Part shown: positions 1-64,000 of the stretch, one piece after another | Layout of the letters: each line of letters opens with the position of its first letter | Position numbering within the stretch: position 1 is the first letter of the stretch | From: Tenacibaculum todarodis | GTDB taxonomy: Bacteria; Bacteroidota; Bacteroidia; Flavobacteriales; Flavobacteriaceae | Assembly (NCBI RefSeq): GCF_001889045.1 | Contig: NZ_CP018155.1 | Span: 1,173,001 to 1,237,000 of the forward strand | Reading direction: 5' to 3' | Length of the DNA: 64,000 nt | The notes under the pieces: generated by a model | Database searches by the model: none | Told to the model about the DNA's origin: nothing | Seen by the model: only the letters and a program-made list of their open reading frames with translations | Translations under genes and position numbers: made by a program

Positions 1-1686
1 TTTGATGGCGATATTACTGTCGTTGTGTTTCCTTTGTTAAGGTACAAAAAAGGAAATCCTGTTCAAATAGGCGAAGATTTAGGTAAATATTTAGTTGAAA
101 CCGTTGAAGAAATTACAAACTATAACGTAGTAAAAGGTTTTTTAAACTTAGTAATTGCAGATAGTTTTTATAGTAATTTCTTTAATAAAATTAACAACAA
201 CTCAACATTTGGATTTGTTTCGTCTACGACAGAAAACGATTCTAGAATGGTAGAATATTCTTCTCCAAACACCAACAAACCTTTACATTTAGGACACGTA
301 AGAAATGTGTTGTTAGGATATTCAGTTTCTGAAATCTTAAAAGCTTCTGGAAAAAAAGTTTACAAAACACAGATTATTAACGATCGTGGAATTCATATTT
401 GTAAGTCGATGTTGGCTTGGGAAAAATTCGGAAACGGAGAAACTCCTGAAAACACCGGTTTAAAAGGTGATAAATTGGTTGGTAATTACTACGTGAAGTT
501 TGACCAAGAATATAAAAAAGAGATTGCAACATTAGTTGCTTCAGGTCTTTCTGAAGAGGATGCTAAAAAACAAGCTCCACTTTTTATTGAAGCACAAGAA
601 ATGCTACGTAAATGGGAAGCTGGAGACAAACAAGTTGTTACTCTTTGGGAAACAATGAACGGCTGGGTTTACAAAGGTTTTGATGTTACCTATAAAAACA
701 TTGGAGTTGATTTTGATAAATTATACTACGAAAGCAATACCTATTTATTAGGAAAAGATATTATTGAAGACGGATTAAAATCGGGTGTTTTCTTCAAAAA
801 AGAAGACGGTTCTGTTTGGTGCGACTTAACCGAAGATGGTTTAGATGAAAAATTAGTTTTGCGTTCTGACGGAACAGCAGTCTACATGACGCAAGATATT
901 GGAACTGCCATACAACGTGCTAAAGATTTTACAGATTTAGGCGGAATGGTTTACACAGTTGGTAACGAGCAAGATTATCACTTTAAAGTATTATTCTTAA
1001 TTTTAAAGAAATTAGGATATTCTTGGTCTGAAAGCTTGTATCATTTAAGTTACGGAATGGTAGATTTACCTTCTGGAAAAATGAAATCTCGTGAAGGAAC
1101 TGTGGTTGATGCAGATGATTTAATGGACGAAATGACCAATACTGCCAAAGAGATTTCACAAGAATTAGGAAAATTAGAAGGGTATTCTGACAAAGAAAAA
1201 GAAGAGTTATATAAAGTAATTGGTTTAGGTGCTTTAAAATATTTCATTTTAAAAGTAGATCCTAAAAAGCGTATTTTATTTGACCCAAAATCTTCGGTAG
1301 ATTTTCAAGGAAATACTGGGCCTTTTATACAATATACATACGCGAGAATTCAATCTATTTTAAGAAAAGCTACTTTTGATTATAGTAATGGTTCACTGAG
1401 CGGAGTCGAAGTGGAATTGCACGAAAAAGAAAAGGAATTAATTAAACAATTAGAGTTGTATCCTGAAGTAATTCAGCAAGCGGCAAAGAATTATTCACCC
1501 GCAGTTATTGCTAATTATACGTATGATTTGGTGAAAGAATTTAATTCGTTCTACCAAAATGTACATATTTTAGGAGAAGAAAATCAAGATAAAAAGGTAT
1601 TTAGAGTTCAATTATCTAAAAAGGTTGCTGATACTATAAAATCGGCATTTGGTTTATTAGGAATTCAGGTTCCTGAGAGAATGTAA
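1..1686 (+). CDS. argS: Arginyl-tRNA synthetase, 5'-truncated by window edge
   Basis: Class I aminoacyl-tRNA synthetase that charges tRNA-Arg in the cytoplasm. The reading frame is open from base 1 (it starts ...FDGDITVVVFP), so the true start lies upstream; about 562 residues are present and only the beginning of the N-terminal domain is missing. The HIGH-type motif reads HLGH (near 284-295) and the KMSKS-type loop reads GKMKSREGT (near 1075-1101), both typical of ArgS. The C-terminal third is the DALR anticodon-binding domain and ends with the usual VPERM-like tail. Odd feature: a copy of a short interspersed repeat (1392-1413) lies in frame and supplies residues SLSGVEV between the catalytic and DALR parts. 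Function is secure from motifs and length. Confidence 0.97.
   Translation, partial: FDGDITVVVFPLLRYKKGNPVQIGEDLGKYLVETVEEITNYNVVKGFLNLVIADSFYSNFFNKINNNSTFGFVSSTTENDSRMVEYSSPNTNKPLHLGHVRNVLLGYSVSEILKASGKKVYKTQIINDRGIHICKSMLAWEKFGNGETPENTGLKGDKLVGNYYVKFDQEYKKEIATLVASGLSEEDAKKQAPLFIEAQEMLRKWEAGDKQVVTLWETMNGWVYKGFDVTYKNIGVDFDKLYYESNTYLLGKDIIEDGLKSGVFFKKEDGSVWCDLTEDGLDEKLVLRSDGTAVYMTQDIGTAIQRAKDFTDLGGMVYTVGNEQDYHFKVLFLILKKLGYSWSESLYHLSYGMVDLPSGKMKSREGTVVDADDLMDEMTNTAKEISQELGKLEGYSDKEKEELYKVIGLGALKYFILKVDPKKRILFDPKSSVDFQGNTGPFIQYTYARIQSILRKATFDYSNGSLSGVEVELHEKEKELIKQLELYPEVIQQAAKNYSPAVIANYTYDLVKEFNSFYQNVHILGEENQDKKVFRVQLSKKVADTIKSAFGLLGIQVPERM
1392..1413 (+). repeat. Short interspersed repeat inside argS
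   Basis: The string cactgagcggagtcgaagtg is the reverse complement of a cttcgactccgctcagtg-type repeat. Degenerate relatives occur between genes at about 38392-38413 and 50158-50180. Here it keeps the argS frame open. Seen directly; the assignment to one repeat family is by eye. Confidence 0.6.
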
Positions 1687-1708
1687 GTTTATTATTTAAT
1701 TTAAAGTT

Positions 1709-2362
1709 ATGAAAAATTTAATTATTATAATATTTTTATTTACAATAAGTTCAATATTTAGTCAATCCGAAATAAAAACTGACACATTATTCAAACCTAA
1801 TTATCCAGAAGGAGTTTATGTATCTAAAAAAGATTTTATAAATAAAAAACCTTCGATATTTGAAGAGGTTAAAATGATGAATTTTAAAAGACAAGGTATT
1901 GATAGTATCATTCACAACCCCTATTTTTACTATACAAAGAATAATAGAAAAGTAAGGAAGATTTTTGCTATTTCCTATAAAGGACATTTATACTTTCAAA
2001 TAAAAGCCATATTAAAAAACAGAAATAAAACAGACAGAGCTCAAAGCACTAATTTTCATAATACTTTTGTTAGAGTTATTATGGGAGGAGAAAATTATCT
2101 ATATACAGAAGCTGAGTTAGTTAATCAATGGGCAATGGGAGCGGCTGTTAATTTTGGTATTGCCGGATCAGTAATTGCTAATGACTTAATAAAAGGAAAA
2201 GGAATTGTTTGGGACTTTAAGAATGAAGAATTTAATATTTTTAAATCTTGTAAAGATTATAATAATTTTATTAAAGATAAAGCTTTTGATGATGTTCAGG
2301 AATGTGAAAAACATCAACCAAACATGATGAAAGTTAGAAAAACTATTGAAAAAATAAAGTAA
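1709..2362 (+). CDS. Exported protein of unknown function
   Basis: I do not recognise this 217-residue protein. It starts with a clear signal peptide (residues 1-19, MKNLIIIIFLFTISSIFSQ, cleavage after Ser-Gln or nearby), so it is exported. A hydrophobic, Gly/Ala-rich stretch around residues 142-165 (MGAAVNFGIAGSVIANDLIKG) could be a membrane-inserted or buried helix. The C-terminal region is charged, with two Cys (in KSCKDY and QECEKH). It follows argS by 22 bp in the same direction and may be cotranscribed. A flavobacterial interspersed repeat follows the stop. The gene is credible from its signal peptide and codon use; no function is assigned. Confidence 0.75.
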   Translation: MKNLIIIIFLFTISSIFSQSEIKTDTLFKPNYPEGVYVSKKDFINKKPSIFEEVKMMNFKRQGIDSIIHNPYFYYTKNNRKVRKIFAISYKGHLYFQIKAILKNRNKTDRAQSTNFHNTFVRVIMGGENYLYTEAELVNQWAMGAAVNFGIAGSVIANDLIKGKGIVWDFKNEEFNIFKSCKDYNNFIKDKAFDDVQECEKHQPNMMKVRKTIEKIK

Positions 2363-2372
2363 CTAAATAAGC

Positions 2373-2444
2373 GCGTTAGGGATTGAAGTGACATCCTTTT
2401 TAGTTTTTTCTAAAAAGATATAACGGAAAGCCCGCTCGAACGCC
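2373..2444 (+). repeat. Interspersed repeat, type A (gcgttagggattgaa...ggaaagcccg)
   Basis: Begins gcgcgttagggattgaa and ends cggaaagcccgctcgaacgc, with a T-run/A-run hairpin in the middle. A second copy of the same type is at 50081-50153. Both copies sit just after a gene's 3' end. Such elements may act as terminators or processing hairpins (inference). Confidence 0.65.
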
Positions 2445-2481
2445 AAAAAAACAAAACAAACAACACGTAAAAATTAACAAC

Positions 2482-3870
2482 ATGAAATACGACGTATTAA
2501 TAATAGGAAGTGGTCCTGGAGGTTATGTAGCAGGAATTAGAGCTTCTCAATTAGGCTTTAAAGTTGCCATTGTAGAGAAAAGTGAAATAGGTGGAATTTG
2601 CTTAAACTGGGGATGTATTCCTACAAAAGCCTTATTAAAATCTGCTCAAGTGTACGATTATTTAAAGCATGTAGACCAATATGGTTTAAAGGCTGAAGCG
2701 ATTGACAAGGATTTTGAAGCTGTTATTAAACGTAGTCGTGGTGTTGCTGAAGGAATGAGCAAAGGTGTTCAGTTCTTAATGAAGAAAAATAAAATTGATG
2801 TTATAAACGGTTTCGGTAAAATTAAAACTGGTAAAAAAGTTGATGTTACTGCTGAAGACGGAACGGTTACTGAATATAGTGCTGAGAATATTATTATTGC
2901 AACAGGTGCTCGTTCTAGAGAATTACCAAATTTACCACAAGATGGTAAAAAAGTAATTGGTTATAGACAAGCAATGTCTTTACCAAAGCAACCTAAATCT
3001 ATGATTGTAGTAGGTTCTGGAGCTATTGGTATTGAGTTTGCACATTTTTACAATTCAATGGGAACAGATGTTACTATTGTTGAGTTTATGCCAAATGTTG
3101 TACCTGTAGAAGATATTGATGTTTCTAAACAAATGGAACGTTCTCTTAAAAAATCTGGTATTAAAGTAATGACAAATTCTTCTGTAGAATCTGTGGATAC
3201 TACTGGTGATGGAGTTGTTGCAACTGTAAAAACTAAAAAAGGAGAAGAAACTTTAAAAGCAGATATTGTATTATCTGCAGTTGGTATTAAATCTAACTTA
3301 GAAAACATTGGTCTAGAAGATGTTGGAATTATTGTTGACAGAGATAAAATCTTAGTAAACGATTTTTACCAAACTAACATTCCTGGTTATTTTGCTATTG
3401 GAGATGTAGTTCCTGGACAAGCTTTAGCACACGTTGCTTCTGCAGAAGGAATTACTTGTGTTGAAAAATTAGCAGGTTTACATACGGAATCAATTGATTA
3501 CGGAAACGTTCCTGGTTGTACGTATGCTTCTCCAGAAATTGCCTCTGTTGGTTTAACTGAAGCGAAAGCCAAAGAAGCTGGTTACGAATTAAAAGTAGGA
3601 AAATTTCCTTTTTCCGCTTCTGGTAAAGCAAGTGCTGCTGGAAACAAAGATGGTTTTGTAAAAGTAATTTTTGATGCAAAATATGGTGAATGGTTAGGTT
3701 GCCACATGATTGGTGCCGGAGTTACCGATATGATTGCGGAAGCTGTTTTAGGTAGAAAATTAGAAACGACTGGACATGAAGTTTTAAAAGCAATTCACCC
3801 ACACCCAACAATGAGTGAAGCGGTTATGGAAGCTGTTGCTGATGCGTATGATGAAGTTATTCACTTGTAG
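2482..3870 (+). CDS. lpdA: Dihydrolipoyl dehydrogenase (E3)
   Basis: FAD-dependent E3 component that reoxidises dihydrolipoamide in 2-oxoacid dehydrogenase complexes and the glycine cleavage system. The 462-residue length is typical. N-terminal FAD dinucleotide-binding motif GSGPGGYVAG; redox disulfide in GGICLNWGCIPTKALL; NAD-binding motif GSGAIGIEFAHFY near residue 175; FAD motif YFAIGDV near residue 302; and the C-terminal active-site HPHPTMSEAVMEA with the catalytic His-Glu pair donated across the dimer. It stands alone, behind a type A repeat and before a strong terminator. No other complex subunits lie nearby, so it probably serves several complexes. Confidence 0.97.
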   Translation: MKYDVLIIGSGPGGYVAGIRASQLGFKVAIVEKSEIGGICLNWGCIPTKALLKSAQVYDYLKHVDQYGLKAEAIDKDFEAVIKRSRGVAEGMSKGVQFLMKKNKIDVINGFGKIKTGKKVDVTAEDGTVTEYSAENIIIATGARSRELPNLPQDGKKVIGYRQAMSLPKQPKSMIVVGSGAIGIEFAHFYNSMGTDVTIVEFMPNVVPVEDIDVSKQMERSLKKSGIKVMTNSSVESVDTTGDGVVATVKTKKGEETLKADIVLSAVGIKSNLENIGLEDVGIIVDRDKILVNDFYQTNIPGYFAIGDVVPGQALAHVASAEGITCVEKLAGLHTESIDYGNVPGCTYASPEIASVGLTEAKAKEAGYELKVGKFPFSASGKASAAGNKDGFVKVIFDAKYGEWLGCHMIGAGVTDMIAEAVLGRKLETTGHEVLKAIHPHPTMSEAVMEAVADAYDEVIHL

Positions 3871-3932
3871 AAAATAGATTCTTAGATTTTTGAAAAAATA
3901 TACTTTTAGATAAAAGAATCAAAATGATAGAA

Positions 3933-3964
3933 AAAAAACCTCACCAATTTGGTGAGGTTTTTTG
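3933..3964 (+). terminator. Rho-independent terminator after lpdA
   Basis: Stem cctcaccaa/ttggtgagg with almost no loop, preceded by an A-run and followed by a T-run; about 60 bp after the lpdA stop. Confidence 0.85.
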
Positions 3965-4015
3965 TTTTATTAATAAATAAGTAACTTAGAAGCTATAACT
4001 AACTAGATAATTATT

Positions 4016-5470
4016 ATGAAAAACCTACTATTTCTTTCTTTTTTATCACTAATCAGCTTAAGTCTTTTTTCACAAATTGATATAGAAAAATGTGTACTGA
4101 TTTCGAAATTAGATAACAAAACATATCAAATAGATACAAGTATACAAAACGATATTAAAGTAACTGATTTCATTGTATCTAAATTATTCCCTGAGATTTT
4201 TTCAATAGATTATAATCACACCACCATTAAAGCAAACTTAGATTGTATAAACCATACAGAAACAATTACTTGGATTCAACATATTTATATTAATAGAATT
4301 ATTGACTTAGAGCATTTTATTAGAGAAAACAAATTTGATTCTATAAAAAAAAATCCTATCAGCAAGTTTGACAGATCTCCTAGTGAAATGAAAAAAATAT
4401 TACAAATTATTAATAAAAGAACTCAAGAAGTATCCTCGTATGAATTTGCTTTATACCAACACAGAGATGCAAAAGAAAAATGGATTAAATATGTTTATTT
4501 TGACCATGCAAATGACTTTTTAAGTTTCCTATACAATAATGATAGAGACATGACAGGTGCTTCAAGATTTGAAGTAGGAACTGATAAGATTAAACTCAGA
4601 CTATTTGCAAAAAGAAATGATGATTGGTATAATTTAAATTCAAAAAGTTGGTATACATATCAAACCGTTTTTGCAGGAGGAGAAGCTTATACACCAGATT
4701 TAGATTCCCCTCTGCTTATATCTGAAGAATCTTATAACCCATACGACAGACCTTTTGCTTCATTTATATATTTTGGTTGGAGCAGACATGGTATTTTTCG
4801 AAGTGGGAAATCTAAATATAGTATTGAATGGAAAATTGGAACAATTGGTTCATTAGCTCCAGACAAAGTACAATCTGCTATTCATAGGGATTTAACTATT
4901 GGAACTAGAAAACCTTATGGTTGGGACAGTCAAATTGCATCTGGGGGAAGAGTAGGAATTAACTATAATTTTAATTTTGAGTATTTATTTGATAAAAACG
5001 AATCATATATTCCTTACACATCTTTATTTGGTGATTTAAAAGTTGGAACACAAAACACATCAGTTGGAGTAGGAATTAATTTTTCAAATAAAGATTTAAA
5101 ATCTAGAGGAGCCTTAAACATTCCTTTATTAAAAAATAATAAAATAGATTTTGCTTTAAACTTTAAAACAGAATTAAGATATGTTATTCATAATTCAATG
5201 TTAGAAGGTTATGGTGTTTTTAAAAGGACACCAGACGAAGACCCTTCATCTCCAATAGATATCCACTTTTTAAATGGAGACCAGATAAACAGGTTATTAA
5301 GTATTTCTGAATTATCTATAGGAATTGATTTTAAATATTTAGGCTTTTTCTATAGCTTTAATATTATGAGTCCAGAATATGAAATAAATAATATTCCTGA
5401 AGAGAATATCCCTTTAAATGATAGTAGATGGAATCATGTTGGTAAATTAGGAATTCTATTTAAAATATAA
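4016..5470 (+). CDS. LpxR/DUF2219-like outer-membrane protein with extra N-terminal domain
   Basis: The 484-residue protein has a signal peptide (residues 1-19). From about residue 160 to the end it resembles DUF2219, the family of LpxR, an outer-membrane lipid A 3'-O-deacylase. Family features visible: N166-D167 followed by the DRDMTG segment (residues 176-181), YTPDLD (225-230), PYDRPFASFIYFGW (242-255), QSAIHRDL with H290 where LpxR has its catalytic His, and PYGWDSQ (300-306). Alternating hydrophobic strands fit a 12-strand barrel. Residues 20-150 are an additional region I do not recognise. The family call rests on remembered motif patterns, so lipid A as substrate is inference; lipid A here would be of the flavobacterial type. 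Terminators on both sides suggest a single-gene unit. Confidence 0.7.
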   Translation: MKNLLFLSFLSLISLSLFSQIDIEKCVLISKLDNKTYQIDTSIQNDIKVTDFIVSKLFPEIFSIDYNHTTIKANLDCINHTETITWIQHIYINRIIDLEHFIRENKFDSIKKNPISKFDRSPSEMKKILQIINKRTQEVSSYEFALYQHRDAKEKWIKYVYFDHANDFLSFLYNNDRDMTGASRFEVGTDKIKLRLFAKRNDDWYNLNSKSWYTYQTVFAGGEAYTPDLDSPLLISEESYNPYDRPFASFIYFGWSRHGIFRSGKSKYSIEWKIGTIGSLAPDKVQSAIHRDLTIGTRKPYGWDSQIASGGRVGINYNFNFEYLFDKNESYIPYTSLFGDLKVGTQNTSVGVGINFSNKDLKSRGALNIPLLKNNKIDFALNFKTELRYVIHNSMLEGYGVFKRTPDEDPSSPIDIHFLNGDQINRLLSISELSIGIDFKYLGFFYSFNIMSPEYEINNIPEENIPLNDSRWNHVGKLGILFKI

Positions 5471-5510
5471 CTGTAGTTATTTTTAAAACAAGAATCAAAA
5501 TTTTAAAGAA

Positions 5511-5545
5511 AAGATCTTACCTTAATTGGTAAAGTCTTTTTTTAT
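5511..5545 (+). terminator. Terminator after the LpxR-like gene
   Basis: Imperfect stem aagatcttacc/ggtaaagtctt followed by seven T. It covers the only possible upstream (TTG) start of the next gene, which supports the ATG at 5556 instead. Confidence 0.7.
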
Positions 5546-5555
5546 ATATTTGAGG

Positions 5556-6005
5556 ATGAAAAAACTGATTCCAATATTCGCATTATGTTTAGTTTGTTTT
5601 TATTCTTGTAAAAAAGAATCTAAACTACCTGAATCACCAATGAATAAACCGATTCCTTCGCTTCCAAATTCTAATCAATTTACAACCAATGTAATTGGAG
5701 GCGCACATTATATTTGTCCAAAAAGATGTAAAGGTGGAACTTCTGAAGCAAAAGGAACTTGCGCAACATGTAATAGTGCACTTGCTCATAACCAAGGATT
5801 TCACAATACACCTACAAATAGCCAATTCAACACTCCTGTAAGTACACCAATCAATACACCAAAAACAACTCCTGCTTCTGGACCAAATTTAGCAGGTCAA
5901 TATCATTATACTTGTAGTAACGGATGTACAGGTGTTGGAGATGCTGCTGGAAAATGTAACAAATGTTCTAAAGAATTAGTACACAATGCTGCTTTTCATC
6001 AATAA
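5556..6005 (+). CDS. Lipoprotein with two Cys/His metal-binding-type repeats
   Basis: A 149-residue lipoprotein: signal MKKLIPIFALCLVCFYSC with lipobox FYSC, then Lys-rich mature start. Two similar units follow, HYICPKRCKGG...CATCNSALAHNQGFH and HYTCSNGCTGV...CNKCSKELVHNAAFH, joined by a Pro/Thr/Asn-rich linker. Each carries C-x3-C, C-x2-C and His, reminiscent of the heavy-metal-binding YTCPMHP-type domain of copper-handling proteins. A periplasmic or surface metal-binding role is inferred from this pattern only. The ATG at 5556 is chosen because it gives a perfect lipoprotein signal; a TTG at 5526 lies within the preceding terminator. A strong terminator follows. Confidence 0.85.
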   Translation: MKKLIPIFALCLVCFYSCKKESKLPESPMNKPIPSLPNSNQFTTNVIGGAHYICPKRCKGGTSEAKGTCATCNSALAHNQGFHNTPTNSQFNTPVSTPINTPKTTPASGPNLAGQYHYTCSNGCTGVGDAAGKCNKCSKELVHNAAFHQ

Positions 6006-6066
6006 GATTTAGCTTTAAATTAAGGAACTTATCAATACTGAACATATTAAATTCATAAACTATATA

Positions 6067-6096
6067 GAAAAAACCTCGCAATTGCGAGGTTTTTTC
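6067..6096 (+). terminator. Terminator, perfect palindromic stem
   Basis: aaaaacctcgca/tgcgaggttttt with a two-base loop; 62 bp after the lipoprotein stop. Confidence 0.85.
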
Positions 6097-6135
6097 ACTT
6101 TACAAATACAGTGATTTAATTAGATGCTATTTCTT

Positions 6136-6143
6136 TATATTTG
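6136..6143 (+). promoter_or_regulatory. Candidate -7 box TATATTTG
   Basis: Matches the Bacteroidota -7 consensus TAnnTTTG, 25 bp upstream of the ATG at 6169 and just after a terminator. No convincing -33 TTG at the expected distance. Confidence 0.45.
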
Positions 6144-6168
6144 GTTATCAACCAACTAAACATATTTT

Positions 6169-6822
6169 ATGAAGAAGTCTGACGAAAAGAACAATCAAAT
6201 AATATCATATTTAACGCTAAGAAAACTTATTGGTATTATTGGCGTTGGTTTACCTATAATTTTACCAATTGTTTTATTAGTTAATGGAAATAATATCTTA
6301 ATTCAAGATTCAATTAGCGCATATTACGCAACTGAAGCAAGAGATTTTTTTGTAGGCTTTTTATTTGTTCTGGGATTCTTTTTATTGACTTATACTGGAT
6401 ATTCCGATGAAAGTAAACCTGAAAAAATTAACGATAATGTTGTCGCTAATATTGGTGCTATTTTTGCCATTTGTGTTGCCATATTTCCAAATTCAAGTCA
6501 GAGTGAAACGATTCAAACAATACATTTTTTATCTGCTGTTGCATTGTTTAGTGTGTTTGCTTATTTCAGTTTGGTAATCTTTAAAAAAACCAATCCAGCT
6601 ATTAAACCTACAGAAATGAAATTGAAAAGAAATAAGGTTTATACAATTTGCGGCATTATAATTATAGTTTTTGTTCTTTTAGCTGGTATCAGTTTTAAAT
6701 TTTTAAGCGATGAAACAAGAGCTTCAACTAATATTATTTTTTGGTGTGAAGTAATTGCATTGATAGCTTTTGGTATTTCTTGGTTAACTAAAGGCGAAAC
6801 ATTTTTAGAAGATAAAAACTAG
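6169..6822 (+). CDS. Six-helix membrane protein, DUF998-like
   Basis: A 217-residue integral membrane protein with about six predicted helices (residues roughly 19-41, 59-78, 90-106, 118-138, 156-176, 187-207). The motif SISAYYATEARDFFVGFL between helices 1 and 2, followed by TYTGY, resembles DUF998-type proteins as I remember them. Function unknown. It starts a rightward run of small genes for membrane proteins and a Crp/Fnr-type regulator, separated by 30-70 bp, which could be one loose operon or several units. The start is supported by an upstream -7 box. Confidence 0.8.
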   Translation: MKKSDEKNNQIISYLTLRKLIGIIGVGLPIILPIVLLVNGNNILIQDSISAYYATEARDFFVGFLFVLGFFLLTYTGYSDESKPEKINDNVVANIGAIFAICVAIFPNSSQSETIQTIHFLSAVALFSVFAYFSLVIFKKTNPAIKPTEMKLKRNKVYTICGIIIIVFVLLAGISFKFLSDETRASTNIIFWCEVIALIAFGISWLTKGETFLEDKN

Positions 6823-6867
6823 AATAATTACTATCTTGTGTATTTAATTTAGAGCATAATTAAACTT

Positions 6868-7281
6868 ATGAAAATGATAGAATACTTGTACGCTGCTTTA
6901 TTGATTATTGGTTTACTATTACTTTATTTTGCCAACAAACAATACATAATCTCTAGAAACCTTATTAATAATGGCGTAAAAACCAAAGCAAAAGTTATTG
7001 ATTTACTAAAAATTAGTAGTGATGATGGTTATACTTACAAACCTGTTTTTGAATACACAAACAGATTAGACGAAACGGTTACATTTGAAAGCGACGTAAG
7101 CTCAAGTCCGCCAGCTTACAGAGTTGGTGATTATGCGACTATTGTTTACAGCAAACAAGATACTGAAGAACGAAAAATAGTTTCTTTTTGGGGTTTATAC
7201 CGTTGGCCAATTATTTTACTCTGCTTTGCTTCTCCTCTATTAATTATTAGTCTTAGCTATTTTAGTTATTTGTATAGGTAA
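6868..7281 (+). CDS. DUF3592 membrane protein
   Basis: A 137-residue protein with one helix at each end (residues about 4-22 and 109-132) and a short extracytoplasmic or cytoplasmic beta domain between. The central region (KTKAKVIDLLKI...YKPVFEYTN...GDYATIVYSKQD) matches the DUF3592 layout, in which an OB-like domain is held between two helices. Function unknown. The start ATG at 6868 gives a short cytosolic leader before helix 1; an in-frame Met two codons later is also possible. Confidence 0.8.
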   Translation: MKMIEYLYAALLIIGLLLLYFANKQYIISRNLINNGVKTKAKVIDLLKISSDDGYTYKPVFEYTNRLDETVTFESDVSSSPPAYRVGDYATIVYSKQDTEERKIVSFWGLYRWPIILLCFASPLLIISLSYFSYLYR

Positions 7282-7321
7282 GATAACATGTTTTTATATT
7301 AACTTGATTTTTAGATGAAAA

Positions 7322-7897
7322 ATGGATGATTTTCTAAACTACATAAATAGCATAAATCCTATTAATGAAGATGCTTTGAAAGAACTTCAACAATGTTTTA
7401 AACCAAAACAGCTTCGTAAAAATGACTTTTTTGTAAAAGAAGGTGAATATGCAAATCAAATTGGATTCCTACAAAAAGGAATTGTTAGAGCCTATTTCTT
7501 AAATCAGAAAGGAAAAGAATACAACAAGCAGTTTTTTGTTGGTCCATCAATAATTGGCGCGTACACTTCTTTATTAACTAAACAACCCAATAAAATAGCA
7601 CAACAGGCTTTAACAGATTGTAAGATTCTTGTTGCCGATTTTAATGAAATGGAAAAGTTATATGATAAATTCCATGACTTAGAAAGGTTAGGTAGAAAAA
7701 TTGCTGAATTTTATTTCCTAGAGAAAGAACAAAAAGAAATTGAAATGGCTTTATTAGACGCAGACAAGAGATATTTAATAATGAGAGAACGTTTTCCGGA
7801 AATAGAATTGATACTTCCGCAATATCATATTGCTTCTTATTTAGGCATTTCTGCAACTCAATTGAGTAGAATAAGAAGAAAACTGAAAGATTCTTAA
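7322..7897 (+). CDS. Crp/Fnr-family transcriptional regulator
   Basis: A 191-residue cytoplasmic regulator. Residues about 20-115 form a cyclic-nucleotide-binding-type beta roll (KPKQLRKNDFFVKEGEYANQIGFLQKGIVRAYFL), and residues 135-190 form a winged helix ending in YLGISATQLSRIRRKLK. It lacks the Fnr cysteine cluster. Many Bacteroidota members of this family control one neighbouring gene; a perfect palindrome lies five bases after its stop codon, upstream of the DUF1772-like gene, and is the likely operator. The ligand cannot be read from the sequence. Confidence 0.9.
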   Translation: MDDFLNYINSINPINEDALKELQQCFKPKQLRKNDFFVKEGEYANQIGFLQKGIVRAYFLNQKGKEYNKQFFVGPSIIGAYTSLLTKQPNKIAQQALTDCKILVADFNEMEKLYDKFHDLERLGRKIAEFYFLEKEQKEIEMALLDADKRYLIMRERFPEIELILPQYHIASYLGISATQLSRIRRKLKDS

Positions 7898-7902
7898 TTT
7901 TC

Positions 7903-7916
7903 TTTACATATGTAAA
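7903..7916. promoter_or_regulatory. Palindrome TTTACATATGTAAA, candidate Crp-type operator
   Basis: Perfect 14-bp palindrome in the 71-bp gap between the Crp/Fnr-type gene and the DUF1772-like gene. Its size and position suit the binding site of a Crp-family dimer. Binding by the adjacent regulator is inferred. Confidence 0.55.
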
Positions 7917-7968
7917 TGCCACTGCACAACTAAACACTGAAATTTGTATAAAATTAAAATCATTTTAT

Positions 7969-8439
7969 ATGAATCGTGTTTTAGCCTATTTTTCAATTGC
8001 AATTTTCGCTATATTTTTAGGAAGTCAAATTACTGAAGGTGCATTGTTAGTTCCTTATTGGAAAACGTTATCTGCAACAGAATTTTATCAATATTATTCT
8101 GAATTCGGAAAAATAATAGGTAGTTTTTATACAGTCCTAACATTAATTGCTGCTTTAATTCCTGTATCAGTTTTTATTTATTGTTACTTAAAAAAGTCTG
8201 AAGCACTTCGCTTTTCAATAATAGCGGTTTTTTTCACTTTTTCATTTATAGCCGTATTTTATATTTATTTTAAAGGCGTAAATCAACAATTTTACAATGC
8301 AACTTTTAACGCTATTCAATTAAAATCCGAATTAAACACTTGGGAAAACTGGCATTGGTTCAGAGTACTTTTAGAAGCATTGGCCTTAATATTCTTAATC
8401 TTAACTTTTAATGTTTTAACAACAGAAAAATCTCAATAA
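7969..8439 (+). CDS. DUF1772-like four-helix membrane protein
   Basis: A 156-residue protein with four predicted helices (residues about 5-25, 50-72, 80-103, 128-150). The segment TWENWHWFRVLLE before the last helix resembles the W..WH..R signature of DUF1772 (anthrone-oxygenase-like) membrane proteins. Enzymatic activity is not established for bacterial members. It is the first gene downstream of the Crp/Fnr-type gene and its palindrome, so it is the likely regulatory target. Confidence 0.75.
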   Translation: MNRVLAYFSIAIFAIFLGSQITEGALLVPYWKTLSATEFYQYYSEFGKIIGSFYTVLTLIAALIPVSVFIYCYLKKSEALRFSIIAVFFTFSFIAVFYIYFKGVNQQFYNATFNAIQLKSELNTWENWHWFRVLLEALALIFLILTFNVLTTEKSQ

Positions 8440-8471
8440 CAACTTACAAAACCATTTAAAAACGTACAGAT

Positions 8472-8885
8472 ATGAAATTTTTATACATTCTATTATTTAT
8501 TAGCCTAACAACTAACGGACAAACTATTATTGGTAAATGGGAAACTTTTGACGACAAAACCAAAGAAAAAAAAGCAGTTATTGAAATCAATAAAACGGAT
8601 AATACATATTCAGCCAAAATAGTTACAAGTTATACCGCAGAGAAAAATGCCCTTTGCAAAGCTTGTAAAGGGATAAAAAAAGACAAACCAATAATTGGTT
8701 TACATATTATTGAAAACATTAAAAAAGATGGAAATGAGTTCAATGGAGGAACCATTCTTGATCCTGAAAACGGAAAAACCTACAAGTGCTACTTACAATT
8801 AGTTAGCAACAACAAACTAAAAGTAAGAGGTTTTCTTGGTGTTGCTCTTTTTGGAAGAACTCAATATTGGATTCGAAAAGAATAG
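8472..8885 (+). CDS. DUF2147 exported protein, copy 1
   Basis: A 137-residue exported protein with signal peptide (residues 1-16) and the DUF2147 pattern: IGKWETFDDKTKEKKAVIEI at the mature N-terminus, C-x2-C (LCKACKG), GLHIIENIKKDG, GGTILDPENGKTYKC, KVRGFLGVALFGRTQYWIRK at the end. Members are small periplasmic beta proteins of unknown function. A paralogue at 47746-48171 has the same motifs, including the C-x2-C pair. It follows the DUF1772-like gene by 32 bp and may share its transcript. Confidence 0.88.
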   Translation: MKFLYILLFISLTTNGQTIIGKWETFDDKTKEKKAVIEINKTDNTYSAKIVTSYTAEKNALCKACKGIKKDKPIIGLHIIENIKKDGNEFNGGTILDPENGKTYKCYLQLVSNNKLKVRGFLGVALFGRTQYWIRKE

Positions 8886-8982
8886 AAATTATATTATTTG
8901 ATATAAAATTTTGTTAATCAGCAGAAATAAATGCTTTTATATAGTAGAGATTCCTAATATTGCACCACAATAATAGACAACT

Positions 8983-11367
8983 ATGAAAAAGCTAAATATT
9001 TTTCTCTTTCTTTTGATTATAAACATTGCTCAATCACAAGAATTAAAAACACACCAACTTTTATCACCTGAATCTAATGAGAATTCAGATTTGCAGTTTT
9101 TAAATACAGAGTTACAAGGTAAAAAACTTGTAATGCTTGGTGAAATGACACATATGTACGGAAATATTTTTGCAATGAAAGCCCGCATTGTTGAATACCT
9201 TCACAAAGAATTAGGTTACACAACCATAGCAATGGAAGCTTCCATGTATGATTTATGGTTAATGAATAAGAGTAAGTTTACTCCTGAAAACTTCAATAAT
9301 GCTGTATATGGAGTTTGGTCTAGCGCTAAAGAATTTCAAAGATTAGTTACTTATATTGAAAAAAATAACATCAAAGTAATTGGTTTTGATTCACAGTTTA
9401 ATAATAGTCAAAAATTTATTGACGACTTCTTCGATTACCTAGAAAATAATAAAATTGAACAAAAACTAGATGAAGACGATTTAGCCATTGTTATAGAAGG
9501 TGTTTTAGAAAACTTTTCTTTTGAAGAACAAGATATTAAATTTTCAGATTTTGAAAAAGAATTAAATCGTATCATAAACGTTATCAACAAACTAAATACA
9601 ACTGAAGATAATTATTATTGGCAACAATTTATTAAAAATATTCTGGCATGTTCAAAAGATGCAAACAATAAAGAGGAAATTTTAACTATGGATTTTGCAA
9701 ATAGTGACCATAATTATAGAGATGCTCAAATGGCAGACAATTTATTAAGTTATATACATCGTAATCCGAATGAAAAAATTATTTGTTGGGCAGATAATAT
9801 TCACATCATAAATAATATTTCTAGTGTTAAAAAGCCCATTATAAAAGATTTTATTTCAATGGGAAATCACATTAAAAAAAGCCTTAAAAAAGAAGTGTAC
9901 AGCTTAGCAACGCTTCATGCAAATGATTCCCTTTTAGAACAATCAACCTGGCATTCAACTCCAGTACTTAAAGGTTCTTTTGAGAATAAATTAAAAGCCC
10001 TTGATAAACCTTTCCTTTTTATAAGCTCTAATCAAAGCGCTATGAAAGTGCCACAAAAGAGTAGACTTCTACATTATGTAGATTTTACAGAAATGAGAAT
10101 GGATCAATTACATGATGGTTATATTTTTTTAAAAAATGCAACAAACCCTAAAAAAGAGATAACTGAAATTAATGAAATAACTGAAAATAATACTCAAAAT
10201 CAAACTGAAGAAATATCCCTAACAACAAAAGGGAAAACATTAATTCTAAAAGGGAAAATTATAGATTCTGGAACAAATTTACCAATTCCATACACCACTA
10301 TTATTTTAAAAAACGAAGAAATTTATAGAGTTGCTGATGACAATGGAGCTTTTGAATTACGGGTAACATCAAAAATGCTAGAGAATGCGTCTGCAAGCAT
10401 TTCATCAATGGGTTATGAAAGTCGTTTAATTCCTCTTAAAAATTTGACTTCAAAAATTTATCTTTCTTCTAAATTTGAAGAACTCGATGAAATTGTTATT
10501 TCTAAATCTTTATCTCCTAAAAGCGTATTAAAAAAAGCAATTAAATTGATTGAAAAAAATCATACAACAGAGCTTCATAATTACAAGAGACATGGCAATA
10601 TTATCATCAATCAAAATGATAAAACTCTTCTTAATCTAGAACTTATTACTAAAGATTGTGATCAAGGATATAATTCTCCTTACGTTATTTCACAACGAGT
10701 AGAACAAGTGAAATGGAATAAAAACAGTTTAAAAAAATATTATAAAACTTCTGCTGACTTTTTTTCATATAGACAAAATGCAATTAGATATTCTAATATT
10801 CTACATAAGAGAAAATATAAAAGGTTTGACTTAAATTTTATCAAATCCAACAACTCAGAAGATGAAGATTTTTACATTATAGCGTTTAAAACTGATAGAA
10901 ATAAATGGAATTACACTAATAGAGATTTCCCTACTCAATATACTGGAAAAGTGTATGTAAATAGAGATAACTTTGCAATAGTAAAAGTTATTGAAAATTG
11001 GGAAACCACTTTAAATAAAGCTGAAATAAAAACGTATTTCAAAGATGATAAACGATATAAAGGCAAAAAGGAAGTAAAAATTAAAGAGGAGAATGTGAGT
11101 ACATATTCAAAAATAATTGACGCAAAATACTATGCTTCAACATATTTTAACCGTCGTTATTATGAAAAATTAGATGAAGACAATCAATTAGAAAACTCAG
11201 TAATTGAAATGAACTCTAATATGTACGATTTCGAAATTAAAAATGTTGAAGACATTGAATACTACCAATACAATAACAAAAAAGAAAATTCACTCTTTAG
11301 AGTTGCATACGATGAAAATTTTTGGAATTTATTTTACGAACAACATCCAAGTTTTAAAAATAAATAG
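8983..11367 (+). CDS. Secreted erythromycin-esterase-like protein fused to CarboxypepD_reg-like domain
   Basis: A 794-residue exported protein (signal residues 1-18). Residues about 40-385 resemble the erythromycin esterase (EreA) superfamily: GEMTHMYG with E54 and H57 at the catalytic positions, then TTIAMEASMYD, IKVIGFDSQF and WADNIHI. Residues about 420-500 form a carboxypeptidase-regulatory-like beta sandwich (LKGKIIDSGTNLPIPYTTI...ADDNGAFEL...MGYES), the domain often found at the start of TonB-dependent transporters. The C-terminal ~290 residues are the region that accompanies this domain in secreted Bacteroidota proteins of unknown function. An Ere domain here does not imply macrolide resistance, and the substrate is unknown. 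It converges with rlmF across a long inverted repeat. Confidence 0.82.
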   Translation: MKKLNIFLFLLIINIAQSQELKTHQLLSPESNENSDLQFLNTELQGKKLVMLGEMTHMYGNIFAMKARIVEYLHKELGYTTIAMEASMYDLWLMNKSKFTPENFNNAVYGVWSSAKEFQRLVTYIEKNNIKVIGFDSQFNNSQKFIDDFFDYLENNKIEQKLDEDDLAIVIEGVLENFSFEEQDIKFSDFEKELNRIINVINKLNTTEDNYYWQQFIKNILACSKDANNKEEILTMDFANSDHNYRDAQMADNLLSYIHRNPNEKIICWADNIHIINNISSVKKPIIKDFISMGNHIKKSLKKEVYSLATLHANDSLLEQSTWHSTPVLKGSFENKLKALDKPFLFISSNQSAMKVPQKSRLLHYVDFTEMRMDQLHDGYIFLKNATNPKKEITEINEITENNTQNQTEEISLTTKGKTLILKGKIIDSGTNLPIPYTTIILKNEEIYRVADDNGAFELRVTSKMLENASASISSMGYESRLIPLKNLTSKIYLSSKFEELDEIVISKSLSPKSVLKKAIKLIEKNHTTELHNYKRHGNIIINQNDKTLLNLELITKDCDQGYNSPYVISQRVEQVKWNKNSLKKYYKTSADFFSYRQNAIRYSNILHKRKYKRFDLNFIKSNNSEDEDFYIIAFKTDRNKWNYTNRDFPTQYTGKVYVNRDNFAIVKVIENWETTLNKAEIKTYFKDDKRYKGKKEVKIKEENVSTYSKIIDAKYYASTYFNRRYYEKLDEDNQLENSVIEMNSNMYDFEIKNVEDIEYYQYNNKKENSLFRVAYDENFWNLFYEQHPSFKNK

Positions 11368-11392
11368 AAGCTATTCTATTTATTTTTAAAAC
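11351..11392. terminator. Bidirectional hairpin spanning two convergent stop codons
   Basis: A perfect 19-bp inverted repeat (gttttaaaaataaatagaa and its complement) with loop gcta. The stop codons of both the esterase-like gene and rlmF lie within its arms. A/T runs in the arms suit termination in both directions. Confidence 0.75.
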
Positions 11393-12237
11393 CTCCAACA
11401 AACAATCCTTGTAACCTTGTTTCCTTGTGTCATTGGTATCACTTTAAACTCAGCAACTTTTAGTTTTTTAGAAGAAGCTTCCAAAGACTTTACATTGTCT
11501 TTGTTAGATACCAAACTTGTAAACCATTTACTACTTTTAGGATTCAAAGAACTTTCATACAAATAGGTGTGCAAAAAGGCTTTTTCTCCACCAATATACC
11601 AAAGTTCGTTATTGTTTCCTGCAAAGTTTCTGACAGCGTTGTTTCCTAAATTTCTGGTTTTTCGTCGATTTGCTCCTCTTGCTTCTTCCGCAGATTTATA
11701 AAATGGCGGATTACACATAGTTGCAGTAAAAGCATCGTCTTCTTCTAAAATTTCTTTTAAAATATGCTCTTCTTTAAACTGTTGACGCAAGGTAATCTTA
11801 GCTTCCAACTTGTTGTCATCAATTATATCTTGCGCAAAATCCAAAGAGTCTAAATCAATATCTGTAGCAACAAAATTCCAATTATACTCAGCAACACCCA
11901 ATAACGGATACACACAACTTGCACCTGTACCAATATCTAAAATTTTTATATTTTCTTCGGAAGAAAGCAAATCTGCCAAATGATGAATATAATCTACACG
12001 ACCAGGAATTGGTGGACATAAATTTTCGTCTGAAAAATTCCAATGTTCAATTCCGTAATGCGCCTTTAATAATGCTTTATTAAGTTCTTTTACTGCTTTA
12101 GGATCAGAAAAGTCTATGGTTGTTGTTCCGTAACTATTTTCAGTAACAAAAGGTTTTAAATCTTCTGAAGCCTTAATTAACTTGTCAAAATCGTAACCGT
12201 TGTTGTGTTTATTTTTTGGGTGTAAGGATTTACTCAT
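11386..12237 (-). CDS. rlmF: 23S rRNA (adenine1618-N6)-methyltransferase RlmF
   Basis: A 283-residue SAM-dependent methyltransferase that makes m6A1618 in 23S rRNA. It has the RlmF layout: N-terminal HPKNKHNNGYDFDKLI and FSDPKAVKELNKALL, then the SAM site ILDIGTGASCVYPLLG, the N6-adenine methylase catalytic motif NPPF (in MCNPPFYKSAEEA), and a C-terminal region WYIGGEKAF...KWFTSLVS that is family-specific. Length agrees with E. coli YbiN (about 308). The start is an ATG with a -7-like box only four bases upstream. It is monocistronic and convergent with the esterase fusion. Confidence 0.93.
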   Translation of the reverse strand: MSKSLHPKNKHNNGYDFDKLIKASEDLKPFVTENSYGTTTIDFSDPKAVKELNKALLKAHYGIEHWNFSDENLCPPIPGRVDYIHHLADLLSSEENIKILDIGTGASCVYPLLGVAEYNWNFVATDIDLDSLDFAQDIIDDNKLEAKITLRQQFKEEHILKEILEEDDAFTATMCNPPFYKSAEEARGANRRKTRNLGNNAVRNFAGNNNELWYIGGEKAFLHTYLYESSLNPKSSKWFTSLVSNKDNVKSLEASSKKLKVAEFKVIPMTQGNKVTRIVCWRF

Positions 12238-12241
12238 ATGC

Positions 12242-12249
12242 CAAAATTA
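12242..12249 (-). promoter_or_regulatory. Candidate -7 box TAATTTTG for rlmF
   Basis: TAnnTTTG match on the minus strand, ending four bases before the rlmF ATG. If real, the transcript would be leaderless or nearly so. Confidence 0.35.
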
Positions 12250-12306
12250 ACTTAAAAATCTAACCTAACAACTCCTTCTAAAAAGTATTTCTTCTAAAAT
12301 CTTTGC

Positions 12307-12314
12307 TATATTTG
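12307..12314 (+). promoter_or_regulatory. Candidate -7 box TATATTTG
   Basis: TAnnTTTG match 20 bp before the ATG at 12335, in the 97-bp divergent region with rlmF. No clear -33 element. Confidence 0.45.
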
Positions 12315-12334
12315 ATAAATTCATTTTTATAATT

Positions 12335-14086
12335 ATGAGTAAATCCAAAATTCTAATAGGAATAATTGCAATTGCTTTTATCAGTTATTTTTTAATCAGT
12401 AAAGATTTTGATAAAAATAGCGATACACTTTATATAAACGGAAACTTCATTACACTAAATGAAACACTTGAAAATGCGGAAGCTATTTTTGTTGAAAAAG
12501 GAAAAATAAAAGACATTGGAACAACTAATGAATTAGAGAAATACAGAAAAGGGAATACTGTTGTAGATTTAAAAGGCGCTACTGTTCTTCCTGGGTTTAT
12601 AGACAGTCATTCTCATGTTGCGCTATCAGCTTTTTTAAATGATATGATTGATTTGTCTGGCTTTAAACACAAAACAAATGCAGAAGTTTGGAATCATTTA
12701 AAAGAACAGATTAAAACCAAAAAAGAAGGTGAATGGGTTATTTGTAAAGGAATTGATCCAATTTTAGTAGAGGGTTTAAAAACACCTAACATAGCTTTTT
12801 TAGACGAAATTTCTCCAAACAATCCTATCTTATTGGTTTCACAAAGCATGCATACATATTGGGTAAATTCCAACACTTTTAAAAAAGTGAATATTACAAA
12901 AGACACTCCAAATCCATCAAAATCAAGTTATTATGAAAAGGATAAAAATGGAGAATTAACAGGATTAATTGCAGAACAGGAAGCTTTTTCACCAATTTTA
13001 AATCAACTTAAAAGAGATGTATTAACTTCTAAATTTTTAATAAATTCAACAGTTAGTACATTGAATAAATACGCTAAAAACGGTAACACAACTGTAGTTT
13101 CTGCAGGAATAACAATTAATGACGACAAGCCTCTACTACTTTACAAACATTTATCATCAGAAAAATCTGGTTTTATAAATCAAGCATTGGCAACATTTGG
13201 TCTTTTACCAAAAAGAGAGCAAAATCCAAGACATTTTTTATACATAAGACACGATAGGAGTTTTTTGCTACCTGAAACGAAAGCTAATGACGATTTTTAC
13301 AATATTATTGGCGTAAAACATTGGTATGACGGTTCTCCTTACACTGGTTCCATGTATTTAGAATCGCCATATTTAACAACTGAATTCAACAAAAACAAAT
13401 TGCATATTCCAGAAGATTCATCAGGAAAAGCACTAATTGAAGAAGATTCGCTAGTCAATTTTATTAAAAAATATGATAAAAAAGGATGGCAAATAGCTAT
13501 TCATTCTCAAGGAGATCTTTCAAGTAGAAAAGTTATTAATGCTTTCAAGAAAGCTAATTCAGAAGTAAATATTACTGAAAAAAGACACAGAATTGAGCAT
13601 TGTTTGTTACTTTCTAAAAACAGTCTTTCGGAAATGAAAACATTGAATATGACGCCAAGTTTTCACATAAACCATCTATTTTACTATGGAAAAGCACTAT
13701 CTAATGAAATTATTGGAAAAGAACGCGCTGAAAGAATACTACCAATACTTACTGCTGAAAAGTTAGATATAAAATATTCAATGCATGCAGATCAACCAAT
13801 GTTTGAGAGCAAGCCGTTTCATTTAATTCAGACTGCTATAAAAAGACAAACTAAAGAAAACGACACTCTTGGTTACAATGAAAGAATATCGCTCTTAAAC
13901 GGCTTAAAAGCAATGACAACAAACGCTGCTTGGCAGATTAACATGGAAGATAAAATTGGTTCTTTAGCTAAAGGAAAATATGCCGATTTTATAATTATTG
14001 ATAAAAACCCATTTAAAACATCTATTGATAGCTTACATCAAATAAAAGTTATAAAAACATTTATAAATGGAAATGAAGTAAAATAA
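12335..14086 (+). CDS. Membrane-anchored amidohydrolase, YtcJ-like
   Basis: A 583-residue protein of the metal-dependent amidohydrolase superfamily, YtcJ/NfdA-like branch (amidohydrolase 3). An N-terminal helix (residues 4-21) should hold it to the inner membrane with the enzyme outside, or act as a signal. The composite beta domain starts at TLYINGNFITLNET; the metal site begins VLPGFIDSHSHVALSAF (HxH). Later ligand regions are IAIHSQGD, KRHRIEHCLLL and MHADQP. The C-terminal GSLAKGKYADFIIIDKNPF is typical of the superfamily. The substrate cannot be told; formamide or amide hydrolysis is the usual guess. It runs convergently into bshC with only two bases between the stop codons. Confidence 0.88.
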   Translation: MSKSKILIGIIAIAFISYFLISKDFDKNSDTLYINGNFITLNETLENAEAIFVEKGKIKDIGTTNELEKYRKGNTVVDLKGATVLPGFIDSHSHVALSAFLNDMIDLSGFKHKTNAEVWNHLKEQIKTKKEGEWVICKGIDPILVEGLKTPNIAFLDEISPNNPILLVSQSMHTYWVNSNTFKKVNITKDTPNPSKSSYYEKDKNGELTGLIAEQEAFSPILNQLKRDVLTSKFLINSTVSTLNKYAKNGNTTVVSAGITINDDKPLLLYKHLSSEKSGFINQALATFGLLPKREQNPRHFLYIRHDRSFLLPETKANDDFYNIIGVKHWYDGSPYTGSMYLESPYLTTEFNKNKLHIPEDSSGKALIEEDSLVNFIKKYDKKGWQIAIHSQGDLSSRKVINAFKKANSEVNITEKRHRIEHCLLLSKNSLSEMKTLNMTPSFHINHLFYYGKALSNEIIGKERAERILPILTAEKLDIKYSMHADQPMFESKPFHLIQTAIKRQTKENDTLGYNERISLLNGLKAMTTNAAWQINMEDKIGSLAKGKYADFIIIDKNPFKTSIDSLHQIKVIKTFINGNEVK

Positions 14087-14088
14087 AA

Positions 14089-15693
14089 CTACATTTTAAG
14101 AACCGTAAACTCTAACTGCAATGGCTTTAGGTTATCTTTTAATTGCTGAATAAAATCGTCGCCATATTCTAAATAGTATTCGGAAAAATTACGCTGACGT
14201 TCTTCTAAACTCTGGTTTGGAAAAAGTTGATTCTGTAAATCCGTGATTCTTTGTACTAAATCGTGTTGTTTACGTTTTTCTGCTCTCAACAAACGTTTTT
14301 CAAGGTTTTCTAAACCTTTTATTTGCTTTTTTTCTTGAGCGTTTACAGCACCTAAAAAAGAAACATCTGTTTTTTCTGCAATAACTTTTAACTCAGAAAA
14401 TTGTTGCTTTAAAAACTCTTTTTGTTGTTCAAAATCTACTGAAACCTCAGAATTTTCATTCACTTTTTTAGTTAGTAAATCGTTTTGCTTTAAAAAGATT
14501 TCTTCAAGCGAAATATTTAGTTTTTCTAATTTCTTAGATCGCTTTTCCGAAACAACCTGCACAGAATTACGTAATAATAATATTGGAAAAGGAACTTCAA
14601 CTTTCTTGAAATAGCTTTTTAGCTGTAACCAATAGGCAATTTCACCACCACCACCAACGTAACTTAAGTTTGGTAAAATTACTTCTTGATATAATGGGCG
14701 CATTAATACGTTTGGTGAAAAACGTTCTGGATATTTTTCTAATTCTGATAAAATTTCTGCTTCAGAAAAAGTGATTTCTGTATTATTAATTTGATAAACA
14801 CCATTTTCAAAAATAATTCTTTCTCGTTGATTGTTAGCTAAATAAAATAAATTTATCTCACGAGGATTTACTTGAACTTTATAATTCTTTTCAAACTCTA
14901 AATTCGTTTTAGAAACCTCATTGTAAGAAGTATGATTTAATAATTCATCTTTTACAAACGGAATAAAAGAACGCTTTAAATCCGCAGTATCGGCATCAAT
15001 AATTACAATTCCATATTTACCAAACAACTCATTGGCAATATATTGAGTTGCTTCTGCTAAATTATTGTGTTTTATATAACCTTCAGAAAACAGCTCTTTT
15101 AACTCGTTAGCTCTTTTAGAATCTCCTAATTTTGCAGAAAATACCGCTAAAACTTCTTCTAGTCCTTCCGTAGAAAAACGACCAACTGCGCCATTCTGAT
15201 TGGTATTCCATCTAAATTTAACGTCTTTAAAATTAAAAAAGTTAATTTCCTCAAAATCATGATCTTCTGTTGCCATCCAATAAATTGGAACAAAATTTTC
15301 TTTAGGAAATTTCACAGACAATTCTTCGCATAAGTTAATGACAGACAATATTTTATATAAAAAATATAAAGGACCTGTAAATAAGTTTAATTGGTGACCT
15401 GTAGTTATAGTAAAGGTGTTATCATTCGCCAATAACTCAATATTAGCTTTTGTTAACTCAGAAATAGAACTGCTCTTATATTGTTTTTTAAGAGATTCAA
15501 CTAAAATAGTTCTCGACTCAGCTTTAAATGACAACTTTTTCTCCTCAATTTGTAACTTAAAACCTTCTAAGTTTGGAAAATTATTATAAAAAGGGAGAAT
15601 TTTAGCATCTTTAGCTAGATAATCTTCCATTGTTTTTGTGAAATACCCAGTGTTTTTAAACGGAATATGCTCTATACAATCTGTTTCTGTCAT
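14089..15693 (-). CDS. bshC: Bacillithiol biosynthesis cysteine-adding enzyme BshC
   Basis: A 534-residue cytoplasmic enzyme that adds cysteine to glucosaminyl-malate, the last step of bacillithiol synthesis. Family signatures are easily seen: IPFKNTGYFTKTMEDYL at the start, TITTGHQLNLFTGPLYFLYK, PIYWMATEDHDFEEINFFNF, and the C-terminal helical coil (residues about 395-490) rich in Lys/Glu/Gln. Length is typical. It is monocistronic here; the deacetylase step is encoded separately at 43737-44453 (bshB1), while the glycosyltransferase bshA is not in the window. The organism therefore very likely makes bacillithiol rather than relying on glutathione. Confidence 0.95.
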   Translation of the reverse strand: MTETDCIEHIPFKNTGYFTKTMEDYLAKDAKILPFYNNFPNLEGFKLQIEEKKLSFKAESRTILVESLKKQYKSSSISELTKANIELLANDNTFTITTGHQLNLFTGPLYFLYKILSVINLCEELSVKFPKENFVPIYWMATEDHDFEEINFFNFKDVKFRWNTNQNGAVGRFSTEGLEEVLAVFSAKLGDSKRANELKELFSEGYIKHNNLAEATQYIANELFGKYGIVIIDADTADLKRSFIPFVKDELLNHTSYNEVSKTNLEFEKNYKVQVNPREINLFYLANNQRERIIFENGVYQINNTEITFSEAEILSELEKYPERFSPNVLMRPLYQEVILPNLSYVGGGGEIAYWLQLKSYFKKVEVPFPILLLRNSVQVVSEKRSKKLEKLNISLEEIFLKQNDLLTKKVNENSEVSVDFEQQKEFLKQQFSELKVIAEKTDVSFLGAVNAQEKKQIKGLENLEKRLLRAEKRKQHDLVQRITDLQNQLFPNQSLEERQRNFSEYYLEYGDDFIQQLKDNLKPLQLEFTVLKM

Positions 15694-15811
15694 ATATCAA
15701 AAATACTAAATTAGATATAAGCGAGAGAAATAAAATCAATTATAACAGATTTTTAACGTGTTGCTTTTTATAACAATCTAATTACCTATTTTTACAATCC
15801 ATTTTAAAGAT

Positions 15812-17761
15812 ATGCAATTTAAACATCCAGAGATATTTTATTTTCTTGCACTACTAATTATACCAATTTTAGTGCATTTATTCCAGCTGCAAAAGTTTGT
15901 AAAAGTTCCTTTTACCAACGTTGCTTTTTTACAGAAATTAATACTGCAAACTAGAAAAAGTTCTAAGCTAAAAAAGTGGTTGATTTTAAGCACAAGATTA
16001 CTTGCACTTTCAGCGATAATTTTCGCGTTTACACAACCTTATTTTAGTAATAAGAAAGCAAGTAAAAATCAACATAATTTTATATATTTAGACAATTCAT
16101 TAAGCACAAACACGAAAGGAGAAAAAGGTAATTTATTACAAATTTCATCTCAAGAAATCATAGAAACCATTTCTAATAAAGATGAGTTTTCTTTACTCAC
16201 AAATAATGAATTCTATAAAAATATTTCGTCATCTGAATTAAAAAAAGTACTTTTAAACATCAATAACACTAGTGAAAAATTGTCAATTGATGAAGTTTTA
16301 CTAAAAATTGAGAGCAATGACACAAATAAAAGCAAAGCTTTAAATAAAAATATATTAATATCTGATTTTCAGAATACTTATAAAAATAATTTTACAAATG
16401 TAAACAGTGATTTATCACTAATAAAACTAGAAAACGCTTTACAAAACAACATTTCTATTGATAGTGTTTTCACAAATGAGAATGATGGTAATAACCTAAC
16501 AGTAAATATCAATGTAAGAAATCAAGGTGAAGCAAAAGAAAACATTCCAATTGCAATTTACAATGGTCAAGAACTAATTAGTAAACAGTCCTTCTCTATC
16601 GAAAAAAATACTGACAAAATTATTTCTTTCAGCATAGAAAACAAAACTACTTTTCTAGGCAAAATAGACCTAACTTTTAACGATACTTTTAAGTTTGACA
16701 ATCTATTTTATTTCACATTAAATAAGAGTAAAAAAATTGCTGTTTTAAGTATTGGAAAACCCTCAAATTACTTACCTAAAATTTATCAAAAAAACGAATT
16801 TAACTTTTCCACTTCTACTGTTAAAAATGTAAATTATAATGCAATCTTAAAACAACAATTAATAGTCTTAAATGAGGTTGAAGAAATTCCACAAAGCTTA
16901 ATTTCTAGCTTGGTAAACTTTTCTAAAAATGGAGGAAATCTTGTAGTTATTCCAAATAAAAATATAAATATTACTTCTTACAACAGCTTCTTAAAGAATT
17001 TATCTGTTGGAAAAATTCTTGAAAATAAAAAGGATACTTTAAAAATTACCGACATTAACTTTAAGCACCCACTGCTTAAGAATGTCTTTTTAAAGAAAGT
17101 TCAAAATTTTCAACACCCAACTACACAAAATTATTACACAACTGTATTTTCTAACGCAAGTACAATTGTGGGCTTAGAAAACAAATCACCTTTTATTCAG
17201 CTAATAAAAACAACAAACTCTAATCTATATTTTGTAAATTCTTCTTTAGAAAAAGAAAACAGCAACTTCACCAATTCTCCTTTGATAGTTCCTGTATTTT
17301 ACAACATAGGGCAACAGAGTTTAAAGTACTCAAAACCATACTACACAGTTGGTTACGAAAATAAATTTGATATTAACACACAACTTAACAAAGACGATAT
17401 CCTATCAATAAAAGGTTCAAAAAAATCATTTATTCCACTGCAACAAACACTACAAAACAAAGTTACATTAACTACTAAAAACCAACCTTTAGAAGCTGGA
17501 TTCTATCATGTTTTAAAGCAAAAAGACACCTTAAAATCCATCGGTTTTAATTACTCGAAAGAAGAAAGTAATCTTCATTTCTTAGATACAGATGCATTGG
17601 CAAATGAGCAAAAAAACATTTCTACAAACACTTCTGTTAAAGCCGTTTTTACAGAAATTAACAAAAACAACAAAGTTACATGGCTTTGGCAATGGTTTTT
17701 AGCGTTGGCTATTGTATCTTTGTTATTAGAAATCTTAATTCTAAAATTCTTCAAAGCATGA
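15812..17761 (+). CDS. BatA-like double-transmembrane protein
   Basis: A 649-residue inner-membrane protein. The N-terminus is the BatA-type double-transmembrane domain: helix 1 FYFLALLIIPILVHLF, linker KFVKVPFTNVAFLQKL, helix 2 LILSTRLLALSAIIFAF. A large Asn/Lys-rich extracytoplasmic region with beta-rich segments follows (residues 80-620), and a last helix (residues about 626-645, WQWFLALAIVSLLLEILIL) returns to the membrane. No intact MIDAS motif is evident; the DNS in residues about 92-94 lies where a vWA domain would begin (IYLDNSLS). Function in Bacteroidota is unknown. Its stop overlaps the start of the dihydroorotase-like gene (ATGA), implying coupled translation. Confidence 0.85.
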   Translation: MQFKHPEIFYFLALLIIPILVHLFQLQKFVKVPFTNVAFLQKLILQTRKSSKLKKWLILSTRLLALSAIIFAFTQPYFSNKKASKNQHNFIYLDNSLSTNTKGEKGNLLQISSQEIIETISNKDEFSLLTNNEFYKNISSSELKKVLLNINNTSEKLSIDEVLLKIESNDTNKSKALNKNILISDFQNTYKNNFTNVNSDLSLIKLENALQNNISIDSVFTNENDGNNLTVNINVRNQGEAKENIPIAIYNGQELISKQSFSIEKNTDKIISFSIENKTTFLGKIDLTFNDTFKFDNLFYFTLNKSKKIAVLSIGKPSNYLPKIYQKNEFNFSTSTVKNVNYNAILKQQLIVLNEVEEIPQSLISSLVNFSKNGGNLVVIPNKNINITSYNSFLKNLSVGKILENKKDTLKITDINFKHPLLKNVFLKKVQNFQHPTTQNYYTTVFSNASTIVGLENKSPFIQLIKTTNSNLYFVNSSLEKENSNFTNSPLIVPVFYNIGQQSLKYSKPYYTVGYENKFDINTQLNKDDILSIKGSKKSFIPLQQTLQNKVTLTTKNQPLEAGFYHVLKQKDTLKSIGFNYSKEESNLHFLDTDALANEQKNISTNTSVKAVFTEINKNNKVTWLWQWFLALAIVSLLLEILILKFFKA

Positions 17762-19017
17762 GCACGCTTATTAAATCGGCAACGATTATAGATACTTCTA
17801 GCCCATATCATAACAAGCAAAAAGATATTTTAATTACTGAAGGTAAAATTGAAAAAATAGCGGATTCTATTCCTAAAAAAGACAATTACACAGTAGTTAA
17901 ACTTGACAATTTACATGTTTCTTGTGGTTGGTTTGATACTAGTGTTTCCTTTGGAGAACCTGGATTTGAAGAACGTGAAACTATTAAAAACGGTTTAAAT
18001 GTTGCAGCAAAAAGTGGTTTTACAAACGTTGCTGTAAATGCAAATACAAATCCAGTTATTGATAACAAATCTGCAGTAGAATTCTTAATTAATAAGGCAA
18101 ACGGTTTTGCAACTAGCTTACACCCAATCGCCTCTTTAACGCAACAAAGTGAAGGTGTTGATATTGCTGAATTATTTGACATGAAACAATCTGGCGCAAT
18201 TGCTTTTGGAGATTATAAGAAACCCGTTTCTAACGATAATTTACTAAAAATTGCACTTTTATATGCGCAAAATTTTGACGGATTAGTTCTAAGCTTTCCA
18301 AAAAACAATGCTATTTCTGGTGAAGGAATAGTAAATGAAGGTATAAACTCTACAAAACTCGGACTAAAAGGAGCTCCTGCATTAGCAGAAGAACTTCAAA
18401 TTGCAAGAGATTTATTTTTATTAGAATATACTGGTGGAAGATTACACATACCAACAGTTTCTACAGAAAAATCTGTAAAACTAATTAAAGAAGCTAAGAA
18501 AAAAGGATTAAACGTAACCTGTAGTGTTGCTATTCATAATTTATATTTAACGGATGACGAACTACATGGTTTTGACTCTAACGTAAAAGTAAATCCACCT
18601 TTACGTACACAGAAAGATTCTAAAGCGCTAATAAAAGGGTTAAATGAAGGAACAATAGACGTAATTACGTCTGACCACAATCCTATTGATATTGAACACA
18701 AAAAAGTAGAATTTAGCGTAGCAAAAAATGGAACAATAGGTTTAGAAAGTGCTTTTGGCGCTTTAAATACTTTATTAGACTTAAATACAATTACAAAATG
18801 CTTATCTGAAAATCCGAAGAAAATATTTGGCTTACAAACTTCTTCAATTGAAAAAGGAGAAACTGCCAACTTATCTTTCTTTACAACTGAAGGAACAAGC
18901 AAGTTCTCTAAAGAAAACATTTTATCAACAAGTAAAAACAGTGCTTTCCTTGGCAAAATCTTAAAAGGAAAAGCTTATGGAATATTCGCAAACAATCAAT
19001 TAATTTTAAACAACTAA
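17758..19017 (+). CDS. Dihydroorotase-like protein lacking metal-binding HxH
   Basis: A 419-residue member of the dihydroorotase/amidohydrolase family. The start ATG at 17758 overlaps the preceding stop. The overall fold pattern is clear: DILITEGKIEKIADSI, CGWFDTSVSFGEPGFEE, SGFTNVAVNANTNP, ITSDHNPIDIEHK and the C-terminal EKGETANLSFF. In active class I enzymes the second block reads DxHxHxRxPG; here it is D60-T-S62-V-S64-F-G-E-P-G, so both metal-binding His are Ser, and TDHAP-type residues read SDHNP. It is therefore probably a catalytically inactive or altered paralogue (PyrX-like), and a canonical pyrC should exist elsewhere. Operon with the BatA-like gene upstream and a small membrane protein three bases downstream. 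Confidence 0.85.
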   Translation: MSTLIKSATIIDTSSPYHNKQKDILITEGKIEKIADSIPKKDNYTVVKLDNLHVSCGWFDTSVSFGEPGFEERETIKNGLNVAAKSGFTNVAVNANTNPVIDNKSAVEFLINKANGFATSLHPIASLTQQSEGVDIAELFDMKQSGAIAFGDYKKPVSNDNLLKIALLYAQNFDGLVLSFPKNNAISGEGIVNEGINSTKLGLKGAPALAEELQIARDLFLLEYTGGRLHIPTVSTEKSVKLIKEAKKKGLNVTCSVAIHNLYLTDDELHGFDSNVKVNPPLRTQKDSKALIKGLNEGTIDVITSDHNPIDIEHKKVEFSVAKNGTIGLESAFGALNTLLDLNTITKCLSENPKKIFGLQTSSIEKGETANLSFFTTEGTSKFSKENILSTSKNSAFLGKILKGKAYGIFANNQLILNN

Positions 19018-19020
19018 ATC

Positions 19021-19353
19021 ATGGAAAAATTACCAACAACAGTAGAAGAAGGAAAAACAAATGCAATTATTAGCTACATAACAATCATTGGTACTATAGT
19101 AGCCTTAATTTTAAACAACAGTAAGAAAAATGCTTTTGCAAGCTTCCATATTCGTCAAATGATAGGGCTTTGTATTTTACAGATTCTTAACGGATGGGTT
19201 GTTACTCGGTTTTTAGGTGTATTTGTAGGCGGTGCAATTACTCTAATTTTATTAGTCCTTTGGATAATTGGATTTATGGGAGCTCTTAAAGGAGAAGAAA
19301 AACTAGTTCCTGTTGTTGGAGCTCAATTTCAAGACTGGTTTAAAGGAATTTAA
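19021..19353 (+). CDS. Small membrane protein, DUF4870/Tic20-like
   Basis: A 110-residue protein with two to three predicted helices (about 15-32, 45-63, 67-88). The pattern NAIISYITIIGTIVALILN followed by FASFHIRQMIGL resembles the DUF4870/Tic20-like small membrane proteins. Function unknown. It begins three bases after the dihydroorotase-like stop, so the three genes from 15812 form one operon, closed by a terminator at 19369-19408. Confidence 0.78.
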   Translation: MEKLPTTVEEGKTNAIISYITIIGTIVALILNNSKKNAFASFHIRQMIGLCILQILNGWVVTRFLGVFVGGAITLILLVLWIIGFMGALKGEEKLVPVVGAQFQDWFKGI

Positions 19354-19368
19354 AAAATATAATTTTAC

Positions 19369-19408
19369 AAACTCCCTTAAAGGCTTTAATCTTTTAGGGA
19401 GTTTTCTT
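19369..19408 (+). terminator. Terminator between small membrane protein and hydrolase
   Basis: Stem aaactcccttaaag/cttttagggagttt with an 8-base loop and T-rich tail. It lies between 19353 and the true start of the next gene at 19421, ruling out the longer frame. Confidence 0.75.
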
Positions 19409-19420
19409 TACAAAAAAAGT

Positions 19421-20056
19421 ATGTTACATTACGAAGTAAGAAAACCAAAAACAGCAACCGAAAACCCACCGTTACTAATACTTTTACACGGTTACGGAAG
19501 TAATGAATTGGATTTATTTTCTTTTGCAGAAGAATTACCAGACGAATTATTAATTGTTTCTGCTCGCGCACCTTATGAAATGGGAATGGGCGGTTACGCT
19601 TGGTATGCGATAAACTTTGATGCTGCAAATGGAAAAATATCCGACTTAAACCAAGCAAGAGAATCTTTAGTGAAAATAACTGATTTTATTGACACCATTA
19701 AAAAAGAATACAATACCAGTAAAACTTTTTTATTAGGATTTAGTCAAGGAGCAATTTTAAGCTATGCTTTAAGTTTTAAATATCCAAACAAAGCGCAACA
19801 TATAGTTGCTTTAAGTGGTTATTTAAATGAAGAGTTATTGCCTAAAAACCCAACTGAAGAACAAATTAATACAGATTACTATATTTCTCACGGAAGTGTT
19901 GACCAGGTAATTCCTGTAGATTGGGCACGTAGAGCACCAAAATTTCTAGACAATCTTCAACTTAAAAATGTTTTTTCTGAATACCCTGTTGGTCATGGAG
20001 TAGCTCCTCAAAACTTTTACAACTTTAAGAGTTGGATTGAAGAACGCTTAAAATAA
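19421..20056 (+). CDS. Alpha/beta-hydrolase, phospholipase/carboxylesterase family
   Basis: A 211-residue cytoplasmic alpha/beta-hydrolase. Motifs in order: oxyanion region LLILLHGYGSNELDL, nucleophile elbow GFSQG (catalytic Ser), YYISHGSVDQVIPV with the catalytic Asp, and GHGVAP with the catalytic His. Together these give a complete triad of the YpfH/carboxylesterase 2 type, acting on short acyl esters or lysophospholipids; the substrate is not known. The first Met (19421) is chosen because the terminator ends just upstream. The next gene, for a sterol-desaturase-family protein, follows after 27 bp. Confidence 0.88.
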   Translation: MLHYEVRKPKTATENPPLLILLHGYGSNELDLFSFAEELPDELLIVSARAPYEMGMGGYAWYAINFDAANGKISDLNQARESLVKITDFIDTIKKEYNTSKTFLLGFSQGAILSYALSFKYPNKAQHIVALSGYLNEELLPKNPTEEQINTDYYISHGSVDQVIPVDWARRAPKFLDNLQLKNVFSEYPVGHGVAPQNFYNFKSWIEERLK

Positions 20057-20061
20057 AACCT

Positions 20062-20069
20062 TAATTTTG
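20062..20069 (+). promoter_or_regulatory. Candidate -7 box TAATTTTG
   Basis: TAnnTTTG match in the 27-bp gap, 14 bp before the ATG at 20084. Weak evidence for a separate promoter. Confidence 0.3.
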
Positions 20070-20083
20070 TAAAAAATTATTAA

Positions 20084-21022
20084 ATGGATATTTTCACGCA
20101 CCAAAATGCTTACAAGTGGTTTATACCTATTTGTGCGCTTGCCATTTTTATAGAGATGTATTTTAGCTACAAAAGAAAAGCTAAAAACTATGAATTTAAA
20201 GATGTTTCTACCAATGTTTACTTCGCATTAACAAATGTTTTGTTAGACGGATTAATGTATGTTACTTCTTTTATAGTAATGGATTTTTTCTTTAAATACA
20301 GACTAATTAATTGGGAAAGCACTGGTGTTTTATACTGGTTTATCGCTTTTGTTGGTCAAGATTTCTTGTATTATATTCATCATTATGTAGATCATCATTC
20401 TCGTTTTTTCTGGGCAGTTCACGTAACGCATCATAACTCAGAATATTACAACTTATCTACCGGATTCCGTTCCCCTGTATTACAACCGTTATATCGTTTT
20501 ATATTTTTAATTCCTTTAATTTTAGTCGGAATAGAACCTTTACACATAATGTTTGCTTATGCAATGAATCAGAATTACGGAACCTTATGTCACACCAACT
20601 TTATCAAACCAAACAAACGAAAAGGAGTTTTAGGTTTCTTTTTAAATATTTGGGAATACATTTTTGTTACGCCTTCGCATCACAGAGTACATCATGCATC
20701 AAACGTAAAGTATTTAGATAAAAACATGGGAATGTTTTTAATTATTTGGGACAGAATGTTTGGCACATTTCAAGCGGAAGAAACTACCGAAGAATATGAA
20801 AAATTGAAATTTGGCTTAACATCTCCATTAGAAGATAAAGGTCCAGTAAATATTATTTTTCATGAATGGAAAGCCATTTTTGCTGACTTCTTTAAAAATA
20901 AGAAACATTTACCTTTGGGAACTCGTTTAAAGTATGTTTTTATGCCGCCTGGTTGGTCTCATGACGGAAGTACACAAACAAGTAAAGAGTTACAGGCCGA
21001 TTTAAGGTCTCAACAGAAATAA
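20084..21022 (+). CDS. Sterol desaturase / fatty acid hydroxylase family protein
   Basis: A 312-residue integral membrane di-iron enzyme of the fatty acid hydroxylase superfamily. Four hydrophobic segments (residues about 12-28, 46-70, 82-97, 140-162) precede or separate the histidine clusters: HHYVDHHSRFFW (99-110), VTHHNSEYYN (114-123) and PSHHRVHHA (about 205). The eight-His pattern is complete, so it should be active. Possible substrates are hydroxy fatty acids of lipids, carotenoids or hopanoid-like compounds; nothing local decides this. A triplet repeat and a strong terminator follow the stop. Confidence 0.88.
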   Translation: MDIFTHQNAYKWFIPICALAIFIEMYFSYKRKAKNYEFKDVSTNVYFALTNVLLDGLMYVTSFIVMDFFFKYRLINWESTGVLYWFIAFVGQDFLYYIHHYVDHHSRFFWAVHVTHHNSEYYNLSTGFRSPVLQPLYRFIFLIPLILVGIEPLHIMFAYAMNQNYGTLCHTNFIKPNKRKGVLGFFLNIWEYIFVTPSHHRVHHASNVKYLDKNMGMFLIIWDRMFGTFQAEETTEEYEKLKFGLTSPLEDKGPVNIIFHEWKAIFADFFKNKKHLPLGTRLKYVFMPPGWSHDGSTQTSKELQADLRSQQK

Positions 21023-21040
21023 TAATAATAATAATAATAA
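21018..21040 (+). repeat. (AAT)n microsatellite, 7-8 copies
   Basis: A run of aat triplets beginning at the stop codon of the sterol-desaturase-family gene and running into the terminator. Its length could vary between strains without changing the protein. Confidence 0.85.
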
Positions 21041-21075
21041 AAAAAGCCAAACTTTAAAGTTTGGCTTTTTTTATT
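21039..21075. terminator. Bidirectional terminator between convergent genes
   Basis: Stem aaaagccaaacttt/aaagtttggctttt flanked by A- and T-runs on both sides, ending at the bcp stop codon. Serves both neighbours. Confidence 0.85.
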
Positions 21076-21532
21076 ATTCCGTTTTTAATATTTGTTCAGT
21101 ATGTGCTTTTGTTTTCACTTTTAGAATAACATCTTCAATTACGCCGTTTTCATCTATAACAAAGGTTGTTCTATGAATTCCATCATATTCTCTTCCCATA
21201 AATTTCTTTGGTCCCCAAACACCAAATGCTTCAATTACAGCTTTATCTTCATCTGCTAATAAAGGAAAAGGTAATTCGTTTTTATTGATAAAATTTTGTT
21301 GTCTTTTTGCTGAATCAGCACTTACTCCCAAAATAGCATAACCTTGCGCTAAAAAAGTTTGATAATTATCTCTTAAATTACACGCTTCAACTGTACAACC
21401 TGGCGTACTTGCTTTTGGGTAAAAGAAAACTACTAATTTTTTACCGGCATAATCTGCCAACTTTATTGTATTTCCTTTTTCGTCTTTGGCTTCAAAATTT
21501 GGTGCCTTATCTCCTATTTTTAATATGTTCAT
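21074..21532 (-). CDS. bcp: Thioredoxin-dependent thiol peroxidase (Bcp/PrxQ)
   Basis: A 152-residue atypical 2-Cys peroxiredoxin that reduces hydroperoxides with thioredoxin as donor. Pattern: GDKAPNFEAKDEKGNTIKL, FFYPKASTPGCTVEACNLRD with C46 (peroxidatic) and C51 (resolving), ILGVSADS, FPLLADEDKAVIEAFGVWG and YDGIHRTTFVIDENG. Length matches E. coli Bcp (156). Divergent from nth with a 34-bp gap. Monocistronic and ended by a bidirectional terminator. Confidence 0.96.
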   Translation of the reverse strand: MNILKIGDKAPNFEAKDEKGNTIKLADYAGKKLVVFFYPKASTPGCTVEACNLRDNYQTFLAQGYAILGVSADSAKRQQNFINKNELPFPLLADEDKAVIEAFGVWGPKKFMGREYDGIHRTTFVIDENGVIEDVILKVKTKAHTEQILKTE

Positions 21533-21538
21533 TATTTG

Positions 21539-21546
21539 TATTTTTG
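21539..21546 (+). promoter_or_regulatory. Candidate -7 box TATTTTTG for nth
   Basis: TAnnTTTG match 20 bp before the nth ATG, in the short bcp/nth divergent region. Confidence 0.45.
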
Positions 21547-21566
21547 TAACTGTAAAGATACTGAAA

Positions 21567-22217
21567 ATGACAAAAGCCGAAAAAGTACAGTTTGTAATTG
21601 ATACTCTTGAAGAAAAATATCCTGAAATTCCAATTCCGTTAGATCATAAAGATCCTTATACCTTGTTAATTGCGGTTTTATTATCTGCGCAATGTACCGA
21701 TGTTCGTGTAAATAAGATTACACCACTTTTGTTTGCTAAGGCTGATAATCCTTTTGATATGGTTAAAATGACTGTGGAAGAAATTAAGGAAATTATTAGA
21801 CCTTGTGGTTTATCTCCAATGAAATCGAAAGGAATTTACGGTTTGTCAAAAATATTGATTGATAAATATGATGGCGAAGTTCCGCAAAGTTTTGAAGGAT
21901 TGGAAGAATTACCAGCTGTTGGTCATAAAACCGCGAGTGTTGTTATGAGTCAGGCTTTTGGTGTTCCTGCTTTTCCTGTGGATACTCATATTCACAGACT
22001 ATTATGGCGTTGGAATTTAACCAACGGTAAAAATGTACAACAGACAGAAAAAGACGCAAAACGTTTGTTTCCTAGAGAGCTTTGGAACGATTTACATTTG
22101 CAAATAATTTGGTACGGAAGAGAATATTCTCCTGCTCGTGGTTGGAATTTAGAAAACGATATTATTACTAAAACTATTGGTAGAAAGACTGTTTTAGACG
22201 AGTATTATAAAAAATAA
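21567..22217 (+). CDS. nth: Endonuclease III homologue lacking the Fe-S cluster cysteines
   Basis: A 216-residue DNA glycosylase/AP lyase of the HhH-GPD family that removes oxidised pyrimidines. The helix-hairpin-helix reads LEELPAVGHKTASVV with catalytic K121, and the Asp is D139 in PVDTHIHRL. E. coli Nth carries a C-x6-C-x2-C-x5-C [4Fe-4S] loop just after YGRxxC; here the equivalent region (residues 183-205, WYGREYSPARGW...TIGRK) has no Cys at all. The catalytic core is intact, so it should still act on DNA, but without the cluster. The ATG at 21567 is chosen; an upstream frame would run into bcp. Confidence 0.93.
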   Translation: MTKAEKVQFVIDTLEEKYPEIPIPLDHKDPYTLLIAVLLSAQCTDVRVNKITPLLFAKADNPFDMVKMTVEEIKEIIRPCGLSPMKSKGIYGLSKILIDKYDGEVPQSFEGLEELPAVGHKTASVVMSQAFGVPAFPVDTHIHRLLWRWNLTNGKNVQQTEKDAKRLFPRELWNDLHLQIIWYGREYSPARGWNLENDIITKTIGRKTVLDEYYKK

Positions 22218-22224
22218 AACTTAT

Positions 22225-22395
22225 TACGCGGAGATTCACAGAGAAACAGGGAGATTCACAGAAAAATAAATTTGACACAGATTTCACTGATTTGCACTGA
22301 TAATGGTGCAAAATAAGAATTGCTATAAATTTTATAAGTAAAATTTCCAGAGAGATTAGAGTTCCTTTCCTTCGGGAAGGTTAGGATGGGTTTAT
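22225..22395. repeat. Composite of degenerate intergenic repeats
   Basis: The 220-bp gap after nth holds two direct copies of gagattcacag (gcggagattcacagagaaacagggagattcacagaa), then tttgacacagatttcactgatttg-type sequence with further cactgat copies, then the hairpin cctttccttcgggaagg. Such pieces recur as intergenic repeats in flavobacteria as I remember them. No coding potential seen. Confidence 0.55.
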
Positions 22396-22401
22396 TTCCA
22401 T

Positions 22402-22434
22402 AAAAAAAGCCTCAACATTGTTGAGACTTTTTCC
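22402..22434 (-). terminator. Terminator after the 47-aa ORF
   Basis: Stem tctcaacaa/ttgttgagg with flanking A- and T-runs on both strands, five bases beyond the stop of the small minus-strand gene. It can also stop transcription from nth. Confidence 0.75.
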
Positions 22435-22438
22435 ACTC

Positions 22439-22582
22439 TTAATTCAAATTCAATTCAATGAGACAGTTTGATTTGGTTTTAATAATTTCTAATGACTTAG
22501 AAAAGTTAATCAAAAATTGAATTGTTTCTTCGCTAGGTTGCATCTGAAAATCAGATGACTTTTCAGTGTAAAGTTGCATCAT
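22439..22582 (-). CDS. Small 47-residue protein downstream of the ECF sigma gene
   Basis: A short frame reading MMQLYTEKSSDFQMQPSEE, then a helical part around TIQFLINFSKSLEII, ending ELNLN. It starts 57 bp after the stop of the sigma factor gene, in the same direction, and a terminator follows its stop at once, so it is probably the second gene of that transcript. The helix-rich, charged composition looks like protein rather than chance. Similar short proteins (FLLxFSKSLEV) occur in flavobacteria as I recall. Function unknown; a small partner of the sigma factor is only a guess. A one-codon later start is possible. Confidence 0.6.
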   Translation of the reverse strand: MMQLYTEKSSDFQMQPSEETIQFLINFSKSLEIIKTKSNCLIELNLN

Positions 22583-22639
22583 ATAAGTCGTTTTATCATT
22601 GATTATTAACTTATTAACGAGACAAGTTTACATTTATTG

Positions 22640-23224
22640 TTAACTGACCAAAATAATTTTATTTTTTTCTATAATTTTACGCAAATTTATAAGCGCATAA
22701 CGCATTCTACCTAATGCAGTGTTAATACTTACGCCTGTATTTTCTGATATTTCATTAAAACTCATATCGTTATAAATACGCATTTTTAGAACTTCTTTTT
22801 GCTCTTCTGGCAACTCTTCAATCAATTCTCTAACGTCTGCAGAAATTTGTTCTTTTACCATTTTCTTTTCGGCATTTAAAGTACCATCACTTAGTACCGA
22901 AAAAATATCAAACTCGTCGGTATTTCTAAACTTTGGCATTCTATTAGATTTTCTAAAATGATCGATAACCAAGTTGTGGCTAATTCTCATTACCCAAGGT
23001 AAAAACTTACCTTCTTCGTTATAACTACCTTTTTTTAAGGTTCTTATCACTTTTATAAATGTATCTTGAAAAATATCTTCTGTAATATCTCTATTCTGAA
23101 TTTTACTATATATAAAACTATATAAACGTTGTTTATGGCGTTTAATTAGAGTTTCTAACGCTAATTCATTTCCGTTAATATATTCACTAACTAAAGTACT
23201 GTCTTGAGCTACATCTTTACGCAT
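22640..23224 (-). CDS. ECF-type RNA polymerase sigma factor
   Basis: A 194-residue sigma-70-family factor of the ECF type. Region 2 reads HKQRLYSFIYSKIQNRDITEDIFQDTFIKVI followed by FLPWVMRISHNLVIDHFRK (residues about 25-95, -10 recognition), and region 4 reads IEELPEEQKEVLKMRIYNDMSFNEISENTGVSINTALGRMRYAL (about 135-180, -35 recognition). No anti-sigma factor with the FecR-type layout lies beside it, but a 47-aa ORF follows in the same transcript. The 270-bp leader toward uvrA probably carries both divergent promoters. Confidence 0.95.
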   Translation of the reverse strand: MRKDVAQDSTLVSEYINGNELALETLIKRHKQRLYSFIYSKIQNRDITEDIFQDTFIKVIRTLKKGSYNEEGKFLPWVMRISHNLVIDHFRKSNRMPKFRNTDEFDIFSVLSDGTLNAEKKMVKEQISADVRELIEELPEEQKEVLKMRIYNDMSFNEISENTGVSINTALGRMRYALINLRKIIEKNKIILVS

Positions 23225-23496
23225 AAAATTACTTTTTAAAAAGCGGATTGCTTTTCGGTTATTATTAGTTATAACTGTTTAAAGTAATTTTTTATCTATA
23301 CGTTTTTAGATTTAAGTTATTAAGTATGAGCTACAAAAATGTAATTTTTTATTCTAAAAAGCAAATATTGTTCCGTTTTTATTAAACTTATATTAATATT
23401 TCTAAAAAAACACTGCTTTTAAAGGAATAAAAATATAGTAAATCTCAAGCTGATTTCTGCCTAAAAAATGGTAAATTTAGCGCTTATTTTTACTGA
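23225..23496. promoter_or_regulatory. Divergent intergenic region, sigma factor / uvrA
   Basis: 272 bp without coding potential between two divergent genes; must hold both promoters. I see a near-consensus TAAATTTA shortly before uvrA but no convincing TAnnTTTG box, and no SOS-like palindrome. Confidence 0.4.
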
Positions 23497-26289
23497 ATGA
23501 AAACAGACCTTTCTACCATAGATCCTAAAGAAAATATTATCATAAAAGGTGCTAAACTGCACAATTTAAAAGATATTGATGTTGTTATACCAAGAAATAA
23601 ACTAGTTGTAATTACAGGTTTATCGGGTTCTGGAAAGTCTTCTTTGGCTTTTGACACACTGTATGCAGAAGGTCAAAGGCGTTATGTAGAAAGTTTAAGT
23701 TCGTATGCGCGTCAGTTTTTAGGAAAATTACACAAACCAAAAGTAGATTATATAAAAGGTATTGCGCCAGCTATTGCTATTGAGCAGAAAGTAAACTCTA
23801 CAAATCCGCGTTCTACAGTAGGAACTTCTACAGAAATTTACGATTACATAAAATTATTATACGCAAGAATTGGTAAAACCATCTCTCCTATTTCTGGTAA
23901 AGAAGTTAAAAAGCATACAGTTACTGATGTTTTAAATTTTGTCAAAAAAATTGAAGTCCGTTCTAAGTTACTGCTACTTGCTCCTATTACTATTAATGAA
24001 AATAGAGATATAAAATCGGTTTTAAATGTGTTGACGCAACAAGGTTATGCGCGTTTAAAGTATAAAGAAACGGTGTATAGAATTGAAGATTTCCCGCAAG
24101 ATGATTACAAAAACGACGAATTGTTTTTAGTGGTTGATAGAATTGTAATTAAAGACGATGAAGATTTTTTTAACAGATTAGCAGATGCAATTCAGACTGC
24201 TTTTTTTGAAGGAAAAGGTTTTTGTTTTATCGAGAATTTAGAAACAAAAGATACAACGCAATTCAGTAATAAATTTGAGTTAGACGGAATAACTTTCTTA
24301 GAACCCAACACACATTTATTCAGTTTTAACAATCCTTACGGAGCTTGTCCAACATGTGAAGGCTACGGAAATGTAATTGGAATTGATGCCGATTTGGTGG
24401 TTCCAAACACAGGTTTATCGATTTATGAAGATTGTATTTTTCCTTTTAAAACGGATTCGTATAGACATCTTAAAGACGATTTAATTTTAAACGCCGAGGA
24501 ATATGACATCCCAATTCACAGACCTTGGTTTGAATTGACCGAAAAACAAAAACAACACGTTTGGGAAGGCACAAAGAAATTTAAAGGAATCAATCATTTT
24601 TTTAAGGCTTTAGAAGAAAAGAGTTATAAAATACAAAATAGAGTAATGCTTTCTCGCTACCGCGGAAAAACAAAATGTACAGATTGTAACGGAAAACGAT
24701 TACGAAAAGAAGCAAACTATGTGCAAGTAAGCGGAAAAGTTATTTCTGAGTTGGTTTCACTTCCGTTAGATGAATTGGCAGCGTTTTTTAAAACGGTAAA
24801 ATTCAACAAATACGAAGAAAAAATTGCCAAACGTTTATTAACGGAAATCAATAACAGATTACAGTTTTTACAAGACGTTGGTTTAAATTATTTAACACTT
24901 AACAGAACATCCAACACACTTTCAGGTGGCGAAAGTCAGCGAATAAATTTAGCAACTTCATTAGGAAGTTCATTGGTTGGTTCTATGTACATTTTAGACG
25001 AACCAAGTATTGGTTTACATCCAAAAGACACCGAAAAATTAATCGGCGTTTTAAAAGATTTACGCGATTTAGGAAACACAGTAATTGTGGTAGAACACGA
25101 TGAGGATATTATGAAAGAAGCCGATTATATTATCGATATCGGCCCAGAAGCAGGAACTTACGGAGGTCACATTGTGGCTGAAGGTAATTTTGACGACATC
25201 TTAAAATCGGAATCTTTAACAGCAAAATACTTATCGTCAGCATTAAAAATTGAAGTGCCTACAAAACGAAGAACTTCAAACAATTCTATTGATATAATTG
25301 GCGCTCGTGAAAACAATTTAAAGAATATTGATGTTTCTTTTCCGCTAAATACCTTAACCGTAATTACAGGCGTTTCTGGAAGCGGAAAAAGTACCTTGGT
25401 AAAAAATATTTTATATCCCTCAATGCAAAAAAAACTGATTGGTTACGGGGATAAAATCGGGCAACATACAGAAGTTAAAGGAAATTTTGAGAGCATAAAA
25501 CACGTAGAATTTATAGATCAAAATCCTATTGGGCGTTCTTCACGTTCCAATCCAGTAACTTATATTAAAGCCTATGACGACATTAGAGCGTTGTATTCTA
25601 ATCAGAAATTATCTAAAATTAGAAACTACAAACCCAAGCATTTTTCGTTTAATGTAGAAGGCGGTCGTTGCGAGGTTTGTAAAGGCGAAGGAGAAGTTAC
25701 CATAGAAATGCAATTTATGGCAGATGTGCATTTAGAATGCGAAACCTGCAACGGAAAACGCTTTAAAAAGGAAGTGTTAGAAGTAAAATTCGATGGAAAA
25801 TCAATTGACGATATTTTAAATCTTACTATTGACGATGCAGTTGCATTTTTCTCAGAAAATTTAGTCACCAAAGTTGCTAATAAGCTAAAACCGTTGCAAG
25901 ATGTTGGTTTGGGTTATGTACAGTTGGGTCAATCTTCTTCTACACTTTCTGGCGGTGAGGCGCAACGTATTAAACTGGCTTCATTTTTGGTAAAAGGACA
26001 CACCAAAGACAAGGCGTTATTTATTTTTGACGAACCTACAACAGGTTTGCATTTTCACGATATTCAGAAGTTGTTAAAATCCTTTAATGCGTTAATAGAC
26101 AAAGGACATTCCATCATTGTAATTGAACACAATATTGAACTCATAAAATGTGCCGATTATATTATAGATCTCGGTTTAGAAGGCGGTAAAAATGGAGGAA
26201 ATCTAATTTTTTCGGGAACTCCAGAAGATTTAGCTCGTAATAAAAAATCATTGACAGCATCTTATTTGGCTGAAAAATTGGTTTTTTAG
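23497..26289 (+). CDS. uvrA: Excinuclease ABC subunit A
   Basis: A 930-residue ATPase that scans DNA for bulky lesions with UvrB in nucleotide excision repair. Two ABC modules: Walker A GLSGSGKSSLAFDTLYAEG near residue 45 and [11 protein letters not shown] near 627; signature motifs LSGGESQRINLAT and LSGGEAQRIKLAS; Walker B YILDEPSIGLHP and FIFDEPTTGLHF. Zinc modules CPTCEGYG plus CTDCNGKR, and CEVCKGEGE plus CETCNGKR, are complete. Length matches the family (about 940). Its stop codon abuts a type B interspersed repeat. Confidence 0.97.
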   Translation: MKTDLSTIDPKENIIIKGAKLHNLKDIDVVIPRNKLVVITGLSGSGKSSLAFDTLYAEGQRRYVESLSSYARQFLGKLHKPKVDYIKGIAPAIAIEQKVNSTNPRSTVGTSTEIYDYIKLLYARIGKTISPISGKEVKKHTVTDVLNFVKKIEVRSKLLLLAPITINENRDIKSVLNVLTQQGYARLKYKETVYRIEDFPQDDYKNDELFLVVDRIVIKDDEDFFNRLADAIQTAFFEGKGFCFIENLETKDTTQFSNKFELDGITFLEPNTHLFSFNNPYGACPTCEGYGNVIGIDADLVVPNTGLSIYEDCIFPFKTDSYRHLKDDLILNAEEYDIPIHRPWFELTEKQKQHVWEGTKKFKGINHFFKALEEKSYKIQNRVMLSRYRGKTKCTDCNGKRLRKEANYVQVSGKVISELVSLPLDELAAFFKTVKFNKYEEKIAKRLLTEINNRLQFLQDVGLNYLTLNRTSNTLSGGESQRINLATSLGSSLVGSMYILDEPSIGLHPKDTEKLIGVLKDLRDLGNTVIVVEHDEDIMKEADYIIDIGPEAGTYGGHIVAEGNFDDILKSESLTAKYLSSALKIEVPTKRRTSNNSIDIIGARENNLKNIDVSFPLNTLTVITGVSGSGKSTLVKNILYPSMQKKLIGYGDKIGQHTEVKGNFESIKHVEFIDQNPIGRSSRSNPVTYIKAYDDIRALYSNQKLSKIRNYKPKHFSFNVEGGRCEVCKGEGEVTIEMQFMADVHLECETCNGKRFKKEVLEVKFDGKSIDDILNLTIDDAVAFFSENLVTKVANKLKPLQDVGLGYVQLGQSSSTLSGGEAQRIKLASFLVKGHTKDKALFIFDEPTTGLHFHDIQKLLKSFNALIDKGHSIIVIEHNIELIKCADYIIDLGLEGGKNGGNLIFSGTPEDLARNKKSLTASYLAEKLVF

Positions 26290-26410
26290 AAGCTATTTCC
26301 TGCTTTTCACTGTATCTTTTCTTCATTCTTCAGAAAAGGATGCCGTTGCAATCAGGGCTACGCTTTTTTGCTAACGTTCTGTCATTGCGAAGTTTACTTT
26401 TTTGTAAACT
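26287..26410 (-). repeat. Interspersed repeat, type B, with a trailing GTCATTGCGAAG segment
   Basis: On the minus strand this reads ...tagccctgattgcaacggcatcc, a cttttc/gaaaag hairpin, then gtgaaaagcaggaaatagcttc. It starts at the uvrA stop. Bases 26349-26408 match 34904-34962 at all but a few positions (cagggcta..gc..tttgctaacgttctgtcattgcgaag...). A further type B copy in the other orientation is at 38308-38385. Confidence 0.7.
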
Positions 26411-26460
26411 GTGGCATTCACATAAATCAAGTTTCAACTTAACACAAAAATGCACAACAA

Positions 26461-26498
26461 TAAAAAAGCCACTCAGTTTTTAAACTGAGCAGCTTTTC
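26461..26498 (-). terminator. Terminator of the hmuY/receptor operon
   Basis: Minus-strand stem gctgctcagttt/aaactgagtggc followed by six T; 41 bp beyond the hmuY stop. Confidence 0.8.
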
Positions 26499-26538
26499 AC
26501 AACAAAAATTAAACATATAATTCAATAACTTATGATGA

Positions 26539-27162
26539 TTATTGAAAATCTTTATCTCCTACATTAGGATTGTAGACATAGTTAAATGTGTAATATCTAG
26601 AATCGCTCGTTGCATCTTGATCTTTGTAATAGCTTAAAATTTCCATTTTAGCATAATTACCATCAACAGTTTTTACAACAATTATTTTACCTGCAATTGG
26701 GTTAATAGCGTGTGTTGGAGCTCCCGCATATGTATACCAACCACTTCCACTTCCAGAGGCTAAAGCATAACTTCCTGCTGCATCTTGTTTAAAATTAGCA
26801 GCTTCTGGTGCAATAGAAATATCGGAAAATGTTCCAGTTTCTAATGTTAAAGAAGCATCTCCAGATCTTATTGGTTCATCAACTAAACCACCAACTTCAA
26901 CACCTCCGTTTACTAAAATAGTTGTACCTCTAAATGCCAAATCCCAACTATCATCAGTAACAACAGTTCCAGTTTTAAAGCTAAATTTTGTAAATTCTCC
27001 AGCAGTTGCAGGCGGATTTACAGTGTAATCTGTAGTTTGCGGAGCATGTAAGTTTTTTACTTCTTTAAAAACCACAGGTTCTGTAACTGTATTGTCATCA
27101 TCACTACAAGATGTAAATATCATTGAAGAAACTACTGCTAGTGTTAAAATTATTTTTTTCAT
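26539..27162 (-). CDS. hmuY: HmuY-family heme-binding lipoprotein
   Basis: A 207-residue outer-membrane or surface lipoprotein: signal MKKIILTLAVVSSMIFTSC with lipobox FTSC, then an Asp-rich mature start. The HmuY pattern is clear: GEFTKFSFKTG..., DDSWDLAFRGTTILVNGG, SGWYTYAG, INPIAGKIIVVKTVDGNYAKMEILSYYKD and RYYTFNYVYNP at the C-terminus. In Porphyromonas HmuY captures heme and passes it to the TonB-dependent receptor HmuR. Here it lies 43 bp downstream of the receptor gene on the same strand, giving the same partnership in reverse order. The ligands for heme cannot be fixed by eye. Confidence 0.88.
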   Translation of the reverse strand: MKKIILTLAVVSSMIFTSCSDDDNTVTEPVVFKEVKNLHAPQTTDYTVNPPATAGEFTKFSFKTGTVVTDDSWDLAFRGTTILVNGGVEVGGLVDEPIRSGDASLTLETGTFSDISIAPEAANFKQDAAGSYALASGSGSGWYTYAGAPTHAINPIAGKIIVVKTVDGNYAKMEILSYYKDQDATSDSRYYTFNYVYNPNVGDKDFQ

Positions 27163-27205
27163 TTTAAATTGATTTTAATTATTACTTATTTGATTATTAT
27201 TTATT

Positions 27206-29275
27206 TTAAAAATTGAATTGAATTCTTCCGTAGTAAGTTCTTCCTAACTGTAAAGCAGCATCATTATTAAGAAAAGCTTGTTTTGTAGCATTAGACTCAC
27301 CTTTTTCATCTAATAAATTATCAATTCCAAATTGTACTTTTAACAAGCTAAATAGTTTCTTTTCAATAGCAGTATTTAGAGTAATATTTCCCGAAACAAA
27401 ATCATCATATTCATCTATTACTCCTTGACTATTATTGGTGTCATAAAGCGCATATTTACTTCTATAAATTGCTCTAAGATTTGCCGAAAAGCGATGTTCA
27501 AAATTTTGATAATATAATTTTGCATTTGCCATGTGTTTAGATCTATTTGGCAAACCAAAATAATTATCTATGGTAAGTTTTTCTGAAGGTGAAGTTGGCG
27601 TTCTTCTAATAAAAATTTGATTACTTTTTATTAATGCTTCTTCCTCTTTATCTTTTGCTTCTAAGAACTGATAACCTGCAATAAACCTAAAATTATCATC
27701 AATTTTATAGTTTGCATCCAACTCAAAGCCTTGCGTATAAACTTTATCTCTATTCTCGTAAGTAAAAACTCTTGTTCCGGCTGGTAAATTAAAGTTCAAC
27801 GGATTTATTTGTGTATCAAAAGTGTTTATTAAATCTTCAATATCATTTCTAAATACATTGATATTTATTGCTAAATTATTGATTGGCTTCAACTCAAAAC
27901 CAAGGTTAAAACCAACAGAGTTTTCTGGATTTAAATCTGTATCAAATTGCTGTACTTCGGGTAAATTTCCATACAATTCATGCAGGGTTTTTATACCAAA
28001 AACAACATATCCACTTGCTGTATTTCGGAAATTAAAATACAGCTGACGAAAATCTGGAGCTTTAAATCCATAACCAACAGATGCTTTTGTTGCTAACCAA
28101 TTATTAACAACATATCTTGTTGATATTTTAGGGCTAAATGCCGATTTATATTGACTATGATTATCGAATCTAGCGCCAATTATTACATTTAATTTTGAAG
28201 TTGGATTATAATCTAGTTGCCCAAAAACATATTGAGAATCAAACTTCTCTTTTTTTAAGAAATCGCTTCTATCTACTTCTTCAAAAGAAGCTCCAACACC
28301 TACAATTGCATCTAATTTTCCTATTGAAAATTGCGATCTTATCTCTGGTCTTATTAATGTTTGATTAAATGTAGAAACTTCTAATTCGGTTTCGCTTTTT
28401 GTATTAAAATCGGTAACATAAAACGTGTAATCCAGGTTCCATTTATCAGAAACTTTATGATTTAAATCCACATTAACACTCCAATCTTTTTGGTTATTTT
28501 GCTCCGTTAAATTGCCTTGATTTTCTTCAAAAAAACGAGTTGAAACAGTAGTTTTAAGCTTGTCTGTAAAATCATATAAAACTTTAAAATTACCGGTATA
28601 GTTTTCGTGTCCATTTGTGGTTTTAAAACTTGTTTGTGGAGATAAATCAAAACCAGCACTAGAATTCGTATTTATACCTGCATTAATACCTAATTTATCT
28701 TTTTTGTAAACTAAATTAGCATTCATATCTAACTCATTTTTTGCGCCACCTCGAGCCAAAAACTGTAAACTTCCCTTTAAAACATCATGTTTTGGCTTTT
28801 CTGTAATTATATTTATAACACCTCCAATAGCGTCCGATCCGTATAAAGAAGAAGACGGACCTTTAACAATTTCAATTTGTTTTATATTATTTACACTTAT
28901 TCTATCTAAGTCAATATTTCCACTTCTTTTACCAACTAACGGAACACCATCAATTAGAATTAATGTGTATTCTGCATCTAAACCTTGCATTTGTACACCA
29001 TTAAATCCACCAAAATCAGAAGCTGTAGTAATTCCTGTTTGTTCTATTAAAATATCACTTAAACGAACCGAACCCGATTGCTGAATTTGTTTTTTCGATA
29101 TTAAAGTTACCGGCATTGGTACAGAAGATAATTGTCTTACTGTTCTTGTTGCGGTTACTATTACTTCATCTAGCTTATTATTTTTTATTGAATCCTTTTG
29201 CTTTTCATTTTTTTGTGAAAAAGCAACGGAAGTAAAAAATATGGCAACTAGTACAACTCTTCTATTTAGAAACAT
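27206..29275 (-). CDS. TonB-dependent outer-membrane receptor, heme-type
   Basis: A 689-residue outer-membrane receptor: signal peptide (residues 1-20), TonB-box-like LDEVIVTATRTVRQLSS, plug domain with LSDILIEQTGITT, VQMQGLDAEYTLILIDGVPL and VKGPSSSLYGSDAIGGVINII, then a 22-strand barrel ending in GRTYYGRIQFNF with the expected terminal Phe. Members next to HmuY import heme (HmuR/BtuB-like); vitamin B12 is the main alternative for this plug type. The operon partner hmuY and the divergent DUF6607/DUF2271/PepSY genes favour heme. Promoter with TTG and TATATTTG elements directly upstream. Confidence 0.92.
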   Translation of the reverse strand: MFLNRRVVLVAIFFTSVAFSQKNEKQKDSIKNNKLDEVIVTATRTVRQLSSVPMPVTLISKKQIQQSGSVRLSDILIEQTGITTASDFGGFNGVQMQGLDAEYTLILIDGVPLVGKRSGNIDLDRISVNNIKQIEIVKGPSSSLYGSDAIGGVINIITEKPKHDVLKGSLQFLARGGAKNELDMNANLVYKKDKLGINAGINTNSSAGFDLSPQTSFKTTNGHENYTGNFKVLYDFTDKLKTTVSTRFFEENQGNLTEQNNQKDWSVNVDLNHKVSDKWNLDYTFYVTDFNTKSETELEVSTFNQTLIRPEIRSQFSIGKLDAIVGVGASFEEVDRSDFLKKEKFDSQYVFGQLDYNPTSKLNVIIGARFDNHSQYKSAFSPKISTRYVVNNWLATKASVGYGFKAPDFRQLYFNFRNTASGYVVFGIKTLHELYGNLPEVQQFDTDLNPENSVGFNLGFELKPINNLAININVFRNDIEDLINTFDTQINPLNFNLPAGTRVFTYENRDKVYTQGFELDANYKIDDNFRFIAGYQFLEAKDKEEEALIKSNQIFIRRTPTSPSEKLTIDNYFGLPNRSKHMANAKLYYQNFEHRFSANLRAIYRSKYALYDTNNSQGVIDEYDDFVSGNITLNTAIEKKLFSLLKVQFGIDNLLDEKGESNATKQAFLNNDAALQLGRTYYGRIQFNF

Positions 29276-29291
29276 TCTTAATAATTTTTGG

Positions 29292-29318
29292 CAAATATAT
29301 ATCCTTATTTTAATTCAA
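29292..29318 (-). promoter_or_regulatory. Promoter of the heme receptor operon
   Basis: -7 box TATATTTG (29292-29299) and a -33 TTG (29316-29318) 16 bases upstream, close to the flavobacterial TTG/TAnnTTTG layout; 16 bases before the receptor ATG. Confidence 0.6.
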
Positions 29319-29333
29319 TCTAAATAAAAGTTA

Positions 29334-29341
29334 TATTTTTG
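29334..29341 (+). promoter_or_regulatory. Candidate -7 box TATTTTTG for the DUF6607 operon
   Basis: TAnnTTTG match 31 bases before the ATG at 29373, in the 97-bp divergent region shared with the receptor. The two -7 boxes lie about 35 bp apart, so a single regulator could control both. Confidence 0.5.
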
Positions 29342-29372
29342 TCAAAAATTTTAAAACTATAAAAATCATAAA

Positions 29373-30269
29373 ATGAAAAAATTAATTTTTAGTACGTTAA
29401 TCTTATTGGTTACTATTTCTCTGAATGCACAAAAGAAAAAAGACAGAGAAGCAATAAAAGAAATGTGTGGCTGTTTTGAGGTAACTTTTAACTTTGCGGA
29501 AACTTTTAACACTAGCAAAGACTCTTTATACAAAGCTTCTAAAACAAAACTTTCTAAAGGTTTAGAATGGGCGCAATTAATAGAAGATGATAAAAATAAA
29601 ATTTCAATTCAACATCTATTACAAGTTGGTAGTCCTGCAAAACCACATATTGTAAAACATTGGAGACAAGATTGGATGTATCAAAATCTTGATTTTTATA
29701 TGTTTAACGGCGATAATAATTGGTTATATAAAAACAAAACTAAGGCTGATGTAAAAAACCAGTGGACACAAAAAGTATATCAAGTAGATGACAGTCCACG
29801 TTACGAAGGTTCTGGAACTTGGGTACATGTAGATGGAAAAAGTTATTGGGAAAATACAACCGATGCACCTTTACCAAGAAGAGAATATACTAAAAGAAGC
29901 GATTATAATGTAACTGAAAGAGGAAACCGACATGAAATTACTAATTACGGTTGGTTACATGATCAAGACAATAAAAAAATCATTAGAAAAGAAGGCGCAA
30001 AAGATGTTGTTTTAGCTTACGAAAAAGGTTATAACACGTATGTAAAAGTACCAGATGCTCGTTGTAAAGCTGCTAAAGATTGGTGGACTAAAAATGAACC
30101 AAAATGGCAATTAGTAAGAAATAAATGGACTACAGTTTTTGAAAGAAACCAAGATCTTACATTAGAAAAAAAGGTTGATAATAAACTATTATTCAAGCAA
30201 TTATTTTCTGATGAAATTAAATCAGAAACAGAAATTAGTGAGGTAATTGAATCATTTGTAAAAAAATAA
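29373..30269 (+). CDS. DUF6607 exported protein
   Basis: A 298-residue exported protein (signal residues 1-19). The mature part has EMCGCFEVTFNFAETF, KPHIVKHWRQDWMYQN, YEGSGTWVHVDGKSYWEN and DAPLPRREYTKRSDYNVTERGNRHEIT, which I recall as DUF6607. Rich in Trp, Lys and Asp, with a Cys pair (C-G-C) near the mature N-terminus. Function is not known; it leads the rightward operon opposite the heme receptor, and the next gene starts after five bases. A role in heme handling is inferred from location only. Confidence 0.85.
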   Translation: MKKLIFSTLILLVTISLNAQKKKDREAIKEMCGCFEVTFNFAETFNTSKDSLYKASKTKLSKGLEWAQLIEDDKNKISIQHLLQVGSPAKPHIVKHWRQDWMYQNLDFYMFNGDNNWLYKNKTKADVKNQWTQKVYQVDDSPRYEGSGTWVHVDGKSYWENTTDAPLPRREYTKRSDYNVTERGNRHEITNYGWLHDQDNKKIIRKEGAKDVVLAYEKGYNTYVKVPDARCKAAKDWWTKNEPKWQLVRNKWTTVFERNQDLTLEKKVDNKLLFKQLFSDEIKSETEISEVIESFVKK

Positions 30270-30274
30270 TTTAA

Positions 30275-31765
30275 ATGAAATCATTAAAACTAATCGTACT
30301 ATTTAGCTTATTGCTTTTAAGTTCTATAGCAACTGCTCAAAATTCAAATATTTTCTTGAAAAGAAATTTCTGGAAAACTAATCCTACTATTGAGCAAATT
30401 GAACAAAAAATTAAAGATGGAAATAATGCTACAAAACTAAACAGAGCTGGTTTTGATGCAATTGTATACGCTTTATTGGAAAATGCCAACGAGAATGTAA
30501 TTAAACACTTGTTAACCAAAGAAGGTAATAGCGTAAATAAATTAACACATGACGGTAGAACCTATATCTTTTGGGCAGCTTATAAAAACAATATTGCTAT
30601 TGTAAAACATTTATTAGCAAAAGGTGCCAAAACTGATGTTATTGATGACAAAGGATATTCAATTTTAAACTTTACTGCTGCTGCAGGAGTTGAAAATACT
30701 GACCTTTATGATCTTTTAATAAAACATGGAGCTAATGTTGTAAAAGACAAAACACCAAAAGGTGCAGATGCTTTGTTGTTGATTACTCCAAACTTAAAAG
30801 ATTTCACTGTTGTAGATTATTTTATCAATAAAGGTTTAGATCTAAAAACTACTGATAAAAATGGAAACGGTGCATTTAACTATACTGCTCAAAAAGGTAA
30901 TAAAGAAATGCTTGAATTACTTATTCAAAAAGGGTTGCCGTATAAATCATTGAACAAAAATGGAGGAAACGCAATGTTGTTTGCAACACTAGGTTCTCGA
31001 AGTGGTTATAACTCTTTAGATTTTTTCAACTATTTAGAAGGTTTAGGAATTACTCCGAATATTACCAATAATGAAGGTAAAACTCCATTGCACAATTTAG
31101 CTTACAGTAATAAAGATTTAGCAACTTTAAACTATTTTATCGATAAAGGAGTTGATGTAAATCAAGCTGATAAAGAAGGAAATACGGCTTTATTAAATGC
31201 GGTTTCTCGTAATTCTTTTGAAGTAATTAAACTGCTAGCTTCAAAAACTACAAATATCAATCACGTCAATAAAAATGGGCAATCTGCTTTAACTAAAGCC
31301 TTACGAAATAACGTTAATATTGTAGAATTCTTATTAAAAAAAGGTGCAGATGTTTCAATCATTGATTCTAAAGGAAATAATTTAGGGTATTATGTATTCA
31401 ACACTTTCAATCCTAAAAACGAAAAAGAATTTCAACAAAAAGTAAACCTTTTAAAAGCAAAAGGATTACAAGTTGATAAGCCACAAAAAAACGGAAATAC
31501 CTTGTTTCATTTAGCGGTTGAAAAACAAAGTTTAGCAATGCTAAAGTATATTGAAAAGTATAAAATCAATATCAATGCAAAAAATAGTGAAGGTTTAACT
31601 GCTTTGCAAAAAGCTGTTATGACTGCAAAAAACGATGTAATTATTAAATATTTAATTACAAAAGGTGCAGATAAAGCTGTAAAAACAGATTTTGAAGAAA
31701 CTTTATTCGACCTAGCTAAAGAAAACGAAGCTTTAAAAAATAAAGACATTAATTTTTTAAAATAA
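30275..31765 (+). CDS. Exported ankyrin-repeat protein
   Basis: A 496-residue protein with a signal peptide (residues 1-21), so the repeats are periplasmic. About ten ankyrin repeats fill residues 75-490, for example DGRTYIFWAAYKNNIAIVKH, EGNTALLNAVSRNSFEVIKL, NGQSALTKALRNNVNIVEFL and EGLTALQKAVMTAKND. Ankyrin repeats bind proteins; in some bacteria a periplasmic ankyrin protein supports catalase or heme proteins. Here it lies between DUF6607 and DUF2271 with gaps of five and four bases, so it is plausibly a scaffold for the redox/heme proteins of the operon (inference). Confidence 0.92.
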   Translation: MKSLKLIVLFSLLLLSSIATAQNSNIFLKRNFWKTNPTIEQIEQKIKDGNNATKLNRAGFDAIVYALLENANENVIKHLLTKEGNSVNKLTHDGRTYIFWAAYKNNIAIVKHLLAKGAKTDVIDDKGYSILNFTAAAGVENTDLYDLLIKHGANVVKDKTPKGADALLLITPNLKDFTVVDYFINKGLDLKTTDKNGNGAFNYTAQKGNKEMLELLIQKGLPYKSLNKNGGNAMLFATLGSRSGYNSLDFFNYLEGLGITPNITNNEGKTPLHNLAYSNKDLATLNYFIDKGVDVNQADKEGNTALLNAVSRNSFEVIKLLASKTTNINHVNKNGQSALTKALRNNVNIVEFLLKKGADVSIIDSKGNNLGYYVFNTFNPKNEKEFQQKVNLLKAKGLQVDKPQKNGNTLFHLAVEKQSLAMLKYIEKYKININAKNSEGLTALQKAVMTAKNDVIIKYLITKGADKAVKTDFEETLFDLAKENEALKNKDINFLK

Positions 31766-31769
31766 TTTG

Positions 31770-32243
31770 ATGAAAAAGATAATAGCAATACTTGTAGTAA
31801 TATTCTCAATTACTGCATTTACAACAACAGAAAACGCCAAGTATAAATGTATGATTCAAATGAAGAATTATACAGGTGAAGGCGCTTACATTGTAATTTC
31901 TTTATTAAATCCTGAAGGAAAATACCAAGAAACAATTTACGTGCAAGGAGATGATGAAGAATGGTATCATGATATTACAGAATGGTGGAATTTTCAAGGG
32001 AAAGTTCGTTCGGATATCGATGCAATAACTGGCGCTACAATTAGCGGTGGAAATAGAGCTATTAGCGTTATTGAAATTCCGAATGATAAACTTGATAAAG
32101 GTTATAAAATTAGGTTTGAAACTGCGGTTGAAGATCAAGAATATTATAAAGATGATGTTGAGTTTGAACTTACAACAGAAAATGTAAAAAGTAAAATTGA
32201 AGGAAAAGGTTTTATACGTTACGTTCGCATGATACCACAATAA
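31770..32243 (+). CDS. DUF2271 exported protein with flavinylation-type motif
   Basis: A 157-residue exported protein (signal residues 1-18). It shows the DUF2271 pattern: KYKCMIQMKNYTGEGAYIVI, GKYQETIYVQGDDEEWYHDI, WWNFQGKVRSDIDAITGAT, YKIRFETAVEDQEYYKDDVE. The D84-A-I-T-G-A-T90 segment fits the Dxx(S/T)GA(T/S) motif at which ApbE attaches FMN to Thr in extracytoplasmic flavoproteins. If so, it would be a periplasmic electron carrier partnered with the PepSY reductase encoded 11 bases downstream. ATG at 31770 is preferred to the TTG three bases earlier. No apbE is in the window. Confidence 0.82.
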   Translation: MKKIIAILVVIFSITAFTTTENAKYKCMIQMKNYTGEGAYIVISLLNPEGKYQETIYVQGDDEEWYHDITEWWNFQGKVRSDIDAITGATISGGNRAISVIEIPNDKLDKGYKIRFETAVEDQEYYKDDVEFELTTENVKSKIEGKGFIRYVRMIPQ

Positions 32244-32254
32244 ATCTAACAAAA

Positions 32255-34417
32255 ATGACCATTTCAATTTGGAGATATAGCCATTTAACGTTGGCTATAT
32301 CTTCTTTCCTTTTTATACTAACAGCTGCTGTTACTGGAATAATTTTAGCTTTCGAACCTATTTCGAATCAGTTAAAACCATTTGCCATACAAAATGCTAA
32401 TGAAATCTCTATTTCTAAAACAATTAGCTCTTTAAAGAACGAATACGATGAAATAATTTCTTTAAAAGTTGATCAAAATAATTTCCTAGAAGCTTCCGTA
32501 ATTACAAACGAAGGTAAAAACGAAACCTTTTATGTAAATCCTTTATCAGGAAAAAAAATAGGCGATTTAATTGAAAAATCTCCGCTATTTAAATGGACAA
32601 CAAATTTACATCGTTCTTTATTTTTAAAATCTACCGGGCGTTTTTTAGTTGGTTTCTTTTCTTTTTTACTCTTGCTAATTGCTATAACAGGAAGCATTTT
32701 AATTACTAAAAGACAAGGCGGAATTATACAATTCTTTACCAAAGTTGTAAATGAAGATTTTAAACAATATTACCATGTAATTATTGGGCGGTTTATGCTA
32801 ATTCCAATTCTAATAATTACACTTTCTGGTGTGTATTTATCTTTAGAAAAGTTTTCAGTTTTACCCGAAACTAAAATAAATCATACAATAGATTTTTCTG
32901 AAACTAGTATTGATACAAAAACTCCAATTGAAGATTTTACAGTTTTCAAAAACATAAAACTAGATGAAGTAAAAAGTATTGAATTCCCCTTCTCTAAAGA
33001 TGTTGAAGATTATTTTTTCTTAAAACTACACAACAAAGAACTGATTGTGCATCAATATTCTGGTGAAATTATTAGCGCAAAAAATTTGTCTTGGACACAA
33101 ATTATTTCTGATTGGAGCTTATTTTTACACACAGGTCGTGGTACAATAATTTGGTCTTTAATTTTACTATTGTCTTGTATTGCTATTTTATTTTTTATCT
33201 ATTCTGGTTTTGCAATGACCTTAGAACGAAGAAAAAAAAGCACATTATCTAAAAACAAGTTTAAAAAAGATACTGCAGAAATTATTCTTCTTGTTGGCTC
33301 GGAAACCGGAAGCACATTTAACGTTGCAAACTCATTTTTTGAAGCAATTTTAGCACGTAAAAAAACTGTTTTTATAGATCATTTAAACAACTACACTTCC
33401 TATAAAAATGTAAAACAACTTATTATTTTAACGTCAACGTATGGCGAAGGAGAAGCTCCAATAAACGCTTCTAATTTCCTTAATTTACTACAAAAAACTC
33501 CACAAGAAAATCCAATTAAATACGCTGTTGTTGGTTTTGGATCTCTTGCTTATTCAGATTTTTGTCAATTTGCAATTGAAGTTGACAATGCATTAAAACA
33601 ACATAAAAATTTCACTTCACTCCTACCAATTTGTAAAATAAACAATCAGTCTTTTTCTGATTTTAAAAACTGGAGTTTACAATGGAGTAAAAAAACAAAA
33701 ATAGATTTAGAGTTAAAACAGAAATCTATAAAACTAAAAAATCAGCAAACTTTTAAAGTTGTTGAAAAAACCGATTTAAACTCAGATGATTCTTTTTTAA
33801 TTCGTTTAAAACCAACTAAAAAACTTCAATTTCAATCTGGAGATTTAGTATCCATAACACCAAGTGAAGACAATATTGAACGCTTATATTCTGTAGGAAA
33901 AATAGATAACGACATTTTATTGAGTGTAAAAAAACACCAATTTGGTATTTGTTCAAACCTATTGTTTAATCTTAATAAAGAAGATTATTTAATTGCAAAA
34001 GTTGAAAAGAACAAGCAATTTCATTTTCCAAAAAAAGCCAATGAAACTGTTTTAATTGCAAACGGAACCGGAATTGCGCCTTTTTTAGGCATGTTAAATT
34101 CGGATTCTAAAACTCATTTATTTTGGGGAGGAAGAACCCAAAATTCACTAAAAATGTACGCTCCGTATTTAAAAAACAAAATTATTTATACCGCTTATTC
34201 TCAAGAACAAAATAAAGAATATGTACAAGATTTGGTTTTAAAAGAGCAGCATTTAATTGCTACAGTATTAAAAAACAACGGAACAATTATGATTTGCGGT
34301 TCTGTAAGTATGATGAATGGCGTTTTAAAAACTTTAGAACAAATAACCAAAAACCAACTAAATACACCGTTAAATAAGTTCCAGAAAGTAAATAGAATTA
34401 AAACTGATTGTTATTAG
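32255..34417 (+). CDS. PepSY-transmembrane / flavodoxin / FAD-NADPH reductase fusion
   Basis: A 720-residue inner-membrane reductase. Residues 1-320 form a PepSY-associated transmembrane domain with four main helices (about 12-34, 128-150, 176-198, 296-320) and conserved His in NLHRSLFLKSTGRFLVG and LFLHTGRGTIIW that may bind heme. Residues about 343-480 are flavodoxin-like (LLVGSETGSTFNVANSFFEA, LTSTYGEGEAPINA, VVGFGSLAYSDFC), and the rest is a ferredoxin-NADP-reductase-type FAD/NADPH module (IERLYSVGKI, ANGTGIAPFLGML, MICGSVSMMNGVL). It should move electrons from cytosolic NAD(P)H through FAD, FMN and heme to the periplasm, plausibly to reduce ferric iron or the DUF2271 flavoprotein. Confidence 0.9.
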   Translation: MTISIWRYSHLTLAISSFLFILTAAVTGIILAFEPISNQLKPFAIQNANEISISKTISSLKNEYDEIISLKVDQNNFLEASVITNEGKNETFYVNPLSGKKIGDLIEKSPLFKWTTNLHRSLFLKSTGRFLVGFFSFLLLLIAITGSILITKRQGGIIQFFTKVVNEDFKQYYHVIIGRFMLIPILIITLSGVYLSLEKFSVLPETKINHTIDFSETSIDTKTPIEDFTVFKNIKLDEVKSIEFPFSKDVEDYFFLKLHNKELIVHQYSGEIISAKNLSWTQIISDWSLFLHTGRGTIIWSLILLLSCIAILFFIYSGFAMTLERRKKSTLSKNKFKKDTAEIILLVGSETGSTFNVANSFFEAILARKKTVFIDHLNNYTSYKNVKQLIILTSTYGEGEAPINASNFLNLLQKTPQENPIKYAVVGFGSLAYSDFCQFAIEVDNALKQHKNFTSLLPICKINNQSFSDFKNWSLQWSKKTKIDLELKQKSIKLKNQQTFKVVEKTDLNSDDSFLIRLKPTKKLQFQSGDLVSITPSEDNIERLYSVGKIDNDILLSVKKHQFGICSNLLFNLNKEDYLIAKVEKNKQFHFPKKANETVLIANGTGIAPFLGMLNSDSKTHLFWGGRTQNSLKMYAPYLKNKIIYTAYSQEQNKEYVQDLVLKEQHLIATVLKNNGTIMICGSVSMMNGVLKTLEQITKNQLNTPLNKFQKVNRIKTDCY

Positions 34418-34428
34418 AATTTAAAACA

Positions 34429-34782
34429 ATGTGTAAAAAATATAAAATAATATCTAGTGTTAAAAACGGAGAATTATCAGTTTGTAAAGGCTGTAAAAAT
34501 TACAATCTAATATTTAATAACATATTTTTTCAGTTTAATAAAGAGCAACTAAATATGTTTAAAGAATACATCTCTAAATTAGACACAGATTATTGGCTAG
34601 AACATGGTGCAAATAACACACAAAAAAGAAAAATACCTGTTACAACTTTTCATCAGAATTTAATTTTAGTCTTTACCAATCAAGAAATTGAAGAATTAAA
34701 AATTCTTTTAGACATTAATAAAGCCAAAACTACCCGAATAATTTCAATTACAGATATTGATTATAATCTAATCTTAAATTAA
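34429..34782 (+). CDS. Small cytoplasmic protein, DUF6686-like
   Basis: A 117-residue protein without signal peptide. The N-terminal MCKKYKII...LSVCKGCKNYNLIFNNIFFQF with Cys at 2, 20 and 23 and the later FTNQEIEELKILLDINK recall the DUF6686 family. A C-x2-C pair suggests metal or redox chemistry but is unproven. The ATG at 34429, 11 bases after the reductase stop, is chosen over a TTG at 34408 that overlaps that gene. Last gene of the heme/iron operon; an interspersed repeat follows. Confidence 0.78.
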   Translation: MCKKYKIISSVKNGELSVCKGCKNYNLIFNNIFFQFNKEQLNMFKEYISKLDTDYWLEHGANNTQKRKIPVTTFHQNLILVFTNQEIEELKILLDINKAKTTRIISITDIDYNLILN

Positions 34783-34795
34783 AATTTATTTTTTT

Positions 34796-34962
34796 TGAAG
34801 CTGTTTCCTGCTTTCCACTATATCTTTTATTTCTGTCATTCCTGCTAAGGCAGGAATGTCAAAAATAAAAGGTTAAGAATATCAACAGTTATTCGAACGG
34901 TTTCAATCAGGGCTAAGCTTGTTTGCTAACGTTCTGTCATTGCGAAGTTTACTTTTTTGTAA
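34796..34962 (-). repeat. Interspersed repeat cluster (type B fragment, attcctgc hairpin, GTCATTGCGAAG)
   Basis: On the minus strand: a type B end (gatatagtggaaagcaggaaacagcttc), interrupted by the hairpin cattcctgctaaggcaggaatg (34840-34858 region) and unique sequence, then a segment matching 26349-26408. It looks like a type B element into which another small palindrome has been inserted. This accounts for the gap of 244 bp. Confidence 0.65.
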
Positions 34963-35026
34963 TATATAAATTTCGGAAGTGGAATTTCATAATTAAAATA
35001 AAATTAATACATTTAGAAAAAAAGCA

Positions 35027-37897
35027 ATGAAAAGAATTACAAGTTTATTATTATTTTTAATAAGTATTTTCACACTTCAATCTCAAAATTATAATTCTTA
35101 TTCTGGTCAATTTAATCAATCTTTTGGAGGTAAATATGAAGTAAATATCTCTCATTTAAAAAAACACGGTTTTAATGATACTTTTACCTATAATGAGAAG
35201 GAATTTGAAAGTAATAAAGACTCAATTGAAGTTTTATCTAAAATAAAATATGTTTCTATTACTATTTCAGAAAACTTGGATTTAGGTTCTATCATAAATA
35301 ACTTAGAAACATTCTCAAATTTAGAATATTTAAGATTTAAAACTCCTGCTGCTCTATTTAAAAATGGTAAAGTAGAAAACATTACTTTTCCAGATAATAT
35401 TTATAAATTAAAAAACATAAAAACCATTTCTTTAAAAGGAGATTTTTATTGGAATTATGATACTTTTTTAAACTCTGTTTCTAACTTACCTAAACTAGAA
35501 AATTTTATTCTCATTTATAATAGATTTCCAAATAAAATATTTAATAATCCTAATTTCATTAAACTAAAACATCTTAAAGGATTATCTTATACTGGTTCTA
35601 ATAAAATTACATTTCCTGAAGAAATAAAAGAATTTAAAGATTTAACTTCATTACGTTTAGGTTTTGATTCTAACGAAAACACAATGAAAGAAGTTAATAA
35701 GTTTTCGTCTTTAAAAAACCTAAAATATTTAGATTTAAACTGGATGACTATCAATGAGAACCTATTAGAAAATTTCAGACATCTTCAAGAACTTTCTCTT
35801 TCTGCTTCAGAAATTAAAAACCCTAGTAACTTATTCAAAAACCTTTCTCTTAATAAATCATTAGAAAAATTAAATCTTTCAAATAATAAATTAACAATAT
35901 TGCCTAAAGAAATCGGTAATTTAAAAAACCTTCAATCTTTTTATAGTTCAAATAATAAGTTTTCAAAAAAATTACCTGACGCATTTTACAAACTAACAAA
36001 CCTTAAAAATATTGAAATTCAAGGAAGTAACATTGAAGAAGTTAGCAACAATATAAACAACTTAAAAAAGTTAGAAACTTTAAAAATATATCACAATAAA
36101 ATAAAAAAACTGCCTAAAAAAATGGGCAATTTAAATAACTTAAAAGATTTTTACTTAAATCATAATCAAATTACAGAATTACCCGAAGATATTGGTAAAC
36201 TAAAGTTAACTTATTTAAGTTTAAACAATAATAAACTAAAACAACTACCTAATTCTATAGTAAAACTTAATAAACTTGAAACTCTAAATCTAAAAGAAAA
36301 CTATATTTTAGAACTTCCTAAAAAAATTGGAAACCTAACAAATCTTAAATATTTGAACTTAGATTTAAATAATTTAGACGAACTTCCAAAATCCATTTCT
36401 AAATTAAAAGCCTTAGAAACTTTAAATATTTCTAGAAATAAGATAACACAATTACCTACAAATTTTGGAAACCTATCTTCTCTAAAAACATTTGATTCTG
36501 AGTTTTGTTTATTAAAAAAATTACCAGAATCTTTTGGAAGACTAAACAACCTAGAAAGATTAGTTCTTACTAATAATAATTTACAAGAACTTTCTGATAA
36601 TTTTGGAAACCTAAAAAAATTAAAGAAACTCTATCTACATAATAGAAAAAACTATAATTATGTTTTTAATAGAAATTTCAAAAAAGATTCAACAATAAAA
36701 TTAAACATATTAGATAATAATTTAACTAAACTACCAACTTCATTTTCTGACTTACCAAAACTAGAATTTCTAGAGCTTTCTTTAAATAAAAACATTAATG
36801 AAAAACGATTATTTAGTGTTCTTAAAAAATCTAAATTTAAAGATTACAACATTCGTTTAGAAAGCTGTAATATTAAAAAATTACCTGTTTATAATTGGTC
36901 TAATATAAAAGCTGCTACAATAAATCTTAGAGATAATTTAATTACAGAGTTACCTAAAGATATAATAAATTCTAAATACTTAAAAACTCTAAATTTAAAA
37001 GAAAATAAAGGTATTAACGTTTATAGAGATAATAAAACTCAATTGTACTTACTTTATGCTGAAAAAGGTTTTATGGATGAAAATGATATTCCTAAAACAG
37101 ATGAATTAGTCATTGCGTATGCCAAAACGGCAAATGGTTTAACTTATAGAAAACAATACAATAAAAGTGTTGAATATGCAGAAAAAGCCTTTAAAATAAA
37201 TAAACAATTAACTCATAAACATTTATATGAAGATAATTATATTGAAGCGCTTTATTATACAAAGAACTACAATAAAGCAATTTTATTTGCTAACACTCAA
37301 ATACAAAAAGATACTTCTCGAGGCTTTCGGATTTTAAATTCTATAATTCCAAATTTTCAATTCAAAGCTAAAAGTCAATTAGCTATTGGTGATACTATTA
37401 AAGCTATTAAAACCTTTGCTGTTGCTTCAAAAAAATTTAGAAGTAATAATTGGACTGAAGCTGGAATGCTTTCTAAAAAAGTTAAATTAGATTCTCTTTC
37501 TGAAAACTTTTTTAAAAAATCAATTAAGTTTTATACTTCTTATCTTGAAAAAAATAAAAATGCTTTAGGTTATCACTTAAGTTTAGTAGAAGCATATATT
37601 ATTGCTAATAAAATAGATTTTGCTAAAAAACATCTTGACAAAATAAAATTATTAAAAGTGAATGACAAAAACTACAAATCACTCATTCCTTACTTTGAAG
37701 CCATAATTAACACTATTGAAAATAACAACTATAATATTAATTTTGAAGAATTTAAAAAAAGACTTTACATCAATAAAGTAAAATTAAAAACTTGGAGCTT
37801 TAAATTAATGGAAGATTGGACTATTTTAAATCATCTATCCAAAGATAAAAATCTTAAAATAATAAAACTTAACAAGATCTATAAAGAAAGAAAATAG
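35027..37897 (+). CDS. Exported leucine-rich-repeat protein with TPR-like C-terminus
   Basis: A 956-residue exported protein (signal residues 1-20). Residues about 60-690 hold some 22-25 leucine-rich repeats of the bacterial type, e.g. LPKEIGNLKNLQSFYSSNN, LPEDIGKLKLTYLSLNNN, LPKSISKLKALETLNISRN. Residues about 705-930 are helical with TPR-like pairs (YRKQYNKSVEYAEKAFKINK, YYTKNYNKAILFANTQIQKD). No sorting (T9SS) domain or membrane anchor is visible at the C-terminus, so it may be periplasmic. Likely a protein-binding scaffold; partner unknown. Very Asn/Lys-rich, like its AT-rich neighbours. Confidence 0.92.
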   Translation: MKRITSLLLFLISIFTLQSQNYNSYSGQFNQSFGGKYEVNISHLKKHGFNDTFTYNEKEFESNKDSIEVLSKIKYVSITISENLDLGSIINNLETFSNLEYLRFKTPAALFKNGKVENITFPDNIYKLKNIKTISLKGDFYWNYDTFLNSVSNLPKLENFILIYNRFPNKIFNNPNFIKLKHLKGLSYTGSNKITFPEEIKEFKDLTSLRLGFDSNENTMKEVNKFSSLKNLKYLDLNWMTINENLLENFRHLQELSLSASEIKNPSNLFKNLSLNKSLEKLNLSNNKLTILPKEIGNLKNLQSFYSSNNKFSKKLPDAFYKLTNLKNIEIQGSNIEEVSNNINNLKKLETLKIYHNKIKKLPKKMGNLNNLKDFYLNHNQITELPEDIGKLKLTYLSLNNNKLKQLPNSIVKLNKLETLNLKENYILELPKKIGNLTNLKYLNLDLNNLDELPKSISKLKALETLNISRNKITQLPTNFGNLSSLKTFDSEFCLLKKLPESFGRLNNLERLVLTNNNLQELSDNFGNLKKLKKLYLHNRKNYNYVFNRNFKKDSTIKLNILDNNLTKLPTSFSDLPKLEFLELSLNKNINEKRLFSVLKKSKFKDYNIRLESCNIKKLPVYNWSNIKAATINLRDNLITELPKDIINSKYLKTLNLKENKGINVYRDNKTQLYLLYAEKGFMDENDIPKTDELVIAYAKTANGLTYRKQYNKSVEYAEKAFKINKQLTHKHLYEDNYIEALYYTKNYNKAILFANTQIQKDTSRGFRILNSIIPNFQFKAKSQLAIGDTIKAIKTFAVASKKFRSNNWTEAGMLSKKVKLDSLSENFFKKSIKFYTSYLEKNKNALGYHLSLVEAYIIANKIDFAKKHLDKIKLLKVNDKNYKSLIPYFEAIINTIENNNYNINFEEFKKRLYINKVKLKTWSFKLMEDWTILNHLSKDKNLKIIKLNKIYKERK

Positions 37898-37963
37898 TTT
37901 TTCTTCATCTGTATTCTATCAATTACATACCCTTGAGGTTTTATGTTTTTTTTTGAATTTTAA

Positions 37964-38113
37964 TTATACTTTATAATACCACAAAAAGTGTTGATAAGAA
38001 CCATATTGACTTCCAGAAATTGATACAATTTCTATTTTACTTGCATTGGCATTTACAAAATTTAATAATTTTTGTTTTTTATTAAATTCAATTACTTTTA
38101 ATTCTTTTTTCAT
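37964..38113 (-). CDS. Small 49-residue protein
   Basis: A short minus-strand frame reading MKKELKVIEFNKKQKLLNF... with a strongly protein-like end, GSQYGSYQHFLWYYKV. Charged beta/alpha composition and the aromatic C-terminus resemble a group of small cytoplasmic proteins I recall from flavobacteria (NKIEIVSIxxxxxxYxHxLWYYK). An alternative ATG nine bases upstream (38122) would add MYK. It is convergent with the LRR gene. No function is known. A frame on the opposite strand over the same bases looks like its shadow. Confidence 0.6.
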   Translation of the reverse strand: MKKELKVIEFNKKQKLLNFVNANASKIEIVSISGSQYGSYQHFLWYYKV

Positions 38114-38189
38114 TTTGTACATTTTTTTATTGCTCACAACTTACAAACAAAATTTTAAAACCAATAATTTCACATTAGCTTTCTTCTCA

Positions 38190-38413
38190 ATAAATATTTT
38201 GTCATTCCCGAGAAACTTGTGCTCAACTTGATTGGGTATCGGGAATCCATACTTACTTGTCCATAGATTCCGCATCAAGTGCGGAATGACACAAAGCCAG
38301 CAAACAAGTTTAGCCCTGATTGCAGCGGCATCCTTTTCTGAAGAATGAAGAAAAGATACAGCGGAAAGCAGGTTTCAGCTTCAAATAATACTTCGACTTC
38401 GCTCAGTACAAGC
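38190..38413 (+). repeat. Nested intergenic repeats
   Basis: In order: a gtcattcccgaga...tcgggaatcc imperfect palindrome (about 38201-38247), gattccgcatcaagtgcggaatgac (about 38266-38290), a type B element (tagccctgattgcagcggcatcc...gcggaaagcaggtttcagcttc, about 38311-38382) and cttcgacttcgctcagtac (38392-38410). It looks like several small mobile or palindromic repeats collected in one gap; no coding potential is seen. Confidence 0.7.
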
Positions 38414-38510
38414 ACATTTCTACGAATTCTAATTCACTTCTTACGAATTCTAATTACGCCAAAATTAACGTCAATTCCTCTCCTACCTTTGGAGTATAAA
38501 ACAATAAAAA

Positions 38511-38696
38511 ATGAAGTTACAAGGCAGTTATTATTCAGTAATTAAAATGTATTTGACAAAATACAATCAGGTTAAAATACACTTTGACACACAAGGGAAA
38601 ATTGTAAAAACAGAAAAAGAACAAGATGGTTTTTGGCAAACCGATCGTAATTTATGTAAGCTGTTAAATAAACTGCCTGTTGCTTCACAAATTTAA
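38511..38696 (+). CDS. Small hypothetical protein, 61 residues
   Basis: A possible small gene: MKLQGSYYSVIKMYLTKYN at the start, then VKIHFDTQGKIVKTEKEQDG and WQTDRNLCKLLNKLP. It ends 26 bp before the lipoprotein gene at 38723, in the same direction, so could be its operon leader. A later Met (residue 13) is an alternative start. Its beta-strand/turn pattern looks protein-like, but with no recognised family I rate it doubtful. Confidence 0.45.
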   Translation: MKLQGSYYSVIKMYLTKYNQVKIHFDTQGKIVKTEKEQDGFWQTDRNLCKLLNKLPVASQI

Positions 38697-38722
38697 AAAA
38701 TAACCTTAAAACCATAGAAATT

Positions 38723-39814
38723 ATGAAAAATGTAATCAGAAAAACCAACGTAGCATTTGCAACTTTAGTAATATTAGGAATCTTTGCAAGTTGCGATAAC
38801 AGACCTAAAAAAGAGACAAAACAAGTTGCAGAAATTGTAGAAATGAGTGCTTTTGACAACACTCAATTAGAAGATGTTGCAACGCAAGAACCAATTGTTT
38901 TTATAACAGGAATTGATAAAAGTAATAGCGATTTTTACAAAAATGCCCGAACGTATTTTAAAGAGAAAAAACTTAAAATTGTTGAAGGAGCGTATTCTTT
39001 AGAGGAAATTATTACGTGGATGAATGACAATGGAGACAGCAAACCTTTTGGCGAAGTTCATATTGTAAATTACAACAATCCGTTTACTGGAATGAGTTTG
39101 GAAACGGTTGTAAATGGCGAAACTATTACCGCAGAAACGTTACGTAAAAACATTACTCAAGGTAAATTACCTTCTTTAAAAAGTGTGGTTAACAGCAACA
39201 CAAATATCATTTTTCATTCGCAAGGTTTGGCTGAAAACACGGAGTTAATGAAAACCATAAAAGATGCTTTTGTGGCAAATGAAACACCAAATATTGTGGC
39301 AACTCAGTATTACAACGTCTTTGGCGGAGAGTTTAAGAAACATTATTTAGCGCAACCTTATTATGTATTTTATCCTACAGCACATTCGCCAGGAAAGATT
39401 GATTTATCTAAAGAAATTGCGAGAAAATATAGCGAAGAAAAAGAAATTAACTGGTTTGATGCTTTAAATAATGAAGAAGAGCGTTATGTTGGCGAAGCGT
39501 ACACACAACAATTTAATGTGCCTGTAAAGTTTGAATTGGATTACCATAACTCAGATGAAGCGATTCCTACTTTTACAATGCAAGAAGAAATTATGGATTT
39601 TATTGAAGAAATGCCAGAATTACAAAGAGAAATTAAAGCGTTAAACATTCCGGTTGATAAGTTCCGTTGGACTTGGGATATTGAAAATAGTCAACTTATA
39701 ATTAAAGGAAAAACTACGGTTTTAACAGTTTTAAAACCAGTAACTAAGCCTTACGGAGATTTAGAACATGTTGAACCTGACACTAAAAATAAGCGTTTAT
39801 ACGCAATGAAATAG
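38723..39814 (+). CDS. Lipoprotein of unknown function
   Basis: A 363-residue lipoprotein: signal to about residue 24 (LGIFASC) and C-D-N after the lipobox. Not recognised as any family. Alpha/beta-like elements are seen: PIVFITGIDKSNSDFYKNA, KPFGEVHIVNYNNPFTG, TNIIFHSQGLAENTELMKT, TPNIVATQYYNVFGGEF, and an acidic helical region FTMQEEIMDFIEEMPELQR before a C-terminal beta end. The HSQG segment is not convincing as a hydrolase nucleophile. Strong terminator after it, so it is a unit of its own or with the preceding small ORF. Confidence 0.78.
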   Translation: MKNVIRKTNVAFATLVILGIFASCDNRPKKETKQVAEIVEMSAFDNTQLEDVATQEPIVFITGIDKSNSDFYKNARTYFKEKKLKIVEGAYSLEEIITWMNDNGDSKPFGEVHIVNYNNPFTGMSLETVVNGETITAETLRKNITQGKLPSLKSVVNSNTNIIFHSQGLAENTELMKTIKDAFVANETPNIVATQYYNVFGGEFKKHYLAQPYYVFYPTAHSPGKIDLSKEIARKYSEEKEINWFDALNNEEERYVGEAYTQQFNVPVKFELDYHNSDEAIPTFTMQEEIMDFIEEMPELQREIKALNIPVDKFRWTWDIENSQLIIKGKTTVLTVLKPVTKPYGDLEHVEPDTKNKRLYAMK

Positions 39815-39836
39815 TGGAATAATTATTGAACTAATT

Positions 39837-39871
39837 AAGACCTACAAGAATTAAAATCTTGTAGGTCTTTA
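39837..39871 (+). terminator. Terminator after the unknown lipoprotein
   Basis: Perfect 13-bp stem aagacctacaaga/tcttgtaggtctt with a 7-base loop and T-rich tail. Confidence 0.85.
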
Positions 39872-39892
39872 ATAATTTGTAAGTTTGTTAAT

Positions 39893-41860
39893 ATGAAGTT
39901 TTTTACATTTTTATTTTTACTTTTTGGGTTGATGCAAACGTCTGCTCAAAACTTTCAGCTGAAAACCTATACCGTAAAAAACGGCATACCAAATGCTAAA
40001 ATTATTGCTATTACGCAAGATAATGTTGGTTCAGTTTGGTTGGCTTCAAAAAATAAAATAAGTAAATTTAATGGTGAAGAATTTAATAATTATGAGGTTA
40101 AAAACCGTTCAGTCAGCATTTTAGAAACTAAAAACGATAGTTTATTAATTGGGACTGACAACAGTTTAACTATTTATGCGCAAGATAAATTCTCTCATTT
40201 TGAAAGTAAAAAAGTACATTCAATTTTAACTGTAGAAGGATTTATTTTTGTTGGAAGTGAACAAGGTATTTACAGACTTAAAGAAGATTATTTATCACCT
40301 TTAAAAACTAATTTTCAAATTGATTTAAACCAAATAAACGATTTAAAATTTGATGGAAAGCATTATTTTATTGCAACCAACAAAGCACTTTGGAAGGTAG
40401 ACAACCTTTTAAAACCAACTTCTTTAAAACGTATTGAAATTGGGAATTTTAAAACTGTTTCTATATTTGAGAATCAAGTAATTGCAAGTAATGAAATCGG
40501 TATTTTCTCTATTGAAGGCGAACAAGCTTTTTTAATTGCGCAGCAACCAAAAGAGATTACCGATATTCAGAAAATTAATAATCAGTTTTGGATTGCTACT
40601 AAAAACAACGGAATTACTGTTTTAAACTCAGATTTCACTTTTGAAAAAAACATTAATAAATACAATACGTTAGCAACTAATAATATCAATTCAATTTTTA
40701 AAGATCAACAAAATAACGTTTGGATTGCTACTGAAAATGCTGGTTTGTATAAATATGAAACCGATAGTAAAAAAACTCAAAAACCAATTATTACACTCAC
40801 AAATATTGATGTAGTTTATGAACCTTTAGATTCTATAAACATCAATCAGTACAAAAAAGTTTTACAGCTTCCTTCGGATAAAAATCATGTTTCATTCTCA
40901 TATAAAACCGTAAACATTAACAACCCAAAAGCTGTTGTATATCGATTTAAATTAAATGAAAAATTTAGTCCTTGGACGGCAAAAGAATCTGTTGATTTTG
41001 CAAATCTCTCCGCAGGAAATTATACGTTTACAGCACAATCTAAAATTGATTCCGTAGAAAGCAAACCGATATCATTCAGTTTTTTTATTGACAAACCGTT
41101 GTATAAAAAAGACTGGTTTTTATGGAGTTTATTAGGTGGATTAAGTTTACTATTAGGATTGATAATTCTGAATTATATAAACCGAATTAAAAAACGAAAC
41201 AAAGCAAAGGTTGAGAAACTGAAATTAGAAAATCATTTGTTATCATTAGAACAAAAAGCCTTGCAATTACAAATGAATCCGCATTTTATCTTTAATGTTT
41301 TAAACGGAATTAAAGCGCTTGGAAGCACAGGAAAGACAAAAGAGTTAAGTTCAACTATTAGTAAATTTGCGACCTTATTACGTTCTGTTTTATTGAACTC
41401 AAGACAAGAAGAAATTAGTTTATCTGAAGAAATTTCAACCTTAAAAAACTATTTAGAATTGGAGCAACAAATGAGTGCAAATCCGTTTGATTTCAACATT
41501 AAAACCGATCTTTCTATTGACCAAGAAGAAATTTTAATTCCGCCAATGTTGTTGCAACCTTTTATAGAAAACAGCATTAAACACGGAATTAATTTAAAAA
41601 AAGATGGTAAAATAACCGTACTTTTTACAACCAACAATAACTTTTTACAATGCACAATTGATGACAACGGAATTGGTTTTGAGCAATCTAAAAAGCAAAG
41701 TACTGTAAAAAACCATCAATCTGTAGCGGTTAAAGTTACACAAGAACGTATTGAAAATTTATCAAAGGAAAGTACATTTTCAATCAAAGAATTAAAAGAA
41801 AAAGAGAAAATAATTGGAACTCGAGTTTGGTTTAAGATTCCTTTAAAAACAGATTATTAA
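39893..41860 (+). CDS. LytS-type sensor histidine kinase with periplasmic propeller
   Basis: A 655-residue membrane sensor. Signal peptide (residues 1-18), then a Reg_prop-type beta propeller (about 22-300; NGIPNAKIIAITQDNVGSVW, NINSIFKDQQNNVWIATEN) and a Y_Y_Y-like beta sandwich (about 300-398; FSYKTVNINNPKAVVYRF). One helix (about 404-426) leads to a coiled coil and a His_kinase domain of the LytS/YehU type (QMNPHFIFNVLNGIKALGS, H464), then HATPase motifs LLQPFIENSIKHG and IDDNGIGF. It should phosphorylate the LytTR regulator encoded two genes downstream. The signal sensed by the propeller is unknown. Confidence 0.93.
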   Translation: MKFFTFLFLLFGLMQTSAQNFQLKTYTVKNGIPNAKIIAITQDNVGSVWLASKNKISKFNGEEFNNYEVKNRSVSILETKNDSLLIGTDNSLTIYAQDKFSHFESKKVHSILTVEGFIFVGSEQGIYRLKEDYLSPLKTNFQIDLNQINDLKFDGKHYFIATNKALWKVDNLLKPTSLKRIEIGNFKTVSIFENQVIASNEIGIFSIEGEQAFLIAQQPKEITDIQKINNQFWIATKNNGITVLNSDFTFEKNINKYNTLATNNINSIFKDQQNNVWIATENAGLYKYETDSKKTQKPIITLTNIDVVYEPLDSININQYKKVLQLPSDKNHVSFSYKTVNINNPKAVVYRFKLNEKFSPWTAKESVDFANLSAGNYTFTAQSKIDSVESKPISFSFFIDKPLYKKDWFLWSLLGGLSLLLGLIILNYINRIKKRNKAKVEKLKLENHLLSLEQKALQLQMNPHFIFNVLNGIKALGSTGKTKELSSTISKFATLLRSVLLNSRQEEISLSEEISTLKNYLELEQQMSANPFDFNIKTDLSIDQEEILIPPMLLQPFIENSIKHGINLKKDGKITVLFTTNNNFLQCTIDDNGIGFEQSKKQSTVKNHQSVAVKVTQERIENLSKESTFSIKELKEKEKIIGTRVWFKIPLKTDY

Positions 41861-41865
41861 AAGCC

Positions 41866-42702
41866 ATGAAAAGAAGAAGGTTTATTAAAAACACAGTTAA
41901 AGGAGCTATTGGAGTTGGTTTAATTGGCGGTATATATTCTTGGCAAATAGAACCATTTTGGTTAGAATTTGTGAAAAAGAAAATGAAGCTAAATAATTTA
42001 CCAGACCATTTAAAAGGTAAAACTTTAATTCAAATTAGCGATATCCATATTGGAAATAGATTCGATTATCAATATATAATTGATTCATTCAAGAAAACAC
42101 AATTATTAAACCCAGATTTTGTTGTTTACACAGGCGATTATGTTTCTTACGAAAATGAAGAACAATTCTCACAATTAGAAGAAGTTTGTAAACACATTGT
42201 AAAAGGTAGATTTGGTACAGTTGGTATTTTAGGAAATCATGATTATGGTAAAAATTGGGCTGAGCAAAATGTTGCAGATAAAATATCTTCAATATTAGAA
42301 AAATCTGGAGTTTCAGTTTTAAGTAATGAAGAAAAAAATATAAACGGATTAAATATTATTGGTTTAGATGATTATTGGGGATTGAATTTTAATCCAAAAA
42401 AAATAATGAATAACCTAGATAATGAAAAAGCTAATGTAGTTTTATGCCATAATCCTGATGTTTGCGATTTAGATGTATGGAACAACTATAAAAGTTGGAT
42501 TTTATCTGGTCATACACATGGCGGACAAGTTAAACCGCCGTTTTTGAATCCACCTCTTTTACCAGTAAAAAACAAAAAATATTCCTCTGGAAAGATTAAT
42601 TTAGAAGATGGTAGAACATTATACATAAATAGAGCTTTAGGTCATTTATGGCAGGTTCGATTTAATGTTAGGCCTGAAATTACAATTTTTGAATTAGAAT
42701 AA
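41866..42702 (+). CDS. Metallophosphoesterase with Tat-type N-terminus (YkuE-like)
   Basis: A 278-residue calcineurin-like phosphoesterase. The start MKRRRFIKNTVKGAIGVGLIGG fits a twin-arginine signal or uncleaved anchor. Metal-binding blocks are complete: QISDIHIGNRFDY, YTGDYVSY, GILGNHDYG, VVLCHNPDV and LSGHTHGGQVKPP. YkuE-like members are membrane-bound phosphoesterases; one branch hydrolyses UDP-diacylglucosamine in lipid A synthesis, but the substrate here is open. It lies five bases after the kinase gene and 11 before the regulator gene, so all three are one operon. Confidence 0.92.
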   Translation: MKRRRFIKNTVKGAIGVGLIGGIYSWQIEPFWLEFVKKKMKLNNLPDHLKGKTLIQISDIHIGNRFDYQYIIDSFKKTQLLNPDFVVYTGDYVSYENEEQFSQLEEVCKHIVKGRFGTVGILGNHDYGKNWAEQNVADKISSILEKSGVSVLSNEEKNINGLNIIGLDDYWGLNFNPKKIMNNLDNEKANVVLCHNPDVCDLDVWNNYKSWILSGHTHGGQVKPPFLNPPLLPVKNKKYSSGKINLEDGRTLYINRALGHLWQVRFNVRPEITIFELE

Positions 42703-42713
42703 TACTTTAAAAA

Positions 42714-43463
42714 ATGCAAAAACTTACCGCAATATTAGTAGAAGATCAACCTAATGCGTTGGCAATGTTACAGCAAGATCTGGAAACACATCATGCAGAA
42801 ATAGAAATTATTGGTACAGCAAAAAGTGTTGTTGAAGCTTCAAAACTATTAAGAAAACAACAGCCAGATATTTTGTTTTTAGACATTATGTTAGGAGACG
42901 GAACTGGTTTTGATGTGTTAGAAATTCATCCAGATTTAACTTCAAAAATTATCTTTGTAACTGCAAGTGATGAGTTTGCTTTAAAAGCCTTTAAATTCTC
43001 AGCAATAGATTATGTTTTAAAACCCTATGCTATTGAAGATTTAGACATTGCTATTGACAAAGCTAAAAGTCAAGTTAAACCAAATAAAGAGCAACTAAAC
43101 GTTCTGCAAGACTCTATTAATCAACCAAATACAAGACCTAAAAAGATTTCTCTACATACTTCAGATAAAATTGTAGTTGTGAGTTTAGATACAATTGTTC
43201 GTTGTGAATCAGACAATAATTATACAGAATTTTTTATGCAAGATGGAAGTAAAATTTTAGTTTCTAAAACACTAAAATTTTATGCAGATATGTTAAAAGA
43301 ATTCAACTTTTTACGTGTACATCAAAGTCATTTGGTAAACCTACAATATGTAAAAGAGTTTATAAAATCTGATGGAGGTTATATTGTTCTAAAAGACAAA
43401 AAAACAATTCCGGTTTCAGTAAGAAAGCGTGCTGAAGTTGTTAGTGCTTTAAACTTTATGTAA
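42714..43463 (+). CDS. LytTR-family response regulator
   Basis: A 249-residue regulator. Receiver domain residues 3-120 with acidic pocket E10-D11, phosphoacceptor D57 (ILFLDIMLGDGTGFDV), T/S at VTASDEFAL and Lys in YVLKPY. The C-terminal LytTR DNA-binding domain (about 145-245) has KISLHTSDKIVVVSL, CESDNNYTEFFMQDG and FLRVHQSHLVNLQYVKEF. It pairs with the LytS-type kinase in the same operon. Terminator follows. Targets unknown; LytTR sites are usually imperfect direct repeats, not identified here. Confidence 0.95.
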   Translation: MQKLTAILVEDQPNALAMLQQDLETHHAEIEIIGTAKSVVEASKLLRKQQPDILFLDIMLGDGTGFDVLEIHPDLTSKIIFVTASDEFALKAFKFSAIDYVLKPYAIEDLDIAIDKAKSQVKPNKEQLNVLQDSINQPNTRPKKISLHTSDKIVVVSLDTIVRCESDNNYTEFFMQDGSKILVSKTLKFYADMLKEFNFLRVHQSHLVNLQYVKEFIKSDGGYIVLKDKKTIPVSVRKRAEVVSALNFM

Positions 43464-43467
43464 ACAA

Positions 43468-43504
43468 ACAAAGCCTTTCCATTTCTGAAAAGGCTTTGTT
43501 ATTT
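43468..43504. terminator. Terminator between the response regulator and tRNA-His
   Basis: Stem acaaagccttt/aaaggctttgt with a short loop and T-rich flank; sits between convergent transcripts and could end both. Confidence 0.8.
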
Positions 43505-43506
43505 TG

Positions 43507-43580
43507 GGTGGAAGACGGGATTCGAACCCGCGACCCTCGGTACCACAAACCGATACTCTAACCAACTGAGCTACAACCAC
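43507..43580 (-). tRNA. tRNA-His (anticodon GTG)
   Basis: Read on the minus strand the cloverleaf is complete: D arm GCTC/GAGT, anticodon stem TCGGT/ACCGA with loop TTGTGGT giving anticodon GTG, and T arm with loop TTCGAAT. The base at 43581 is G, consistent with the extra G(-1) of tRNA-His; the discriminator base is C. CCA is not encoded. Positions 5-68 and 6-67 of the acceptor stem are both T-T. A consensus promoter lies 16 bp upstream. Confidence 0.95.
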
Positions 43581-43596
43581 CATATAATTGCGGGTG

Positions 43597-43624
43597 CAAA
43601 TATACTTTAATTTTTAATTTACAA
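43597..43624 (-). promoter_or_regulatory. Promoter of tRNA-His
   Basis: TTG (43622-43624), 17-base spacer, TATATTTG (43597-43604): an exact match to the flavobacterial TTG-N17-23-TAnnTTTG consensus, correctly oriented and placed. Confidence 0.75.
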
Positions 43625-43663
43625 CAAAAGAAAAAATAAATAATTTTAATAAATTCTTTATTT

Positions 43664-43690
43664 TAGATTCCTGTTTCCGCAGGAATGACA
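43664..43690. repeat. Short palindromic repeat gattcctg...caggaatgac
   Basis: Imperfect palindrome gattcctgtttccgcaggaatgac. Relatives lie at about 34838-34860, 38266-38290 and 51752-51778, all intergenic. A second hairpin, cctttcatg/catgaaagg with loop caaa (43703-43724), precedes the bshB1 stop. Confidence 0.6.
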
Positions 43691-43736
43691 ATTTTACGGA
43701 TACCTTTCATGCAAACATGAAAGGACTTTTTTATTA

Positions 43737-44453
43737 CTAAATTAATTTATCTAAATTTTCTACAGCAACGTAACGCTCTGTTGTAAAACCTTCTGCGTGC
43801 TCTACTCCTATTAAACGTCCTAAGTCTCTTGCTCTATAATCTACACTTTCTGTAAAGTTTTTACTTGTAATTGGTGTTTGAGGCTCTGTACTTTTAGGGT
43901 CGTAAAATTGTGAAGAATACGCCATTACAGCATCTATCTTAGTTTCCATAAAACCAGTTACATCAACTACAAAATCAGGTTCAATGTTTTTCCATTGTAT
44001 ATAATGATACACTTGTTTTGGTCGCCATTTTTCTTGCTGCTTACCTGCTACTTCAGTTTCAATCTTTAACAATCCACTTAAAAAACAAGCATCTGAAACT
44101 AATTTACTTCCTTTTCCATGATCTATATGTCGGTCATCAATTGCATTACACAATACAATTTCGGGTTTGTATTTACGAATCATTTTTATAATCTCTAACT
44201 GATGTTCTTTATCATTTATAAAAAAACCATCAGCAAAACCTAAGTTTTCTCTTACGGAAACTCCAAGAACTTTAGCAGCGTTTGTAGCTTCTACATCACG
44301 TATTTCTGCTGAACCACGCGTACCTAATTCTCCACGAGTTAAATCTACAATTCCTACTTTTTTTCCTAAAGAAATTTCTTTTGCTATAGTTGCTCCTGCT
44401 CCTAATTCTACATCATCTGGATGTGCGCCAAAAGCTAATATGTCTAGTTTCAT
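43737..44453 (-). CDS. bshB1: Bacillithiol biosynthesis deacetylase BshB1
   Basis: A 238-residue zinc-dependent LmbE-family deacetylase that removes acetyl from GlcNAc-malate in bacillithiol synthesis. Motifs: KLDILAFGAHPDDVELGAG (AHPDD zinc site), GKKVGIVDLTRGELGTRG, EIVLCNAIDDRHIDHGKGS, and VYHYIQWKNIEPDFVVDVTG. The ATG at 44453 places the conserved MKLDILAFGAHPDD at the N-terminus; an in-frame Met 17 codons upstream only adds unlike sequence. It is the last gene of a minus-strand group with a Cys/Met-metabolism PLP enzyme and a lipoprotein. Confidence 0.95.
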   Translation of the reverse strand: MKLDILAFGAHPDDVELGAGATIAKEISLGKKVGIVDLTRGELGTRGSAEIRDVEATNAAKVLGVSVRENLGFADGFFINDKEHQLEIIKMIRKYKPEIVLCNAIDDRHIDHGKGSKLVSDACFLSGLLKIETEVAGKQQEKWRPKQVYHYIQWKNIEPDFVVDVTGFMETKIDAVMAYSSQFYDPKSTEPQTPITSKNFTESVDYRARDLGRLIGVEHAEGFTTERYVAVENLDKLI

Positions 44454-44515
44454 TTTATTAAAGTGTATTTGTTTATTCGTGTTTTTGTTTACTGAATACA
44501 GCAACTGAACACTGC

Positions 44516-45664
44516 TTACTGCAAACTCTTTATTGCTTGTTCAATATCGGCAATTAAATCTTCTGGCTCTTCTATTCCAACTGAAAATCGTATTAATCCA
44601 TCTTTTATTCCTCTTTCTAAACGTTCTTCTTCACTTAGCAAAGCATGTGTAGTTTGTACAGGACTTACTGTTGTACTTTCTAAACCTGCTAAACTCATAG
44701 AAGATTTAATCAGTTTTAAATTACGCTGAAAATCCATCGCATCTAGATTTTCATTCAATTCAAAAGCTAACATTGCTCCAAAACCTTTCATCTGTTTTTT
44801 TGCAATTTCATGTTGAGGATGGCTTTTTAAACCCGGATAATAAACAGCATCAATATTTGAGTTTCCTTCTAAATATTCAGCCATAATTTGAGCGTTTTTA
44901 GTTTGCTCTTTTACGCGTAAATTCAATGTTTTTAAGCTTCTTTCTAATAACCAAACGGTTTGATCGCTTAAATTTCCTCCTAAATTAATTGCCGTATTCC
45001 AAACTTGCTCAATATGTTCTTTTGAACCCGCAACTGCTCCAGCAGAAATATCTGAATGTCCGCCCATATATTTTGTTGCAGAATGAATTATAATATCAAT
45101 TCCAAAATTTGTTGGAATTTGATTTATTGGCGAAGCAAACGTATTATCAATCATTGTTAAGATATTATTTTGCTTTGCAATAGTTGAAATAGCTTGCATA
45201 TCCGTAATTCCTAACAACGGATTTGAAGGTGTTTCAATATATAAAATCTTTGTGTTTTCTTTAATTAAAGAGATAAAATCTTCCACTTTATCACTTGCTG
45301 TAAACGAATATTCTATTCCATATTTATCAAATTCAGAAACTATAAAATTATAGGTTCCTCCATAAATAACTTGCTGAACTACAACATGATCTCCTCGTTT
45401 TAAAAAAGCCAACATTGTTGAGGAAATGGCCGCCATTCCTGAGCTAAAAATTAACGCATCTTCCGTTTGTTCTAATGCGGCAATCTTTTTACATAACATT
45501 TCTTGGTTTGGCGTGTTGTAATATCTAGGATATCGTTTTACATCAACACCATCAAAAGCATAGGAAGTTGCCATAAAAATAGGCGAAATTGCTCCTTTAA
45601 ATTGTGTGTCTTTTACTTCGCCAGTGTGAACACAGGTTGTGTTTATTCCAAGTTTTTTATTCAT
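44516..45664 (-). CDS. Trans-sulfuration PLP enzyme (cystathionine synthase/lyase family)
   Basis: A 382-residue member of the Cys/Met metabolism PLP family. Seen: TTCVHTGEVKDTQFKGAISP, YNTPNQEMLCKKIAALEQ, SSGMAAISSTMLAFLKRGDH, IYIETPSNPLLGITD-like segment, IIIHSATKYMGGHSDISAG with the PLP Lys in SATKY, and the C-terminal SLAGLESTTVSPVQTTHA. It could be cystathionine gamma-synthase, cystathionine gamma-lyase or methionine gamma-lyase; the sequence does not decide by eye. Its place 62 bp before bshB1 suggests a link between cysteine supply and bacillithiol. Its start overlaps the preceding gene's end by eight bases. Confidence 0.9.
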   Translation of the reverse strand: MNKKLGINTTCVHTGEVKDTQFKGAISPIFMATSYAFDGVDVKRYPRYYNTPNQEMLCKKIAALEQTEDALIFSSGMAAISSTMLAFLKRGDHVVVQQVIYGGTYNFIVSEFDKYGIEYSFTASDKVEDFISLIKENTKILYIETPSNPLLGITDMQAISTIAKQNNILTMIDNTFASPINQIPTNFGIDIIIHSATKYMGGHSDISAGAVAGSKEHIEQVWNTAINLGGNLSDQTVWLLERSLKTLNLRVKEQTKNAQIMAEYLEGNSNIDAVYYPGLKSHPQHEIAKKQMKGFGAMLAFELNENLDAMDFQRNLKLIKSSMSLAGLESTTVSPVQTTHALLSEEERLERGIKDGLIRFSVGIEEPEDLIADIEQAIKSLQ

Positions 45665-46340
45665 AATTTATAAGTGTAAATGTTGAAGAAAAATAATATT
45701 TTTTATTTTGTTCATATACTGAACAATAAAAAGTGTCTTTTGTAATTAAATTAACCACTTTAAATTTATCAATGTAATAATCTGAATCTTTATTTATATT
45801 TAAAATTTTATATTTATTGGTATCAATAGTATTTCTGTAATTTTCGGTTTCTTCCTTTTTTAATTCTAACATAAAATTTCTCCAACTTACTTTACCTTCA
45901 GAACAAATATCTCTTTGTTGTTTTTGAATATCGCCCCAAACAAATTCATAAATTGAATCTTTTAATGTTAAAGCATCCATTTCTAAATATTTATCGTACT
46001 TAGTTGACTTATTTATAGGATTAACTACTGTTGGTCTGCTTTTATAAAAATTATAAAAAGTTCTTTCTTCAGGTGCAATTGTTGGAATGTCAATTTGATA
46101 AAAAATTGTTGTGTCATTCATTTTTTTACCAATCAGAATAACATCAACTCCAAAGCTTCTTTTATAACCGTTATCATACAAATCACCACAAGAAACATCT
46201 TTGGTAACTTCAAAAGGCAAAATAGAAATTTGTTTTTTCTCACAAGAAGAAAGAATCAGAGTCACAACCAATAAACAAATAAACTTTTTCACAGATAAAC
46301 TTTTAACAACAGCTAATTTACTAAAACCAATTCTAATCAT
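45657..46340 (-). CDS. Lipoprotein of unknown function
   Basis: A 227-residue (or 211-residue) lipoprotein. From the ATG at 46340 the n-region is unusually long before KKFICLLVVTLILSSC; a GTG at 46292 gives a standard lipoprotein signal (VKKFICLLVVTLILSSC), so the start is uncertain. The mature part has VSCGDLYDNGYKRSFGVDVI, KKMNDTTIFYQIDIPTIAPE and QRDICSEGKVSWRNF. I do not recognise it. It heads the group with the PLP enzyme and bshB1, and overlaps the PLP gene. Divergent from the DUF2520 gene with only 28 bp between. Confidence 0.75.
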   Translation of the reverse strand: MIRIGFSKLAVVKSLSVKKFICLLVVTLILSSCEKKQISILPFEVTKDVSCGDLYDNGYKRSFGVDVILIGKKMNDTTIFYQIDIPTIAPEERTFYNFYKSRPTVVNPINKSTKYDKYLEMDALTLKDSIYEFVWGDIQKQQRDICSEGKVSWRNFMLELKKEETENYRNTIDTNKYKILNINKDSDYYIDKFKVVNLITKDTFYCSVYEQNKKYYFSSTFTLINYE

Positions 46341-46368
46341 TACAAGAATTTCAATATCTTCGCTTTAT

Positions 46369-47064
46369 ATGATTACAGTAACAATTATTGGTAATGGAAA
46401 TGTGGCAACACATCTTACAAACGCTTTTTCTAAAACTAAAAACGTAAATGCTACACAAGTTAATTCTAGAGAATTAAAAGCTGTTCCGCAAGCGGATGTT
46501 ACTTTAATCGCGGTTTCTGATGATGCTATAGCTGAAGTTTCTTCAAAAATTAAAAACTCTTTTGTAGTACATACATCTGGAAGTGTTTCCTTAAACTCTT
46601 TGCAAAACAAGACTAGAAAAGGTGTTTTTTATATGCTACAGACTTTTTCTAAAGATAAAGAAGTCAATTTTTCGGAAGTTCCGTTTTGTTTAGAAACAGA
46701 AAATGAAGGTGATAAAAAACTACTTGAATCTTTAGCAAAATCAATCGGAAAAAAAATTTATTCAATTAGTTCTGAACAAAGAAAAGTATTGCATGTTGCA
46801 GCCGTTTTTGTAAATAATTTTACAAATCATATGTATAAAACCGGAAACGATATTTGCGAAGAATACAACGTTCCATTTGAAATTTTACAACCGTTAATTA
46901 AAGAAACGGCTCAGAAAATAGAAACAATATCTCCAATAGAAGCACAAACTGGACCTGCAGTTAGAAACGATAAAAAAACAATAAAAAATCATTTAGATTT
47001 GCTGAACAAAAAACAACAGAAAATCTATAAAACAATCACAAAATCTATCCGAAATGGAAATTAG
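46369..47064 (+). CDS. DUF2520 / Rossmann-like oxidoreductase
   Basis: A 231-residue protein. Residues 1-85 form a Rossmann NAD(P) fold (MITVTIIGNGNVATHLTNAF, DVTLIAVSDDAI, VVHTSGSVSLNSL), followed by YMLQTFSKDKEV. From about residue 105 it is helical DUF2520 (SEQRKVLHVAAVFVNNFTNHMYKTG, LIKETAQKIETISPIEAQTGPAVRND). The family is widely kept in bacteria, with function undefined; it resembles F420- and NADP-dependent reductases. The Met at 46369 begins the dinucleotide-binding strand, so the longer frame is rejected. Its end overlaps the KdsC-like gene by 11 bases. Confidence 0.9.
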   Translation: MITVTIIGNGNVATHLTNAFSKTKNVNATQVNSRELKAVPQADVTLIAVSDDAIAEVSSKIKNSFVVHTSGSVSLNSLQNKTRKGVFYMLQTFSKDKEVNFSEVPFCLETENEGDKKLLESLAKSIGKKIYSISSEQRKVLHVAAVFVNNFTNHMYKTGNDICEEYNVPFEILQPLIKETAQKIETISPIEAQTGPAVRNDKKTIKNHLDLLNKKQQKIYKTITKSIRNGN

Positions 47065-47581
47065 CTACAAACAATTATTACCAAATATAACTACCTTAAT
47101 TTTTGATGTCGATGGCGTTTTAACAAACGGAATTGTAACTATAATGCCAGACGGAGAAATGATAAGAAACATGAATATTAAAGATGGTTATGCATTAAAA
47201 TCTGCTGTAAACGCAGGATTTAATGTTTGTATTATTTCTGGTGGAACTAACGAAGGTGTAAGAACTCGTTTAGCTAATTTAGGTATTAAAGATATTTATT
47301 TAGGCGCTCACGATAAAATAAAACAATACAACGAGTTGGTTGAAAAGTATAATTTACAACCAGAAAACGTATTGTATATGGGAGACGATGTCCCAGATTT
47401 TCCTGTAATGAAATTAGTTGGAATGCCATGTTGCCCAAATGATGCTGCAAGAGAAATTCAGCAAGTTTCTAAGTATATTTCCGACAAAAAAGGTGGCGAA
47501 GGTTGTGTACGTGATGTTATTGAACAAATTATGCGCGTTCAAGGAAAATGGAACGGAAATTTTGATGCCAAATATGACTAA
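47054..47581 (+). CDS. KdsC-like HAD phosphatase
   Basis: A 175-residue HAD-superfamily hydrolase of the KdsC subfamily, which removes phosphate from KDO 8-phosphate in LPS core synthesis. Motifs: TTLIFDVDGVLTNG (catalytic Asp pair), FNVCIISGGTNEGVRTR, AHDKIKQYNEL with Lys, VLYMGDDVPDFPVMKLVGMP, and the C-terminal GGEGCVRDVIEQIM loop typical of KdsC tetramers. Length fits. In flavobacteria it is usually beside DUF2520 as here, so a role in KDO or a related sugar acid is likely but not proven. Confidence 0.9.
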   Translation: MEISYKQLLPNITTLIFDVDGVLTNGIVTIMPDGEMIRNMNIKDGYALKSAVNAGFNVCIISGGTNEGVRTRLANLGIKDIYLGAHDKIKQYNELVEKYNLQPENVLYMGDDVPDFPVMKLVGMPCCPNDAAREIQQVSKYISDKKGGEGCVRDVIEQIMRVQGKWNGNFDAKYD

Positions 47582-47637
47582 AAACGTGTAATCGTTGAAT
47601 TGTTTATTTATGTGGTTTTTGAGTCTAAATAAACATT

Positions 47638-47697
47638 CTGTCACTTCGAGTGGTTTTTCTGAAGAATGAAGAAAAATTGTATCGAGAAGTCTCACTA
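47638..47697. repeat. Intergenic repeat tcacttcgagtgg...tatcgagaagtctcac
   Basis: Starts ctgtcacttcgagtgg and ends atcgagaagtctcac, with ttttctgaagaatgaagaaaa in the middle (the same hairpin core as the type B repeat). Likely another small flavobacterial interspersed repeat; lies in the 164-bp gap before DUF2147. Confidence 0.6.
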
Positions 47698-47745
47698 AAA
47701 AAATGGAATGATTTTTGAAATTATTCAACAATAAAGCCTCTTATA

Positions 47746-48171
47746 ATGAAAAAACACCTCTTAACACTTTTAGTTTTTACACTAACATTTTCTGTAAACG
47801 CACAAACCATATTTGGTAAATGGGAAAATAGGGATGAAGAAACTAATAAAGTAGATTCTGTTATTGAAGTCTATGAGAAAAACGGAAAAGCTTATGCAAA
47901 AATTATTGAGATTACAGATATAACTCACAAAAATGATATTTGTATTGAATGTAAAGGCAAACTTAAAAATGAACCTATTCTTGGAATGCACATTCTAAAC
48001 GGATTAAAAAATAAAGGTGATGAATGGAGCGGAGGAAAAATTTTAGATCCAAAAAATGGAAAAGAATACAAATGTTATATTAAATTAGAAAACAAGAACA
48101 AACTAAAAATACGTGGTTATATTGGTTTTGCTGCTTTTGGTAGAACTGCATATTGGTATCGTAAAAAATAG
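47746..48171 (+). CDS. DUF2147 exported protein, copy 2
   Basis: A 141-residue exported protein (signal residues 1-19) with the DUF2147 pattern: IFGKWENRDEETNKVDSVIE, C-x2-C in CIECKGKLK, GMHILNGLKNKGDEWSGG, LDPKNGKEYKCYIKL, RGYIGFAAFGRTAYWYRKK. Clear paralogue of the protein at 8472-8885; the cysteines and the GGxILDPxNGK loop are kept in both. Function unknown. Convergent with pcm across an A/T-rich hairpin. Confidence 0.88.
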   Translation: MKKHLLTLLVFTLTFSVNAQTIFGKWENRDEETNKVDSVIEVYEKNGKAYAKIIEITDITHKNDICIECKGKLKNEPILGMHILNGLKNKGDEWSGGKILDPKNGKEYKCYIKLENKNKLKIRGYIGFAAFGRTAYWYRKK

Positions 48172-48183
48172 TGCTCAGTTTTA

Positions 48184-48223
48184 AATTATTAATTTTTAGT
48201 TACTTAAAACTAAAAATTTAATT
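48184..48223. terminator. A/T-rich bidirectional hairpin
   Basis: Stem aatttttagtt/aactaaaaatt with loop acttaa, extended by flanking A/T, between the DUF2147 and pcm 3' ends; overlaps the pcm stop region. Confidence 0.55.
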
Positions 48224-48859
48224 TTTCTTCTCCAACATTGGTACAAAAGCAAAATCTCCAAGTTCGTGTTTTTCGAATTCTTTTGGTGATTTTCTAATAA
48301 AGAGCGTCATTATTTGTGTGGTATCTCCAACAGGAATTAACAACTTACCTCCTACTTTTAATTGACTTAACAACGGTTTTGGCACAAATGGTGCACCAGC
48401 TGTTACTATGATTTTATCGAAAGGAGCTTGTTCTGGTAAACCTTTATAGCCATCTCCAAAAATTAATTTCTTTGCTCTATAGCCTAATTTTGGTAAGAAC
48501 AAAGATGTTTTCTTAAACAATTCTCGTTGTCTTTCTATGGAATATAATTCTGCTCCCAACTCCAACAAAACAGCTGTCTGATAACCCGAACCTGTACCAA
48601 TTTCTAAGACTTTATCGCCTGGTTTTACTTCTAAAGTTTGCGATTGAAATGCAACTGTATAAGGTTGAGAAATGGTTTGATCTGCAACTATAGGAAATGC
48701 TTTGTCTTGATAAGCATGTGCTTCGAAACTAGAATCTATAAATAGGTGTCTAGGAATCTGTTTGATAGCTTTCAAAACTTTTTTATCGGTAATTCCTTTG
48801 GCTTCTAACACAGCAGCTAACTGATTTCTAAGTCCTTGATGTTTTGCAGTATCTTTCAT
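48218..48859 (-). CDS. pcm: Protein-L-isoaspartate O-methyltransferase
   Basis: A 213-residue SAM-dependent methyltransferase that repairs isoaspartate in damaged proteins. Family blocks: LRNQLAAVLEAKGI, PRHLFIDSSFEAHAYQDKAF, QTISQPYTVAFQSQTLEV, VLEIGTGSGYQTAVLLELG (SAM site), IFGDGYKGLPEQAPFDKIIV, and AGAPFVPKPLLSQLKVGGKL. The Ser in QTISQPY that contacts the substrate is present. Length typical. Monocistronic, with about 210 bp of leader shared with the oxidoreductase gene. Confidence 0.95.
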   Translation of the reverse strand: MKDTAKHQGLRNQLAAVLEAKGITDKKVLKAIKQIPRHLFIDSSFEAHAYQDKAFPIVADQTISQPYTVAFQSQTLEVKPGDKVLEIGTGSGYQTAVLLELGAELYSIERQRELFKKTSLFLPKLGYRAKKLIFGDGYKGLPEQAPFDKIIVTAGAPFVPKPLLSQLKVGGKLLIPVGDTTQIMTLFIRKSPKEFEKHELGDFAFVPMLEKKN

Positions 48860-49003
48860 ATTTGTGAAGTTAAAAATAGTAATTAATCTAAATAAATTAC
48901 TCGATAATTGAGATTAATTAATAATAATTTTCAATCCTGTTTAACTACTAATTTCTTTTTAAGACTCCACAAGTTTCTTTATAAGAAATATGCTATAAAA
49001 TTG

Positions 49004-49011
49004 TATCTTTG
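49004..49011 (+). promoter_or_regulatory. Candidate -7 box TATCTTTG
   Basis: TAnnTTTG match 59 bp before the ATG at 49071, followed by a hairpin ttggttttt/aaaaaccaa (49018-49041) in the leader. Confidence 0.45.
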
Positions 49012-49070
49012 TTTTCGTTGGTTTTTTTCAGAAAAACCAATTAAAAAACAATCAATAAAATACTTTTTAT

Positions 49071-50030
49071 ATGTTAAAAGCAGGCGTTTTAGGAGCTGGT
49101 CATTTAGGTAAAATTCATCTTCGTTTATTAAATCAATCAGAAAAATATGAGTTAGTAGGTTTTTATGATCCATTTACTGAAAATGCAGAAAAAGTTGCTA
49201 AAGAATTTGGTTATAAATTGTTTTCTTCAGTAGAAGATTTAATTGACGCTGTAGATATTGTTGATATTGTAACTCCTACACTATCGCATTTTGATTGCGC
49301 AAAACAAGCCATAGAAAAAGGGAAACATATTTTTATAGAAAAACCAATTACTAATACGTTGCAAGAGGCTGAAGCTATTAGAACGTTAGCAAGCCAAAAA
49401 CATATTCGTGGTCAAGTTGGTCATGTAGAGCGTTTTAATCCTGCTTTTATTGCCGCTAAAGATAAGATTGAAACTCCTATGTTTATTGAATGTCATCGAT
49501 TGGCAGAATTTAATCCGCGTGGAACCGATGTTCCTGTTGTGTTGGATTTAATGATACATGATATTGATATTATTTTATCGGTAGTAAAATCTAAAGTGAA
49601 AAATGTACACGCAAGCGGAATTTCAGTTATTTCTGAAACTCCAGATATTGCAAATGCAAGAATTGAGTTCGAAAATGGTTGTGTAGCCAACTTAACGGCA
49701 AGCCGAATTTCTATGAAAAATATGCGTAAAACACGTTTTTTTCAGAAGGATGCTTACATTTCTGTTGATTTTCTTGAGAAAAAATCTGAGGTTGTAAAAA
49801 TGAAAGACGCTCCTGAAAATCCTGGTGAATTTGCCATGATTTTACAAAATGCTGAAGGTGTTAAAAAACAAATCTATTTTGAAAACCCAACAGTTACACC
49901 AAACAATGCAATTTTAGATGAACTAGAATCTTTTGCTGATGCTGTAAATAATAATACTGTTCCTGTGGTTTCTTTAACTCAAGGAACGGAAGCACTTAGA
50001 GTTGCACAAATGATTATTGATTGTTTTTAG
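49071..50030 (+). CDS. Gfo/Idh/MocA-family oxidoreductase
   Basis: A 319-residue NAD(P)-dependent oxidoreductase. N-terminal Rossmann fold (KAGVLGAGHLGKIHLRLLNQ), then VDIVTPTLSHFDCAKQAI and FIEKPITNTLQEA (the conserved E-K-P), GQVGHVERFNPAF, VVLDLMIHDIDIILSV (catalytic-site H-D region) and ANARIEFENGCVANLTASR. The substrate, probably a sugar or cyclitol derivative, is not evident. Its 3' end is followed by a type A repeat, then a 3-hydroxybutyryl-CoA dehydrogenase. Confidence 0.92.
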   Translation: MLKAGVLGAGHLGKIHLRLLNQSEKYELVGFYDPFTENAEKVAKEFGYKLFSSVEDLIDAVDIVDIVTPTLSHFDCAKQAIEKGKHIFIEKPITNTLQEAEAIRTLASQKHIRGQVGHVERFNPAFIAAKDKIETPMFIECHRLAEFNPRGTDVPVVLDLMIHDIDIILSVVKSKVKNVHASGISVISETPDIANARIEFENGCVANLTASRISMKNMRKTRFFQKDAYISVDFLEKKSEVVKMKDAPENPGEFAMILQNAEGVKKQIYFENPTVTPNNAILDELESFADAVNNNTVPVVSLTQGTEALRVAQMIIDCF

Positions 50031-50080
50031 AAAAGTTAGAAGAAGGAAGTATGGAGAAGGAAGGAAGTTAGCAAGTACGT

Positions 50081-50180
50081 GCGTTAGGGATTGAAACAGC
50101 ATCCTTTTTTGAAGAATGAAAAAAAGATATAGTGGAAAGCCCGTTAAAACGCCCATATTTCGACTACACTCAATACAAGA
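50081..50180 (+). repeat. Interspersed repeat, type A, plus cttcgac-type tail
   Basis: gcgttagggattgaaacagcatcc, hairpin core tttttgaagaatgaaaaaaag, atatagtggaaagcccgttaaaacgcc, then tttcgactacactcaatacaag, a degenerate relative of the argS repeat. Fills the 178-bp gap. Confidence 0.65.
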
Positions 50181-50208
50181 AAAATATTAAAAATAAAATA
50201 CATATAAA

Positions 50209-51096
50209 ATGAAAAACATAGCTGTTATTGGAGCTGGAACAATGGGAAATGGAATTGCGCACACGTTTGCTCAATTTGATTATAATGTTCAATTAATTGA
50301 TATTTCGCAAGCGAGTTTAGATAGAGGAATTGCAACGATTACCAAGAATTTGGATAGAATGGTTGCGAAAGAAAAAATTTCTGAAACCGATAAAAACAGA
50401 ACTTTAGGAAATATTACTACCTACACTTCTATAAAAGAAGGTGTGCAAAATGCTAATTTGGTGGTAGAAGCTGCTACTGAAAATGCAGATTTAAAAGGTA
50501 AAATTTTTAAAGAATTGGATGAAGTTTGTCCTGCTGATACAATTTTAGCTACAAATACTTCTTCAATTTCTATTACTCAAATTGCGGGTGTTACTAAAAG
50601 ACCTGAGTTGGTAATTGGAATGCATTTTATGAATCCTGTACCAATTATGAAATTGGTTGAAATTATTAGAGGTTATAATACTTCTGATGAAACAATGGAT
50701 TTTATTGTTGATTTGACCAAAAAAATTAATAAAATTCCGGTTGAAGTAAATGATTATCCTGGTTTTGTGGCAAACCGTATTTTAATGCCAATGATTAACG
50801 AGTCTATAGAAACACTTTACAACGGAGTTGCTGGTGTTGCAGAAATTGATACTGTTATGAAATTAGGAATGGCACATCCGATGGGACCTTTACAATTAGC
50901 TGATTTTATTGGACTTGACGTTTGTTTGTCTATCTTAAATGTAATGTATGATGGATTTAAGAATCCGAAATATGCGCCTTGTCCATTATTAGTAAACATG
51001 GTGAATGCTGGTAAATTAGGTATAAAGTCTGGTGAAGGTTTTTATGATTATTCTGAAAGTAGAAAAGCTGAGAATGTTGCAAAAATGTTCTCTTAA
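50209..51096 (+). CDS. 3-hydroxybutyryl-CoA dehydrogenase
   Basis: A 295-residue NAD-dependent 3-hydroxyacyl-CoA dehydrogenase of the short (Hbd/PaaH) type. NAD fold KNIAVIGAGTMGNGIAHTFAQ; VVEAATENADLKGKIFKELD; catalytic His-Glu pair in VIGMHFMNPVPIMKLVEII; and the C-terminal dimer domain NDYPGFVANRILMPMINESI, LGMAHPMGPLQLADFIGLD and GKLGIKSGEGFYDYSES. Full length for the family (about 285). It should work in beta-oxidation or butanoate metabolism. Its last 23 bases overlap the PagL-like gene. Confidence 0.95.
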   Translation: MKNIAVIGAGTMGNGIAHTFAQFDYNVQLIDISQASLDRGIATITKNLDRMVAKEKISETDKNRTLGNITTYTSIKEGVQNANLVVEAATENADLKGKIFKELDEVCPADTILATNTSSISITQIAGVTKRPELVIGMHFMNPVPIMKLVEIIRGYNTSDETMDFIVDLTKKINKIPVEVNDYPGFVANRILMPMINESIETLYNGVAGVAEIDTVMKLGMAHPMGPLQLADFIGLDVCLSILNVMYDGFKNPKYAPCPLLVNMVNAGKLGIKSGEGFYDYSESRKAENVAKMFS

Positions 51097-51736
51097 TACT
51101 TATATATTATTATTGATTTTTGTCTGTATGATTTCTTATTCATACGGACAAGAATCTAACAAAAGTAAGTTCTCTCCATATAAAATTGGCTTGCTTTTTA
51201 ATCATGCAAACGAAAAGAATTTTCTGTTTGATGATAAAGATTACTCTTATCAAACCAATACTTATAAAGCACAACTATTTTACAAATTAGGTTCTTGGAA
51301 GCAACTTAATTTTGAATTGATTGCACAACCTCAAATTCAGTTTTTACGTCATAAATTATTAAATCCATCTTTTGTACAACCAAGATATGGAGACAATTAT
51401 TTGGAGTTACGTGAAATATACGTAAAAAGAAAAGCTATGAATTTATATAGTTTAGAGTTTGGGTTGGGTATAAAAAAACAACTCACTACTAAACTAGACA
51501 CACAGTTTACAATTGGACTTGGGTTTTCTTATATTGATACAGAAACGGAGCGTTTAGCAAAAGGGTTTACGTTTATAGAAAACTTTTCTTTAGGTTTTAA
51601 TTACCAAACCTCAACTAGAACTTTTATCTATTTAGGAAGTAACTTTGGACATGTTTCTAACCTTAATTTTGAATTACCTAACGACGGTTATAATGTTCTA
51701 GGTATTGAAGTTGGTTTTAGTTATTTGCTTCAATAA
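51074..51736 (+). CDS. PagL-like acyloxyacyl hydrolase, outer-membrane barrel
   Basis: A 220-residue protein with a signal peptide (MLQKCSLNTYILLLIFVCMI..., cleavage near residue 25) and amphipathic strands fitting an eight-strand barrel. The segment NFGHVSNLNFELPNDGYN (residues 190-207) resembles the H-x-S and PNxGxN pattern of PagL lipid A 3-O-deacylase; H193 and S195 would be catalytic, with E212 as a candidate third residue. The ATG at 51074 lies in the end of hbd, so translation may be coupled. Substrate by analogy only. Second possible lipid A-modifying barrel in the window besides 4016-5470. Confidence 0.75.
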   Translation: MLQKCSLNTYILLLIFVCMISYSYGQESNKSKFSPYKIGLLFNHANEKNFLFDDKDYSYQTNTYKAQLFYKLGSWKQLNFELIAQPQIQFLRHKLLNPSFVQPRYGDNYLELREIYVKRKAMNLYSLEFGLGIKKQLTTKLDTQFTIGLGFSYIDTETERLAKGFTFIENFSLGFNYQTSTRTFIYLGSNFGHVSNLNFELPNDGYNVLGIEVGFSYLLQ

Positions 51737-51751
51737 ATATATATATTTATG

Positions 51752-51778
51752 GATTCCTGCTTTCGTAGTAATGACAGG
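51752..51778. repeat. Degenerate gattcctgc...gacagga repeat
   Basis: ggattcctgctttcgtagtaatgacagg, a decayed member of the short palindromic family at 34838, 38266 and 43664. Confidence 0.5.
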
Positions 51779-51782
51779 AAAC

Positions 51783-51818
51783 AAAAAAGAGGAAATTCAA
51801 CTTAATGAATCTCCTCTT
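51783..51818 (-). terminator. Terminator of the efflux operon
   Basis: Minus-strand stem aagaggagattca/tgaatttcctctt followed by a T-run; 37 bp beyond the stop of the adaptor gene. Confidence 0.8.
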
Positions 51819-51854
51819 CAATCTAACAAAAAAATCAAAAACAATTTTTAATTA

Positions 51855-52961
51855 CTAATTATTGTTAGTGTCTTCTTTATCTTTTGATGCTTTGTTCCAT
51901 ATTTTAATGTCGTCATCTTTAGTAACGCCTTCTAAAACCTCAACATTAACACCGTCTGAAGTTCCTAATTTTACTATTTTTTTTTCAAACTTGTCCTCTC
52001 CTGTTTTCACTTCTACATAAGGTTCTTCAGATTTCTTATCAAACCTTAATAATGCTTCTTTTATAGATAAAACACTGTCTTTTTTTTCTAATATAATTTC
52101 TGCATTTGCAGAATAACCTGCTCTAATAAAATAGTCATCATCTAAAGAAACATCTGCTTTAATTTTAAATTGAACAGCTCCTGCTTCTTCTGTACCTTTA
52201 GGTGCTATAAAAGTTAATTTTGCTGGGAATTTTTTATTTTCAATTGCTCCTAAAGACACTTCTAAATCAGAGTCTTTAATTAATTTACCTACTTCAGATT
52301 CATCTACTTTTCCTTCAAAGATCATTTTAGTCATATCTGCAATAGTTGCAATTGTTGTACCGGCATTAAATCCGTTAGTTTCTACAACTTGATATCCTTT
52401 TTTTACTGGAATTTCTACAACCATACCTGAAGCTGTTGCTCTAATGTTTGTATTTGCTCCTGAAGAACCAGCAGATCCTTTTTTAATTATTTGATAATCA
52501 TTCTGTGCATTTCTTAAATCGTTTTTAAATTGATTATAAGTTAACTCAGATGCTTCAAAAGCAGTACGAGAAATTACACCTTTATCAAATAGGTTTTTAT
52601 TTCTATTATACTGTGTTTTGGCATTACTTAACTGAATTTGAATTGAGTTAATTCTACCTTTAGCGCTAGTTAAAGACTGTTCATTAGGAACAACCCTAAC
52701 AGTTGCCAATAAATCTCCAACTTTTACTAAAGCTCCTTCTTCTACTACTATTTTATCTATAATACCCGCTATTTGAGGTTTAATTTCTACCTCTTCTAAA
52801 GGAATTACTTTACCTGTAGCAACTGTTTTTTTAACAATTGTAGCTTTAAAGGCTTTTTCAGTTTCATACTTAACAGGTGATGCACTGTTCTTTTTTCCGA
52901 ACCAAATTAACACTGCTATTAAAGCTAATGCTATTCCACCAAAAATGATAATTTTTTTCAT
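51855..52961 (-). CDS. Efflux periplasmic adaptor (HlyD/MacA-like)
   Basis: A 368-residue membrane-fusion protein. N-terminal anchor helix (residues 3-20, IIIFGGIALALIAVLIWFG), then a barrel-sandwich (lipoyl) half VATGKVIPLEEVEIKPQIAG and EEGALVKVGDLLATV, a helical hairpin (about 100-150, RNKNLFDKGVISRTAFEASE), the second lipoyl half RATASGMVVEIPVKKG, and beta-barrel strands. It should link the MacB-type permeases to an outer-membrane TolC-like channel, which is not encoded here. Last gene of the four-gene minus-strand operon. Confidence 0.93.
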   Translation of the reverse strand: MKKIIIFGGIALALIAVLIWFGKKNSASPVKYETEKAFKATIVKKTVATGKVIPLEEVEIKPQIAGIIDKIVVEEGALVKVGDLLATVRVVPNEQSLTSAKGRINSIQIQLSNAKTQYNRNKNLFDKGVISRTAFEASELTYNQFKNDLRNAQNDYQIIKKGSAGSSGANTNIRATASGMVVEIPVKKGYQVVETNGFNAGTTIATIADMTKMIFEGKVDESEVGKLIKDSDLEVSLGAIENKKFPAKLTFIAPKGTEEAGAVQFKIKADVSLDDDYFIRAGYSANAEIILEKKDSVLSIKEALLRFDKKSEEPYVEVKTGEDKFEKKIVKLGTSDGVNVEVLEGVTKDDDIKIWNKASKDKEDTNNN

Positions 52962-52995
52962 TTGTTTTTATATTTGCTTGCTTATTCTTAATTTA

Positions 52996-54216
52996 TTATT
53001 CGTCTCTTAATGCGTCTATTGGTTTCATTACAGTTGCAATATATGCTGGTATAAAACCTATTAATGTTCCTAATGTTACTAAAAGTAAAAAGGCTACTAG
53101 TATAACTGGTATATTTACTGTTGGGTTTACTAAAAATGTATCTGCTGCATCAATAAGCATTAAAATAACGCCTCCTGCTATAATTCCAAATGAACCTGCC
53201 AATAATGTTAAAAACACAGATTCTAATACTATTTGTTGTTTAATGTTAGCTGGGGTTGCGCCTAAGGCTCTACGGATTCCAATTTCTTTTGTTCTTTCTT
53301 TTACGGTAATTAATAAGATATTACCAATTGCAAAAACTCCTGCAATTAATGTTGCAATACCTACAAACCAGGTTAAAAATTGCATTCCAGTTAAAAAACC
53401 TGTTAATTTTCCTATTTCTTTTCCAAGATTAAATCCTCCAAACGCTCTATTATCTTCTGGATGTACTTTGTGTAAATTTTTTAATAATAATTTCACATCA
53501 AATTCTACTTGTTCAATATCAAACCCAGACTTACCGGTTACCATCATCCAAGCAAACTCATCTACTTTGTTATAGATTAACTGAAATGTACTAAATGGTA
53601 TGTGTACTGAAGTATTTCCTTCAAATTGGCCTGCTTTATATACACCAACAACTAAAAAACTAATACTGTTTACTTTTAAGTAACTTCCTACAGCTTCTTC
53701 TTCTTTATCATATAATTGTTTGTAAACCTCTTCAGTAATAACACAAACTTTTTTGTTTTCGTTAATATCATTTTGGTTGATAAAACGACCATAAACCATA
53801 TTCTTCTTCTGTACTTTATCTAATTTTGGATAATCTCCAAAAACTGTAAAACTTGCTGTTTTAAAACCATGTGTTACTTGTCCGCCAGTTGCGTTTCTTG
53901 GCACAACAAACTCAATACCTTTAACTTCTCTTTTAATAGCTTCTACATCATTTATATTAAGTGAAATTTGTTTTCCTTCTTGAAAGCCTTTAAAAGGCAT
54001 TGAAGTTCTACCTCCACCAATAAATAAACTATTTGTTGCAAAATCTCCAAACAATGAGTTGAAACTATTTTCAATACCTCTTGCGGCACCTAACAAACAC
54101 ACTAATAACAAGATCCCCCAAAATGCACCAAAAATAGTAATTACTGTTCTCGTTTTATTTTTACGTATGCTTCCGTAAATCTCTTGCCAAGTATCTGAAT
54201 CGAATAAAAACTTCAT
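52996..54216 (-). CDS. ABC transporter permease, MacB/FtsX type (second)
   Basis: A 406-residue permease: cytoplasmic amphipathic start WQEIYGSIRKNKTRTVITIF, helix 1 (about 20-45), a large MacB-type periplasmic core domain (about 50-270), then three helices (about 283-305, 332-355, 368-392) with the coupling segment VKERTKEIGIRRALGATPANIKQQI. Homologous to the upstream permease at 54218-55447; the two probably form a heterodimer. The start follows the upstream stop by one base. Confidence 0.92.
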   Translation of the reverse strand: MKFLFDSDTWQEIYGSIRKNKTRTVITIFGAFWGILLLVCLLGAARGIENSFNSLFGDFATNSLFIGGGRTSMPFKGFQEGKQISLNINDVEAIKREVKGIEFVVPRNATGGQVTHGFKTASFTVFGDYPKLDKVQKKNMVYGRFINQNDINENKKVCVITEEVYKQLYDKEEEAVGSYLKVNSISFLVVGVYKAGQFEGNTSVHIPFSTFQLIYNKVDEFAWMMVTGKSGFDIEQVEFDVKLLLKNLHKVHPEDNRAFGGFNLGKEIGKLTGFLTGMQFLTWFVGIATLIAGVFAIGNILLITVKERTKEIGIRRALGATPANIKQQIVLESVFLTLLAGSFGIIAGGVILMLIDAADTFLVNPTVNIPVILVAFLLLVTLGTLIGFIPAYIATVMKPIDALRDE

Positions 54217-54217
54217 A

Positions 54218-55447
54218 TTAATCTGCTCTTAATGCTACAATTGGTTTTATTTGCGCTGCCCTTTTAGCGGGTAAGTAACCTGCTATTATACCTGCAGTAA
54301 TAAGTGTAACCGTTGCTGCTATTACTGTTGAAGTTGACACTCCTGGATTTAAAATAAAATACTTTTCTAGACTTGGCCCTATAAACTCTAAAATACCAAC
54401 ACCAATTACCAAACCTAAATAACCTGCTAGTGCAGTTATTAATACCGATTCTAACATTATCATTGTAATAATAGAACTTGGGCTTGCTCCTAATGCTTTT
54501 CTAATACCTAATTCTTTGGTTCGTTCTTTTACCACATAGACCATAATATTACTAATACCAACAATACCTGCTATTAAGGTTCCAAAACCGATTACTAAAA
54601 TTAAAATATTTAATCCTAACATCATAGTTTCAACCTGGCTATTATCTTCTGCTCTATTGCTAACTCTAATAGCTCTTTGATCATTAGGAGAAACATCATG
54701 TCTTTTTTGCAAAGCTCTTTTCATTTTATGACCAAAAGCTATGGCGGCATCTACGCTTAATTTTGGGTTATAGGTCATACCGAAATTTCCTATTTCATCA
54801 TTTCCTCCATAAATTCGTTGCATGGTAGTGTACGGCGTATATATAACTCGTTCTTCATTATCTCCTCCTGAGTCTGTAAAAACACCAATTACTTTGTACA
54901 CAATTCCACCAATATTTAATTCTTTTCCGTAGGCACTTAATCCATTAAATAAATCTTTTTCAACCATTTTACCTATTACAACAACTTTTAATCTATTTCT
55001 TATATCTAAAACATTTAAAAATCTTCCTTCTATTACGGACGCAGATTCCAAAACATCATAGCCAATGTTTACCCCTTTAATAGTATAATTGTCTTTTTTT
55101 GTTTTGTAAACTACGTTTGCACTTCGTTGAAGTGTAGGGCTTATAAATTGAATTTCTTTTTCAAATTCTTCTTGTAAAAATTTGAAATCATCATTTTTAA
55201 ACTGAATTTGTCTTCCGCTTTGTAAACCTTTATAGGGTTTTGTTGTTCTACCTGCACTTATATTTATAGAGTTTGCAGCATCACCTGCAAAACCTTCTTT
55301 AAATGTGTTTTTTAAACCATTACCAATTCCAAAAAGTAACGTGAATAATAAAATAGCAAAAGCAACTGTAAAACCAGATAAAACTGAACGTAGTTTGTTC
55401 TTACTTATACTTTGAAATATTTCTCTCCAACGGTCTATATCAAACAT
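54218..55447 (-). CDS. ABC transporter permease, MacB/FtsX type (first)
   Basis: A 409-residue permease with the same layout as its neighbour: WREIFQSISKNKLRSVLSGF, helix 1, periplasmic core (SGRQIQFKNDDFKFL, GRFLNVLDIRNRLKVVVIG), three C-terminal helices and VKERTKELGIRKALGASPSSIITMI, ending IKPIVALRAD. It follows the ATPase gene by two bases. MacB-type transporters move substrates from the periplasm outward by mechanical coupling rather than through the membrane; the cargo is not known (antibiotics, lipoproteins or siderophores in other systems). Confidence 0.92.
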   Translation of the reverse strand: MFDIDRWREIFQSISKNKLRSVLSGFTVAFAILLFTLLFGIGNGLKNTFKEGFAGDAANSINISAGRTTKPYKGLQSGRQIQFKNDDFKFLQEEFEKEIQFISPTLQRSANVVYKTKKDNYTIKGVNIGYDVLESASVIEGRFLNVLDIRNRLKVVVIGKMVEKDLFNGLSAYGKELNIGGIVYKVIGVFTDSGGDNEERVIYTPYTTMQRIYGGNDEIGNFGMTYNPKLSVDAAIAFGHKMKRALQKRHDVSPNDQRAIRVSNRAEDNSQVETMMLGLNILILVIGFGTLIAGIVGISNIMVYVVKERTKELGIRKALGASPSSIITMIMLESVLITALAGYLGLVIGVGILEFIGPSLEKYFILNPGVSTSTVIAATVTLITAGIIAGYLPAKRAAQIKPIVALRAD

Positions 55448-55449
55448 AA

Positions 55450-56148
55450 TTATACAGCTTTTGCTTTTCCGATAGCAGTAATCTCATCACTCATAATTAA
55501 ACCATCTTTTAAACGTACAACTCTTTTTGTTTGTTCAGCTACTTCTTCTTCATGAGTAATTACAAAAACTGTCATTCCTTCATCATTTATATCTTTAAGA
55601 AGCCCCATAACAGAATCTGTTGTAGCAGAATCTAATGCCCCAGTTGGCTCATCTGCAAGCACTACTTTAGGTTTAGTAGCCAAAGCTCTTGCAATGGCAA
55701 CACGCTGTTTTTGACCTCCAGAAAGCTCATTTGGTAAATGATTAGCCCATGGTTTTAAACCTACTTTATCTAAATATTCTAATGCTATTTTTAAACGCTC
55801 TTTTCTTGCAATACCTTTATAAGAAAGTGGTAATGCTACATTTTCTAAGGCTGTTTTGTATGATATTAAATTAAATGATTGAAAAACAAACCCAAGAAAC
55901 TTATTTCTTAAAATTGCCGCTTTCTTTTCATTTAAGTTTTCAATTAACTCTCCATTTAAATAATAATCTCCCTCATCATGTGAGTCTAAAAGCCCAACTA
56001 TATTTAAGAGTGTAGATTTACCAGAACCTGAAGACCCCATAATTGAAACAAATTCTCCTTCTTTTATATGTAAATCAATACCTTTTAAAACGTGAAGTGA
56101 ATCTTTACCTATTGGATAAGATTTGTGTAGTTTTTCTATTCGAATCAT
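55450..56148 (-). CDS. ABC transporter ATP-binding protein, LolD/MacB type
   Basis: A 232-residue ATPase, first gene of the efflux operon. Walker [14 protein letters not shown]-loop FVFQSFNLI, signature [15 protein letters not shown], Walker [15 protein letters not shown]-loop [10 protein letters not shown]. The N-terminal [27 protein letters not shown] start and length match LolD/MacB domains. It would power both permeases. The 163-bp upstream region shared with the DCC gene holds the promoters. Confidence 0.95.
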
Positions 56149-56279
56149 TGGTTAGTTAATTTTATACAATAGTACTATTTGTTATAAATTACGCTTATTA
56201 ATTTTTTGTTAAAAGCTGTTATTTTTACTAGTACTTACCATAAGACGCTAAGAATAATTTTTTGTTACAAAATATCTTA

Positions 56280-56287
56280 TATTTTTG
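56280..56287 (+). promoter_or_regulatory. Candidate promoter of the DCC gene
   Basis: TATTTTTG (56280-56287) with TTTG at 56261-56264, spacer 15, 24 bp before the ATG. Slightly short spacing for the flavobacterial consensus. Confidence 0.45.
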
Positions 56288-56311
56288 TAATAATTATTTA
56301 ACTTACTGATA

Positions 56312-56728
56312 ATGATGAATATTCCAAAAGGAAAAAAATTAATTTTATTTGACGGTGTTTGCAACTTGTGTAATAATGCAGTGTTAAAAACTATTAAATT
56401 AGATAAACATAACAAATTTGTTTTTGCATCATTACAATCTAATTTTGGACAAGAAACTATCAACCATTTAAAGATTGATGTAACTAAAATTGATTCTATT
56501 ATTTTGGTGGAAGAAAATTATTTATACTCCATTAAATCTTCAGCTGCTTTAAAAATAGCTGCTAATTTTGGTGGTTTATGGAAAATGACACAACTATTTT
56601 GGGTATTTCCTTCAGTAATTAGAAACTTTGTTTATGATTTTATTGCTAAAAACCGATATAATTGGTTTGGTAAAAAAGAAAGCTGTATGATTCCTACTAA
56701 AGAGTTAATGTCTAAATTTATTGAATAA
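56312..56728 (+). CDS. DCC-family thiol-disulfide oxidoreductase (DUF393)
   Basis: A 138-residue thioredoxin-fold protein. The DCC motif is visible in LILFDGVCNLCNNAVLKTI (D-G-V-C-x2-C), followed by FASLQSNFGQETI, SIILVEENYLYSIKSSAALKI and the C-terminal FVYDFIAKNRYNWFGKKESC. Members are thought to be thiol-disulfide oxidoreductases of unknown partner. The start offers two ATGs in tandem (56312, 56315). Monocistronic, and convergent with the QEGLA gene across a hairpin. Confidence 0.92.
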   Translation: MMNIPKGKKLILFDGVCNLCNNAVLKTIKLDKHNKFVFASLQSNFGQETINHLKIDVTKIDSIILVEENYLYSIKSSAALKIAANFGGLWKMTQLFWVFPSVIRNFVYDFIAKNRYNWFGKKESCMIPTKELMSKFIE

Positions 56729-56730
56729 AC

Positions 56731-56753
56731 TTATTTTAAAGAATTTAAAATAA
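56731..56753. terminator. Hairpin at convergent 3' ends
   Basis: Perfect 10-bp stem ttattttaaa/tttaaaataa with loop gaa, starting at the stop codon of the QEGLA gene and two bases after the DCC stop. Weak (A/T only) but symmetrical. Confidence 0.5.
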
Positions 56754-57891
56754 AATCTATTGTTTTGTTTTTGTTATTATTTTTTAAATAAGCATCCGTA
56801 TAATGTTTTATTGGCGTTGCATATTTATTTTCAAGCAAGTAAGTAATATCATCTACAAACTCCAAAGAAACTTTACCTGTTAAGAGTAATTTTAAGTCTT
56901 TACCTTTATTATAATAATCATATACTTTTTTTAAACCTGTTAAGTATAAATAATCTTTAGTAAAACCACCTCCACGATGTGCTCTTGTGGTTATGTAAAA
57001 AGCTTGTTCTTTTTCTAAATCGTAAGTATTATGGAGTAATCTAAATGTTTTAGAAAAAGTATACCCTTTTGCTAAACTATCTACAGCTAAAACTCTATAA
57101 GCCAATTCTTTTAACCTTCTAATAGTTAAATTTCCAGACATATACTCACTAAAAACAGCTAAACCTTCTTGTGTTTCTACGTTACTTGGAAATCCATGAG
57201 AGAATATTTTTAAAGGATGTAATAAACCATTCATTGTAGTAACCATATGTACACCAATTTCATGATTGGTTAAAATACCCATTTCATTTTCTGAAAACGT
57301 ATGGTTTTCATTTAAAACCAATGTTTGAATATTATTTAAGACCATAGCAATTGCTCCCATGGTTTTAGAGTATTTTATATCGAATGTAAAATTGTATTGC
57401 TTGGCGTAGTTTCTAAATAACTCTTCGGCTTCTTTTGGAGAGTATTTTGGTTGAAAAATTTCAGACTCTTCACCTTCAGCATTAAAATGAAGAATAAATT
57501 TTGCGTTTTCTACATCTTGTTCTGTTGGAGTTCCGAAGGAATGTAAACTATTATAGTAGAACTTTTTTCCTTCTCCTACAGTTTCTATACATTGTATTAA
57601 ACCTGAATAAAAATAAATAATTTCTTCATACAGGTTTCGTAACCTTTCTTCTTCTATTTCTTCTAGAGGCTGCGTAAAAAACTCTCTATGTAATTTAAAT
57701 TTATCAAAATCTCTTTTAGGATATACAAAACTAGGGTCCGTAAAGTAGTTAGAATCAAAAAATAGCTGCTTTTGTTCTTCTATATTAGTAGGATTTACGT
57801 AGCTTAAAAGTTCGATTTTTTTAACCAAACTATCTACATAATTATCTATTTTAAAAAGTGATGCTGTTTTTAAAGAAGTGTCATTCATCAT
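56731..57891 (-). CDS. QEGLA-motif (DUF1704) metallopeptidase-like protein
   Basis: A 386-residue protein of the DUF1704 family, called flavohemoglobin-expression-modulating QEGLA protein in bacteria. The zinc motif is HEIGVH (H210, E211, H215; HExxxH) and QEGLA lies at 241-245 with E242 as likely third ligand. The same motifs occur in the animal tubulin tyrosine carboxypeptidases (MATCAP/KIAA0895), so a carboxypeptidase-like activity is plausible. RAHRGGGFTKDYLYLTGL near the C-terminus is also conserved. Last gene of the ATP-grasp operon, 28 bp after the amidohydrolase; two TAnnTTTG boxes (57902-57909, 57915-57922, minus) suggest it may also have its own promoter. Partner and substrate unknown. 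Confidence 0.88.
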   Translation of the reverse strand: MMNDTSLKTASLFKIDNYVDSLVKKIELLSYVNPTNIEEQKQLFFDSNYFTDPSFVYPKRDFDKFKLHREFFTQPLEEIEEERLRNLYEEIIYFYSGLIQCIETVGEGKKFYYNSLHSFGTPTEQDVENAKFILHFNAEGEESEIFQPKYSPKEAEELFRNYAKQYNFTFDIKYSKTMGAIAMVLNNIQTLVLNENHTFSENEMGILTNHEIGVHMVTTMNGLLHPLKIFSHGFPSNVETQEGLAVFSEYMSGNLTIRRLKELAYRVLAVDSLAKGYTFSKTFRLLHNTYDLEKEQAFYITTRAHRGGGFTKDYLYLTGLKKVYDYYNKGKDLKLLLTGKVSLEFVDDITYLLENKYATPIKHYTDAYLKNNNKNKTIDFILNSLK

Positions 57892-57919
57892 AAATCAAGT
57901 GCAAAATTACGGTACAAAG

Positions 57920-58750
57920 TTACGCTTTATGCTTTTTATAAAAGTTTTCTGCGTGTTTTTTTAATTCAATTCTTAAATATTTTTCAACTGCTTGCACCAC
58001 TTCTGGAAACATAGTTTGTGTTAACTCATCACAATATACTTTTGCTATCTCTGTTGCCAGAACTAAAGTATTGTTGAAATTTTGAGTAATAAACTTTAAA
58101 AAATATCCATTTCCTTGAAAAGTATCGTTAATTTTTGAAGTTGATTTTATTCCGTTTGGTAATTGCATTTTTTCTAAAACTCTTCGCCAAGATTCTGCTT
58201 CTTCTCCAAAACGATTATTATCGATATTTGATGTTCCTAAATTCCATATTGGTACTTCTCTATCCCAACGTTTCCAATTATAACTGTGCATATCATACAC
58301 AACACAAACTCCAAACTTTTCTTCTAATTTCGTAATTAAAGCGTGTACAACTTTATAAAAATTTGCATGTTTTGCTAAACTTTTATCTTTTTGACTTTTA
58401 GGTAACTCATTGCGCCATAATTGTTTTCCCCAAGCATCTGTATAAATTGCCGTTTCTGGCGCGCGATTTAAATCGTATTCGAATCGAGAATCTAAACCTG
58501 CTATAATTATTGGATGCATTTTAACCATTTCTTTGGTTTCCGGGTCCTCTTCAAACCAACGTTCATAGGCTGTGTGTATACAATTATCCCACAATTCTTT
58601 TCTAAATTGATTTCCATCGTGAACAGCTCCACAAACATACGGAACATATTCTTCAATCTTTATTGTAAATGAATAATCTGAGGAAACAGCTTCAAAAAAT
58701 TCTTCATTTTCAATTTTATGAATAATTTTTTCAACAGATAATCTTTCCAT
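57920..58750 (-). CDS. N-formylglutamate amidohydrolase family protein
   Basis: A 276-residue zinc amidohydrolase of the FGase family (PF05013). Seen: YVPYVCGAVHDGNQFRKEL (the S/G-xxHxG-type metal site), PIIIAGLDSRFEYDLNRAPE with E/D ligands, CVVYDMHSYNWKRWDRE (D-x-H-S-Y), and ATEIAKVYCDE near the end. The canonical enzyme frees glutamate from formylglutamate in histidine breakdown, but no hut genes are nearby; here it lies between TerB-like and QEGLA genes, so another N-acyl or amide substrate is likely. Its ATG overlaps the upstream stop by one base (TAATG). Confidence 0.88.
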   Translation of the reverse strand: MERLSVEKIIHKIENEEFFEAVSSDYSFTIKIEEYVPYVCGAVHDGNQFRKELWDNCIHTAYERWFEEDPETKEMVKMHPIIIAGLDSRFEYDLNRAPETAIYTDAWGKQLWRNELPKSQKDKSLAKHANFYKVVHALITKLEEKFGVCVVYDMHSYNWKRWDREVPIWNLGTSNIDNNRFGEEAESWRRVLEKMQLPNGIKSTSKINDTFQGNGYFLKFITQNFNNTLVLATEIAKVYCDELTQTMFPEVVQAVEKYLRIELKKHAENFYKKHKA

Positions 58751-59076
58751 TACTTTAATATTTTCTTTAAAAACATAAATGCATTCTTCTCTAAAATATC
58801 TACAGAACCATCAGCAAAACAAACCTCTTTTATTTCTTTAATTAATTGTGTTTTACCTTCTTCTGAATATTTATTATCTAATAAATATTGTTTTATTTTT
58901 TCCATACTTTGATAATCGTTATCATGTACAATTTCTGTATGAATTGCATTGAACGATTTTTCATCTACTTTAGATAAAATATACTTGCTTTCTTCTTCAG
59001 TTTCGATGTAATTACTTTGTGCAACATACAATAAAACATATGCTGTAAATTCTTCTTTTGTCCAATTTAGTGTCAT
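58750..59076 (-). CDS. TerB-like small acidic protein
   Basis: A 108-residue, all-helical acidic protein: LNWTKEEFTAYVLLYVAQSN, ETEEESKYILSKVDEKSF, and GKTQLIKEIKEVCFADGSVD with D-G-S-x-D followed by EKNAFMFLKKILK. The layout (Asp-rich DGxxDxxE near the end) recalls TerB/tellurite-resistance-type domains, although short. Encoded between the sulfurtransferase (six-base gap) and the FGase gene (TAATG overlap), so certainly part of the operon. Role unknown. Confidence 0.8.
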   Translation of the reverse strand: MTLNWTKEEFTAYVLLYVAQSNYIETEEESKYILSKVDEKSFNAIHTEIVHDNDYQSMEKIKQYLLDNKYSEEGKTQLIKEIKEVCFADGSVDILEKNAFMFLKKILK

Positions 59077-59082
59077 AATTTA

Positions 59083-59922
59083 TTATTTTATAATTGGTAA
59101 TTCCGTTCTACTGCCCCATTCTGTCCAAGAACCATCATAAACCGCGTAGTTTTTGATGGTTGCAATTTCTGCTCCTAAAGCTAAAATACAAGCTGTAATT
59201 CCGCTTCCACACGAAAAAATTAAGGAATTGTTCTTTGGATTTATTTCTTCGAAAACTTTTTTTAATTCTTCTGTTGATTTTAACCTTCCGTTAGAAAGCA
59301 TTTCTCCATAAGGCAAACTTACCGAATTAGGCATATGACCTCCACGAATTTCTTTTCTTGGCTCAGGTTCAGTTCCATAAAACCTTCCTTTAGAACGCGC
59401 ATCAGCAATTAAAATAGTATTGTTTTTGGTTGCTGATAAAACTTGTTCTGTAAATTTTATTTTTTCTGGTTGATAATCTGCTATAAAATTTCCTCTAGTA
59501 AATGAGTGTTCTTTTGGTTTTTCTATGTTGAAATTAGCTTTTTCCCAAGCAGGAAAACCTCCATTTAAAACCGCAATATTATTAAAACCCATTAATTTAA
59601 ACATCCACCAAACTCTTGGCGCAGCGTAAACTCCTAAATCATCATAAACAACTATACAGCTGTCTTTGTTAATTCCCAATTTTTGGGCTTCTTCCTGAAA
59701 CTTTTCAGCAGATAAAATAGTATTTGGATACTGCGATTCTTTATCAGAAAATGTGTTCTTTATATCAAAAAAACGAGTGTTAGAAATTACCTCTTTATTG
59801 ATATTCGTTTCATTTTTAGTACCTACTTTAGGAATTGTAGCATCTAGAATAACAAGGTTTTCTGCATCAATATTTTGATGCAACCAATCTACTGAAACTA
59901 TGGGTTTATCCACTTTTATCAA
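59083..59922 (-). CDS. Sulfurtransferase, 3-mercaptopyruvate/thiosulfate type
   Basis: A 279-residue protein with two rhodanese domains. Domain 1 (residues 1-140): VSVDWLHQNIDAENLVILDA, DDLGVYAAPRVWWMFKLMGF, VLNGGFPAWEKANF. Domain 2 has IADARSKGRFYGTEPEPRKE, GGHMPNSVSLPY and the active-site loop CGSGITA, in which the CGSG(V/I)T form favours 3-mercaptopyruvate. The start is TTG at 59922 (or GTG at 59913); an in-frame stop just upstream excludes a longer protein, and no ATG fits. It lies 57 bases after the ATP-grasp gene. Confidence 0.93.
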   Translation of the reverse strand: MIKVDKPIVSVDWLHQNIDAENLVILDATIPKVGTKNETNINKEVISNTRFFDIKNTFSDKESQYPNTILSAEKFQEEAQKLGINKDSCIVVYDDLGVYAAPRVWWMFKLMGFNNIAVLNGGFPAWEKANFNIEKPKEHSFTRGNFIADYQPEKIKFTEQVLSATKNNTILIADARSKGRFYGTEPEPRKEIRGGHMPNSVSLPYGEMLSNGRLKSTEELKKVFEEINPKNNSLIFSCGSGITACILALGAEIATIKNYAVYDGSWTEWGSRTELPIIK

Positions 59923-59979
59923 CTTCTATTTTTTACAAATGTTGTTTTTTTTCTGTTAACTAAAAAACTGCTAACTGAT

Positions 59980-61014
59980 TTATGCTTCGTCTACTTGTCT
60001 TTTTAAATCCGATTTTCTAATAAAAGCAGCATTTCTTTCCAAATATTTACTTTCCATAAAATCCACAACTTTTTCTTGTACTTTGGTTTTATAAACTTTA
60101 TTCATGTACGTAATTCCTCCTGGACTCATAACATTAACCTCCACAAGTTTACCTCCAATTACATCTATGCCAACAAAATACAATCCGTCTTTAACTAATT
60201 TTGGTCCAATTTTTTTACACAATAATTTTTCTTGTGCAGTAAGTTTATGTTTTTCAATTGTACCTCCTGCAGACACATTAGATCGATGATCTTTATCTCC
60301 AGGAACACGTTTCATGGCTCCAATTGGCAATCCATTTAATAGTAAAATTCTTACATCTCCTTTATCTGCTCCTTCAATATATTCTTGTAAAATTACATAA
60401 TCTGAATTTCCATCTCCTTTATTTATATAAAAATCTAAAAGCGAATTAATGTTTCCCATTGCAGATTTTTCAATTAAAATAACTCCAGAACCACCAAAAC
60501 CATTTAGCGGTTTTAGTATCATTTTATCTGAATTAGATTCTTCAATCATTTTAACCAAATAATCTTTGTTTTTAGAGACATGTGTAACCGGAATTATCTC
60601 GTTATTAGGATCTTCAAATACAGCGGTGTATAATTTATTATTTGCAACACGCATACCTTGTACTGAGTTAATAATAAAAACATCGTCTTTAACTGAATCT
60701 AAAAAGTTTAACATTATAGGGTCTAAAGGTGGTTCTGCCCTCATAAAAATAATATCGAACCCTGCTAGTGGTAGCATTTCTTCTCTGGTTTCAGTTTTTT
60801 TATGAAACGATTTTAGACTTGCAGGAACTTTGTCTGCACGTTTTAAAATTGTACAAAAAGCATTTGTTACACTATTTCTAATAGTTAAATTAGAAGGCGA
60901 ACAAATTGCAACTCCATGACCTCTTTTTACACATTCATGAATAAGTGTCATAGAAGTATCATTTTCTGGGGCTTTTATACTTTCCCAAGGATACATTAAA
61001 AAACAAACGTTCAT
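59980..61014 (-). CDS. ATP-grasp ligase, glutathione-synthetase-like
   Basis: A 344-residue ATP-grasp enzyme of the GshB type. N-terminal domain: VCFLMYPWESIKAPENDTSM, VKRGHGVAICSPSNL, FDIIFMRAEPPLDPIMLNFL. ATP-grasp: KMILKPLNGFGGSGVILI, VILQEYIEGADKGDVRILLL, AMKRVPGDKDHRSNVSAGG, and FVGIDVIGGKLVEVNVMSPGG. In proteobacteria GshB makes glutathione; this organism has bacillithiol genes instead and no gshA is nearby, so a different peptide-type amide product is likely. First gene of a five-gene minus-strand operon; seven 7-bp repeats begin two bases upstream of its ATG. Confidence 0.9.
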   Translation of the reverse strand: MNVCFLMYPWESIKAPENDTSMTLIHECVKRGHGVAICSPSNLTIRNSVTNAFCTILKRADKVPASLKSFHKKTETREEMLPLAGFDIIFMRAEPPLDPIMLNFLDSVKDDVFIINSVQGMRVANNKLYTAVFEDPNNEIIPVTHVSKNKDYLVKMIEESNSDKMILKPLNGFGGSGVILIEKSAMGNINSLLDFYINKGDGNSDYVILQEYIEGADKGDVRILLLNGLPIGAMKRVPGDKDHRSNVSAGGTIEKHKLTAQEKLLCKKIGPKLVKDGLYFVGIDVIGGKLVEVNVMSPGGITYMNKVYKTKVQEKVVDFMESKYLERNAAFIRKSDLKRQVDEA

Positions 61015-61015
61015 A

Positions 61016-61067
61016 TTGTTAGTTGTTAGTTGTTAGTTGTTAGTTGTTAGTTGTTAGTTGTTAGTTG
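61016..61067. repeat. Tandem repeat, seven copies of TTGTTAG
   Basis: Seven exact copies (61016-61064) plus three bases of an eighth, ending two bases upstream of the ATP-grasp start codon. They fill the leader of the minus-strand operon. Copy number could change by slippage and alter translation or promoter spacing. Confidence 0.9.
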
Positions 61068-61128
61068 AAATTTCTAAAATTATTATTAAAATCTATCAAT
61101 TACTGAAAACTGTGATTGCGACTGAAAA

Positions 61129-62454
61129 CTATTTCACTGCATCGTAATTATCGTCCCAGTTTTTTGGTTTTGGATCGTGTAATTTTCCTACAGATTTTGC
61201 AACAATCATAGATACAGTTGCATCTCCGGTAACATTTATTGTAGTTCTTAACATATCTAAAGGTCTATCTACTGCAAAAATTAATGCCAATGCAACAGGA
61301 TATAAATCTTTTGGGAAACCAATAGATTCTAAAACAATTACCAGCATTACCATTCCTGCTCCAGGAACTGCTGCACTACCAATTGAAGCTAAAAGTGCTG
61401 TTAATACAATAGACATTTGGTTTGCAAACCCTAAACCTTCTGGCCATAAAACTTGCATTACAAAAACTGCTGCTACTGCTTGGTATAAACTTGTTCCGTC
61501 CATATTAATTGTTGCACCTACAGGTAAAACAAAACTAGATACTTCTTTATCTACACCAATATGCTCTTCTACACGTTCCATTGTAACAGGTAAAGTTGCC
61601 GCACTTGAACTTGTAGAAAATGCTAATAGCTGTGCAGGACTTAGTTGTTTTAAAAACCATAACGGATTTTTCTTTGTTATAAGACTAACTAATAAACAGT
61701 AAAAAGCTACCATTATTAACAATCCTAACACAACAACTCCTGCATATTTTAACAACGCTAACAATATATCTGGATCTCCAGAAGTAACCACTACATTAGC
61801 TAATAGTGCAAATACTGCATAAGGAGACACCAACATAATAAGATCTACCATTTTTAAAATGGCATCATTTAAACCATCAAAGAAATCTTTTAGTGGTTTT
61901 GCTTTTTTCTCTCCTATTAATAACATAGATATTCCTAAGAAAATAGTAAAGAATATTACTTGTAACATTGCCTTATTATTACTCATAGCACTTACAGCAT
62001 TGTCTGGTACCATATCTACAACAAATTGTAAAGGACCACTACTTTGTTGCTTTGATGCTTCGGTAATTTTTGAAGTTATACTCGAACTTTTTGCATAGGT
62101 ATTTGTTAATTTGTCAATTGTTTCTTGAGAAATACCATCTCCTGGTTGCATTATATTAACCAACACTAAACCTATAGTAATTGCAACTACTGTTGTACCT
62201 ATATAAATAAGGATAGTTCTAACACCTATATTTTTAAATTTAGAAATGTCTTTTAAATCTGAAATTCCTTTTATTAGTGAAGCTACAATAAGCGGAACTG
62301 CAATTAATTTTAATAATTTTACAAAAATTGTTCCTAGAGGTTTTATCCAATCCGCAATAAAATTTTGCCAACCTAATTGTAATGCTAAGAATCCAAAAAG
62401 AATTCCTAAAACCATTCCAATCATTATTTTCCAGTGTAGTGCTAGTTTTTTCAT
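61129..62454 (-). CDS. Dicarboxylate/amino acid:cation symporter (DAACS)
   Basis: A 441-residue inner-membrane symporter of the GltP/DctA family. Eight helices and two re-entrant loops are expected; signature segments are FVKLLKLIAVPLIVASLIKG, VPDNAVSAMSNNKAMLQVIF, FSTSSSAATLPVTMERVEEH (HP1 serine-rich loop) and LPVGATINMDGTSLYQAVAA (helix 7), followed by GSAAVPGAGMVML (HP2) and ALALIFAVDRPLDMLRTTIN-VTGD (helix 8; R and D contact the substrate). Imports aspartate, glutamate or C4-dicarboxylates with Na+ or H+. Monocistronic. Confidence 0.95.
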   Translation of the reverse strand: MKKLALHWKIMIGMVLGILFGFLALQLGWQNFIADWIKPLGTIFVKLLKLIAVPLIVASLIKGISDLKDISKFKNIGVRTILIYIGTTVVAITIGLVLVNIMQPGDGISQETIDKLTNTYAKSSSITSKITEASKQQSSGPLQFVVDMVPDNAVSAMSNNKAMLQVIFFTIFLGISMLLIGEKKAKPLKDFFDGLNDAILKMVDLIMLVSPYAVFALLANVVVTSGDPDILLALLKYAGVVVLGLLIMVAFYCLLVSLITKKNPLWFLKQLSPAQLLAFSTSSSAATLPVTMERVEEHIGVDKEVSSFVLPVGATINMDGTSLYQAVAAVFVMQVLWPEGLGFANQMSIVLTALLASIGSAAVPGAGMVMLVIVLESIGFPKDLYPVALALIFAVDRPLDMLRTTINVTGDATVSMIVAKSVGKLHDPKPKNWDDNYDAVK

Positions 62455-62581
62455 TAAATATATATGTTATTTTTCAAGATTGAAAGGTAGAAAAAAAAAA
62501 GATAATATAGGGTGTGACTTTATTTGTATATTGTGTCATAAATATAACAAGCTTAATATTAACAAAATAAAAAAACAAAAA

Positions 62582-63217
62582 ATGGCAGGAATTTTAGACT
62601 TATTAAACAGTGACTTAGGAAAAACAATTATATCTGGAGTTTCTGGATCTACAGGTCAAGACGCAGGAAAAACAAGTAGTGTATTAACAATGGCGCTACC
62701 AGTTTTAATGAAAGCAATGGAACGTAATGCTTCTACACCAGAAGGTGCTGAAGGATTAATGGGAGCGTTAAAAAAGCACGATGGTGGTATTTTAGATAAC
62801 CTTGGAGGTTTATTTGGTGGTGGAGTTGATGAAACTGTAAAACAAGATGGAGCTGGAATTTTAGGTCATATTTTAGGTAACAAACAACAAGGTGTTGAAA
62901 AAGTTATCGGAGAAAAATCTGGAATGGATACAGGAAGTGTTGGTAACATTTTAAAAGTTGCAGCACCAATATTAATGGGAGTTTTAGGTCAACAATCTCG
63001 CCAAAGTAATGTAAGTAACTCAGCAGATTTAGGTGGTTTACTTGGTGGTTTACTTGGTGGTAACGAAACTAAAAACGAACAAAGCTTCTTAGAAAAAATA
63101 CTAGATGCAGATGGTGACGGTAGTGTTATTGATGATGTTGCAGGTATGGTTTTAGGACAAGCTACAAAAGGAAAAGGTGGCATTGCTGGTCTTTTAGGAG
63201 GTCTTTTTGGTAAGTAA
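62582..63217 (+). CDS. DUF937 protein with C-terminal calcium-loop-like motif
   Basis: A 211-residue cytoplasmic protein of the DUF937 family: MAGILDLLNSDLGKTIISGV, VLTMALPVLMKAMERNAS, GLMGALKKHDGGILDNLGGL, GAGILGHILGNKQQGVEKVI, KVAAPILMGVLGQQ. A second part has Gly/Leu-rich runs (LGGLLGGLLGGN) and then LDADGDGSVIDDVAGMVLG, which resembles an EF-hand/dockerin calcium loop (D-x-D-x-D-G). Function unknown. The Met at 62582 is chosen because upstream sequence lies in the promoter region shared with the symporter gene. Confidence 0.88.
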   Translation: MAGILDLLNSDLGKTIISGVSGSTGQDAGKTSSVLTMALPVLMKAMERNASTPEGAEGLMGALKKHDGGILDNLGGLFGGGVDETVKQDGAGILGHILGNKQQGVEKVIGEKSGMDTGSVGNILKVAAPILMGVLGQQSRQSNVSNSADLGGLLGGLLGGNETKNEQSFLEKILDADGDGSVIDDVAGMVLGQATKGKGGIAGLLGGLFGK

Positions 63218-63237
63218 AATTCCTATATTATAAATAT

Positions 63238-63274
63238 AAAAAAAGGTCAAACATTTATTGTTTGACCTTTTTTC
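63238..63274 (+). terminator. Terminator after the DUF937 gene
   Basis: Stem aaaaggtcaaaca/tgtttgacctttt with T-tail; 20 bp after the stop. Confidence 0.85.
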
Positions 63275-63307
63275 TTGTTGTAATTTTGCAGTACTTATTT
63301 TTTTAAA

Positions 63308-63613
63308 ATGGAAAAACTAAAACAACGCTGGGGAATAGAAAGTAATTGGGCAATTATTGCTATACTGCTTGTTTTCTCTATTAATGGATCTTTTGCTACA
63401 TGGGTTGCAAAACCAGTTACTGCATTCTTTGGTTTATCTCCAGAAACTACAAATCCATTTTTGTTTTGGTTCTTAAGAATCTTATTAATATTTCCTATTT
63501 ATCAACTTACATTACCTATCGTTGGTTGGGTATTTGGTCAATTTAAATTCTTTTGGGCATTTGAAAAGAAATTTTTAAGTCGCTTAGGATTAGGATTCTT
63601 GTTTAAAAAATAA
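63308..63613 (+). CDS. Small membrane protein, DUF6787-like
   Basis: A 101-residue protein: MEKLKQRWGIESNWAIIAIL, then two to three hydrophobic stretches (about 13-32, 45-62, 63-80) and WVFGQFKFFWAFEKKFLSRL. This resembles small Bacteroidota membrane proteins now named DUF6787, as I recall. Function unknown. Its stop abuts the stop of the next, convergent gene with no gap at all. Confidence 0.85.
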   Translation: MEKLKQRWGIESNWAIIAILLVFSINGSFATWVAKPVTAFFGLSPETTNPFLFWFLRILLIFPIYQLTLPIVGWVFGQFKFFWAFEKKFLSRLGLGFLFKK

Positions 63614-63886
63614 CTAAACTTCAATAGTCGTTTCTTTCTCTTTTTTAAAAACAAATGTGTACAACCACATTAATGTAAAAGTTGGTATCACATCCAAAAA
63701 TGGCATAGCCTCTTCAACAAATGTTATTGCTGCTGCTATTTTACCTTCTTTCCCTTTGTACATTTTTGTCATTAAATACGCAGACAAAGGTGCCCAAACA
63801 ATATCCAACATTGGAAACGCAAAAGATGCATAACCAAAAGCATCAAACAATAAACCTAATGCTAATTTTTTATATTTATTTTTCAT
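63614..63886 (-). CDS. Small membrane protein of unknown function
   Basis: A 90-residue protein with hydrophobic segments around residues 8-35 (LALGLLFDAFGYASFAFPML) and 65-80 (IPTFTLMWLYTFVFK) and a charged C-terminus. The pattern DAFGYASFAFPMLDIVWAPLSA is one I have seen in flavobacterial hypothetical proteins but cannot name. Convergent and abutting with the DUF6787-like gene. Confidence 0.8.
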   Translation of the reverse strand: MKNKYKKLALGLLFDAFGYASFAFPMLDIVWAPLSAYLMTKMYKGKEGKIAAAITFVEEAMPFLDVIPTFTLMWLYTFVFKKEKETTIEV

Positions 63887-63958
63887 CTATCAATTTTAAT
63901 TTATAGTTGAAATATGGCAAAATTCAAGCCAAAAAACAGCTATATCATTTGAAATGAA

Positions 63959-63966
63959 TAAGTTTG
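63959..63966 (+). promoter_or_regulatory. Candidate -7 box TAAGTTTG
   Basis: TAnnTTTG match 19 bp before a possible ATG at 63986, suggesting a rightward gene at the window edge. Confidence 0.4.
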
Positions 63967-63985
63967 CATAAAATTACTATTTTCT

Positions 63986-64000
63986 ATGGATTTTTCTGAA
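63986..64000 (+). CDS. Possible gene start cut by window end
   Basis: ATG followed by four codons (MDFSE) to the last base, behind a -7-like box. Too short to identify; recorded as a probable 5' end of the next rightward gene, divergent from the small membrane protein gene. Confidence 0.3.

Follow-up and report, generated by a model that had tools for sequence, protein, structure and literature searches.

Gene content of the locus

The window, i.e., the whole stretch of 64,000 nucleotides of Tenacibaculum todarodis DNA that was analyzed, contains five open reading frames on the minus strand at positions 56731-61014, herein referred to as A to E by the ORF reading of the window. These genes and the features adjoining them are as follows:

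59980..61014, minus strand: gene A, GshB-like ATP-grasp ligase of the PRK12458 class, 344 aa
59083..59922, minus strand: gene B, two-domain rhodanese / mercaptopyruvate-sulfurtransferase-like protein, TTG start, accessory
58750..59076, minus strand: gene C, small TerB-like protein of 108 aa with sub-threshold similarity to TerB, accessory
57920..58750, minus strand: gene D, predicted metallo-amidohydrolase of the FGase family (N-formylglutamate amidohydrolase-like)
56731..57891, minus strand: gene E, predicted MATCAP/QEGLA metallocarboxypeptidase (HEIGVH and QEG)
61129..62454, minus strand: gene for an SDF-family (glutamate/aspartate-type) symporter, 114 bp upstream of A
61016..61067, no strand: 7.4 perfect tandem copies of a 7-bp unit, immediately 5' of the A start codon

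The intergenic gaps are 57 bp (A-B), 6 bp (B-C), -1 bp (C-D), and 28 bp (D-E). Both the five minus-strand reading frames and these gaps, re-derived from the sequence, agree with the original prediction. The operon end had been placed at 61067, and this had to be corrected: the first start codon in the frame of A is the ATG at 61014, 53 bp off, and position 61067 is the final base of the 7-bp tandem repeat. This repeat was found in none of the relatives fetched. The symporter gene, which adjoins A in many relatives, was absent from the originally predicted gene set.

Conserved linkage of A, D, and E

Among 39 relatives, all 11 genomes positive for the MATCAP family (PF08014), including that of the window, have A beside D/E. 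In the phylum sample, PF08014 was found in 12 of 198 genomes and a strong PRK12458 match (>390 bits) in 11 of 198; all 11 of these matches are located within about 4 kb of a MATCAP gene. Sixty well-flanked loci from ten phyla, chosen by similarity and not at random, have A near E in 59 cases, D in 53, and both in 52. The spacing between E and A is -4 bp in 20 of 68 pairs. D is missing at the locus in 7 of the 60 loci, and for L069, L094, and L102 no D was found anywhere in the draft genomes. At L201, no ligase was found among the nine genes around its E and AspA.

Because of these counts, the linkage is considered to be more than chance, and the conserved unit is a set of three enzymes, A, D, and E (the trio). 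The ATP-grasp, FGase, and QEGLA genes belong together as was originally proposed, which is evident from the conserved linkage and from D-E gene fusion; the gene-neighborhood survey proposed at that time yielded strong A-D-E linkage in relatives. The proposal of a five-gene pathway as a unit did not survive the same survey. A search of 101 loci (L033-L133) recovered B at four (L036, L037, L055, and L056) and C at two (L037 and L056), all of them from Flavobacteriaceae, so sulfur transfer and TerB lie outside the common chemistry. The suggestion of a sulfur-bearing product has no support outside Flavobacteriaceae. The window carries a variant, specific to its lineage, of a module of three enzymes that is widespread.

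The family names given originally for the ATP-grasp, rhodanese, FGase, and QEGLA proteins stand by Pfam and NCBIfam; the name TerB-like is weak. C matches TerB (PF05099) weakly, with 13.3 bits for the window protein and 16.9 bits for the L037 orthologue, both below the cut-off of 24.4; hhalign gave a probability of 4.7% (E 0.0085). B is a rhodanese (PF00581) with a CGSGITA loop, which we read as a rhodanese / mercaptopyruvate-sulfurtransferase motif. B scores under the cut-off of the 3-mercaptopyruvate sulfurtransferase equivalog (PRK11493, 224.8 bits, cut-off 250).

Linkage is not a feature of PF08014 as a whole: MATCAP stands alone in 41 of 60 loci sampled from Pseudomonadota and Planctomycetota (L140-L199, with 1.5 kb flanks, some ended by contig ends). 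L152 and L183 have a weak ligase match beside an orphan-type MATCAP. Orphan MATCAPs, i.e., those without trio partners, were found in Legionella, Pseudoalteromonas, and G222. In G511 (L200), an E of the trio type (358 bits) has none of its partners among the displayed genes. No paper describing the trio as such was found in the literature searched. Given a relevant 2009 survey of amidoligases, it is quite possible that the linkage was already predicted.

Hydrolases D and E

D matches the FGase family (PF05013) with 48.8 bits (cut-off 28.9) and keeps the candidate metal-site motifs HDG, SRFEYDLNR, and DMHSYN. In 90 D-type frames, the patterns HxG[HN], SR[FY]xxDxNR, and DxHS[YF]N, which we take to be metal ligands, were found in 81, 88, and 65 frames, respectively. 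D scores under the cut-off of the equivalog for N-formylglutamate deformylase HutG (TIGR02017, 15.5 bits, cut-off 278.75), and profile search up to E 10 found no solved structure for D.

E matches PF08014 with 308.6 bits (cut-off 27) and has both the HEIGVH and the QEGLA motif. With TIGR02421 it scores 289.6 bits, under the cut-off of 338.65, which is passed by two fused relatives. The HExxxH motif with a third ligand in [QE]EG was found in all 109 E frames above 300 bits, including E of the window (487 bits). A profile of 11 trio E proteins matches human MATCAP with 1.4e-15 (60.7 bits), and a profile of six orphan bacterial MATCAPs with 0.0038 (19.2 bits). This match, together with the motifs and an alignable catalytic half, confirms the earlier view that E is homologous to tubulin carboxypeptidases. 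Among the groups compared, the trio MATCAP clade is the predicted nearest bacterial kin of the animal tubulin carboxypeptidases.

Fused D-E genes occur in L012, L013, L021, L040, and L052, and the fusion is present in every one of the 120 listed of 1062 database matches to a fused query. No triple fusion of ligase and MATCAP was found among the 120 listed matches of each of two queries. The long form of E bears a degenerate copy of the D domain, a feature that looks new. A hydrolase of the AstE_AspA_cat family was found near E in L041, L118, and L201 (by Pfam) and in L095 (by similarity). Profile search found no FGase of the D type in the genomes of L041, L095, and L118, and the AstE/AspA-type hydrolase takes the place of D in some loci. 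Profile-profile comparison of FGase with AstE/AspA gave no signal of homology (probability 0.4%).

Ligase A and the glutathione question

A has the GSH-S_N and GSH-S_ATP domains (Pfam), and its best NCBIfam model is PRK12458 (444.6 bits, cut-off 408). It may be asked whether A is a true glutathione synthetase, the product being glutathione or another GSH-like thiol. A aligns with E. coli GshB over residues 17-323 (1e-35), exceeds the cut-off of the glutathione synthase equivalog PRK05246 by 6 bits (277.9 bits, cut-off 272), and joins canonical GshB rather than the A2 ligases in the tree (support 93/100, with long branches). With TIGR01380, also a glutathione synthase equivalog, it scores 231.6 bits, below the cut-off of 299.05. 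Against this reading, no GshA was found in the T. todarodis genome by search for two families, PF04262 and PF04107, and the bacillithiol enzyme BshC is present. In addition, a canonical GshB was found besides the trio ligase in 2 of 11 genomes searched, those of Shinella (403 bits) and Cocleimonas (424 bits); the other nine count the other way, as no canonical GshB clears the cut-off there and the trio ligase is left as the sole GshB-like protein for that model. For these three reasons, glutathione synthesis is unlikely, as was originally held on the basis of bacillithiol genes (represented here by BshC). The refuting outcomes named at that time, lack of linkage or a gshA gene, were not observed in these searches. 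The product of the module is probably not glutathione, and a true glutathione synthetase is highly improbable.

A in the window has a C-terminal extension, ending in KRQVDEA, that is missing in E. coli GshB. Tails of class A, the window type, end in V-[DEQK]-[END]-A in 15 of 22 rows labelled A. Of 90 distinct A2 proteins, 72 have N-x-x-[LMIV]-[ANCS]-[TVMSA]-[LIMFY] as their exact C-terminus, and 17 of the 18 exceptions belong to Sphingobacteriaceae. A single column of the alignment holds the stop codon of 99 of 111 ligases; the corresponding figures are 31 of 107 for E and 27 of 88 for D. A of L021 lacks the conserved tail, as do the ligases of those Sphingobacteriaceae that have retained the trio. 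A conserved ligase tail ending at the stop codon is an apparently new feature. The ligases of three AstE/AspA loci, L041 (IACMK), L118 (LATMD), and L095 (LATLDV), run one or two residues past the others, as does that of L069 (LAVMD), where no FGase was found. A tie between tail length and hydrolase type was rejected, since L094 and L102 are without FGase and yet have ordinary tails; the late ends remain an observation.

Such tails invite comparison with tubulin, on which ligases write and carboxypeptidases erase tail residues. Similarly, A might write an amino acid or short chain on a protein C-terminus and E, with D, might erase it; one candidate target is the conserved tail of the ligase itself. 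The kinship of E to tubulin carboxypeptidases, with 60.7 bits for trio proteins vs. 19.2 for orphans, is consistent with such a cycle, as are the shared A2 and class A tails and the single stop-codon column. Animal TMCP2 is reported to favor C-terminal Glu and Ala (PMC10499314), which may be set beside the class A tails ending in A. However, a conserved C-terminus may equally dock into E, the degenerate FGase domain, or the ligase itself, no recurrent substrate-like neighbor was seen among ORFs of at least 70 aa, and the tail is absent in the trio-keeping Sphingobacteriaceae and in A of L021. A cycle on protein tails is considered rather unlikely. It is improbable, though conceivable, that the module represents a bacterial forerunner of the tubulin-tail cycle, with a writer and a MATCAP eraser whose first target was the ligase's own tail. 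A and E would then be kept together along with an active FGase domain and, in many cases, a degenerate one. The tails concerned would be either -N-x-x-[LM]-A-T-L or else -V-[DE]-[EN]-A.

Proposed make-and-break cycle

Our preferred reading, put forward tentatively and at somewhat less than even probability, is that an amino acid, probably an acidic one, is ligated by A to the carboxyl terminus of an acceptor and taken off again by D and E. Judging from its family, A would activate a carboxylate with ATP. The acceptor would be a small acyl compound or peptide whose carboxyl end receives an amino acid, glutamate or aspartate being the likeliest. D, from a family cleaving N-acyl-glutamates, and metallocarboxypeptidase E would act on this acceptor too, taking the residue off or trimming it, and the balance of making and breaking would set how much conjugate is present. 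D and E, fused in some relatives, may work as one complex, and B and C would be local additions. NAAG provides a parallel to this cycle: a RimK-type ligase builds it, and both a carboxypeptidase and an aspartoacylase cleave it.

The SDF symporter, which may import the acidic amino acid, adjoins A upstream in Tenacibaculum and several other Flavobacteriaceae, with a terminator-like hairpin between the two genes in some species. Its motifs NMDGT and DxxRT...NVTGD, which we assume to bear on acidic amino acid transport, were found in 13 of 13 proteins examined. An acidic amino acid is suggested by these motifs, by the families of D and AstE/AspA, and by the animal relatives of E, which are reported to remove terminal Glu (PMC10499314).

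The setting of the cycle may be salt or osmotic adaptation. In a published Photobacterium transcriptome, RS17020, annotated as GshB, was up 38.4-fold and RS17025, annotated as QEGLA, 27.5-fold at 1% relative to 3% NaCl (PMC10308900); these are consecutive locus tags, and the link is made by tags in one organism. The main text of that paper does not name formylglutamate; a fused gene would hide one. In another Photobacterium, A is followed by a fused D-E. Neighbors related to ion or osmotic balance are scattered, with MscS-type proteins at 5 of 80 loci and CorA at 4 of 80 (raw counts). A phage or anti-phage defense module was rejected: no PADLOC model matched A to E of the window or a long E, and PHROGs gave no match for the proteins tried.

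The published low-salt induction (PMC10308900) would also fit solute removal, and the module might be mainly degradative: D and E would break down a conjugate, either taken up or made internally, of which A would reuse a fragment. Two of the three enzymes are hydrolases, and the symporter gene lies upstream in Flavobacteriaceae. However, the tightest partner of E is the ATP-consuming ligase (59 of 60 loci), a sign that something is made and not just broken down, and no catabolic family was noticed among recurrent neighbors (inspected by eye, few Pfam-checked). Such a salvage role appears quite unlikely.

ATP-grasp enzymes also make graspetides, which peptidases mature. The ATP-grasp and peptidase composition, as a matter of general knowledge, would allow A to cyclize a ribosomal precursor and E/D to mature the product. 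But most gene pairs overlap or are almost contiguous, so that there is little space between them for a precursor gene, and no recurrent precursor-like neighbor was seen among ORFs of at least 70 aa. Graspetide models score 17-19 bits on relatives (cut-offs 350-425), and none matches A of the window up to E 0.01. A natural-product cluster of this type is very unlikely.

In current annotations, QEGLA proteins are named "flavohemoglobin expression-modulating" and trio ligases "glutathione synthetase." If the make-and-break reading holds, both names mislead. Should the module prove to be one pathway, more than a thousand sequence clusters would gain a shared role; the two database queries gave 1243 and 1062 matches, in sets that may overlap. 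In that case, the low-salt Photobacterium data read as glutathione synthetase would need another reading, and there would be a bacterial setting for the animal carboxypeptidases of tubulin tails, with kin already partnered with an ATP-grasp ligase.

Comparison with known systems

The trio ligases share with E. coli GshB (1gsa) the two Pfam domains, an aligned ATP-grasp core, and similarity over most of the length. They differ in having SPG, not SPT, near the end of the fold, an extension of about 20 residues in most proteins, and linkage to E; no GshA partner was found, and canonical GshB coexists with them in Shinella and Cocleimonas. D shares the PF05013 match and the candidate metal-site motifs with the FGase family and HutG, but is below the HutG equivalog cut-off and is fused to MATCAP in some relatives.

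The NAAG cycle and the NAGGN operon, like the trio, pair an ATP-grasp ligase with hydrolases acting on an acyl-(di)peptide, but use other hydrolase families at the carboxypeptidase step. A further difference is that the five genes of the window include neither an acetyltransferase nor an amidotransferase. Finally, E shares HExxxH, the downstream [QE]EG, and an alignable catalytic half with the MATCAP/TMCP tubulin carboxypeptidases (KIAA0895L; PDB 7z5g, 7z5h, and 7z6s), from which it differs in being bacterial and in being fused or linked to FGase-type domains and an ATP-grasp ligase.

Gene Content of the Window

The five minus-strand ORFs of the original prediction were recovered with the same gaps. 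The first gene, which had been extended to 61067, begins at an ATG at 61014, and the stretch between is a repeat. The family assignments held for four of the products, namely a GshB-like ATP-grasp ligase of the PRK12458 class (A), a rhodanese (B), an FGase (D), and a MATCAP/QEGLA protein (E), whereas the TerB assignment of C was found below threshold only.

2365-2441, 26292-26363, 38308-38379, and 50066-50150: Flavo-1 RNAs, four in the 64-kb window
about 14566-15675, minus strand (genome 1187566-1188675): BshC-like bacillithiol gene
56312-56728, convergent with E: DCC1-like thiol-disulfide protein gene
56731-57891, minus strand: E, MATCAP/QEGLA (PF08014)
57920-58750, minus strand: D, FGase family
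58750-59076, minus strand: C, TerB-like protein
59083-59922, minus strand: B, rhodanese
59980-61014, minus strand: A, GshB-like ligase
61016-61067: perfect 7-bp tandem repeat (unit TTGTTAG on the plus strand, 7.4 copies), stopping 1 bp short of the start codon of A

The Flavo-1 RNAs agree with a place of the genome in Flavobacteriaceae. Slippage could occur at the 61016-61067 repeat and alter the translation of A. No exact match to three of its units was found across 222 loci. A second array lies at genome positions 641939-642055. Homologs of the DCC1-like protein are located close to A, D, and E (herein referred to as the trio) in L015, L018, L033-L037, L055, L058, L059, and L062.

Linkage among Relatives

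PF08014 was found in 11 of 39 relatives, including 9 of 24 within the genus, and A adjoins D or E in all 11, the window being the eleventh. The gene order in the nine genus members is A-B-C-D-E (six genomes), A-B-D-E (L015), A-B-C-D-long E-second ligase (L014), or A followed by fused D-E (L012). B is present in eight of them and C in seven; the count for B includes L016 (12437-13270), where it is only a 189-aa frame and may be disrupted or start further away. Among 101 loci searched (L033-L133), B was found in L036, L037, L055, and L056, and C in L037 and L056. All of these loci belong to Flavobacteriaceae and L037 lies within the genus. B and C are local additions, though not strictly genus-confined.

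In a phylum-wide sample of 198 genomes, PF08014 was found in 12 and a strong PRK12458 match (>390 bits) in 11, 10 of which exceed the curated cut-off. PRK12458 and PF08014 are at most about 4 kb apart in all 11, and thus two uncommon genes co-occur and adjoin. The twelfth PF08014 genome (G222) has a MATCAP without partners.

Layouts across Bacteria

Three layouts were found. Layout I is A-D-E; some members have D and E as a fusion of about 667 aa. Layout II is a separate FGase gene (D'), a long E of about 610 aa with an additional N-terminal domain, and a ligase (A2). Layout III combines both in a single cluster (L014, L035, L036, L056). Layout II alone, as three same-strand genes, was found in Roseateles and on replicons of the rhizobia Shinella, Mesorhizobium, and S. 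meliloti (pSymB); such free-standing genes are annotated as N-formylglutamate amidohydrolase, QEGLA protein, and glutathione synthetase or synthase.

To scan an 84,980-species collection, 11 trio MATCAPs were aligned and used as the query. The best 80 of at least 572 confirmed relatives were kept, and 60 of these loci, with at least 3.5 kb of upstream and 2.5 kb of downstream flank, were used. In this set, selected by similarity to trio members and hence non-random, the ligase is near E in 59 loci and D in 53; 52 loci have both, and all 60 have the additional domain of long E. The sole locus without a ligase by the distance rule (L091) has one on the opposite strand, about 5 kb off. The 60 loci belong to Bacteroidota (Sphingobacterium and Pontibacter being heavily over-represented), Pseudomonadota, Planctomycetota, Gemmatimonadota, Acidobacteriota, Calditrichota, Poribacteria, Campylobacterota, Myxococcota, and Kiritimatiellae. 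In whole-phylum samples, PF08014 was found in 29 of 299 genomes from Pseudomonadota and in 38 of 199 from Planctomycetota, and 41 of 60 loci from these samples have a MATCAP without a partner within 1.5 kb. The linkage is a property of one MATCAP clade.

At least two ligase copies per cluster were seen in L065, L079, L087, and L121 (Planctomycetota), as well as in L068 and L071; L065, L079, and L121 have two E-A units. A third MATCAP class (L205 and L206, Planctomycetota) adjoins an apparent ffh (signal recognition particle) gene, named by eye, in two genomes. In L044 and L045, a GshB-like gene without MATCAP is clustered with further unknown genes; this cluster is conserved and encodes a very large protein of approximately 1800 aa.

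Hydrolases

Both PF05013 and PF08014 are present in every match listed for a fused D-E query (120 of 1062). In addition to the separate D, long E itself seems to bear an FGase domain in degenerate form, because the profile of its N-terminal domain matches D (probability 90.8%, E-value 1.2e-6, 142 columns) and the D motifs HxG[HN] or DxHSYN were found in 0 of 94 such domains; in D itself, they occur in 81/90 and 65/90, respectively. No Pfam match to this domain was found in the one protein tested.

An AstE/AspA-type hydrolase lies near E in L041, L095, L118, and L201. Profile searches found no FGase of the D type in the genomes of the first three; the genome of L201 (G337) has an FGase at another locus, and no ligase is among the genes around L201. 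In these few cases, it looks as if D had been replaced by a hydrolase of similar chemistry.

Glutathione Synthesis

Ordinary glutathione synthesis had been considered an unlikely role for A, and the window's genome fits this view: it has no enzyme of the GshA families PF04262 and PF04107 and encodes BshC. Canonical GshBs were found elsewhere in two of 11 trio genomes searched, Shinella (403 bits) and Cocleimonas (424 bits), where the trio ligases score 207 and 187 bits on the same model; nothing passes this model in the remaining nine. In a tree of 39 rows, A forms one clade (98/99) separate from A2 and, with long branches, is nearer to canonical GshB than to A2 (93/100). Both A and A2 have SPG at the place of SPT in canonical GshBs. 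Against a non-glutathione reading, A scores 6 bits above the cut-off of one GshB equivalog model. The trio is probably not for glutathione.

Genomic Context and Published Expression

In the window, A is preceded by an SDF symporter gene (61129-62454). The same holds for L033-L037 and for all but one (L012) of the 8 other genus members with PF08014; a more distant one lies upstream in L055, L056, L058, L059, and L062. All 13 SDF proteins examined have NMDGT and D-x-x-R-T...N-V-T-G-D, which we take to be an acidic-amino-acid site. Their acidic C-terminus (WDD.....VK) is conserved in 12 of the 13 (the window and 12 relatives), the end of L035 being different. In L018, L019, and L037, terminator-like hairpins were seen by eye in the interval from SDF to A, so co-transcription is not general. 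Within 4 kb, the raw counts over the 80 loci are five for MscS-type channels (four Pfam-checked), four for CorA (three), and seven for sigma-54 activators (two).

In Photobacterium damselae, A0J47_RS17020 (GshB) and the next tag, RS17025 (QEGLA), are reported as 38.4-fold and 27.5-fold up, respectively, in 1% vs. 3% NaCl (PMC10308900); the former was named glutathione synthetase by these authors. By their consecutive tags, the two may be members of the trio. In another Photobacterium, fused D-E comes after A. The clade-2-specific genes reported for Vibrio vulnificus include both VV2_1203 (COG3930) and VV2_1204 (glutathione synthetase) (PMC3091676), as would be expected if the unit were acquired or lost as a whole.

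Ligase Tails

A and A2 are mostly about 20 residues longer than E. coli GshB at the C-terminus. The last seven residues of A2 follow N-x-x-[LMIV]-[ANCS]-[TVMSA]-[LIMFY] in 72 of 90 distinct proteins, chosen by active-site motif and thus leaving the L041, L069, and L118 variants outside the count. Of the 18 without this ending, 17 belong to Sphingobacteriaceae and one is L064. The stop codon falls in one alignment column in 99/111 ligases vs. 31/107 E and 27/88 D. Of the 22 rows labeled A, 15 have V-[DEQK]-[END]-A as their end; this label was assigned by script and also took in a few other rows, e.g., L095.

Overall Reading and Relation to Tubulin Carboxypeptidases

The trio is a real, widespread enzyme module, uncharacterized as far as found, and the window holds its Flavobacteriaceae edition. 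On our best reading, it forms and cleaves an amide bond at an acceptor's carboxyl end; that the acceptor is a protein tail is the boldest reading the evidence allows.

Tubulin ligases belong to the ATP-grasp enzymes, and other deglutamylases to the M14 peptidases. Human KIAA0895L was found at 1.4e-15 by a profile of 11 trio MATCAPs and at 0.0038 by a profile of 6 orphan MATCAPs (those without trio partners). A closer relation of the trio MATCAPs to the human protein is suggestive only, because the profile sets differ in size and breadth. The survey section of PMC10499314 covers eukaryotes, with bacterial relatives unmentioned there; as described in the same paper, human TMCP1 cleaves C-terminal Tyr, Ala, Glu, or Gly, TMCP2 prefers Glu and Ala, and these enzymes shorten glutamate chains.
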